In this document: piece by piece, positions 1-34,354 of the stretch
Layout of the letters: each line of letters opens with the position of its first letter
Position numbering within the stretch: position 1 is the stretch's first letter
NCBI GenBank assembly: GCA_017620205.1
Contig: JAFZQX010000005.1
Span: forward strand, 1 to 34,354
Length of the DNA: 34,354 nucleotides
Direction of reading: 5' to 3'
Origin: Clostridia bacterium
GTDB taxonomy: Bacteria > Bacillota > Clostridia > UMGS1883 > UMGS1540
The notes under the pieces: generated by a model
Database searches by the model: none
Seen by the model: only the letters and a program-made list of their open reading frames with translations
Told to the model about the DNA's origin: nothing
Translations under genes and position numbers: made by a program

Positions 1-1
1 A

Positions 2-132
2 CCCGCGGGACCCATTTATGGGTAGTAAGTAGTAATTGCATGGCTGGCAGGCCAATTAAAAACGCACTTGTGCGTTGCCAGTAAAGGTTAGGGCTATGCC
101 CGAAAATGAAATACCACCCGCTATGCGGGTGG
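2..132. repeat. Cluster of short perfect palindromes upstream of the SLH gene
   Basis: Five short inverted repeats fill this gene-free stretch: CCCGCGGG (2-9), ACCCAT-TT-ATGGGT (10-23), AACGCAC-TT-GTGCGTT (61-76), GGGC-TAT-GCCC (91-101) and CCACCCGC-TAT-GCGGGTGG (114-132). The last is an 8-bp stem with a 3-base loop followed by a T-rich but interrupted stretch, so it could terminate a transcript entering from the left. No coding capacity is evident. The style (tiny stems, 2-3 base loops, different sequences side by side) is the same as in the array beside the tmRNA gene. Confidence 0.6.
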
Positions 133-154
133 ATATTTATTGTTGATGTTTTTG

Positions 155-183
155 TTTACAAAACGCTTAAATTGTGATAAAAT
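155..183 (+). promoter_or_regulatory. Sigma-A-type promoter of the SLH/cohesin-like gene
   Basis: TTTACA (155-160), a 17-base spacer and TAAAAT (178-183) lie about 40 bases before the start codon at 222. An AAGGAAGG ribosome binding site follows. Spacing and position fit a vegetative promoter; inferred from sequence only. Confidence 0.6.
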
Positions 184-221
184 AAAAGGGCATAAAAATA
201 ACAAAAAGGAAGGCGGAAAAT

Positions 222-1949
222 ATGAGATTAAAACGAATAATATCTGTTTTTTTTGCGTTGGCATTGGTATTATCAGCTTTAGCGGTGTCAGCAGAGTCAG
301 ACGGAACGGTTGAGTTTTCAATAGAAGACATAACTGTAAAGGGCGGTCAAACCGTGAAAGTTCCTTTGAAGGTTGTATCCTCAACGGAAACAGAGACCGT
401 AGGCTGTAGATTGTTTTTTGACCGGGATGTGCTTACATACGTAGGATATGAAAACACATACGGTTTTGATGATGAAGAAATCATGGCACCTTATTATGAT
501 TCCGATATGAGCTGTCTTGAAGTTAATTTTATTTCGTTACAGCCGCCGTATGACGGAATTATAATAACGTTATTATTTAACAGTTCGGATGATGCGCTTT
601 CCGGCGCGAATTCCGTTACAACGGAAATAACGCCGGGTTTTCTTAAAAACGGCTGTGTTGACTATGATTTAAATAAAATCCCGGAAGAGAATCAGACGTA
701 TAATTCCGGCACAATTACAATCAGGGGCGTTCATTCGGAGTCCTCGTTTGATCTCTCCATTGAAGGCGAGGCAAAAGTGGGCGGCGAACTTCAGGCTGTT
801 GTAAAGAACTTTTCCGACCCGTGGAATCTGGAGCCCATATTTAAATACAAATGGACGGTTGACGGCAGAGTTGTAGGCACAAGTGAAACATATACTGTTT
901 CATCTTCTGCGGCGGGCAAAGTTGTAGCTCTTGAGGTTACATCGGTTGTTAAAGCGGATGATATGCCCTCAACGACGGTATCTGTTATGAGCGATAAGAT
1001 AGAAGGAAAAGCTGAAGAAACGTCTTCGGATACTTCTTACGAAGACACAACTCAGCCCAAAGATGAATATAAGCCCGTTGAAAACACGGCTGAACTTAAA
1101 ATTACGTCGCAGCCTCCCGAAACCGTTGAATACGAAGAGGGACAGGATATAAAGCTCGCGGTTAAAGCGGAAAACGCCAAAAAGTATAAATGGGAATGGT
1201 GTGAGCTTGCCGGCGGCACTTATAAAGGAACAGAAATTCCGGGCGCAAACACATCGCAGTATGTAATAGAAAAAGCCGGTGAATCGTTTGACGGCAAAAT
1301 GATAAGATGCACCGTAATGTCCGATAAAAAAGAAGCCAAGACAAATGTTATCACGCTTAAAATGACTGAAAAGAAAGCGGAACCCAAAACGGAAGAGAAA
1401 AAAGTAAGCTTTGGCGAAGCTTCCGATTGGGCACTCCCTGAGCTTCAAAAGGCAAATGACGCGGGACTTATACCTGCGATATTTGAAGGGCAGAACATGA
1501 CGCAAAATATAACAAGACAGGAATTTGCGCATGTTGCCGTAAAACTATATGAAAAGCTTTCAGGAAAGAAAGCGGAACCTGCAGCGGAGAATCCTTTTGA
1601 AGATACAAGTGATGAAGAGGTGTTAAAAGCATTTAATGTAGGCATAACACTCGGCACAAGCGACACAACCTTTACGCCCGACAGCCTCATAACCCGTGAG
1701 CAGATGGCAACAATGCTTACCCGCGCTTTGAAAGAGGCGGGAATTGACACGGGCGTTGATTTAAGTGAAGCGGATAAGTTCTCAGACGATGACCTTATGA
1801 GCGATTGGGGACGCGACGCAATATACTATATGTCCGGAAACGGCATAATCCTCGGCATGGGCGACGGCACATTCGGCACACTCGGAAACGCCACCCGCGA
1901 GCATGCACTTTTGATATCCGTCAGAAGCGCTGAAAAGTTTTCAAAATAA
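222..1949 (+). CDS. Secreted S-layer-anchored protein with cohesin-like and Ig-like domains and C-terminal SLH repeats
   Basis: A 575-residue exported protein. Residues 1-24 form a signal peptide (basic MRLKR start, hydrophobic core, cleavage after VSA). Residues about 29-166 resemble a cohesin-type beta-sandwich: a VKGGQTVKVPLKV strand pattern followed by a DRDVLTYVGYE segment. About 171-245 and 290-380 look Ig-like, separated by an acidic S/T/E-rich linker. From about 396 to the end there are three SLH repeats with recognisable F-x-D...W...I/L...G and TREQ/TREH motifs; these bind secondary cell-wall polymer at the surface. The start is fixed by AAGGAAGG 8-15 bases upstream and a good promoter. 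A bidirectional terminator follows. No enzyme domain is visible, so it may be a surface scaffold or adhesin. The cohesin assignment is by pattern only. Confidence 0.8.
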   Translation: MRLKRIISVFFALALVLSALAVSAESDGTVEFSIEDITVKGGQTVKVPLKVVSSTETETVGCRLFFDRDVLTYVGYENTYGFDDEEIMAPYYDSDMSCLEVNFISLQPPYDGIIITLLFNSSDDALSGANSVTTEITPGFLKNGCVDYDLNKIPEENQTYNSGTITIRGVHSESSFDLSIEGEAKVGGELQAVVKNFSDPWNLEPIFKYKWTVDGRVVGTSETYTVSSSAAGKVVALEVTSVVKADDMPSTTVSVMSDKIEGKAEETSSDTSYEDTTQPKDEYKPVENTAELKITSQPPETVEYEEGQDIKLAVKAENAKKYKWEWCELAGGTYKGTEIPGANTSQYVIEKAGESFDGKMIRCTVMSDKKEAKTNVITLKMTEKKAEPKTEEKKVSFGEASDWALPELQKANDAGLIPAIFEGQNMTQNITRQEFAHVAVKLYEKLSGKKAEPAAENPFEDTSDEEVLKAFNVGITLGTSDTTFTPDSLITREQMATMLTRALKEAGIDTGVDLSEADKFSDDDLMSDWGRDAIYYMSGNGIILGMGDGTFGTLGNATREHALLISVRSAEKFSK

Positions 1950-1955
1950 TAAATC

Positions 1956-1991
1956 AAAAAACACAGGCAAATCAGTTGCCTGTGTTTTTTT
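1956..1991. terminator. Bidirectional intrinsic terminator
   Basis: AAAAAACACAGGCAA (1956-1970) pairs with TTGCCTGTGTTTTTT (1976-1990) around a 5-base loop, with A-runs and T-runs on either side. It separates two convergent genes and overlaps the last codons of the PAP2 gene. Confidence 0.9.
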
Positions 1992-2505
1992 CAAATCTAA
2001 TTTTACTTACCAAAAGTCCTATCGCAAGGCCTATTATGGCACCGCCCAAAACGTCGGACGGGTAGTGAACGTACAGATAAAGCCTTGAAAATGCGATAAG
2101 TATTGCGAGCACCAGCGCCGCTATGCCGAATTTCCTGTTTGCCTTCCAAAGTATCGGAACTGACAGAAAAGATGAAACTGTGTGCCCGGAAGGAAAAGAG
2201 AAGTCTCTCGGCGGATTTACAATAAGATCTATAGCGGTGTTTATATCAAACGGACGTATGCGCGCTATAGTCGGCTTTAATATAATATTGCATATAATAA
2301 AACCTACAAAAAGCGCTGTTGCGAGTCTTGCACCGTCGTATCTGTATTTCGGCACGCACAAAAGAAGCAAAGCGGTAAGTATCCATACCTCGCCGTGCTG
2401 ATTAATAAGCGACAGTATCGGCATTAAGGAATCAAGAAAACCGCATGTTAAATGCGCTCTTATATATTCAAGAAATGTGTGTTCAAAAGCAAATAAAATG
2501 TTCAT
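1972..2505 (-). CDS. PAP2-family membrane phosphatase
   Basis: A 177-residue integral membrane protein of the type 2 phosphatidic acid phosphatase family, which removes phosphate from lipid phosphates such as phosphatidic acid or undecaprenyl pyrophosphate. The three catalytic motifs are visible in order: KPTIARIRP (K-x6-RP), PSGH, and SRLYLYVHYPSD (SR-x5-H-x3-D), so the site looks complete. About five hydrophobic helices surround them. Length is normal for the small bacterial branch (BcrC/PgpB-like). It is divergent from tgt, with a 36-bp palindrome between them, and convergent with the SLH gene. The exact substrate cannot be told from sequence; undecaprenyl-pyrophosphate recycling or phosphatidylglycerophosphate dephosphorylation are the obvious options. 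Confidence 0.88.
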   Translation of the reverse strand: MNILFAFEHTFLEYIRAHLTCGFLDSLMPILSLINQHGEVWILTALLLLCVPKYRYDGARLATALFVGFIICNIILKPTIARIRPFDINTAIDLIVNPPRDFSFPSGHTVSSFLSVPILWKANRKFGIAALVLAILIAFSRLYLYVHYPSDVLGGAIIGLAIGLLVSKIRFEKNTGN

Positions 2506-2511
2506 TTCTTT

Positions 2512-2540
2512 ATATTATCACAACATGTATAAAAAAGCAA
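2512..2540 (-). promoter_or_regulatory. Promoter of the PAP2 gene
   Basis: On the minus strand TTGCTT (2540-2535), a 17-base spacer and TAATAT (2517-2512) lie just before the start codon at 2505, giving a very short leader. The -35 lies inside the left arm of the 36-bp palindrome. Confidence 0.45.
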
Positions 2541-2566
2541 ATGTTTTGCAAAACATTTGCTTTTTT
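2531..2566. repeat. Perfect 36-bp palindrome between divergent genes
   Basis: AAAAAAGCAAATGTTTT (2531-2547), centre GC, then the exact reverse complement (2550-2566). It could fold as a terminator-like hairpin, but it lies between divergent starts, where no transcript needs to end. The -35 boxes of both flanking promoters fall in its arms, so an operator for coordinated control is an alternative. Confidence 0.75.
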
Positions 2567-2594
2567 GCGTCTTATGTGTTATCATAGGTATAAT
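2565..2594 (+). promoter_or_regulatory. Candidate promoter of tgt
   Basis: TATAAT at 2589-2594 is a perfect -10 box 23 bases before the tgt start. A weak -35, TTGCGT (2565-2570), lies 18 bases upstream at the edge of the palindrome. Confidence 0.45.
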
Positions 2595-2616
2595 TGTTAA
2601 GTTATGAGGTTTAGAA

Positions 2617-3747
2617 ATGTTTAAAGTACTATGTAAAAGCGGCAGGGCAAGGCGCGGCGTGATGAAAACGGTTCACGGCAGTATTCAGACGCCCGTTTTC
2701 ATGAACGTAGGCACAAGCGCCGCAATAAAAGGCGCCGTATCGTCTCTTGATTTAAAAGAGATAGGATGCCAGGTTGAGCTTTCAAATACATATCATCTGC
2801 ATGTCCGTCCCGGGGACGAGGTGGTCCGCGATATGGGCGGTCTGCATAAGTTTATGAACTGGGACAGGCCTATACTTACGGACAGCGGCGGCTTTCAGGT
2901 TTTTTCGCTCGCATCGCTTCGCAAAATAAAAGAAGAGGGCGTATATTTCAGCTCGCACGTTGACGGCGCGAAAATCTTTATGGGCCCCGAGGAGAGCATG
3001 AGGATACAGTCGAATCTTGCGTCTACAATAGCTATGGCGTTTGATGAGTGCGTTGAAAACCCCGCGCCGTATGAATACGTTAAAAACTCCGCTGACAGGA
3101 CAACGCGCTGGCTTATCCGCTGCAAGGAAAAGCTTGCGGAAATAAATAAAGAAGAAAACACAATAAATAAAGAACAGCTGCTTTTCGGCATAAATCAGGG
3201 CGGCACGTTTGAAGATATAAGAATAAACCACATGAAGGAAATAGCTAAGCTCGATTTGCCGGGCTATGCAATAGGCGGCCTTGCGGTCGGGGAGAGCCAC
3301 GACGAAATGTACCGCATAATAGATACCGTAGAGCCTTTTATGCCGGAGGACAGACCGAGATATTTGATGGGCGTAGGCACGCCCCGCAATATTCTGGAGA
3401 GCGTTAGGCGCGGCATAGACTTTTTCGATTGCGTTATAGCCTCGCGTAACGCGCGCCACGCAAATCTTTATACGCACAAAGGCGTTGTAAATCTAAACAA
3501 CGCGCGTTATATGAGAGATCCTGCGCCTATTGAAGAAGGCTGCTCTTGTCCCGCGTGTAAAAACTATTCAAGGGCGTATATAAGGCATCTTTTCAAGTCG
3601 GGCGAAATGCTCGGTATGCGCCTTGCAGTACTTCATAATTTATATTTTTATAATCATCTTATGGAAGAGATACGCACGGCTGTTGAAGAAGACAGATTTG
3701 ATGCTTACGCAGACGAAATGGGACCGATTTTTGAAGGAAGAGCCTGA
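2617..3747 (+). CDS. tgt: Queuine/preQ1 tRNA-ribosyltransferase (tRNA-guanine transglycosylase)
   Basis: A 376-residue enzyme that exchanges guanine-34 in the anticodon of Asp, Asn, His and Tyr tRNAs for preQ1, a step of queuosine synthesis. The family signatures are complete: DSGGFQVFSL with D89 as the general acid/base, GINQGG, GGLAVGES, VGTP, and FFDC with D271 as the expected nucleophile. The zinc site C309-x-C311-x2-C314-x25-H340 is intact. The segment after the nucleophile (ASRNARHANLYT) differs slightly from the more common PTRNARNG form. Length is normal. GAGG precedes the ATG by 7 bases. The usual partners queA and yajC are not adjacent; a HAD phosphatase follows instead. Confidence 0.96.
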   Translation: MFKVLCKSGRARRGVMKTVHGSIQTPVFMNVGTSAAIKGAVSSLDLKEIGCQVELSNTYHLHVRPGDEVVRDMGGLHKFMNWDRPILTDSGGFQVFSLASLRKIKEEGVYFSSHVDGAKIFMGPEESMRIQSNLASTIAMAFDECVENPAPYEYVKNSADRTTRWLIRCKEKLAEINKEENTINKEQLLFGINQGGTFEDIRINHMKEIAKLDLPGYAIGGLAVGESHDEMYRIIDTVEPFMPEDRPRYLMGVGTPRNILESVRRGIDFFDCVIASRNARHANLYTHKGVVNLNNARYMRDPAPIEEGCSCPACKNYSRAYIRHLFKSGEMLGMRLAVLHNLYFYNHLMEEIRTAVEEDRFDAYADEMGPIFEGRA

Positions 3748-3791
3748 TGTATTAAGTAATAGGTAAATAGTGAAGAGTGAATAAGTAATGA

Positions 3792-3810
3792 AAAAATGCG
3801 CTGCATTTTT
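3792..3810 (+). terminator. Short terminator-like hairpin after tgt
   Basis: AAAAATGC-GCT-GCATTTTT forms an 8-bp stem with a 3-base loop in the 86-base gap between tgt and the HAD gene. The stem is AT-rich and the T-run is part of it, so termination is probably partial. The bases before it (about 3752-3789) are a degenerate run of AGTGAA/AGTAA-like words. Confidence 0.5.
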
Positions 3811-3833
3811 GTGATTTGAAAGGGACTGAATAA

Positions 3834-4475
3834 ATGGAGAAGCTATGTATTTTTGATTTGGACGGTACTGTTTTAAATACTCTGGACAGTATTGCATATT
3901 TTGTAAACGAGGCTTTAAAGGAATACGGCATAGAGCCTGTCAAAGCCGATACAATCCGCACGTTTGTGGGATCCGGCGCGAGAAATCTTATAATGAAGAG
4001 CTTAAACTTCAGAAACTCGGATCTCGATGTCTCGGAAGTTTTAAAAACATACATGGAAAAATACAATAAGGACGCTACATACCTTGTAACGCCGTATGAC
4101 GGTATGATGGAGCTGCTTGACACGTTAAAAGCGAACGGCGTTAAAATAGCTGTTTTATCAAACAAACCGCACAGCAGTACAACAATTATTTTAGATAAAG
4201 TTTTCGGAGAAGGCTATTTTTACGAAGTGCGCGGCTCAAAAGACGATGAACCGAAAAAGCCCGATCCTACAACTACAAACGAAATAGCGAAGGGCTTTTC
4301 TAAGAAAAACTGCTTCTTTATAGGAGATTCCGGTATTGACATTAAAACGGGACAAAACGCGGAAATGGTTACAATCGGCGTTTCATGGGGGTTCCGTGGC
4401 GCGGACGTTTTAAAAGAAGCAGGTGCAGACCATATAGTTGACACCCCGCGCGAAATGCTTGATATTATTTTATAA
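3834..4475 (+). CDS. HAD-superfamily hydrolase, phosphoglycolate phosphatase-like
   Basis: A 213-residue soluble phosphatase. Motif I is FDLDGTVLNT with nucleophile D8 and acid/base D10; motif II is the LSNKP segment; the motif III lysine is in the EPKKPDP region; motif IV is IGDSGIDIKTG. The helical cap between motifs I and II places it in subfamily IA beside Gph, PpaX and pyrophosphatase-type enzymes. Such enzymes remove phosphate from small phosphorylated metabolites. The specific substrate cannot be assigned from sequence. AAAGGG precedes the ATG by 9 bases. It lies between tgt and a small membrane protein on the same strand. Confidence 0.9.
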   Translation: MEKLCIFDLDGTVLNTLDSIAYFVNEALKEYGIEPVKADTIRTFVGSGARNLIMKSLNFRNSDLDVSEVLKTYMEKYNKDATYLVTPYDGMMELLDTLKANGVKIAVLSNKPHSSTTIILDKVFGEGYFYEVRGSKDDEPKKPDPTTTNEIAKGFSKKNCFFIGDSGIDIKTGQNAEMVTIGVSWGFRGADVLKEAGADHIVDTPREMLDIIL

Positions 4476-4564
4476 TATAGGAAATTGCGCGCGAAAGTGC
4501 GCATATTTGCCTGTTTCAAAAAAGCGTACCTTTTTGCCCCAAGATTGGGGAACAGGGGGTTGAT

Positions 4565-5071
4565 GTGTTGAAAACACTTTTTTATAAGGTGGGAAATATG
4601 CCAAACAGCAAGGATATAACATACGGCGCAATAGCTGCCGCAATATCAGTAATATTGCTTTTCATGACGCTCATATTTTCGTTTAACAAGGCGTTTTTCA
4701 CGGGCGCGGCAACGCTCTCGTTTCCTGTTGTTGCAGTTTTAAGAAATAAAAAAACGGCAGCAATATCGCTTGCCGCCGCCGGGATATTGGCGCTTTTACT
4801 GCACCCTAATAAAATACTTGCAGCCGTTTTCGTATCACTTTCAACATACGCGCTTTTAAAAAACACAATAGAAAGAGTACAAAACATCCCCCTGCAGTGG
4901 AGTATAAAGCTTGCATTATACTTTGGCGGTGCTTCGGCGCTCAGCTTCTTGTTTTTTGGTAAGCTTATGATTTTGCCGTTGCTTTTGGGGGCGATAGCAT
5001 TTGTTATTTATGATATAGTATTGTTTTTGGGGATAGGCTACCTTTCAAACATATTAAGATTTATCAGTTGA
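4565..5071 (+). CDS. Small polytopic membrane protein of unknown function
   Basis: Not recognised. The reading frame can start at GTG 4565 or TTG 4568 behind AGGGGGT (168 residues), or at ATG 4598 behind AAGGTGGG (157 residues, MPNSKDITYG); the ATG is at least as likely. Four to five hydrophobic helices cover most of the protein (about residues 20-45, 50-62, 66-95, 112-130 and 133-160), with short basic loops. No catalytic motif is visible. The 3' end overlaps the convergent neighbour by 8 bp. The 89-base upstream gap holds the small palindrome CCCCAA-GA-TTGGGG (4537-4550). Confidence 0.65.
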   Translation: MLKTLFYKVGNMPNSKDITYGAIAAAISVILLFMTLIFSFNKAFFTGAATLSFPVVAVLRNKKTAAISLAAAGILALLLHPNKILAAVFVSLSTYALLKNTIERVQNIPLQWSIKLALYFGGASALSFLFFGKLMILPLLLGAIAFVIYDIVLFLGIGYLSNILRFIS

Positions 5072-6227
5072 AAACCCAAACGGTGCCCAAAAGATTTAAA
5101 ACAAATCCGAAAACGGCAAGAGGTATAAAAAGCTTTTCATATCCTTTTTTATATGACATCATACATCCGAGGTATACAAAGGGCAGAGCGTCAACGGTAT
5201 AGCGGTTTCCGAAATGCCAACCGCCCATTGTTTTGTGCATTGTCAAAAGCAGTAAATTCAATATGATAAGAGATAAAAGCAAAAGAGAGCATGGCTCTTT
5301 TTTGCTTTTTGCAAATAAAACGGCATAAGCAATATATATGGGGCTTACGAGATAAAAAGCAAAACCGTTAAATTTTATACTTTGGAAAGCTTCTTTGGAA
5401 AACGGAATCCTGAAAAGATTTTTGATATTCTGCATCATATAGCATACGGAAAACTGTCCTTGTTCCGCTTCCAGAAATTCGGGCAGATAATTATGCCCAA
5501 ACTCCAAGGGATTTCCGAACCGCGCATGGTTTAAAACCATGTAGAATAAAGCAATAAACGCTGCGGGAAGCAGAGAAAAAACAAGCGTCTTTATATTCTT
5601 GCCGCTTTTAATAAAATAATAAATAAAGAACGGGAAATAAACGGCGCAAAGCGGTCTGCAGCCAACGGCGAAGCTCCAGAAGAGAAAACAAAGAGATGTT
5701 TTTTCCGAAAGCATGAAATAAATTGAAGTAAGCAAAAACGCAAAGCACATTGTCTGCGCCATAAACCATACCCAGCCGAATGTCATAATTGACAAAAGGT
5801 TACTGCCGGCAATTAAAAAGAGCGTCCAAAAAACGGCGCGCTTGCCGTAAATATCAAAACGGTGCGCGATTTTCAAGGCGAAAAAAGCTGAGATTATAGA
5901 AAAGATTATGCTTATTATGCTGTCGGGCGTTTGTACTCCGGAAACCAAAACAAAGGGGAGTAACACAACGGTCGGAAACGGCGGAAAGCTTATATAGAAT
6001 TTACCATCGTATTTTGCGATTTCAAGATGAGAATAGTCTTGCCCAAGATCAAGATGGCCCGAGAGCCAGCGCTCTGCCTGGAGCGAGTATGAATTATAAT
6101 AATTGGCGAAAGGATTTGTGTTGTGCGTTAAACACAGAATCAAAGCGAAAAGGGTTGCAATAAAAAGAACGCATACGGAAAACTCGCATATAAAGCCGCA
6201 TTTTAGGTTGTTTTTGCCTGTTTTCAT
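5064..6227 (-). CDS. Polytopic membrane protein, GT-C glycosyltransferase-like
   Basis: A 387-residue protein with about ten hydrophobic helices. After the first helix, an external loop (about residues 35-75) contains an acidic GQDYSHLEIAKYDG segment and then YISFPPFPTVVLLPF. This arrangement is common in the GT-C/PMT superfamily (GT39/GT83-like), which transfers sugars from lipid-phosphate donors on the outer membrane face, but the classical DE motif is not clear. A role in cell-wall glycopolymer decoration is only a suggestion. AAGGGG precedes the ATG by 10 bases. An extended -10, TGTTATCAT, lies upstream on the minus strand. It converges on, and overlaps by 8 bp, the small membrane protein gene. 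Confidence 0.7.
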   Translation of the reverse strand: MKTGKNNLKCGFICEFSVCVLFIATLFALILCLTHNTNPFANYYNSYSLQAERWLSGHLDLGQDYSHLEIAKYDGKFYISFPPFPTVVLLPFVLVSGVQTPDSIISIIFSIISAFFALKIAHRFDIYGKRAVFWTLFLIAGSNLLSIMTFGWVWFMAQTMCFAFLLTSIYFMLSEKTSLCFLFWSFAVGCRPLCAVYFPFFIYYFIKSGKNIKTLVFSLLPAAFIALFYMVLNHARFGNPLEFGHNYLPEFLEAEQGQFSVCYMMQNIKNLFRIPFSKEAFQSIKFNGFAFYLVSPIYIAYAVLFAKSKKEPCSLLLLSLIILNLLLLTMHKTMGGWHFGNRYTVDALPFVYLGCMMSYKKGYEKLFIPLAVFGFVLNLLGTVWVFN

Positions 6228-6322
6228 CTGTTTCCCGCCCCTTTCAGAAGATATGATAACATAAAATTGTTAAAAAATAAATAATTTTAAAAAAAATACT
6301 ATGCAATTACTTAAAAATGTTA

Positions 6323-6328
6323 TATAAT
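6323..6328 (+). promoter_or_regulatory. -10 box immediately before the U32 gene
   Basis: TATAAT (6323-6328), preceded by ATGTTA, lies only 7 bases before the ATG at 6336. Transcription would begin at or next to the start codon, giving a leaderless or nearly leaderless mRNA. No convincing -35 (only ATGCAA, 6301-6306) and no Shine-Dalgarno sequence are visible. Confidence 0.45.
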
Positions 6329-6335
6329 ATACGAT

Positions 6336-8417
6336 ATGGATAATTTTTCTTATGGTATAAAATCGAAGAAAACTGAGCTTTTGGCACCTGCGGGTTCTTT
6401 TGAAGCATTGCGTGCCGCAGTATTAAACGGAGCCGACGCGGTGTATTTCGGAGCGTCGCGTTTCAGCGCACGCGCGGGCGCCGCGAACTTTACGGATGAA
6501 GAACTGCCGCGCGCGGCTGATTTTTGCCATCTGCGCGGAGCCAAGGCATATCTTGCAGTTAATACCGTTTATTTGGAACGCGAGTTTGATGATCTGTGCG
6601 GACTCATCCGCCTTGCCGCAAAAAGCGGTATTGACGGATGTATAGTTCAGGATCTCGGCGCGGCTAAATTGATCCGCGAAACCGCGCCCTCTATGCCCGT
6701 GCATGCCAGCACGCAGATGACGGTGCACTCCATCCATGGCGTGCGCGCGCTTCATAAAGAGGGTATAAAGCGCGTTGTATTATCCAGAGAGCTTAAGAAA
6801 AGCGAAATAGAATATATCTGTAAAAACACAGACGCCGAGACAGAGATTTTTGTGCACGGCGCTTTATGTATCTGCTATTCGGGCAAATGCCTTTTAAGCA
6901 GCGCGATAGGCGGCAGAAGCGGAAACAGAGGCAAATGCGCCCAGCCGTGCAGGCTTAAATATACCATGGACGGCAAAAGCGGCTACCTCTTAAGCCCGAA
7001 GGATTTATGCCTCGCGGGCGAAATCGAAACGCTCAAAAACATAGGCGTTTCGTCGCTGAAAATTGAAGGACGCATGAAATCTCCCGAATATGTAGCCGTT
7101 GTAGTAGGAACTTACAGAAAAATAATAGACAGCGGCAAAGTGACAAAAGAAGATATAGAAAGGCTTCGTGCAATATTTTGCCGCGGCGATGAGTTTTCGG
7201 ACGATTATTTCAAAGAGAAAGACGAAAAACATCTTATAAACTGTTCAAGCTCAAATGACGATATATCTTTAAAAGCCGATGCTTCGCTTATAAAAACTGC
7301 CGCGAAAACTTTTGCGGAAGGTGCGGAGATAAGGCGCATACAGCTTGATTTTGACCTTTCCCGCGAAGATGGTAAAGCCGTACTGACGGTTACGGGCGCG
7401 GGACAAACCGCAAAAGAAATTGCTGAATTTGAAGACGCGCCGCCGCTTTCTTCCGAAAGGGCAAAGGCGCAGCTTTCAAAACTCGGCTCAACGCCTTTTT
7501 TGGCGGGCACTGTAAATGCGGCGGACGGTCTTGCGATAAGAGTATCAACGCTGAACGGCTTGCGCCGTGCGGCGATAGAAAAAATATCGGAGCTTATTTG
7601 CGAAAGCTTCAGACACAATATAACGGATTTCAAATATAAACGCAGAGAGACAATCGGAAAAGAAAAAACTCTGCTTGCCGTATCTGTTTGTACCGCAGAG
7701 CAGGCAAAGGCCGCTACAGATAAGTGTGACGCTTTGTGTATTCCCGCAAAGCACTTTGACTTGGCCGCAGAGCTTGCAGAGGAAAAAGATGTTTATCTGG
7801 CGATCCCTGTAATTATTGAAAAAGAATTCTCGGATGAGATAAGAAATATACTCGGAAAAGCCGTAAAAAGCAAAATCCGCGGCGCGGTTTGCGGAAGCAT
7901 AGACGCCATGGCGCTTGCGTCGGAATTTGATATTCCCTTAATCGGCGGATACGGTTTAAATATAACAAACGGTCTTGCCGCTGACTTGTTTAATAAAATG
8001 GGTTTATCGGCGGCTGTCGCTTCTGCGGAGCTTTCGCTGTCCGATATAAAAAGCCTGGCGCACCAAACGGATTTACCCATAGGCTTTGTGTCGTACGGCA
8101 GACTGCGCCTTATGCAGACAAAGCACTGCTTTATGAAGCCTTCGCACTGCGGAGAATGCAAAGCGGAGCTTTGCGACAGAACAGGCACGGTTTTCCCCGT
8201 AAGGCGGGCATATCCCGGACACGGTAATATTATTTATAATTCACGTCCAATTTATCTTGCGGACAAACAAAAAGATGATTTGGGCGCCGCGTTTGAAGTG
8301 ATGAGCTTTACTACGGAAACACCCCGTGAGTGCGAAAAAATAATAGAAATGTATAAAAAGTGCGAAGCGCCGCCGTTTGAATTTACAAGAGGCGGACAGA
8401 GCAGTAGGAATTGGTAA
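6336..8417 (+). CDS. U32 peptidase-family protein with DUF3656, RlhA-like
   Basis: A 693-residue protein. The N-terminal half carries the U32 signature: ELLAPAGSFEALRAAVLNGADAVYFG near residue 15, a cysteine cluster CICYSGKCLLSS...GKCAQPC at about 178-208, and KIEGRMKSPEYVA at about 241. The C-terminal half, with another cysteine group (CFMKPSHCGECKAELC), matches the longer DUF3656-containing branch. Characterised members are not proteases but iron-sulfur tRNA/rRNA hydroxylation enzymes; RlhA modifies 23S rRNA C2501 and TrhP modifies tRNA U34. Length and architecture favour the RlhA branch; the Bacillus/Clostridium annotation is usually 'collagenase-like protease'. There is no Shine-Dalgarno before the ATG. 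It heads the plus-strand run leading to maf-mreCD-mrdA. Confidence 0.88.
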   Translation: MDNFSYGIKSKKTELLAPAGSFEALRAAVLNGADAVYFGASRFSARAGAANFTDEELPRAADFCHLRGAKAYLAVNTVYLEREFDDLCGLIRLAAKSGIDGCIVQDLGAAKLIRETAPSMPVHASTQMTVHSIHGVRALHKEGIKRVVLSRELKKSEIEYICKNTDAETEIFVHGALCICYSGKCLLSSAIGGRSGNRGKCAQPCRLKYTMDGKSGYLLSPKDLCLAGEIETLKNIGVSSLKIEGRMKSPEYVAVVVGTYRKIIDSGKVTKEDIERLRAIFCRGDEFSDDYFKEKDEKHLINCSSSNDDISLKADASLIKTAAKTFAEGAEIRRIQLDFDLSREDGKAVLTVTGAGQTAKEIAEFEDAPPLSSERAKAQLSKLGSTPFLAGTVNAADGLAIRVSTLNGLRRAAIEKISELICESFRHNITDFKYKRRETIGKEKTLLAVSVCTAEQAKAATDKCDALCIPAKHFDLAAELAEEKDVYLAIPVIIEKEFSDEIRNILGKAVKSKIRGAVCGSIDAMALASEFDIPLIGGYGLNITNGLAADLFNKMGLSAAVASAELSLSDIKSLAHQTDLPIGFVSYGRLRLMQTKHCFMKPSHCGECKAELCDRTGTVFPVRRAYPGHGNIIYNSRPIYLADKQKDDLGAAFEVMSFTTETPRECEKIIEMYKKCEAPPFEFTRGGQSSRNW

Positions 8418-8429
8418 AAGGAGAGAGTT

Positions 8430-8999
8430 TTGTTGGAAGTCATATTGGCGTCCGCTTCACCGCGCAGGCGTGAAATTTTAAAAAACGCGGGTATAGATTT
8501 CCGCGTTGTGGCAGCGGATATAGATGAAAGTACGGAAAAGACAGCGCCGCATGAAGTGGTGCTTGATATATCAAAGCGAAAAGCCGAAGCGGTGGCAAAA
8601 AAAACGGACGGCATAGTAATAGCCGCCGATACTGTTGTCGCTTTGGACGGCGAAATTCTCGGAAAGCCCAAAGACGATGAGGACGCATTTCGCATGCTGA
8701 GGGCACTGTCCGGCAGGGAACACGAAGTTTACACGGGCGTTTGCGTTATCAGAGGCGACAGATGCGACAGCTTCTATGAAAAGACAAAGGTTTTTTTCAG
8801 AGATATGACGGACGACATTATAAAAGCCTATATAGAAACGGGCGAGCCTCGCGATAAGGCGGGCGCTTACGCAATTCAGGGCAAATGTGCCGCGTATATT
8901 ACGCGCATTGAAGGCGACTACTTGAATGTTGTCGGTCTGCCTCTTTCGCGGCTTTGCCAATTACTTGAAGGGAACGGTTATTTACATGAATTTTTTTAA
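8430..8999 (+). CDS. maf: Maf nucleotide pyrophosphatase (dTTP/UTP house-cleaning)
   Basis: A 189-residue Maf/HAM1-fold enzyme that hydrolyses non-canonical or excess nucleoside triphosphates, and is historically linked to septum formation. The motifs present are ASASPRRREIL, the catalytic AADTVV, GKPKDDEDAFRML, SGREHEVYTGV and DKAGAYAIQG, typical of the dTTP/UTP-preferring YhdE/Maf branch. The start is TTG: AAGGAG (8418-8423) is 6 bases before TTG 8430 and 9 before a second TTG at 8433; there is no ATG nearby. Maf genes often sit next to mreBCD in Firmicutes, as here, and its end overlaps mreC by 14 bp. Confidence 0.95.
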   Translation: MLEVILASASPRRREILKNAGIDFRVVAADIDESTEKTAPHEVVLDISKRKAEAVAKKTDGIVIAADTVVALDGEILGKPKDDEDAFRMLRALSGREHEVYTGVCVIRGDRCDSFYEKTKVFFRDMTDDIIKAYIETGEPRDKAGAYAIQGKCAAYITRIEGDYLNVVGLPLSRLCQLLEGNGYLHEFF

Positions 9000-9807
9000 G
9001 AGTAAATTGTTTATCGTATTAGCTATCGTTACGGTAATTATAGTAGCGTTTATGATTTTATCTGCGGCGTTCGGTTTCGGAACAGGTCCCGTAAGCAACG
9101 GTCTTAATATTATTACAACTCCGGTGCAAAACGGGATTTACGGAATCGGAAAAGGAATCAGTTCTTTCTTTGAAGGAATAGGAAAATCCGGCCAGTATAA
9201 GGGACTTTACGATGAATCCCAAAAGAGAGTGACGGAGCTTGAAGCGGAAGTCCGTGAAATTGATACGCTGAAAAATGAGAACGACAGACTGCGTGCCCTT
9301 CTTGATTTTGAAGAGAGGGAAAAGGACAAAAAACTCGTTGCGGCACAGGTTGCGGCGTCGAGTCCCGACAATTGGTATGCCGAAATACAATTAAACAAGG
9401 GCACAAACAGCGGAATCAGAAAAGATAATGTTGTTTATACGGATAACGGTCTTGTGGGTTATGTTACGGAAGTTGGACCCACATGGTGCAAGGTTTTGAC
9501 GGTTCTTGACATAAACGCGTCCGTAGGGTGCGTTGTTCCGAGAAGCGGTGATACCGCTGTGGCGGAAGGTGACGCTGAACTTGCGCAAAACAGTGAGTGC
9601 AGCATGAACTATATTTCAAAAGACGCAACCGTTATAGTGGGTGACAGCGTTGAAACATCGGGGCTCGGCAGCATTTATCCCGCAGGAATACTTATCGGCA
9701 AGATAAGCAGTATTACCCCTGAACTTCAGGGACTGTATAATAAAGCAACCATAAAAACTTCTGTGGATTTTAAAAGCCTCAGAGAAGTTGTTGTTATTGT
9801 CGGTTAG
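8986..9807 (+). CDS. mreC: Rod-shape-determining protein MreC
   Basis: A 273-residue bitopic membrane protein that organises the elongation machinery with MreD, RodA and PBP2. One N-terminal transmembrane helix (about residues 8-28) is followed by a coiled coil (about 70-105, ESQKRVTELEAEVREIDTLKNENDRLRALLDF) and two beta-barrel domains with the conserved NWYAEIQLNKGTNSGI and the GLVGYV segment. ATG 8986 gives the canonical short cytoplasmic N-terminus (MNFFKSK). The open frame extends 20 codons upstream, but only through the end of maf. It overlaps maf by 14 bp, suggesting translational coupling. Confidence 0.94.
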   Translation: MNFFKSKLFIVLAIVTVIIVAFMILSAAFGFGTGPVSNGLNIITTPVQNGIYGIGKGISSFFEGIGKSGQYKGLYDESQKRVTELEAEVREIDTLKNENDRLRALLDFEEREKDKKLVAAQVAASSPDNWYAEIQLNKGTNSGIRKDNVVYTDNGLVGYVTEVGPTWCKVLTVLDINASVGCVVPRSGDTAVAEGDAELAQNSECSMNYISKDATVIVGDSVETSGLGSIYPAGILIGKISSITPELQGLYNKATIKTSVDFKSLREVVVIVG

Positions 9808-9910
9808 GGAATAAACAACTTGAAAGAAACATTCAAGTAAATTTTCCGCCGGAATATACTCCGCATTAAGAGCATCTTTGATTCTGTTTATGCCGAAGCG
9901 GAGCAGCTAA
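9808..9910 (+). other. Gap between mreC and mreD with two inverted repeats
   Basis: About 100 bases with no reading frame of note. CTTGAA-AGAAACA-TTCAAG (9821-9839) and the spaced pair CTCCGC (9859-9864)/GCGGAG (9898-9903) could form RNA structure inside the operon message. No T-run follows, so a terminator is unlikely; a processing or stability element is possible. Confidence 0.35.
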
Positions 9911-9922
9911 ATGGAGATTTTT

Positions 9923-10426
9923 ATGAAACATTTTATCAGAGCAGTTTTGGTGCTTGTGTTTTTAATACTTCAAAGCACGTTTTGTCAATTTATAAAAATA
10001 TGGGATATTATGCCGAATTTGGTGCTTGCATATATAATCTCGCTTGCTCTTACGTCTGACGATATTATGTATGCAGGCGGTTTTGGTTTTGCCGCGGGGC
10101 TTTTGTGGGATATTACATGGGGCCGTGTTTTCGGCGTAAGAACTCTCCTTTTTATGTATATAGCAATTCTCGCATACAGGGCGGGAGAGTACGTGTACAG
10201 GAAGAATATTTCGGTATGTGTAATTTTCACGCTTGTGGGCGCTGTAATAACGGAGAGTATATTCTTTGCCGCAAATTTCATTTTAACGCACAATGCGTCT
10301 TTTTGGCAGTCGTTTTTCAGAACGATTGTACCTTCGGCGGCATATACGGCTGCTTTTCAGCTTGTTATTTATAATCTTTGCTTGAAAATCAGCAAAATGG
10401 GGAAAGAAAGGAGCAGTAGTGTATGA
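9923..10426 (+). CDS. mreD: Rod-shape-determining protein MreD
   Basis: A 167-residue protein with about five to six membrane helices, the normal size for MreD, which links MreC to the elongation synthases. Recognition rests on position between mreC and the PBP2 gene, on size, and on the hydrophobic pattern including FLILQSTFCQF and the GFAAGLLWDITWGRVFGVRTLLFMYIA region, where the G-L-x-x-D/E-x-x-x-G motif of MreD is seen. An ATG at 9911 is in frame, but the GGAG (9914-9917) inside it suits ATG 9923. The stop overlaps the next start (ATGA, 10423-10426). Confidence 0.9.
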   Translation: MKHFIRAVLVLVFLILQSTFCQFIKIWDIMPNLVLAYIISLALTSDDIMYAGGFGFAAGLLWDITWGRVFGVRTLLFMYIAILAYRAGEYVYRKNISVCVIFTLVGAVITESIFFAANFILTHNASFWQSFFRTIVPSAAYTAAFQLVIYNLCLKISKMGKERSSSV

Positions 10427-12438
10427 GATACAGAATTTTGTATTTTATCGTCGCGCTTTGTTGCTTTGTATCTTTCTCGCGGCTCGTTGATTTGCAGCTT
10501 GTGCATGGCAAAGAGTATCAGAAACTCAGTCATGAACGCGTAATAAATACAACCGCAGTTGCCGCCCCGCGCGGTGAGATTCTTGACAGAAACGGCAAGC
10601 CTCTTGTTAAAAACAAAACGGGTTTTTCACTTGAGATTCATTATATCAAGGGGAGAAAAGAACCTGAATTAAACGCACTTATCTGTTCGCTTTGTTCGCT
10701 TCTTGAAGAAAACGGCAAACAGGTTGTTTTCAGTTTCCCGGTTTCTGAGGAAAACCACTTTACTCTTTCGGATGATGATGTGGTAACATGGAAAAAGGAT
10801 AAAAACTTTTCCGAAATAGCAACTGTTGATGAAGTGCTTGACTTCTATTCGGAGCAGTACGATGTTGACGCGTCTTATACTCCACATCAGAAAAGAGATA
10901 TCATAGGCGTGAGATATGAGATGGATAGGACGGGGTTTTCCGCGAATACTCCGTATGTTTTGGCAGAGGATATAGGAGAAGTTCTGCTTGCAAAGATTAA
11001 AGAAAAAAACAGTCAGTATCCCGGTGTTGTAATATCCGCCGCCCCGGTAAGACAGTATGTCGAGGGAAGTATGGCGGCGCATATTCTCGGCAGAACGGGC
11101 AGAATATATAAAGAAGAATATGAGCAGCTTAAAGACCAGAACTATTCCATGAACGACATGATAGGCAAAGAGGGAATAGAAAAATGCTTTGAGCAGTATT
11201 TGAAAGGTACTGACGGTATAAACGGCGTTGAACAGAGCCTTGACGGAAAACGCGTAAAGCTTATAGAAAGCGTTATACCTAAACCGGGCAATAACGTTAT
11301 TCTAACACTTGACACCAATCTGCAGAGAACTGCGGAGCAGGCTCTCGGCGATACAATATCATACATTAAGAACAAAAGCGGCGACGGACCGGGACATGAC
11401 GCGGAAAGCGGCGCGCTTGCTGCAATTGATGTAAATACAGGTGAAATACTGGCGCTTGCGTCATATCCTTCATATGATCCCGCTTATTTCAATGAAAACT
11501 ATGAAGTTTTAAGCCACGATAAGAGATTACCTATGTTTAACCGCGCCATAGGCGGCGCTTACGAGCCCGGTTCAACATTTAAGATGCTTACGGCTGTTGC
11601 CGCTTTGGAAGAAGGGGTTATAACACCGCACGACTTTATCGAGGATAAAGGTATTTATGAGTATTATGATGACTATCAGCCTAAATGTTGGATATACAGC
11701 AGTAAACATGTAACGCACGGATATCAGAACGTTTCCGAGGCTATAGAAAACTCTTGTAACTATTTCTTTTATGATATAGGCAGAAGAACGGGCATTGAAA
11801 ACATAGATAAATACGCCCGCCTTGCGGGACTCGGCGAACCTACTGGCGTTGAGCTTGTGAGTGAGGAAAACACGGGCAGACTCGCGTCTCCCGAAGCCAG
11901 AGAGAAAAACGGCGAGGTCTGGAATCCCGGTGATACGCTCCAGACTGCCATAGGTCAGTCTGATAATATGTTTACGCCGCTGCAGATGGCAAACTACCTC
12001 GCAACAATAGTAAACGGCGGCACAAGATATAAAGCTCATCTTGTTAAAAACGTGCGTTCCCCGGAAAACGGAAAGCTTCTCTATGAGGCTAAGCCCGAGG
12101 TTCTAGGTCAGATAGAAATGAAGCCAGAAAACTACAAAGCGGTTATGGAAGGCATGAAAAACGTGGTAGAGCTCGGTACCGCGAGCAGTGTTTTTGACGG
12201 TTTTGATATTTCAGCCGGAGGCAAAACGGGTACTGCCGAAGTATCCGGGGGCTCCGATAACGCGATATTTGTAGGCTTTGCTCCGTTTGACCATCCTACG
12301 ATAGCGGTGTGTGTTGTAATAGAACACGGCGCTCACGGCGCAGATGCCGGATATGCCGTAAGATCAGTTCTGGAAGAGTATTTTAAATCAAAAGAAACTC
12401 CCAGATTGGCAGAAAAAAGTAATATTTTTACAAGATAA
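10423..12438 (+). CDS. mrdA: Class B penicillin-binding protein, elongation type (PBP2/MrdA)
   Basis: A 671-residue D,D-transpeptidase that cross-links peptidoglycan. One N-terminal membrane helix (residues about 4-22) precedes the dimerisation domain with PRGEILDRNGKPL. The transpeptidase motifs are intact: S384-T-F-K387 (in EPGSTFK), S444-C-N446, and K601-T-G603. The mreC-mreD-PBP order points to the elongation PBP2 rather than the septal FtsI or SpoVD; no PASTA domain is present, in agreement. Its start overlaps the mreD stop by 4 bp. The segment between residues about 85 and 165 is longer than in short PBP2 proteins, as is usual in Firmicutes. Confidence 0.93.
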   Translation: MRYRILYFIVALCCFVSFSRLVDLQLVHGKEYQKLSHERVINTTAVAAPRGEILDRNGKPLVKNKTGFSLEIHYIKGRKEPELNALICSLCSLLEENGKQVVFSFPVSEENHFTLSDDDVVTWKKDKNFSEIATVDEVLDFYSEQYDVDASYTPHQKRDIIGVRYEMDRTGFSANTPYVLAEDIGEVLLAKIKEKNSQYPGVVISAAPVRQYVEGSMAAHILGRTGRIYKEEYEQLKDQNYSMNDMIGKEGIEKCFEQYLKGTDGINGVEQSLDGKRVKLIESVIPKPGNNVILTLDTNLQRTAEQALGDTISYIKNKSGDGPGHDAESGALAAIDVNTGEILALASYPSYDPAYFNENYEVLSHDKRLPMFNRAIGGAYEPGSTFKMLTAVAALEEGVITPHDFIEDKGIYEYYDDYQPKCWIYSSKHVTHGYQNVSEAIENSCNYFFYDIGRRTGIENIDKYARLAGLGEPTGVELVSEENTGRLASPEAREKNGEVWNPGDTLQTAIGQSDNMFTPLQMANYLATIVNGGTRYKAHLVKNVRSPENGKLLYEAKPEVLGQIEMKPENYKAVMEGMKNVVELGTASSVFDGFDISAGGKTGTAEVSGGSDNAIFVGFAPFDHPTIAVCVVIEHGAHGADAGYAVRSVLEEYFKSKETPRLAEKSNIFTR

Positions 12439-12451
12439 AAAGGCGCTTTAA

Positions 12452-13588
12452 ATGGAAACTGTATATTATTTATGGTTAAACCTTAAAGAAAAAATATCAA
12501 AAAGCACAAAGTTTGAACTTTTGGAGCATTTCGGGAGCGCGGAGAAGCTTTTTAAAGCTGACAAAGATGCCTATAATGAGTGCCGCATTCTGTCCGGCGG
12601 AGATATAGAAGCGCTTTGCGATAAGAGCTTAAAAGAAGCGGAAAAGGAACTCAAAAAGGCACAAAGCATGGGCGTTTCGTTGGTTACTGCGGACAGCCCC
12701 GAATATCCAAAAGAGCTTTTAAACATGCCCGACCCTCCCGTGCTTTTGTATGCTGTTGGAGACACATCGCTGCTTAATGAAAAGCTTCCGTTTTGTATTG
12801 TCGGCACACGGCATGCGTCGGGATACGGTCTGTCGGCAGCAATGCAAATCGCAGGTCAGATTGCCGAGTGCGGAATGACGGTAATAAGCGGCTGTGCGCT
12901 CGGGATTGACAGCGCCGCGCATAAGGGGGCTCTCCTCCCGCACGGTAAAACGATAGGCGTTGCGGGCTGCGGCATAAATGTTGATTACCCTTCGGGAAAT
13001 GAAGCTTTAAGGCGCGAAATGAGGGAAAAGGGACTTATTATAAGCGAGTTTCCTCTTGATACGCCGCCGTACGGCCACAATTTTCCCATAAGAAACAGGC
13101 TTCTCGCCGGACTTTCACTCGGAGTTGCCGTAATTGAGGCGGGGCAGAGAAGCGGCGCACTAAACACCGCGCATCATGCTTGGGAACAGAATAAAGATGT
13201 TTTTGCACTGCCGGGAAATATAACAAATAAGCAAAGCGGCGGAACAAATTCGCTTATCGCGGACGGCGCTTCGGTACTACTCGGCGGCGATACAATAATC
13301 GGAGAGTACATAATGCGTTATCCCAAGCTTTTTGAAATTGATGAGGTTATAAAAGACAAAAACGAGCCGGTTTTGGAAGATACGCGCAAAGTCGCGGGCA
13401 TTTTTGAAACGGACGCTGCGGATAATGAAAGCAAAGCTTTGAAAATTCTTGCGGAAGCCGATGCGCATATAGACGATATTTCAAGAGAAATAGGCATATC
13501 TGCGGCGGAAGCAAATGTTTTGATGACAATGCTGCAGATTAAGGGCAAAGTTTTGGAAAAGCCGGGAAGGATTTATACGCTTAAATAA
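12452..13588 (+). CDS. dprA: DNA-processing protein DprA
   Basis: A 378-residue protein that binds incoming single-stranded DNA and loads RecA during natural transformation. The Rossmann-like core is clear: GTRHASGYG, ISGCALGIDSAAHKGAL, GCGINVDYPSGN, ISEFPLDTPPYGHNFPIRNRL, EAGQRSGALNTA and ALPGN. The N-terminal 70 residues are a degenerate helical SAM-like region. The C-terminal 65 residues look like the winged-helix DprA_WH domain. It starts 13 bases after the PBP gene behind AAAAGGCG. Linkage to cell-wall genes rather than topA is unusual. DprA is also kept in many non-competent bacteria, so competence is not implied. Confidence 0.94.
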   Translation: METVYYLWLNLKEKISKSTKFELLEHFGSAEKLFKADKDAYNECRILSGGDIEALCDKSLKEAEKELKKAQSMGVSLVTADSPEYPKELLNMPDPPVLLYAVGDTSLLNEKLPFCIVGTRHASGYGLSAAMQIAGQIAECGMTVISGCALGIDSAAHKGALLPHGKTIGVAGCGINVDYPSGNEALRREMREKGLIISEFPLDTPPYGHNFPIRNRLLAGLSLGVAVIEAGQRSGALNTAHHAWEQNKDVFALPGNITNKQSGGTNSLIADGASVLLGGDTIIGEYIMRYPKLFEIDEVIKDKNEPVLEDTRKVAGIFETDAADNESKALKILAEADAHIDDISREIGISAAEANVLMTMLQIKGKVLEKPGRIYTLK

Positions 13589-13618
13589 TAAAAACATATA
13601 AGAAAGGTCATGATAAAA

Positions 13619-14389
13619 ATGAAAAAGTTATTACTCGTTTTGGTTGCACTTATGATGGTGGTTTCAGGCTGCGGCAAAAAGGGGCAGGCGCCTCAAGAGA
13701 CACAGCAGGAGCAGGGAACTCAGCAGGAAAACGGTGAAAATCCCGCCGTGCAGGAAAATGGCGGCGCGCAGGAAACACATGAAGCGGCAACAGCTATAAC
13801 CGAGAATGTTGAACCCGTTATCGATGAACCCATAATTACGGAAGACGTACAGGAAGGCGATTACACATCGCAGTTTATAGCAAAGTTTTTAGACAGCGGC
13901 GCTTACTATCTTAAAGTAAACGTTTCGGAAAACGGAAAAGTCGGAGAATATGAGATAGCCGTAAACGGTGATAAATCCGCGATAAAAGACGGTCAAGGCG
14001 TTAAAATAGTTGACGCAGGCACACTCTATTTTGTATTAAACGATTCAAATTTTGTTATAAAACAGGAAATGGCAGACAAGCTTTTTGAAAACTCAACAAA
14101 CTTCATATTTGAGAGACAGCTTTCGGGCGATAAGGAAAAGCTTGTTTCTTCCGGAAAAGAAGAGATAAACGGTCAGGAATTCTTCTGTGAAGAATTCAAA
14201 AATGAAGATGTTACGGTTAAATACTACTATGACGATAAAACGATCCGTTATGTAAAGACGATAGACGCATTGGGAAATGAAAAGCTTACGCAGGTTCTTG
14301 AACTTACGCATAATGTTCCCGAAAGCCTTTTCGTAATCCCCGAAGACTATATCGTTCAGGATTTGTCCGAAATCCAGGAAGCGCAATAA
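13619..14389 (+). CDS. Lipoprotein of unknown function
   Basis: A 256-residue protein with a lipoprotein signal peptide; the lipobox VSGC precedes a GKKGQAPQ linker. The first 60 residues of the mature form are a Q/E/N-rich flexible spacer. The rest (about 80-256) is a mixed alpha/beta domain of unknown family, resembling outer-leaflet carrier-type domains only in general pattern. An ATG at 13610 is in frame, but AGAAAGG (13601-13607) is only 2 bases from it and 11 from ATG 13619, which also gives the classical MKKLLL start. It lies 30 bases after dprA in the same direction. Confidence 0.75.
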   Translation: MKKLLLVLVALMMVVSGCGKKGQAPQETQQEQGTQQENGENPAVQENGGAQETHEAATAITENVEPVIDEPIITEDVQEGDYTSQFIAKFLDSGAYYLKVNVSENGKVGEYEIAVNGDKSAIKDGQGVKIVDAGTLYFVLNDSNFVIKQEMADKLFENSTNFIFERQLSGDKEKLVSSGKEEINGQEFFCEEFKNEDVTVKYYYDDKTIRYVKTIDALGNEKLTQVLELTHNVPESLFVIPEDYIVQDLSEIQEAQ

Positions 14390-14455
14390 TACGGCGCAAC
14401 GTGTTGGCAAAACGGAGATTTATGTAAGTTTGCGGAAAACAGGAGTGAACCTTTT

Positions 14456-14992
14456 TTGAATATACCAAATATTCTGACACTTATTAGAATAGCATTAATA
14501 CCGGTTACAGCATATTATTTTCACACAGGGCAAACCGTTTTGGCCTCGGCTGTATTCATAACGGCATGCCTTACCGATATTCTTGACGGTTATATAGCAA
14601 GGCGTTTTAATATGATAACAAACGTAGGTAAGCTGCTTGATCCACTTGCCGATAAGGGAATTCAGATAACGCTTTTAATATCGCTTGCCATGACGTCTCT
14701 TGTGCCGTGGACTGTGATAATAATCATAGTGTGTAAAGAGCTAATACAATGCGTATGCGGATATATTATGTACCGCAGCGGCATTGTAGTAAACTCAAAG
14801 GCAGAGGGAAAGATATCAACTGTCGTAACATCATTGTGCGTAGTCACAATAATGCTTTTCGGCAGGGGCTTGGGGAAAATACCGCTTTTGGTTTTCCAGT
14901 GGCTTCCGGTTGTATTTGCAATTCCTGCTTTTTTGAGTTACTCCGTTATGTTTTATAATTATATGATAAAGAAAAAAGCGCAAGCTGAATAA
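14456..14992 (+). CDS. pgsA: CDP-diacylglycerol-glycerol-3-phosphate 3-phosphatidyltransferase
   Basis: A 178-residue membrane enzyme of the CDP-alcohol phosphatidyltransferase family that makes phosphatidylglycerophosphate. The signature D41-x2-D44-G45-x2-A48-R49-x8-G58-x3-D62-x3-D66 is complete, within LTDILDGYIARRFNMITNVG and the following LLDPLADKG. Six hydrophobic helices fit the family. The start is TTG 14456 with AGGAGTG (14441-14447) 8 bases upstream; no suitable ATG exists. The N-terminus MNIPNILTLIRI is typical of PgsA. The 66-base gap from the lipoprotein gene carries no terminator. Confidence 0.93.
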   Translation: MNIPNILTLIRIALIPVTAYYFHTGQTVLASAVFITACLTDILDGYIARRFNMITNVGKLLDPLADKGIQITLLISLAMTSLVPWTVIIIIVCKELIQCVCGYIMYRSGIVVNSKAEGKISTVVTSLCVVTIMLFGRGLGKIPLLVFQWLPVVFAIPAFLSYSVMFYNYMIKKKAQAE

Positions 14993-15164
14993 AACGGCGA
15001 AGGCGCACGAGGTGGGAAAAACAAGAACTTATGTAAAAAACAGGAAAATCTTTTGTTAATTGTGCAATAAATTCACATTCTTGTTTTGGTTAAAAAATAG
15101 AAAGAAATTCACGGATTTGTTAAATGCAAACACCTAAATATAAAAAGTTTGTGAAATTTTAACA
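14993..15164 (+). other. AT-rich intergenic region after pgsA
   Basis: No reading frame or clear RNA is visible. The first 65 bases weakly resemble the gap before pgsA (both start after a TAA and share CGGCG..., TTATGTAA, AAACAGGA and a final CTTTTxTG in the same order). No convincing pgsA terminator was found. Confidence 0.35.
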
Positions 15165-15193
15165 TTGATTATTCGGGAAAAGTGTGTTATTAT
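15165..15193 (+). promoter_or_regulatory. Promoter with extended -10 upstream of the pyridoxal-kinase-like gene
   Basis: TTGATT (15165-15170), a 17-base spacer, TATTAT (15188-15193) preceded by TGT, which makes an extended -10. The predicted transcript starts near 15200, about 120 bases before the start codon. Confidence 0.65.
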
Positions 15194-15229
15194 AAAGACA
15201 CAATAACCAATACATAAAACTTTTTTCAT

Positions 15230-15303
15230 TTTCCCTCCTTTTGCAGGCCGTGTCATCAGCGGTCTGCTAAATTTGTTTTTAGGGAAATTTTTTTATTTTT
15301 TTT
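15230..15303 (+). terminator. Nested hairpin and T-tract in the leader: attenuator or small-RNA terminator
   Basis: Inner stem GCAGGCCG (15243-15250)/CGGTCTGC (15260-15267), with one G-U pair and a 9-base loop. Outer stem TTTCCCT (15230-15236)/AGGGAAA (15281-15287), directly followed by seven T, one A and eight T (15288-15303). It lies after the promoter and before the ribosome binding site AGGAAG (15312-15317), so it could stop transcription of the gene conditionally, or define a small RNA of about 100 bases. Confidence 0.55.
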
Positions 15304-15321
15304 AGAATTGCAGGAAGTATT

Positions 15322-16182
15322 ATGTCACTTAAAGTACCAAAAAAAATAGCCGCTTTGCATGATATTGCGGGTTTCGGCAGAAGTTCTCTGACGGTTGTAA
15401 TACCTGTTATGAGCGCCATGGGGCATCAGACATGTCCCGTGCCCACGGCGGTACTTTCAACAATAACAGGCTTTTATGAGGACTACGCTATGCTTGATCT
15501 TTCGGAGCTTATGCCCGAATACTTAAAGCATTGGGAAAAAGAAAACTTGAAATTTGACTGTATTTATTCCGGATTTCTCGGCAGTGCGTCGCAGGCGGAG
15601 ATAACATCGGAGTTTATAGACAGGCTCAAAACGCCTTTAAACGTTGTAGACCCCGTTTTTGCCGATGACGGAAAGCTCTATGCCTGCTTTGACCTAAGCA
15701 TAGTTTCTGCTATGAAAAAGCTTTCTGAAAAGGCGGATATAATAACGCCGAATGCTACCGAAGTTTATATGATGCTCGGCGAGAGCGCGCCGCCGGAAGA
15801 CGAAAAGGAAGCGGTTAAAAAAGCCAAAAGCCTTTCAAAGATCGGCCCGTCATATATAATTATAACAAGCGTTCCCGACGGAGAAGGAAACATCTGCGTT
15901 GTGGTTTACGATAAAATTAAAGATACGGCTTATAAAATATCAAATCCGTATATTCACCATGCGCACTATCCCGGCACGGGCGACCTTTTCACAAGCGTTT
16001 TAACAGGGCACATGCTAAACGGTCACTCAGTTGCCGAAAGCGCTTCAAAGGCTGCCGATTTTGTTTTCATGTCCGTTAAAACGGCATGTACAAACGGCGT
16101 TCCCGTACGCGAAGGCATTCCGCTTGAGCTTATGCTGCCGCGGCTTCTGGAAGACCACGGTCTTAAAATTACGGAAATTTAA
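15322..16182 (+). CDS. Pyridoxamine/pyridoxal kinase-like PfkB-family kinase
   Basis: A 286-residue ribokinase-fold enzyme. The N-terminus IAALHDIAGFGRSSLTVVIPVMSAMGHQTCPVPTAVLS is characteristic of PdxY/PdxK-type pyridoxamine kinases, which phosphorylate vitamin B6 vitamers in the salvage route to pyridoxal 5'-phosphate. NVVDPVFADDGKLY and the anion-hole motif PGTGDLFTS (the D is the catalytic base) are intact. AGGAAG is 4 bases before the ATG. It stands alone behind its own promoter and a terminator-bearing leader, so it is likely regulated separately from its neighbours. A thiD-type hydroxymethylpyrimidine kinase is a less likely reading. Confidence 0.88.
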   Translation: MSLKVPKKIAALHDIAGFGRSSLTVVIPVMSAMGHQTCPVPTAVLSTITGFYEDYAMLDLSELMPEYLKHWEKENLKFDCIYSGFLGSASQAEITSEFIDRLKTPLNVVDPVFADDGKLYACFDLSIVSAMKKLSEKADIITPNATEVYMMLGESAPPEDEKEAVKKAKSLSKIGPSYIIITSVPDGEGNICVVVYDKIKDTAYKISNPYIHHAHYPGTGDLFTSVLTGHMLNGHSVAESASKAADFVFMSVKTACTNGVPVREGIPLELMLPRLLEDHGLKITEI

Positions 16183-16194
16183 TATAATTATTCG

Positions 16195-16224
16195 AAAGGA
16201 TACGTTTTTTGCGTATCCTTTTGT
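16195..16224 (+). terminator. Intrinsic terminator after the kinase gene
   Basis: AAAGGATACG (16195-16204), a 7-base TTTTTTG loop, CGTATCCTTT (16212-16221), then TTGTAATTTT. Perfect 10-bp stem. Confidence 0.85.
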
Positions 16225-16259
16225 AATTTTAAACAGTCTATTAAATTTCACGTAAAGTA

Positions 16260-16288
16260 TTGTTTTTTGATAGAAAAAATGTTATAAT
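16260..16288 (+). promoter_or_regulatory. Promoter of secA
   Basis: TTGTTT (16260-16265), a 17-base spacer, TATAAT (16283-16288) with TGT before it (extended -10). It lies 38 bases before the secA start. Confidence 0.75.
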
Positions 16289-16326
16289 TATTTAATATAA
16301 TGGAGTAAAAGGCGGTATATAGAAAA

Positions 16327-19062
16327 ATGGGTATTTTTGAAAAGGTCTTCGGAGACTACAGCGGAAGAGAAATCAAAAGAATAAAACCCACGGTTGAAAA
16401 GGTTTTATCTTATGAAGATGAATACAAAAAGCTTACGGACAGTGAGCTTCGCGCAAAAACAGATGAGTTTAAAGAAAGAATTCAGAGAGGGGAAACGCTT
16501 GACGATATTCTGCCCGAAGCATTTGCGACGGTAAGAGAAGCTTCTGACCGCGTTCTGGGAATGAGACACTTTCCCGTGCAGATTATAGGCGGCATCGTGC
16601 TTCATCAAGGCAGAATAGCCGAAATGAAAACAGGTGAAGGTAAAACGCTTGTTGCAACGCTTCCCGCATATTTAAATGCTTTAACCGGTGAAGGCGTGCA
16701 CATCGTAACCGTAAACGATTACCTTGCCCGCCGTGACAGCGAGTGGATGGGTAAAGTATATAGGTTTTTAGGTCTCACGGTAGGCCTTATCGTAAACGGC
16801 CTTAAAAACGAAGACAGACAAAAGGCATACGCTGCCGATATAACTTACGGCACGAATAACGAGATGGGCTTTGACTATCTGCGTGACAATATGGTTATAT
16901 ATAAAGAACAGATGGTTCAGCGAGGTCACGCGTTTGCTATCGTCGATGAGGTTGACTCGATTTTAATCGATGAAGCGAGAACTCCTCTTATCATAAGCGG
17001 TATGGGTACAAAATCCACAACGCTTTATGAAACTGTAAACGCTTTTGTGCGCGGCCTTAAGAGCATGAAAATAGTTGAGCTTGACACAAAAGAGCTTCAT
17101 GACGATGTTGACGCCGATTATATCGTTGACGAAAAGGCAAAAAGCGTAACGCTTACTGCGCGCGGAACAAAGAAAGCGGAGCAGGCGTTTGGCATAGAAA
17201 ACCTCGCGGATCCCGAGAATATGACGCTTTCGCACCATATTAATCAGGCGATTCGCGCGTGGGGTGTTATGACAAGAGATATTGACTATGTTGTAAAAGA
17301 CGGTCAGGTTCTTATTGTTGACGAGTTTACGGGACGTATAATGATAGGCAGACGCTACAGCGACGGTCTGCATCAGGCAATAGAAGCTAAAGAAGGCGTT
17401 AAGGTTGAAAGAGAGAACAAAACTCTCGCAACCATTACGTTCCAGAACTATTTCAGACTTTATAAAAAGCTTTCCGGTATGACTGGTACTGCCAAAACCG
17501 AGGAGAGCGAATTTCAGACTATATACAGTCTTGACGTTGTAGAAATTCCTACAAACAAGCCGCTTGCCAGAGAAGATATGCCGGACAGGGTTTATAAAAC
17601 GGAAGATGCTAAATTCAGAGCCGTTGTTTCCGAAATCGCAGAAAGACATGCGACCGGACAGCCTGTCCTGGTCGGTACAATAAGTATTGAAAAATCAGAG
17701 ATTTTAAGCGCCATGCTTAAGAAAAGCGGTATAAAGCATAACGTTTTAAACGCGAAGCACCACGATAAGGAAGCTATGATAGTAGCGCAGGCAGGTCAGA
17801 AGGACGCCGTAACAATAGCTACAAACATGGCGGGCCGTGGTACCGATATTGTGCTCGGCGGTAACGCCGAGTATATGGCAAAAAGCGAGATGGAACGCGA
17901 AGGTTTTGACGATGCTATGATAGCCGAGGCTACGGGCTTCGCGGAGACAGACAACGAAGAAATTATCGCGGCGCGTAAAAGATATACGGAGCTTTTTGAT
18001 AAGCATAAAGACGCCGTTTCAAAAGAACACGATGAGGTTGTATCTCTCGGCGGTCTTTGCATCATAGGTACGGAGCGTCACGAATCAAGGCGTATAGACA
18101 ACCAGCTCCGCGGCCGTGCGGGACGTCAGGGCGACCCCGGCAGAAGCGTATTTTATATTTCGCTTCAGGACGATTTGATGCGTCTCTTCGGCTCGGAAAG
18201 ACTTGAAGGTGTTGTAAATACTTTGGGTCTCGGCGATGACGATGTAATAGAGCACAGAATGCTCAGCCGCGCAATTGAAAACGCGCAGAAGAAGGTTGAG
18301 GGCAACAACTTCCAGTCAAGAAAATACGTTCTGCAGTATGACGATGTAATGAACAAGCAGCGTGAGATTATTTACGGTCAGAGAAGACAAGTACTCGACG
18401 GCGAAGATATTAAAGATGTTATTGTTAAAATGGCCAATACAATTGTTGAAGAGGCCGTTGCAAAATATACCGCCGGAAGCGACTATGCGGAAGAATGGAA
18501 CAGATTAGGGCTTCTTGAGTATTTCAACAACGAATTCGCTATGGATCCGCCGCTTGAGATAAGCGAAAAAGAGTTTAACGGCTATAACCGTGAAGAACTT
18601 ACGGAAAAACTGACGGGTTTGGCCCTTCAGCAATATGAAAATAAAGAAAAAGAGCTTACAAGCCCTGTTATGCGTGACGTTGAGCGAGTTATACTCCTTC
18701 GCGCGGTTGACAGCCGTTGGATGGACCATATCGATGAGATGGATCAGCTTAAACACGGTATTGGTCTTCAGGCATACGGACAGCACGATCCCGTAATAGA
18801 ATATCAGTACGCGGGCTTTGATATGTTTGATGAGATGATAGCTTCTATCCGCGAAGATACGGTTAAGTATATTTTACGTGCAAACGTTGAGAAGAAAATT
18901 GAGAGGGAACAGGTTGCAAAGCCTATTGCAGCAACGCACGGCGACGGCAGCGAAACCCGTAAACCCGTTCGCAAAACTGCGGCGGAAAAGGTCGGCAGAA
19001 ACGACCCCTGTCCCTGCGGCAGCGGAAAGAAATATAAAAAATGCTGCGGGCAAAACGAATAA
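16327..19062 (+). CDS. secA: Preprotein translocase ATPase SecA
   Basis: A 911-residue motor that drives secreted proteins through SecYEG. Walker A is MKTGEGKT (residues 100-107); [19 protein letters not shown] is the DEAD-type Walker B region; [22 protein letters not shown] and the [11 protein letters not shown] helicase motif follow. The preprotein cross-linking, scaffold and C-terminal regions are all present at full length. The extreme C-terminus carries the zinc/SecB-type motif C895-P-C897-...-C906-C907 ([14 protein letters not shown]). It has its own promoter and terminator boundary upstream and is followed 16 bases later by prfB. The ribosome binding site is poor (only AAAGGCGG, 13-20 bases upstream). 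Confidence 0.98.
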
Positions 19063-19078
19063 GTAAAGGATTGATTTT

Positions 19079-20200
19079 GTGCTTGAATTTGAGCAGTATA
19101 AGCTGGAACTCGGCGGTATGGAAAAAGATTTCACCGAGCTGTATGAGGCTCTCGGAATAGAGAAAGAGAAAGCAAAACTTAAAGAGCTTGAAGATTTAAG
19201 CGCCGAGCCTGATTTTTATAATGACATGCAGGCGTCGCAGAAAACGCTCCGTGAAATCAAGCAGACAAAAGCGGCAATTACCGCCTATGAAGAACTGTAT
19301 GAAAAATGGGAAGACACAAAAACGCTTACGGAGCTTGCGCTTGACGAAGACGATGAGTCGGTTTTGGACGAGGTTTCAAAAAATATTGAAGATCTCAAAA
19401 GCGGGCTTGAGAGCACAAGGCTTTCGGCGCTTTTATCGGGTCCGTACGACAAAAACAATACGATTATAACGGTTCACGCCGGCGCAGGAGGCACCGAAGC
19501 GCAGGACTGGGCTTCAATGCTTTTGCGCATGTATCAAAGATATGCCGAGCGTCACGGCTACAACGTAACAACAATGGATTATTTAGACGGCGATGAGGCG
19601 GGCATAAAAAGCGCTACGATTCTTATTGAAGGCAGAAACGCATACGGTTATTTAAAATGCGAGAAAGGCGTTCACCGCCTTGTCAGAATTTCGCCGTTTG
19701 ACTCGTCAAGCAGACGTCATACGTCTTTTGCTTCAATAGAGGTTATGCCCGATATGGATGAGGATATAGATGTAACGATAAACCCGGATGATTTAAAGGT
19801 TGATACGTTCCGTTCCAGCGGCGCGGGCGGTCAGCACGTTAATAAAACATCGTCCGCGATAAGAATTACGCATATTCCGACGGGCATAGTAGTTGCCTGC
19901 CAGAACGAGCGTTCACAGCACCAGAACAGGGATTACGCCATGAAGATGCTGAAAGCGAAGCTTCTTGAGATTGCGGAGCGCGAGCATAAAGAAAAGATAG
20001 AAGATATAAAAGGCGAGCAGAAAGAGATAGGATGGGGCAGCCAGATAAGGTCATATGTTTTCCATCCGTACAGCATGGTAAAAGACCACAGAACATCGTA
20101 CGAAACGGGCAACACAACAGCTGTTATGGACGGCGATCTGGACGGCTTTATAAACGCTTATCTTAAAGCGGCAAATTTGGGCGAATTAAATTTAAAATAA
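19079..20200 (+). CDS. prfB: Peptide chain release factor 2
   Basis: A 373-residue factor that reads UGA and UAA stop codons and triggers peptide release. GGQ is at residues 250-252 (SSGAGGQHVNKTSSAIRITH) and the recognition tripeptide SPF at 205-207, which marks RF2 rather than RF1. The start is GTG with AAAGGA 8 bases upstream. The reading frame is continuous: the region around codons 22-30 (YEALGIEKEKAKL), where many bacteria have an autoregulatory CTTTGA +1 frameshift, has no stop. It follows secA by 16 bases, a pairing common in Firmicutes, and is probably co-transcribed. Confidence 0.96.
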   Translation: MLEFEQYKLELGGMEKDFTELYEALGIEKEKAKLKELEDLSAEPDFYNDMQASQKTLREIKQTKAAITAYEELYEKWEDTKTLTELALDEDDESVLDEVSKNIEDLKSGLESTRLSALLSGPYDKNNTIITVHAGAGGTEAQDWASMLLRMYQRYAERHGYNVTTMDYLDGDEAGIKSATILIEGRNAYGYLKCEKGVHRLVRISPFDSSSRRHTSFASIEVMPDMDEDIDVTINPDDLKVDTFRSSGAGGQHVNKTSSAIRITHIPTGIVVACQNERSQHQNRDYAMKMLKAKLLEIAEREHKEKIEDIKGEQKEIGWGSQIRSYVFHPYSMVKDHRTSYETGNTTAVMDGDLDGFINAYLKAANLGELNLK

Positions 20201-20243
20201 TAATTTTTACAGCCGCAAAGCGCGGCGGAAAAGGAGACAAAAA

Positions 20244-20870
20244 ATGAAAAAGGTTTTAGCAATTTTAATGGTAATGATGCTTTTGATGTCGGTAACAGCA
20301 TATGCAGATGCAACGCCGAGCGACTGGGCAAAAGACGAAATAATAGAGCAGCTTCCGCAGCTTTTTGAATCTGTTGTGGGCAGTATTGACTATCAGGGCG
20401 CGCTTTCGCGTTCAGAGTGCTGTATGCTTATTTTCCAGGTTTATTCAAAACTCGGCGGAAACATAGAACCCGGTGATGTTACACAGAAGTTTTCCGATGT
20501 AGGCGCTGAGATGAGCGATATGTTTATTCCTTTTATGAATAAAGCAAACATAGTATTCGGTATTTCAGATACCGAGTTTGCGCCGCGCGCTCACGTTAAA
20601 AGACAGGAATTCTGCGCAATGCTTTGCCGCACACTCCAGCAGTTTGACAGCGACGTAACTGCCGACATGCAGGAAGCGGGCAGTGCCGTTGCAGCTTTTG
20701 CAGATGCCGGAAACGTTTCCGATTGGGCAACTTTAAACGTTGGATACTGCTTAAATCACGGTTATATTAAAGGCGTAAGCGATACTGAAATAGACCCGCT
20801 TGGCGATGTAACGGTTGAGCAGGCAATGGTTATTTGCAGCAGAATAGTAAACGAAAAGCTCGGGAGGTAA
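20244..20870 (+). CDS. Small secreted protein made of SLH repeats
   Basis: A 208-residue exported protein. Residues 1-21 are a signal peptide ending AYA. The rest is three SLH-like repeats (about 26-75, 82-140 and 150-205), recognised from DWAKDEI...L, KFSDVGAEMSDMFIPFMNKANIVFGISDTEFAPRAHVKRQEF and FADAGNVSDWATLNVGYCLNHGYIKGVSDTEIDPLGDVTVEQ. It has no other domain, so it may cap or fill the cell-wall polymer layer, or accompany another surface protein. AAAAGGAG is 5 bases before the ATG. The GGGAGG that serves rhaB lies in its last two codons and stop, so the two genes are probably translationally coupled. Confidence 0.85.
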   Translation: MKKVLAILMVMMLLMSVTAYADATPSDWAKDEIIEQLPQLFESVVGSIDYQGALSRSECCMLIFQVYSKLGGNIEPGDVTQKFSDVGAEMSDMFIPFMNKANIVFGISDTEFAPRAHVKRQEFCAMLCRTLQQFDSDVTADMQEAGSAVAAFADAGNVSDWATLNVGYCLNHGYIKGVSDTEIDPLGDVTVEQAMVICSRIVNEKLGR

Positions 20871-20873
20871 ATT

Positions 20874-22247
20874 ATGTATTACTTAGCTGTTGATATCGGC
20901 GCTTCAAGCGGCAGACATATACTTGGTGAGATAAAAGACGGCAAGCTCCAAATAGAAGAAATATACCGTTTCTCAAACGGTGCCGTTAAACGAAACGGTC
21001 ATATCTGCTGGGAACTTGACAGACTCTTTGCAGAGATTATAAACGGTATGAAAAAATGTGCGGAAATCGGCAAGATTCCGCAAAGCATGGGTATTGACTG
21101 CTTCGGCGTTGACTTTGTTTTGCTTGACAAAGACGATAATATTCTGGGCGATACGGTAGCGTACAGAGATACGAGAACAGAAGCCGTAAAAGACGCTGTA
21201 AACGAAGCATACCCGAACTTCTATGAGACAACGGGTATTGCGGAGCAGCTTTTTAATTCCGTATATCAGCTTGCCGCTTTAAAAAAAGAGCATCCGGAAT
21301 ATATAGATGAAGCAAAGCGCTTTTTGATGCTTACGGAGTATTTTAATTTCAGACTTACGGGCAACAAGGTAAATGAATACACAAACAGCACAACAACAAT
21401 GCTTTTGAATGCCGAAACGGAAGACTTTGACGATAATATTTTAAAAGCCATCGGCGTTCCGAAAGAGATTTTCTCAAAGCCCGAAAAGCCGGGAACCGTG
21501 GTAGGCACACTCTGTGAAGAGATTAAAAAGGAAGTTGGATTTGACTGTAAAGTTATCCTTCCCGCAACGCATGATACAGGTTCTGCCGTTTTCGCCGTTC
21601 CCACAAACGATAAGTGCATCTTTTTAAGCTCCGGTACATGGAGTCTTATGGGCACGGTGCTTGATAAGCCTATCTGCACGAAAGAAGCGAAAGATAAGGG
21701 CTTTACAAACGAGGGCGGCGTTGTAGGCATAAGATTTTTAAAAAACATTATGGGTCTTTGGATCATCCAGTCTGTAAGACACGAGCTTGGCGATAAATAC
21801 AGCTTCGCAGAACTTTGCGAAATGGCTGAAAAATCCGCATACCCCGATATAATAAACGTAAACGACAACGTTTTCTTCTCACCCGAGAGCATGATAGACG
21901 CTATTAATGAGCACTTAAAGCAAAACTGCGCGCCGAAGCCCGAAACGGTTGGCGATATGCTCAAAGCCGTTTACGGCGGTCTCGCGAAAAGCTACGGCGA
22001 AACAGTTTCGGAGATTGAAGACATAACAGGCGAAAAGTTTGACGCAGTTTATATCATAGGCGGCGGCAGCCGTGACGGATACTTGAATAAGCTTACTGCG
22101 GAGAAAACAGGTAAAACTGTTTATGCCGGACCTACAGAGGCAACCGCAATAGGCAACCTGCTTGTTCAGGCAAAGGCGGCAAACGAGATATCAACGGAAG
22201 AAATACCCGGTCTCGTTTCGCGCTCGTTTGACGTTAAAAAAGTTTGA
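20874..22247 (+). CDS. rhaB: Rhamnulokinase
   Basis: A 457-residue FGGY-family sugar kinase that phosphorylates L-rhamnulose in rhamnose breakdown. The N-terminal phosphate motif AVDIGASSGRH, the GIDCFGVDFVLLD segment with the catalytic aspartate, SSGTWSLMG, and the C-terminal adenosine motif IGGGSRDGYLNKLTAEKTGK are typical of RhaB. The start lies 3 bases after the previous stop, with GGGAGG ideally spaced. No rhaA, rhaD or rhamnose regulator is in the window, so the rest of the pathway must lie elsewhere. Rhamnose is a major side sugar of pectin and of many cell-wall polysaccharides. L-fuculokinase is a less likely alternative. Confidence 0.92.
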   Translation: MYYLAVDIGASSGRHILGEIKDGKLQIEEIYRFSNGAVKRNGHICWELDRLFAEIINGMKKCAEIGKIPQSMGIDCFGVDFVLLDKDDNILGDTVAYRDTRTEAVKDAVNEAYPNFYETTGIAEQLFNSVYQLAALKKEHPEYIDEAKRFLMLTEYFNFRLTGNKVNEYTNSTTTMLLNAETEDFDDNILKAIGVPKEIFSKPEKPGTVVGTLCEEIKKEVGFDCKVILPATHDTGSAVFAVPTNDKCIFLSSGTWSLMGTVLDKPICTKEAKDKGFTNEGGVVGIRFLKNIMGLWIIQSVRHELGDKYSFAELCEMAEKSAYPDIINVNDNVFFSPESMIDAINEHLKQNCAPKPETVGDMLKAVYGGLAKSYGETVSEIEDITGEKFDAVYIIGGGSRDGYLNKLTAEKTGKTVYAGPTEATAIGNLLVQAKAANEISTEEIPGLVSRSFDVKKV

Positions 22248-22273
22248 TTATATAGTTTCTTGGGGGTTTTGAT

Positions 22274-24871
22274 ATGAAATCAACAACCTTGAAAAGAATA
22301 AAAGAGGTAGCCGCGGTGTTAATCACCGCGGTTATATTAACATCGGGATTTTCTGCCGGCGGTATATCCGCAGATGCTGAAAAAACTAAAGTAATAGTAA
22401 ATGTCACGGAGCAAAACGGCGTATCGCTTTGCAAAACGGCTGAAAACAGCGGCGTTGAGGTTTGTGACGTTTATGAAAACCTTTCAAGCTTTTCTGCGCT
22501 AGCATCGCCCGTTGAAATTGAAAAGCTTAAAAGCATTTTCGGAGACGGAAACGTCATTGTTTCAGAGAGGTTTACTCTGCCCGAAGAGCCTATAATAACT
22601 GATGCGGAAAGCGCAGAGCTTATGTCATACGAAAACGGTTATGACGGTGAGGGCACCGTTATAGCCGTAATTGACAGCTGCTTCTTGGCTGAACATGAGT
22701 ATTTTGATACGGATTTATCTTCTCCGAAGCTGTCAAGAGCTGATATTGAAACGCTGATAGCGGAAGGAAAAGTTCAGCCCGGCAGATATGTAAGCGAGAA
22801 GATACCGTTTGCATACGACTATTACGGAAACGATACCGATGTAAACGGTAAGGGCGCACACGGAACGCACGTTGCAGGTATAGCAGGCGGTAAAGTTGAA
22901 AAGACACGGCGCGGCACGGCACCGGGCGCACAGCTTCTTTTAATGAAAGTATATAATGATGAGACGGGCGGCGCGGAAACAGCGGATATTATAAAAGCCA
23001 TAAACGATGCCATAACGCTCGGCGCAGATGTTATAAACTTAAGCCTCGGCTCGCCTTGCGGAAATTCTCTTGATAACGAAACCCAGGCTTACGAGTATTA
23101 TTTCGCACAACTGAAAAAATACGGAATAGACATTTGCTGTTCTGCGGGAAACAATGCAATAATCGGCAAAAATCTATACGGGCAAAGGTATCCGACAACC
23201 GATGTGGTTGATTACGGTACAATATCGTCGCCCGCGAGCGCTGACAGCGCAATAGCAGTTTCTGCATTGACGCGAGTTGGCGGCGGCTATGAAGTGGCAG
23301 ATTATTCTTCATGGGGCGTTTTGCCGGGCCTTAAACTGAAGCCTGATTTCTGCGCCGTGGGAACAATGGTAAATTCCTCGACAAATACGTCAAAAACTTC
23401 GTACGGCAGCGGCAGCGGAACTTCTATGGCGGCGCCTGCAGGAACGGGTACTGTAGCTGTGGTTAAATCATACATAAAAAACAAGTATCCCGATTTGTCC
23501 GACGCTGACGCAGGAATACTTGCAAAGTTTTTTACGGCAAACACCGCGGAAATACTTTTGGATACGGACGGGATACCCGTGTCGCCGCGTGCACAGGGCG
23601 CGGGCAGAATAGATTCGGCGGCTGCAGTGAACACGCCCGTCGCGCTTTACACGGACGATTTTGACACAAAAATAAACCTCTATGATAATCTCGGAGATTC
23701 GGTAACATTTTCCTTTACAGCCGAAAATTTGTCAAAAGAAAGTGTTACGTACAACATAAAAGGCGTTGCCGTTACCGATAACTATAATGTCATAAACGGA
23801 AAAACGTATGTAAACGGCAGATCAAGGCTTTTGCAGGGCGCGGAGGTTTCGTTTGACTGCGGAAACAGCGTAACGCTTGAGCCTGAAGAGATAAAAACAA
23901 TTACCGCAACTTTGACGTTTGACGCGTCTGAAACGGAAAGGATTTTTGAGGTTTTTACAAACGGCTTTTTTGTGGAAGGCTTTGTCTCGCTTTATAATGA
24001 TACAAACCCCGAAATATCAATTCCTTTTTTGGGTTTTAAAGGAAGCTGGGCAGTTCAATGTGCATTTGATAAAAACGGCCTTTTGGGAGAATATAATGTT
24101 ATATATAACAATGCGGAAATTCCCGTATATAAAATAGACGGCGAAGAGCCTTTTGTTGCGGTTCCCGAAGGCGGCAAAAAAATGAGAATAGAAAATATGC
24201 CCGTGTTGAGAAACTTTTATCAGACCATAACGGTTATGGAAAACTTAAACGGCAAAGAAGTGGGCAGTGAGTATTATCTGTCAAATGCCGCAAAAAAGAG
24301 CTATTGGGACGCGGGTCTAACGAAGCTCTCTGCCGTTACGACAAATGAGATACCGCTTAGGAAAAAATTTCTTTCGGCTTTGGGCGAGGGTGAGTATTAC
24401 TACGCCTTATATACCCGCGGCGAATATAAGGAAAGTCTGGCTGAAATGGGACCGTTTAAGCTCAAAACGGTAATAGACAAAACCGCGCCGGGTGCGCCGC
24501 GCGTTTCCGCTTTAAAAGTTTCAGGCGGATGCATTAAATATGAGATTTCGGCGTCTGATAATTTCGGCATAAAATCAGCAGGGACAAATACAGAGGAGCA
24601 ATTTGACGTTATGCAGGTAACGCACGGGGAAGACGCGCGTTTTGATGTGGCGTCTTGCGACAGCGTAACCGTGTATGACTTTGCCGGAAACCAAAAAACG
24701 GCGGCTGTCACAAATCTGGAGCAGTGCTTTATATGCGAATTTGACGGAGACGGAAAGCTTAAATGGATAACTGCCGCGAAGGTGCCTATAGTAAACGGCG
24801 CGCCGTCATACGAACTTGAAGAAAACACAAAAATTTTCATATGGGACAGTAATATGCACCCCAAATATTAA
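22274..24871 (+). CDS. Secreted subtilisin-family (S8) protease, lactocepin/C5a-peptidase-like
   Basis: An 865-residue secreted serine protease. A signal peptide (about 1-33) is followed by a short prodomain. The catalytic domain has D134 (AVIDS), H196 (GAHGTHVAG), oxyanion N293 (SAGNN) and S384 (GSGTSMAAP), all intact. No protease-associated insert is seen between N293 and S384. Residues about 450-600 resemble the Fn3-like (fn3_5) domain of streptococcal C5a peptidase and lactocepin, ending EGFVSLYND...ISIPFLGFKGSW. The remaining C-terminus is beta-rich. There is no LPxTG or SLH anchor, so it may be released or held non-covalently. GGGGG precedes the ATG by 9 bases; a terminator follows. Confidence 0.9.
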   Translation: MKSTTLKRIKEVAAVLITAVILTSGFSAGGISADAEKTKVIVNVTEQNGVSLCKTAENSGVEVCDVYENLSSFSALASPVEIEKLKSIFGDGNVIVSERFTLPEEPIITDAESAELMSYENGYDGEGTVIAVIDSCFLAEHEYFDTDLSSPKLSRADIETLIAEGKVQPGRYVSEKIPFAYDYYGNDTDVNGKGAHGTHVAGIAGGKVEKTRRGTAPGAQLLLMKVYNDETGGAETADIIKAINDAITLGADVINLSLGSPCGNSLDNETQAYEYYFAQLKKYGIDICCSAGNNAIIGKNLYGQRYPTTDVVDYGTISSPASADSAIAVSALTRVGGGYEVADYSSWGVLPGLKLKPDFCAVGTMVNSSTNTSKTSYGSGSGTSMAAPAGTGTVAVVKSYIKNKYPDLSDADAGILAKFFTANTAEILLDTDGIPVSPRAQGAGRIDSAAAVNTPVALYTDDFDTKINLYDNLGDSVTFSFTAENLSKESVTYNIKGVAVTDNYNVINGKTYVNGRSRLLQGAEVSFDCGNSVTLEPEEIKTITATLTFDASETERIFEVFTNGFFVEGFVSLYNDTNPEISIPFLGFKGSWAVQCAFDKNGLLGEYNVIYNNAEIPVYKIDGEEPFVAVPEGGKKMRIENMPVLRNFYQTITVMENLNGKEVGSEYYLSNAAKKSYWDAGLTKLSAVTTNEIPLRKKFLSALGEGEYYYALYTRGEYKESLAEMGPFKLKTVIDKTAPGAPRVSALKVSGGCIKYEISASDNFGIKSAGTNTEEQFDVMQVTHGEDARFDVASCDSVTVYDFAGNQKTAAVTNLEQCFICEFDGDGKLKWITAAKVPIVNGAPSYELEENTKIFIWDSNMHPKY

Positions 24872-24895
24872 AGAGCCTCACTGGCTCTTTTTTTT
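24870..24895 (+). terminator. Intrinsic terminator after the protease gene
   Basis: AAAGAGCC (24870-24877), a 5-base loop, GGCTCTTT (24883-24890), then a run of five further T. The stem begins within the stop codon region. Confidence 0.9.
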
Positions 24896-24961
24896 AGCCA
24901 TTGTTTGTCATTCTCTTTTTTTGTTAATGTAAAGAGGGAAGGAAAAAGGAGATGATTTTTT

Positions 24962-26422
24962 ATGTCGGAAATTTCGGCAGCAAACGGCGAAAAGTATGAA
25001 ATCAGCGGCACGGAAATAAAAGGTGTAAACGGCAAAACGTACAGGATAACGGGTTTTGACCCGGACAGTCTTGCCACAAAGGATTATGTCGACGGTGAAA
25101 TAAGCGCTTTAACATCGGATGATATTCCTTATGACAATTCCGAAAGCTCGCTTGAAGCCACGAATTTACAGGACGCGATAGATGAGATGGCAGCGCTTTT
25201 GCCCGGCAAGATTGAAACGTGGAGACAGATTCAGGATGTTGTGCGCCGCGGGCTGGCTTCATCGTATTATAACGTAGGAGACAGCTTTGAGGTGAATAAG
25301 GGGCAAAGTACTTTAATATTTGACGTTGCGGGTTTTGACCAGGACGTGCCTATCACAAGCGCGGCGGCAGCAGGCAGCGGCAGCAGCATAACGGGAGTTT
25401 CGGTAAACTTTTCCACGTTTTTAAAGAAGACGGGTTTTGCAGGTGACTTTATCTTTTTCTTCAGCGGCGGCAGATGGAGAAACCAACTCGGCGAAGCGGT
25501 AAACCTTTCCGCGTACGGCATAAGCGTTACGGGCACGGAGGCGGAGGGAGACAGCTTTGAAGTTTCAATTCCACACACCATGACGCTTAAACTACACAGC
25601 ACAGAGCTTACCGGCGATTTGGTGTTTGACGCGCCCGAGGCCACATGGTATATAAACACTACTGATTTTCCGAACGGTCTCGCGGCAGGAACGTATAATT
25701 TCACAATTCCTTCGGGATATTCCGACAGGGGCGGCAAAACATATCAGTTCACGCTTTCAAATGCCGTGCCCGTTGGCGGTTCGGTGCGCTATGTTTGGGA
25801 CAGCAATAAGATAGTAACTTACGATACTGTCGGCAAAGCGTCAAAAGACCAGGAAGCACTTTGCACGGAAGGCGGGGGCGGCACGGCTATGCCCGCTGTT
25901 TCGGAAGAGAGAATAAAGAGGACGCGTTACGGCTCCTGCAAATGGTCGGAGTCGGCAATAAGACAGTGGCTTAATGCAAACACGGCAAATTGGTGGAATC
26001 CGCAAAACGATTTTGACAGACCGGCAAACACGGGCAAGGCGGGCTTTCTGGAAGGCATAGAACCCGCTTTTGCCGGGATTATTAAACCCGTGTACAAAAC
26101 AACTAAGGTTGGCAACGACGCCGTTCAGAGAATAGAAAAGATATTTCTTCTTTCGAAGTCCGAACTGTTCGGCACAGCGGATACTACGGAGGGCGATGCA
26201 TACAGTTATTACGGCGCAGGTGCGTCGGATTTGCCGGCGCCGGGTGTGGGCGCAGACTCAAACAGAGTGGCTTATTCCGGCAGCACCGCAAAACAGCAAT
26301 GGACGCGAAGCGCAAATGACGGCTCGGCAATTTCGGCAAACTTTGTTATGACAGGCGGCGAGATACAAGCCACATACGCAAGCTGGAGCTTGGCGGCTGT
26401 ACCCGCGTGCGTTATATATTAA
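24962..26422 (+). CDS. Orphan phage tail-fibre-like protein with C-terminal DUF6273/C-type-lectin-like domain
   Basis: A 486-residue protein without a signal peptide. The N-terminus contains SLATKDYVDGEISAL and DIPYDNSESSLEATNLQDAIDEM, words typical of phage tail appendage proteins. About 80-110 (ETWRQIQDVVRRGLASSYYNVGDSFEV) and about 265-486 match my memory of DUF6273: RYGSCKWSESAIRQWLN, FLLSKSELFG, and a C-terminal WTRSAN...WSLAAVPACVIY in the place where related C-type-lectin folds carry their ligand-binding, sometimes hypervariable, end. A beta-rich insert lies between, and GDSFEV occurs twice. AAGGAGATGA is a near-perfect ribosome binding site. No other phage gene is nearby, so this looks like cargo or a prophage relic. 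Confidence 0.7.
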   Translation: MSEISAANGEKYEISGTEIKGVNGKTYRITGFDPDSLATKDYVDGEISALTSDDIPYDNSESSLEATNLQDAIDEMAALLPGKIETWRQIQDVVRRGLASSYYNVGDSFEVNKGQSTLIFDVAGFDQDVPITSAAAAGSGSSITGVSVNFSTFLKKTGFAGDFIFFFSGGRWRNQLGEAVNLSAYGISVTGTEAEGDSFEVSIPHTMTLKLHSTELTGDLVFDAPEATWYINTTDFPNGLAAGTYNFTIPSGYSDRGGKTYQFTLSNAVPVGGSVRYVWDSNKIVTYDTVGKASKDQEALCTEGGGGTAMPAVSEERIKRTRYGSCKWSESAIRQWLNANTANWWNPQNDFDRPANTGKAGFLEGIEPAFAGIIKPVYKTTKVGNDAVQRIEKIFLLSKSELFGTADTTEGDAYSYYGAGASDLPAPGVGADSNRVAYSGSTAKQQWTRSANDGSAISANFVMTGGEIQATYASWSLAAVPACVIY

Positions 26423-26429
26423 AACGCAA

Positions 26430-26459
26430 AAAACGGAGCGGAAATTTCCGCTCCGTTTT
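26430..26459. terminator. Bidirectional terminator, perfect 30-bp palindrome
   Basis: AAAACGGAGCGGAAA followed by its exact reverse complement, between the convergent tail-fibre-like and lipoprotein genes. A-run and T-run ends suit termination in both directions. Confidence 0.85.
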
Positions 26460-26469
26460 GTATTCCGGT

Positions 26470-27096
26470 TTAGATGGGAGTTACTTCTTCGCCTATCTGA
26501 TAGCTTGTAACTTTTATATTGTTTTTGCTTACGTAGTCGCTTATTATATCGTGCTCAACCTGCTTTTTGTATTCCTCGGCGTATATAAACTTGTTATATA
26601 AATCTTCGTCGCCTTCGCAAATCTCTTTGAGAGTCGGCTCGAAATGAGCTCCGTCTTCCGCAGTTTTGTAATCAACTACCGAGTAGCTGTCGCCGTCTTC
26701 TTTTAGAATAATAACGCCGCAGCTTGTGCCTCCGCTTTCGTGTACGAGATTATCGCCGTCAATCTTAAATCCGTCTATAATGAAGTCCGCCCATATTTTG
26801 ATGTTTTCCTTGTCTGTATCATCCATAAACCGGACAACGGGCACAGGGATTTTTATATCTGTTTCGGCGTAGTTTTTGCCTTCTTCTTTAAGTATGTAGT
26901 CGGCTACAACGTCCAAATACGGCTCCCATGCTACATAGTCCGGCGTTCTGCCTTCTGTCGGCGCTTCGGTGCTTTGCGCTTCGGGCTCTGTCTGAGCGGG
27001 TTCACTTGTAGTTGTATCACCCGTTTTTGTGCCGCACGCAGAAAACGCAAAAAGTAAACCTAAACAAAGTGCAATAATTAAAAGTTTTTTAAGCAT
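26470..27096 (-). CDS. Lipoprotein of unknown function
   Basis: A 208-residue lipoprotein: MLKKLLIIALCLGLLFAF then the lipobox FSAC, followed by a T/E/P-rich linker to about residue 50. The mature domain (about 52-208) contains FMDDTDKENIKIWADFIIDGFKIDGDNLV and an acidic C-terminal part. The family was not recognised; proteins of this sort are common in Clostridia. The frame is open for 56 more codons upstream, but AAGGAG lies 9 bases before ATG 27096, and the promoter at 27140-27167 lies inside that extension, so the shorter form is chosen. Confidence 0.8.
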   Translation of the reverse strand: MLKKLLIIALCLGLLFAFSACGTKTGDTTTSEPAQTEPEAQSTEAPTEGRTPDYVAWEPYLDVVADYILKEEGKNYAETDIKIPVPVVRFMDDTDKENIKIWADFIIDGFKIDGDNLVHESGGTSCGVIILKEDGDSYSVVDYKTAEDGAHFEPTLKEICEGDEDLYNKFIYAEEYKKQVEHDIISDYVSKNNIKVTSYQIGEEVTPI

Positions 27097-27139
27097 AGTT
27101 TTAATCTCCTTTTTATATTGTTTTGTAATTCCGCTTTTC

Positions 27140-27167
27140 ATTATAACACACTTTTTGAAAAAAACAA
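27140..27167 (-). promoter_or_regulatory. Promoter of the lipoprotein gene
   Basis: On the minus strand TTGTTT (27167-27162), a 16-base spacer, then TATAAT (27145-27140) preceded by TGT, an extended -10. Confidence 0.7.
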
Positions 27168-27200
27168 GGGGATTAATCTCGGAACGTAAAGTAAATAAAT

Positions 27201-27226
27201 AAACGGCAGGAATTGTCCTGCCGTTT
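27201..27226. terminator. Displaced terminator, probably of the original tmRNA gene
   Basis: AAACGGCAGGA (27201-27211), a 4-base loop, TCCTGCCGTTT (27216-27226). On the minus strand it begins 5 bases after a 12-base copy of the tmRNA 3' end and is followed by ATTTATTTACTTT. It can serve as the GIY-YIG gene terminator now; its position suggests it once ended the ssrA transcript. Confidence 0.7.
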
Positions 27227-27231
27227 GTTTT

Positions 27232-27243
27232 TGGTGGAGATGA
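27232..27243. repeat. Copy of the tmRNA 3' end (attachment-site-like direct repeat, left)
   Basis: TGGTGGAGATGA is identical to the plus-strand form of the last 12 bases of ssrA (28708-28719), in the same orientation, 1,476 bp apart. Flanking bases differ at once on both sides. Confidence 0.65.
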
Positions 27244-27273
27244 AACGCACTTTGAGGGTTTCACTAAACCATT

Positions 27274-28116
27274 TTAAAGACCTTCTCCTTCTATTTGCGC
27301 AAAAGTTTTTTTGTCCTCTGTTTTCCATTCAGTCCGTCCGTTTGCATTTCTTCCCATTACTACAGCAGCTGCTAATGACGGACTTGTAAATATGTAGTCG
27401 TTAACAAATTCAAAGTCTGAATTTATCACTTTCTTTTCCATCAGTTTTTCTCTAAATTTCACTATGCTTCCCGATATACTGTTAGTAACACTTGAAGCGA
27501 TTTTTGAACCTTTAAATACAACAAAACCATCAGCAACTGCAGAACCGATTGCATCCGCACCTCGTGCTGCTTTAATATAGAATTTAATTTTAGTTTCTGA
27601 TAAGTTTTCATCGCTTAACAAATCAAAAGCTTTGTATCCGAGCGCGTTAACAAGAAGTTTTGCGTTGTCAATAAATTCTTTAAGTGTTGCTTCATCATAC
27701 TCAGATATTGATGATCTTGTTGGTGTGTTTCTATTGGTAATATCAAATCTATTGGATTCTTTTGCAAATGAGAAAAAAGCATTTTCAAGATATTTAACGT
27801 GTGCTTTGTTTAAAGCATTGTCTTTGCTAGTAACAACAACACAATTATTCCAATACTCATTGTCTTGAATGTGTTGCTTGAGTCTATCTAACAGCCTTTC
27901 TGCTTCTCCAATGTAGACCGTTTCGCTGTTATCATCATTTTTTCCGAAAAGAAAATATATACCTGTATAACCGGATTCTTTTCGTTCAGAAAACTTGTTA
28001 ATTTCATTTCTTGAAATCTTATACACAATTCCGTTCCAATTTGATAGTTCACACATTATTCTACCGTTAGGATTACCCTCAAAGATAAACATTTGAATGG
28101 TTTTATCATAAGCCAT
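27274..28116 (-). CDS. GIY-YIG nuclease-family protein with DUF4357
   Basis: A 280-residue protein. The GIY-YIG domain is at about 48-125: SGYTGIYFLFG is the GIY part and TVYIGEAERLLDRLKQH the YIG part, with the family arginine in the following helix; NKAHVKYLENAFF supplies the expected glutamate. The C-terminal 90 residues (ARGADAIGSAVADGFVVFKGSKI and FTSPSLAAAVVMGRNANGRTEWK) fit DUF4357, frequently attached to such nucleases. DNA cleavage is expected from the family, but the target is unknown; homing or defence roles are possible. GAGG precedes the ATG. It lies 14 bases after the four-helix-bundle gene, so the two form an operon inside the ssrA-bounded segment. Confidence 0.85.
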   Translation of the reverse strand: MAYDKTIQMFIFEGNPNGRIMCELSNWNGIVYKISRNEINKFSERKESGYTGIYFLFGKNDDNSETVYIGEAERLLDRLKQHIQDNEYWNNCVVVTSKDNALNKAHVKYLENAFFSFAKESNRFDITNRNTPTRSSISEYDEATLKEFIDNAKLLVNALGYKAFDLLSDENLSETKIKFYIKAARGADAIGSAVADGFVVFKGSKIASSVTNSISGSIVKFREKLMEKKVINSDFEFVNDYIFTSPSLAAAVVMGRNANGRTEWKTEDKKTFAQIEGEGL

Positions 28117-28130
28117 AAAACAACCTCACA

Positions 28131-28487
28131 TCAATCATTATTCTTCTTCGTGGTATTAATTGAAGAAATCAACATGCGGCGGATTGTGCCACAAGCATTT
28201 TTCAGTTCATTATACTTATCTTCTTCTATGTAATCTGTTTTAAACAACAGTTCAAGCCAATATTCCGATTCATAGCACTCTTTTAATGCAATCTGCATTT
28301 TTGCAATAAAATCGGCAGTGCCGTGAGCATATTTTGACTCGTGTATATTTGCACCGATTGATGTCCCCGAACGCAAAAGCTGATTTGTTAAAACAGACTC
28401 CTTTTTATCTTCTTTAAGTGTTTTACATGTTTTAACGATTTCAACAGCAAAGTCCTTTGCTTTATCAAGCATTATGCTGTCAGCCAT
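28131..28487 (-). CDS. Four-helix-bundle protein (23S rRNA intervening-sequence protein family)
   Basis: A 118-residue all-helical protein. The segment TNQLLRSGTSIGANIHESKYA followed by FIAKMQIALKECYESEYWLELL is the signature of the four-helix-bundle/IVP family (TIGR02436, PF05635). Members are encoded in intervening sequences of 23S rRNA genes in some bacteria and in many unrelated places; the diversity-generating-retroelement accessory protein Avd shares the fold. Biochemical function is unclear, with nucleic-acid binding suggested for Avd. It is upstream of the GIY-YIG gene, 14 bases apart. GAAGGTG precedes the ATG by 5 bases. Confidence 0.88.
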   Translation of the reverse strand: MADSIMLDKAKDFAVEIVKTCKTLKEDKKESVLTNQLLRSGTSIGANIHESKYAHGTADFIAKMQIALKECYESEYWLELLFKTDYIEEDKYNELKNACGTIRRMLISSINTTKKNND

Positions 28488-28515
28488 AAAAGCACCTTCT
28501 CTTTTTAGCTAAATT

Positions 28516-28707
28516 TTGCACTCCGTGCAAAGCGAAATATTTGCTTTCAGCAAATGCGAAATAACTCCTGTCGGAGTTGCTAAATTAAATTCGCCTTTAG
28601 CGTGCGAAGCACATTTAGCACACGCAAGTGTATTTAGCTGACGGAGTCAATTCAGCTCGCCGTAAGGCGAATTTAGCTGAGAGCTTCTCGGTATCCGAGA
28701 AGCTCTC
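28516..28707. repeat. Array of micro-palindromes joined by TTTAGC/GCTAAA words
   Basis: Eight different small hairpins in 192 bases: TTGCAC-TCC-GTGCAA (28516), ATTTGCT-TTC-AGCAAAT (28539), AACTCC-TGTC-GGAGTT (28563), GTGC-GAA-GCAC (28602), ACAC-GCAA-GTGT (28620), TGAC-GGA-GTCA (28639), TCGCC-GTAA-GGCGA (28657) and a perfect 13-bp stem GAGAGCTTCTCGG-TAT-CCGAGAAGCTCTC (28679-28707). The linkers repeat AATTTAGC or GCTAAATT. The last stem ends exactly where the tmRNA 3' end begins. No coding frame. It covers the gap between ssrA and the four-helix-bundle gene. Confidence 0.75.
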
Positions 28708-28719
28708 TGGTGGAGATGA
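28708..28719. repeat. tmRNA 3' end, right copy of the direct repeat
   Basis: TGGTGGAGATGA (plus strand), the acceptor-stem end and CCA of ssrA, duplicated at 27232-27243. The 3' ends of tmRNA and tRNA genes are common integration targets. Confidence 0.65.
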
Positions 28720-29054
28720 GGAGAGTTGAACTCCTGTCCGAAAATACGTCCACAAAAGCTTCTCCGAGCGCAGTTTGTGGTTAAAATTCCCTTATAAAAC
28801 AGTCCGCAAACAAACTGTAAAATTCGGTAGCTTCATAAGTCATGACGGGCTCAAAGCTTTGCCCGTTCACGTTCACTGCTTAAATGATGCTCTGCCCGCA
28901 GCCGCAGTCCTCCGCAGGAGAACAGCAACCTAAATTAGGCTGCGCAAACTAAATTTTCGTTAGCTTTTAATTTTAAAGTTTGGGCTTTTTAAGTGGTTCC
29001 CGCCACTGCTCGCTGCTCCGGCTTCAGTATCCCCGTCGAACCCGTTACATCCCC
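28708..29054 (-). ncRNA. ssrA: Transfer-messenger RNA (tmRNA)
   Basis: A 347-base tmRNA that rescues stalled ribosomes by trans-translation. The 5' end GGGGATG (29054-29048) pairs with CATCTCC near the 3' end (one G-U pair), followed by A and an encoded CCA ending at 28708. The tRNA-like T-arm (GACAGGAGTTCAACTCTCC) and the start GTAACGGGTTCGACGGGG are conserved. The tag frame at 28964-28935 starts with GCT and ends in TAA inside a helix (GCAGCCT/AGGTTGC): it encodes ANENLVCAA. smpB is not adjacent. No T-tract follows the 3' end, unlike a normal ssrA gene; see the displaced terminator at 27201. Confidence 0.95.
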
Positions 29055-29068
29055 ATATTAAATTGTTA

Positions 29069-29120
29069 ATACGCCAAAGGCGTATAATATATATTAACAC
29101 ATTATGCGCCTTAAAGTCAA
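29069..29120 (-). promoter_or_regulatory. Promoter and 5' precursor hairpin of ssrA
   Basis: On the minus strand TTGACT (29120-29115), an 18-base spacer, TAATAT (29096-29091). The transcript would start near 29084 and include the perfect hairpin ATACGCC-TTT-GGCGTAT (29085-29069), which precedes the mature 5' end at 29054 and may guide processing. Confidence 0.55.
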
Positions 29121-29146
29121 TCTTTATACAAAATGTTAATCAAGAA

Positions 29147-29206
29147 TTAATAATTACGTTTTATCTTCTTCGAAGTCGTTTTCGGGAATTTCTCGTTGCG
29201 TCTTAA
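29147..29206 (-). pseudogene. Decayed C-terminal fragment of an acyl-CoA synthetase
   Basis: The minus strand reads RNEKFPKTTSKKIKRNY and stop; the intact synthetase next door ends RDEEFPKTTSKKIKRKY and stop. At DNA level 29161-29202 matches 29796-29837 with 19 identical bases (TTATCTTCTTCGAAGTCGT) and then only C/T differences. Nothing upstream continues the gene. It is therefore a remnant of a paralogue or a duplicated gene end. Confidence 0.75.
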
Positions 29207-29259
29207 ACCATCCGGTTTTGTTTGCACATTAATAAATCTTATATAAGTCAAAAAACCAA

Positions 29260-29288
29260 TTGACATATACACATTCTGTGTGTATAAT
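29260..29288 (+). promoter_or_regulatory. Consensus promoter with palindromic operator of the HicB gene
   Basis: TTGACA (29260-29265), exactly 17 bases, TATAAT (29283-29288): a perfect sigma-A promoter. The inverted repeat TATACACA (29266-29273)/TGTGTATA (29279-29286) occupies the spacer and enters the -10. A repressor bound there would block RNA polymerase; autoregulation by the ribbon-helix-helix end of the encoded protein is the natural inference. Confidence 0.8.
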
Positions 29289-29310
29289 TATCTGTGAAAG
29301 GAGTCTGTTT

Positions 29311-29712
29311 ATGAAAACTGCATATCCGATTGTGATGAGTAAGGATGAAAAGTATATAGTAGTTTATATCCCGGACTTTGATATTTATTCCCAAGGCAAA
29401 GACTATGCAGAGGCTATCGAAATGGCGCGGGACGCTATCGGGTTAATGGGAATTGATTATGAGGATGACGGAAAGGCGTTGCCGAAACCTACGGAAATTT
29501 CAGATGTAAAATGCGGAGCAGACGATATTATATCTTTGGTGGATATTGATTTTGCAGAATATCGCAGAAAAAACGATATGCGTTCGGTGCGCAGAAACGT
29601 AACCCTTCCGGCTTGGCTTGATTACGCAGCTGAAAAAAGCGGTATCAATGTTTCTGCAGTGTTGCAGAGAGCTTTGAAAGAAGAGTTAAATATAACGGAA
29701 ACAAGCAAATAG
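29311..29712 (+). CDS. HicB-family antitoxin, apparently without HicA
   Basis: A 133-residue protein. The N-terminal 60 residues form the HicB partial RNase-H-like fold (YPIVMSKDEKYIVVYIPDFDIYSQGKDYAEAIEMARDAIGL); the C-terminal 45 carry a ribbon-helix-helix DNA-binding segment (RRNVTLPAWLDYAAEKSGINVSAVLQRALKEEL). HicB normally neutralises the HicA mRNA interferase and represses its own operon. No HicA-size frame lies before or after the gene. ATG 29311 follows AAAGGAG by 8 bases; the longer open frame from 29260 is wrong because it begins inside the promoter -35 box. A terminator follows. It is an orphan antitoxin or a stand-alone regulator. Confidence 0.85.
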   Translation: MKTAYPIVMSKDEKYIVVYIPDFDIYSQGKDYAEAIEMARDAIGLMGIDYEDDGKALPKPTEISDVKCGADDIISLVDIDFAEYRRKNDMRSVRRNVTLPAWLDYAAEKSGINVSAVLQRALKEELNITETSK

Positions 29713-29746
29713 GTTTTGCAACGATTAAAGATTCTCAAACAATTTA

Positions 29747-29776
29747 AAAAGCGGCAAGAATTAACTTGCCGCTTTT
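29747..29776. terminator. Bidirectional terminator
   Basis: AAAAGCGGCAAG (29747-29758), a 6-base loop, CTTGCCGCTTTT (29765-29776), between the convergent HicB and acyl-CoA synthetase genes. Confidence 0.9.
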
Positions 29777-29781
29777 GCTTT

Positions 29782-31443
29782 TTAATATTTTCTCTTTATC
29801 TTCTTCGAAGTCGTCTTCGGGAACTCCTCGTCGCGTATTATTACCTTGTGTATATGCTTATAAGAGGGAAGAGGCGCGAGAACTTCTTTTATCTTTTTAA
29901 TAAGCTCTTTTTCGGGGATTTTATCTTCCATATAAATCTCTGCGCAAAGGCTCTTTTCTTCGCCACTCTCATCCTTTTCGCCCAATACTATGACTTCCGT
30001 AACCTCGTCAATGCCCATAATATAGTTTTCAATTTCTTCGGGGTAAATATTTTTGCCGTTATTTAAAACTATAAGGTTTTTCTTTCTGCCGGTTATAAGC
30101 AGCTGTCCCTTTTCGTTAAACTTGCCGTAGTCGCCCGTGTAGAACCAGCCGTCGATAAGAGCTTTTTCCGTTTCTTTCTCGTTTTTGTAGTAGCCGAGCA
30201 TAACGGTATCGCCTTTAACGCAAATTTCGCCTATGCCGTCATCTGCCGTATCGCGGATTTCGATATCAACGCACGGCAGCTTAACGCCGACGGTATCGGG
30301 GTCGTTAAAATAGTCGCGGTTAACGCTGACAAGCGGAGAACACTCCGTAATGCCGTAGCCGTTTATAAGGTCTATGCCGATATTGTCAAAAAATTCGCCT
30401 ATTTCGGGGCGTATCGGCGCGCCGCCGCATACTATCTTGCGCAGTCTGCCGCCGAAAGCCTTGTGAATATCGCTAAAGAGCTTTTTCCTCATATCGATTT
30501 TGCATTTGAGCAAACCGTTGCTTATTTTAACGCCTTTTTGGAATTTCTTTTCTTTGCCCTGCGCGGCTATTTGTTTTTGAATTCTGTTATAGAATACTTC
30601 AACAAAAGCGGGAACGAGCATGATATAAGACGGGTGATAAAGACTTAAATTCTTTAAAACCGACATAAGGTCCTCGTTTATGCATATAGTAGAATGCTTG
30701 TGCATACTAACGAGCAGACCGCAAACCGCTTCATACGTATGATGATATGGGAGGACGGATAGACATGTGTCATAAACTGTTGAAACCTGAAGTCCGTAGT
30801 ATATGCATGATACAAGGTTGTGCTCCGAAAGCATAACGCCCTTTGCAAGTCCCGTTGTGCCGGAGGTATATACGAGCAGTTTTAATATGTTTTGGTCTCT
30901 GCCTTCGGCAGGGAGCGTAAAACCGTCTTTTTTCGAAATAACTTTGCCTTCATCTATAAGGTCCGAAATAGATAAAACGCCGTTTTCTTCATCTTTTTCT
31001 CCGAAAGAGATAAGAGTTTTAACGTTCGGTATATCTGCGCTTCTGCGGAGGAAAAGCTCTTTATACTGCGGCGCAAAGAATACGGCTTCGCTGTCGCTGT
31101 GGTTTAAAACGTGAATAATATCGTCCTCGGGCAAGTCCTTGTCGATAGGTACGAAAACGCCGTCCGATATAAGCCCTGCCAAAAACGCTTCTATCCATGT
31201 AAAGCTGTTTTCGCCTATGCAGGCAATGTGCTCGGCGTCAAGCCCCAGTTTTTTTAAAGCGGCATAAAGTGCTATTACATTTTCGTAAAAGCCCTTATAA
31301 GTTACATTAACAATTTCGCTGTCGTTCTTTTTAAAGCGGAACGCGATGTTTGAGCCCGCTTCTGTCTTTGCTTTATAAAGCATATCGTGAATAGAGCTTA
31401 TTTTTTCTACTTCATTCAGTGCGTAATCCTTTTGACCTCTCAT
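29782..31443 (-). CDS. AMP-dependent long-chain acyl-CoA synthetase-like ligase
   Basis: A 553-residue adenylate-forming enzyme. The ATP loop YTSGTTGLAKGVMLSEHNL is at about residues 192-210; NGYGITECSPLVSVN is the A5 motif; YTGDYGKFNEKGQLLITGRKKNLIVLNNGKNIYPEE holds A7-A8; the catalytic lysine lies in the C-terminal FPKTTSKKIKRKY. These enzymes activate a fatty or other carboxylic acid with ATP and pass it to CoA. The N-terminus (about 20-60) fits the FadD/FAA branch; the substrate is unknown. GGAG precedes the ATG. It lies 28 bases after the MATE gene and is probably co-transcribed. A fragment of a similar gene end lies at 29147-29206. Confidence 0.9.
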   Translation of the reverse strand: MRGQKDYALNEVEKISSIHDMLYKAKTEAGSNIAFRFKKNDSEIVNVTYKGFYENVIALYAALKKLGLDAEHIACIGENSFTWIEAFLAGLISDGVFVPIDKDLPEDDIIHVLNHSDSEAVFFAPQYKELFLRRSADIPNVKTLISFGEKDEENGVLSISDLIDEGKVISKKDGFTLPAEGRDQNILKLLVYTSGTTGLAKGVMLSEHNLVSCIYYGLQVSTVYDTCLSVLPYHHTYEAVCGLLVSMHKHSTICINEDLMSVLKNLSLYHPSYIMLVPAFVEVFYNRIQKQIAAQGKEKKFQKGVKISNGLLKCKIDMRKKLFSDIHKAFGGRLRKIVCGGAPIRPEIGEFFDNIGIDLINGYGITECSPLVSVNRDYFNDPDTVGVKLPCVDIEIRDTADDGIGEICVKGDTVMLGYYKNEKETEKALIDGWFYTGDYGKFNEKGQLLITGRKKNLIVLNNGKNIYPEEIENYIMGIDEVTEVIVLGEKDESGEEKSLCAEIYMEDKIPEKELIKKIKEVLAPLPSYKHIHKVIIRDEEFPKTTSKKIKRKY

Positions 31444-31471
31444 GTTTTTATCACTCCGTTTCTATATAATA

Positions 31472-32830
31472 CTAATTATGTAAATGCGATATAACGGGTT
31501 TTTTCCACCGTCCCGATAAGAAGAATATAATGCTGCAAAAAAGCGACAACACGGTAGCAAGCGGTGCTCCGAGACCGATGCCTGTTATGCCGAGCCCTGT
31601 TTTAAAGCCCAGAATATAAGCCGCCGGGATTCTTACTATGATTGAAGAAATCATAGCGTTTATCATTGAGAAAAGCGTGTGTCCCGCGCCTATGAAAAGG
31701 CCGTTAAAACAAAATACAAACGGCACTAAAAGGTAATCCAAACTGTGAGCCCTGAGATATTTTGAGCCTTCGGAAATAACGGCCGCGTCGTTTACAAAAG
31801 CTCTCAGAATTGTTGCCGGGAAGAACCACGCGAAAAGAAACATAACAAAAGTCATTACAGCCGCCAAAACAAAGCCTACTTTAAGCGTTTTGACAGCTCT
31901 GCCCATTTCCTTCGCGCCTATGTTCTGTGCGCTCATGGCGGATACAGATGCGCTTATTGCGATTGCGGGCATTATCGCAAAGCCGTTAAACTTGCCGACA
32001 GCGCCGACAGCTGCAGACTCCGCAAGTCCCAAAGAATTTGCCATGGCGATAAGAAACAGGAAGGACATTCCCACAACAACGTTCTGAATCGAAGAGGGAA
32101 TACCCAGCTTTAACAAAAGCTTTAGTTTCTCTTTGTTTATTTTTAGGTTTTCTTTGCTGAAAGTGAAAACAAAATCGTTGTTTGAAAGATATCTTATACA
32201 AAGCAGCATGCTTATTGCCTGTGAAAACACGGTCGCGAGCGCCGCGCCCATAGCTCCCATGTGAAAGCCCGCAACAAGCAGAAGATCCGCGAAAATGTTT
32301 GTAACGCATGAAATTGCAACGAAAATCATCGGGTTTTTGCTGTCGCCCATGCCGCGCATTATAGCGCCGAGCGCGTTGTATCCGAAAATAAATACGGTTC
32401 CCAGCATTGTGATAGTAAGATAACTTGAAGCTTCCGAAAAAGCTTCTTCGGGTGTCTGCATAAGACGAAGAATAGGCTTTTTAAAAGCTATTATGCTTGT
32501 CATAAGTATAATTGCAACAATTATAAGCGTTGAAAAAAGAGTGCCGATAGTCGTTTCAAGCTCCTGCCTTTGTTTGGCGCCTAGATACTGCGCTATAAGC
32601 ACCGTCGCGCCGACGCAAAGACCGATTGCAAGGTTTGTAACAACAAGCGTTATCTGGCCGCCTATATTTACACCGGACATGCTTGCTGTTCCGCTGAACT
32701 GCCCTACGATTATCATATCAGCAACGTTATACAGAACCTGTATGATATTCGCAATTACAAACGGGAACGAGAATTTCAGCATCTGCTTCCATACGTTTCC
32801 CGTAGATAAGTCGTTTTCAAATTTACTCAT
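31472..32830 (-). CDS. MATE-family multidrug/Na+ antiporter
   Basis: A 452-residue protein with twelve hydrophobic helices in two MatE halves. The N-terminus GNVWKQMLKFSFPFVIANIIQVLYNVADMIIVGQFSG is diagnostic, and the second half repeats the pattern (LKLGIPSSIQNVVVGMSFLFLIAMANSLG). Such proteins export drugs or metabolites in exchange for Na+ or H+. GGAGGAACTA lies directly before the ATG. It follows the AraC gene by 71 bases, with its own promoter in the gap, and precedes the acyl-CoA synthetase. The AraC regulator may control it. The substrate cannot be predicted. Confidence 0.93.
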   Translation of the reverse strand: MSKFENDLSTGNVWKQMLKFSFPFVIANIIQVLYNVADMIIVGQFSGTASMSGVNIGGQITLVVTNLAIGLCVGATVLIAQYLGAKQRQELETTIGTLFSTLIIVAIILMTSIIAFKKPILRLMQTPEEAFSEASSYLTITMLGTVFIFGYNALGAIMRGMGDSKNPMIFVAISCVTNIFADLLLVAGFHMGAMGAALATVFSQAISMLLCIRYLSNNDFVFTFSKENLKINKEKLKLLLKLGIPSSIQNVVVGMSFLFLIAMANSLGLAESAAVGAVGKFNGFAIMPAIAISASVSAMSAQNIGAKEMGRAVKTLKVGFVLAAVMTFVMFLFAWFFPATILRAFVNDAAVISEGSKYLRAHSLDYLLVPFVFCFNGLFIGAGHTLFSMINAMISSIIVRIPAAYILGFKTGLGITGIGLGAPLATVLSLFCSIIFFLSGRWKKPVISHLHN

Positions 32831-32862
32831 TAGTTCCTCCGGTTTGTTTTTCTATCCCTATT

Positions 32863-32891
32863 ATTATATATAAAAATGCAATTTTTTGCAA
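32863..32891 (-). promoter_or_regulatory. Promoter of the MATE-synthetase pair
   Basis: On the minus strand TTGCAA (32891-32886), a 17-base spacer, TATAAT (32868-32863). The inverted repeat TTGCA-TTTTTT-type pair TGCAA/TTGCA (32878-32890) lies at the -35 and could be a regulator site. Confidence 0.65.
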
Positions 32892-32901
32892 TAGTTTGCC
32901 G

Positions 32902-33741
32902 CTAATCCGCACGGATTTTTGAAGGATTTATGTGAAATTCCCTCTTAAATGCCGCGGAAAAATACGCCTGACTGGAAAATCCGAGCTTTTCCGCCGTTTC
33001 CGAAACATTTAAGCCTTCCAGCAAAAGAGCGTTTGCCGCCTTTAGCTTTGTCAAAAGAAAATACTTGTGAACGCTTATACCCGCGTATTTTAAGAAAATG
33101 CGTTTAAGCGTTGATGTGCTTATATTGCAAAACGCGGCGATCTCGTCAACCGTCGGCTGCTTACAGACGGATAAATTCATGTAGTTTACCGCTTTTCCGA
33201 AAAGCGACGCGTCGCGCGAGGTTGAAGCTAAAGCTATTTTGCCGAGATCCGAAAGGGAGAGGAAAAGCTGATAAATATAAGTTCTTACCATCTGCGAAAA
33301 AGTGGGTATCTTTTCAAAATAATCGAGATAAAGGTTTTCTTCTGCCGTTTCACAGTAGGGGCATTTTTCGTGAATATAGGAAAGCATATCCGAAACTATT
33401 TTACGCTGTGAGGGGGTAAGGTTAAAAACGCTGTTTTTAAAATACTCCGCCGCTTCGCTGTCCGTTGAAAACGAAAAGATTAAAAGGTCTGCGCCGCACT
33501 CGTCCAAGACATTGTATTTGTGAAACTCCAAAGGCTTGTGAAATATAATCTCGCCCGCGCCCATGTTATAAACTCTCTCATCACCGCTTACGCAGAGCCG
33601 CCCGCTTTTTACATAAAGACATTCCCAGAAGTTATGGCTCTCGCCTTCAAAAGCGTAGTCCGCGCTTCTGCGCGCTTCAAAGATAGAATGAAACACATTT
33701 ATATTTAAAACTTCCCGGACCTTTATATCAGGCCATATCAT
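32902..33741 (-). CDS. AraC-family transcriptional regulator
   Basis: A 279-residue regulator. The N-terminal half is a cupin-type sensor (ECLYVKSGRLCVSGDERVYNMGAGEIIFHKPLEFHKY at about 40-80). The C-terminal 100 residues contain two helix-turn-helix units: PTVDEIAAFCNISTSTLKRIFLKYAGISVHKYF and LNVSETAEKLGFSSQAYFSAAFKREFHINPSKIR. Sugar-responsive activators have this layout. GTG 33747 is in frame two codons earlier; GGGGTG suits ATG 33741. It lies 71 bases upstream of the MATE gene on the same strand and is divergent from the secreted-protein gene at 34114. Either could be its target; the ligand is unknown. Confidence 0.9.
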   Translation of the reverse strand: MIWPDIKVREVLNINVFHSIFEARRSADYAFEGESHNFWECLYVKSGRLCVSGDERVYNMGAGEIIFHKPLEFHKYNVLDECGADLLIFSFSTDSEAAEYFKNSVFNLTPSQRKIVSDMLSYIHEKCPYCETAEENLYLDYFEKIPTFSQMVRTYIYQLFLSLSDLGKIALASTSRDASLFGKAVNYMNLSVCKQPTVDEIAAFCNISTSTLKRIFLKYAGISVHKYFLLTKLKAANALLLEGLNVSETAEKLGFSSQAYFSAAFKREFHINPSKIRAD

Positions 33742-33766
33742 AATCACACCCCGTTTTGAACTATAA

Positions 33767-33802
33767 TTATATATTTTAGCGATTTTCTCGTTAAATATAT
33801 AA
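33767..33802. promoter_or_regulatory. Long imperfect inverted repeat overlapping the araC-type promoter
   Basis: TTATATATTTTAGCGA (33767-33782), TTTTC, TCGTTAAATATATAA (33788-33802). It overlaps the -10 and early transcript of the regulator gene, so it is a possible autoregulatory operator or a 5' hairpin. Confidence 0.5.
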
Positions 33803-33827
33803 TATCACAATAAACATATAATGTAAA
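33799..33827 (-). promoter_or_regulatory. Promoter of the AraC-family gene
   Basis: On the minus strand TTTACA (33827-33822), a 17-base spacer, TATTAT (33804-33799). Leader of about 50 bases. Confidence 0.6.
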
Positions 33828-34050
33828 GTCATTAAAATGCCGGAACTTTCCTCTGTAAATAACCTGCAGCTGTTCGCGGGTTGCGCCAAACTGCCGCCTG
33901 CCGCCTGTTTTTTGCGCTCGAACAGCCTTTAAAACAGAAAAAGCTTTTTTACATTTTATGCATTTTTTACCAAATTTCCTCCTTTTGATTTTGCGATTAA
34001 ATACAATTATTGGTAATTATGACAAAAATATACCTAATTTTTGTTTTGCA
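33828..34050. other. Divergent intergenic region with a GC-rich inverted repeat
   Basis: No reading frame. An 8-bp perfect inverted repeat GCTGTTCG (33869-33876)/CGAACAGC (33919-33926) encloses the tandem 7-mer CTGCCGC (33891-33904) in otherwise AT-rich DNA. AAAAAGCTTTTTT follows at 33939-33951. It could be a structured small RNA or a protein-binding region; no promoter directly reads it with confidence. Confidence 0.4.
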
Positions 34051-34079
34051 TTTACATTAATGTTAAAATATGGTACAAT
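34051..34079 (+). promoter_or_regulatory. Promoter of the terminal secreted-protein gene
   Basis: TTTACA (34051-34056), a 17-base spacer, TACAAT (34074-34079) preceded by TGG (extended -10). AAGGAG (34099-34104) follows, 9 bases before ATG 34114. Confidence 0.7.
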
Positions 34080-34113
34080 TTTAAAGAATTTTATTTTTAA
34101 GGAGAGTAGAAAT

Positions 34114-34354
34114 ATGAGCTAACTCAGAAAACACATGGCACTATTGTTGTCACTTGCCATGCTATTAAGCATGGTTTCGTTGTCAACAACCGTATCGGCG
34201 GATCCGACAACACTTTTGGAACTTGATTTTTCAAACTTCGAAGCGGTACAGACAGTACCTTCGGCAACGCCCGTGCCTTCAGGTATTACAACGACAGGAG
34301 ACTTGGCAGCAGGAACAAACATAAGCTTTGCCGAAAGAGTTCCGGGAACGAATC
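34114..34354 (+). CDS. Start of a secreted protein, with an in-frame stop at codon 3; cut by the window end
   Basis: Promoter and AAGGAG point to ATG 34114, but its frame reads ATG AGC TAA, then continues open as LRKHMALLLSLAML... to the window end. Without the TAA it would be a textbook signal peptide (basic LRKH, hydrophobic core, cleavage after VSA near 34200). The next in-frame ATG, 34135, gives MALLLSLAMLLS and keeps the hydrophobic core but loses the basic residues, and lies 30 bases from the ribosome binding site. The mature start (DPTTLLELDFSNFEAVQTVPSATPVPSG) resembles large secreted carbohydrate-active proteins only loosely. Function unknown; it may be a fresh pseudogene, a sequence error, or weakly expressed from 34135. 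Confidence 0.7.

What the first reader, a model, noticed from the sequence alone, without database searches (positions are those of the whole stretch)
27232..28719. A 1.5-kb GIY-YIG plus four-helix-bundle element inserted at the 3' end of ssrA
The last 12 bases of the tmRNA gene are duplicated 1,476 bp away in direct orientation. Next to the distant copy lies a strong hairpin in just the place where the tmRNA terminator should be, while the intact tmRNA now lacks a T-tract. The enclosed DNA holds only a GIY-YIG/DUF4357 nuclease, a protein of the family encoded in 23S rRNA intervening sequences, and palindromes. Without an integrase, a nuclease-driven element that targets structural RNA genes is an attractive hypothesis; a trimmed genomic island is the plain alternative.
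Basis: partly seen in the sequence, partly recalled or inferred. Interest (0 to 1): 0.78.

Follow-up and report, generated by a model that had tools for sequence, protein, structure and literature searches.

The report
Small mobile element behind tRNA/tmRNA genes
A small mobile element, made of a hairpin-array RNA and a four-helix-bundle protein, has inserted exactly behind the 3' CCA of the tmRNA gene; it belongs to a large and apparently undescribed family that sits behind tRNA and tmRNA genes in gut Clostridia and also explains the orphan 'Gut-1 RNA'.

Summary
In detail: ssrA, a 1,464-bp insert, a 12-bp copy of the ssrA tail, then the old terminator. The reading shifts. The core is not the GIY-YIG gene but a terminal hairpin abutting CCA, a hairpin array with 7-nt spacers (GCTAAAT), and the four-helix-bundle gene (PF05635, 'IVP'). 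Of 80 related IVP loci, 44 have a tRNA or tmRNA gene less than 600 nt upstream on the same strand (0.3 expected; none in other layouts). Elements 85-87% identical sit behind different tRNAs. One tRNA-Tyr site is empty in five relatives and filled in a sixth. Another ssrA carries an independent IVP element with a 16-bp tail copy and no GIY-YIG gene. Arrays without IVP are common: two more in this genome and about 20 in another. Many match Rfam Gut-1 RNA, an orphan since 2010. Spacer class tracks the IVP tree. IVPs outside Clostridia follow 7-nt tandem repeats, some inside 23S rRNA or RNase P RNA. No integrase is encoded, and several IVP-rich genomes lack reverse transcriptase or Y1 transposase. 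The GIY-YIG gene is variable cargo (candidate defence gene PDC-S14). How the element moves is unknown.

The parts
28708..29054 (-). ssrA (tmRNA), the target; intact, ends ...TCATCTCCACCA
   Evidence: ARAGORN and Rfam RF00023, 152.7 bits
28679..28707 (-). terminal hairpin of the element, perfect 13-bp stem whose foot abuts CCA
   Evidence: in 44 sister elements the hairpin edge has median distance 0 nt from CCA versus 8 nt in 45 control RNA genes
28498..28678 (-). array of small hairpins separated by 7-nt spacers, GCTAAAT forward then inverted (about 8 exact or near-exact copies); Gut-1-like RNA
   Evidence: (RF01706 at 18.5-21.7 bits, below cut-off); two further copies 79-81% identical in the same genome; pair-preserving changes
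28131..28487 (-). IVP gene, 118-aa four-helix-bundle protein (PF05635 / TIGR02436)
   Evidence: E 6.6e-30 and 1.5e-33; family profile matches solved structure 2rld, E 8.9e-45
27274..28116 (-). cargo: GIY-YIG/DUF4357 nuclease, candidate anti-phage gene PDC-S14
   Evidence: PADLOC E 4.6e-107; starts 14 nt after the IVP stop; not found in sister elements
27232..27243 (-). 12-bp copy of the ssrA tail (TCATCTCCACCA), the target duplication
27197..27231 (-). original ssrA terminator, displaced to the far side of the element
   Evidence: terminator-like site on the minus strand; empty-site join shown

Best explanation
The 1.46-kb insert is one copy of a family of small mobile elements, here called IVP elements. 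SHOWN: each starts with a hairpin whose foot abuts the encoded CCA of a tRNA or tmRNA gene, or sits at the 3' end of another gene; then comes an array of small hairpins separated by a class-specific 7-nt spacer; then the gene of a four-helix-bundle IVP protein; then, often, variable cargo genes, many starting at or just after the IVP stop. Arrays also exist alone, like MITEs. INFERRED: the array works as an RNA, the IVP ring (pentamer by homology) recognises its heptamers, and this complex supplies specificity for insertion behind the CCA, acting in trans on gene-less arrays. One end of the target break lies exactly after CCA and the other at variable positions upstream, which duplicates 11-30 nt of the RNA tail. 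The terminal hairpin keeps the 3' end of the host RNA intact and insulates it. The enzyme that joins DNA is unknown and probably of the host. The GIY-YIG gene is cargo, probably a defence gene.
For: Association: 44 of 80 IVP loci have a tRNA/tmRNA less than 600 nt upstream on the same strand versus 0.29 expected, none in other layouts. Mobility: elements 85-87% identical behind tRNA-Ser/Val/Trp or Trp/Met, similarity ending at the RNA 3' end and at the IVP stop; L123/L124 are 99.3% identical in unrelated left flanks. Filled versus empty: tRNA-Thr/Tyr-LCP gene site empty in five relatives, filled in G003 with the terminator duplicated. Independent replicate: L165 ssrA, other IVP class, 16-bp tail copy, old terminator, no GIY-YIG. 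Sharp left end at CCA. Tail copies ending exactly at CCA in several loci and in L333. Spacer class follows the IVP tree: 15 changes versus 61.5 in shuffles. Gene-less arrays: three arrays in the own genome, one IVP; 11 of 20 arrays in G449 directly behind different tRNA genes; 11 of 12 array-carrying genomes carry an IVP. RNA-level signal: G-T 79 versus A-C 35 stem mismatches on the sense strand. Wider family: period-7 repeats before IVPs outside the order; IVPs inside 23S rRNA and RNase P RNA.
Against: No step of insertion was observed. Only 10 of 45 loci show a clear tail or terminator duplication; the ssrA arrays of G001 and G003 and the tRNA-Cys array show no tail copy. Spacer and IVP are physically linked, so their shared tree may reflect common descent rather than recognition. 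36 of 80 loci lack a called RNA gene less than 600 nt upstream (some are contig edges or truncated RNA tails; several lie at the ends of protein genes). Coxiella S23p appears not to be made in vivo (PMC4990558), so the protein may not be needed everywhere. G001 has a GCTAAAT array but only an IVP of another class.
Confidence: 0.8

Rival explanations
1. Homing element: the GIY-YIG nuclease cuts ssrA and drives its own insertion; IVP and palindromes are passengers.
For: A GIY-YIG domain is present with DUF4357; GIY-YIG and LAGLIDADG homing genes do occupy rRNA genes of CPR bacteria beside IVP-coding insertions (PMC11270868).
Against: Found only in this copy: L165 at another ssrA and the tRNA-linked elements examined lack it. 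Its relatives matched in only five of 60 genomes and none of the four loci examined holds an IVP. It scores as candidate defence protein PDC-S14.
Confidence: 0.05
2. Remnant of a tRNA/tmRNA-targeted genomic island inserted by a tyrosine integrase acting in cis or in trans; the 12-bp repeat is an attL/attR core.
For: Direct repeats of RNA 3' ends flank the inserts, as for islands.
Against: No integrase in the window element or in the adjacent cargo scanned. Elements 85-87% identical sit behind tRNAs with different tails, whereas an integrase carries one matching core. The element begins exactly at CCA with a hairpin and has a constant core of about 600 bp.
Confidence: 0.1
3. Retro-mobility: a reverse transcriptase in trans copies the array RNA, with IVP acting like its distant relative Avd of diversity-generating retroelements.
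For: Weak PF05635 hits in G003, G014 and G015 lie next to reverse transcriptases; the array shows RNA-level constraint; tail duplications have one fixed and one variable end.
Against: No reverse transcriptase (PF00078) in the window's own genome (estimated 100% complete), nor in G008 or G017, which carry five and four IVPs.
Confidence: 0.06
4. Not mobile: the arrays are native RNA-processing or terminator structures of tRNA/tmRNA operons that sometimes acquire an ORF.
For: Present directly after ssrA in three genera of one family (G000, G001, G003), partly without the ORFs; RNA-like structure.
Against: Near-identical copies behind different RNA genes and in unrelated flanks, an empty/filled site, tail duplications, patchy presence among ssrA genes of one class.
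Confidence: 0.04

Closest known systems
23S rRNA intervening sequences (IVS) encoding S23p/IVP (PF05635), e.g. Coxiella burnetii helix 45 (PMC4990558)
   Same: Same protein family; heptameric repeats directly before the ORF (three GACAGAT in Coxiella; period-7 repeats before IVPs here); housed in a structural RNA gene; patchy and horizontally acquired.
   Different: Here the site is the 3' end of tRNA/tmRNA genes, not an rRNA helix loop; the heptamers are spacers between hairpins; there is a terminal hairpin at CCA, a tail duplication, cargo, and gene-less copies. RNase III excision not shown here.
Gut-1 RNA (Rfam RF01706; Weinberg et al. 2010, PMC2864571)
   Same: Its three hairpins with GUGAAAU spacers are the first half of the GTGAAAT/ATGAAAT class of these arrays; sister arrays score 50-78 bits; 14 of 27 class hits follow a tRNA/tmRNA CCA.
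   Different: Described only as a noncoding RNA from environmental sequences, not linked to tRNA genes, IVP or mobility in the paper text read. The window's own array (GCTAAAT class) stays below the cut-off.
MITEs, REP/RAYT and IS200/IS605 elements
   Same: Palindromes moved in trans in many gene-less copies beside few protein-coding ones.
   Different: No Y1 transposase in the element; no Y1 match in G001, G012 or G017, which carry IVP elements; 7-nt spacers; target is the CCA of RNA genes.
Diversity-generating retroelement Avd
   Same: Distant PF05635 homologue.
   Different: No reverse transcriptase in the element or in the host genome.
tRNA/tmRNA genomic islands
   Same: Insertion at RNA 3' ends with repeat of the tail.
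   Different: No integrase; about 0.6-kb core; near-identical elements behind different tRNAs.

Membership tests
23S rRNA intervening sequence (IVS/S23p) | encodes a PF05635 (S23p/IVP) protein | tested here: met
   E 6.6e-30
23S rRNA intervening sequence (IVS/S23p) | lies inside an rRNA helix loop | tested here: not met
   lies directly after CCA of ssrA
23S rRNA intervening sequence (IVS/S23p) | 7-nt repeats upstream of the ORF | tested here: met
   GCTAAAT spacers, forward and inverted; period-7 in IVPs elsewhere
23S rRNA intervening sequence (IVS/S23p) | excised by RNase III without ligation | not testable with these tools
   needs RNA work
Gut-1 RNA (RF01706) | score at or above 50 bits | tested here: not met
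   window array 18.5 and 21.7 bits; sister arrays reach 50-78 bits
IVP element at RNA-gene 3' ends (this report) | hairpin foot at CCA, 7-nt-spaced hairpin array and IVP on one strand | tested here: met
IVP element at RNA-gene 3' ends (this report) | copy of the RNA tail on the far side | tested here: met
   12 bp in the window; clear in only 10 of 45 sister loci
tyrosine-integrase genomic island | encodes an integrase | tested here: not met
   only IVP and GIY-YIG ORFs in the element
GIY-YIG homing element | nuclease present and conserved in the element family | tested here: not met
   present here, absent from L165 and the other tRNA-linked elements examined
diversity-generating retroelement | reverse transcriptase | tested here: not met
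   none in the genome
PDC-S14 candidate defence gene (GIY-YIG/DUF4357 cargo) | match to the PADLOC PDC-S14 models | tested here: met
   E 4.6e-107 over 1-278 of 280 aa; function untested

The most novel reading that the evidence does not exclude
A class of mobile element with no recognisable recombinase: a heptamer-spaced hairpin RNA plus an IVP ring protein direct insertion exactly behind the mature 3' end (CCA) of tRNA and tmRNA genes, mobilise many gene-less copies in trans and collect cargo genes behind the IVP stop codon; the 23S rRNA and RNase P insertions encoding IVP are other members of the same class.
Probability: 0.45. Interest if true: 0.92.

Novelty: new variant of a known kind. 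Interest (0 to 1): 0.82.

Why it matters
It ties together three loose ends: the unexplained S23p/IVP protein of rRNA intervening sequences, the orphan Gut-1 RNA, and palindrome arrays behind tRNA genes of gut Clostridia. It makes the open question of how IVS-type elements spread directly testable, with filled/empty sites, a candidate RNA, a candidate protein and its likely recognition heptamer. If IVP and array act as the mobility apparatus, this would be site-specific insertion at the exact 3' end of mature RNAs without any known recombinase family.

Tried and rejected
GIY-YIG as driver (rejected: absent from sister elements). Genomic-island remnant with integrase (no integrase; different tails). 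Reverse transcriptase or Y1 transposase as a general requirement (absent from several IVP-rich genomes). Tail copies as a universal hallmark: only 10 of 45 loci pass. Idea that the left hairpin is a fold-back copy of the target: it extends more than 5 nt into the RNA gene in only 1 of 44 elements, so not adopted. Rfam scan of loci without a tRNA found no further structural RNA gene next to the IVP except Gut-1 itself. Viral contigs: only 10 IVP hits, none beside a complete tRNA gene. Cargo is not mainly defence genes: mixed DMP19, methyltransferase, GNAT, Barstar and others. Literature searches found no paper linking PF05635 or Gut-1 to tRNA genes; only open-access papers were searchable.

Full report
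1. What is there. ssrA lies at 28708-29054 on the minus strand. Read in its direction the order is: ssrA ...TCATCTCCACCA; a perfect 13-bp hairpin (28679-28707); an array of small hairpins (28498-28678); the IVP gene (28131-28487); a GIY-YIG/DUF4357 gene (27274-28116); a 12-bp copy of the ssrA tail (27232-27243); and a classical terminator (27197-27231). The 12-mer occurs only at these two places in the window and in none of 100 shuffles. Removing the insert on paper joins CCA to AAAACAAACGGCAGGACAATTCCTGCCGTTTATTTATTT, an ordinary terminator.

2. The palindromes are part of the element. The same kind of array follows ssrA directly in two other genera of the family (G001, G003), without the two genes. 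The window's own genome holds three related arrays: behind ssrA, behind an 18-bp tail copy of tRNA-Glu, and behind tRNA-Cys, 79-81% alike; it has a single IVP gene. Their hairpins vary with both sides of the stem changing together while the spacers stay constant.

3. The IVP genes sit behind RNA genes. Relatives of the IVP were collected from named genomes (80 loci). In 44 a tRNA or tmRNA gene lies less than 600 nt upstream on the same strand, many isotypes; from tRNA genes elsewhere in the same loci 0.29 would be expected, and no other arrangement within 600 nt occurs. In 44 tRNA/tmRNA-linked elements the first hairpin starts at CCA (median 0 nt, 22 exactly 0), while terminators of 45 control RNA genes start at a median of 8 nt (3 at 0), and its stem is longer.

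4. They move. Elements behind tRNA-Ser and tRNA-Val (L155/L162), tRNA-Trp and tRNA-Val (L148/L162) and tRNA-Trp and tRNA-Met (L176/L191) are 85-87% identical over terminal hairpin, array and IVP, and the similarity stops at the RNA 3' end on one side and at or just past the IVP stop on the other; L123 and L124 share a 99.3% identical element next to different upstream DNA. At the tRNA-Thr/tRNA-Tyr/LCP-gene site, five genomes (G000, G001, G002, G004, G005) are empty and G003 is filled by hairpin, array, IVP and a GNAT gene, with a copy of the terminator beyond and the LCP gene after it. Tail copies that end exactly at CCA (or in the A run behind it) are found at L135, L139, L151, L165, L184, L190 and in the window (11-30 nt); in L103, L143, L147, L155 and L189 the duplicated part is mainly the terminal hairpin (individual cases range from strong to weak, 10 of 45 with p 0.05 or less). 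In G449 a tRNA-Pro has its array, then 2.7 kb of other DNA, then a tail copy and another array.

5. Independent replicate. L165 is the ssrA of another bacterium with an IVP of a different class (ATGAAGT spacers), a 16-bp copy of the ssrA tail and the old terminator behind it, and no GIY-YIG gene. This separates the essential parts (hairpin, array, IVP) from the cargo.

6. Spacer and protein. Within an element all hairpins are separated by one 7-nt word (forward, then inverted); between elements the word differs: GCTAAAT, GTGAAAT, ATGAAAT, GTGATAT, GTTATAT, ATGAATT, ATGAAGC, GTTATGA and others. On a tree of 88 IVPs the spacer classes need 15 changes, against 61.5 on average in shuffles (0 of 200 as low); one genome (G003, G017) can hold several classes, each with its own kind of IVP. 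Gene and array are linked, so this is also expected from common descent; it shows stable pairing, not binding.

7. Outside the order. In 38 other IVP loci (phylum sample and viral contigs) the DNA before the IVP start repeats with period 7 (mean lag-7 score 20.1, lag 14 16.8, other lags 4-5; shuffled 3.9); the tRNA elements with ATTCACT-type repeats do the same. Three of 30 of the phylum loci lie inside 23S rRNA and one inside RNase P RNA, the latter flanked by inverted heptamer repeats. The Coxiella 23S IVS was reported to have three heptameric repeats before its S23p gene (PMC4990558). The tRNA/tmRNA elements and the rRNA IVS thus look like branches of one family.

8. Gut-1 RNA. Arrays of the GTGAAAT/ATGAAAT and related classes match Rfam RF01706 (Gut-1) above its cut-off. 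In a class-wide search 14 of 27 inspected hits follow a tRNA or tmRNA CCA directly and only 4 have an IVP within 500 nt; in one genome 11 of 20 arrays follow a tRNA gene directly and no IVP was seen next to any of the 20. Of 12 genomes with Gut-1 arrays, mostly many, 11 carry IVP genes; the one without is 75% complete, against 59 of 299 in a phylum sample (different sampling). Gut-1 was listed in 2010 as a noncoding RNA known only from environmental sequence (PMC2864571). The window's array is a sister class and stays below the cut-off.

9. RNA or DNA? Single mismatches in array stems on the tRNA/IVP sense strand are G-T 79 times and A-C 35 times (p 4.6e-5), as expected if the RNA of that strand has to fold. 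This fits the classification of Gut-1 as an RNA.

10. Machinery. No integrase or transposase lies in the element. Reverse transcriptase is absent from the window's genome (estimated complete) and from G008 and G017 with five and four IVPs; Y1 transposases are not found in G001, G012 and G017. Weak PF05635 matches next to reverse transcriptases are most likely the Avd proteins of separate retroelements. The IVP fold family has solved structures (2rld, 2gsc), and the Xanthomonas one was reported as a homopentameric ring (cited in PMC4990558).

11. Cargo. Behind the IVP stop come different genes, in 11 loci overlapping it as ATGA: DMP19-like, methyltransferases, GNAT, Barstar, DUF6678, SdpI, SfsA and others. 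In the window it is GIY-YIG/DUF4357, a strong match to candidate defence family PDC-S14.

12. Mechanism, marked by status. Shown: insertion right behind CCA; sharp left end; frequent but not universal tail or terminator duplication; movement between RNA genes; gene-less copies. Inferred: one end of the target break is fixed after CCA and the other varies; the array RNA and IVP act together through the heptamers; gene-less arrays are served in trans; the terminal hairpin replaces the terminator and protects maturation of the RNA. Unknown: the enzyme that cuts and joins DNA.

13. Verdict. The finding is real and larger than proposed.

Noticed in passing
L080:1252-1440; L334 (G000:C33); L070; after ssrA in L018, L022, L026, L037: A second kind of roughly 190-nt structured insert behind RNA terminators contains an inverted near-copy of the T-arm of the preceding RNA (e.g. 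GAGGGGAGTTGAACCC) and in L080, L334 and L070 ends in a tRNA-tail-like stretch with CCA, after which a hairpin array begins.
   Followed up: partly
L235-L264, L226-L233 upstream of IVP: Period-7 tandem repeats before IVP genes in many bacteria; from memory they resemble the heptamer STRR repeats of cyanobacteria. Two loci (L258, L261) show period 11 instead.
   Followed up: partly
L262:1229-2003 (minus): RNase P RNA gene interrupted by an IVP gene between inverted heptamer-repeat arms, like a 23S IVS.
   Followed up: partly
L155:4720-5921: Two arrays of different spacer class behind one tRNA-Ser, separated by IVP and a cargo gene: possible nested or tandem insertions.
   Followed up: no
L163, L178, L187, L196 upstream of 5001: Elements with ATGAATT spacers sit at the 3' end of what looks like an RNA methyltransferase gene; the 5' arm of the terminal hairpin is coding sequence and the 3' arm changes with it.
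   Followed up: no
L078, L069, L074: Weak PF05635 matches beside reverse transcriptases: probably Avd of diversity-generating retroelements in the same order.
   Followed up: partly
window 29284-29712: HicB-like antitoxin gene (PF15919, E 3.4e-11) just upstream of ssrA on the plus strand, behind a perfect sigma-70-like promoter (29260-29288).
   Followed up: no
L044 (G055), GIY-YIG at 1501-2328: The nearest GIY-YIG/DUF4357 relative lies about 300 bp from the 3' side of a tRNA-Glu gene, on the other strand, without an IVP.
   Followed up: partly
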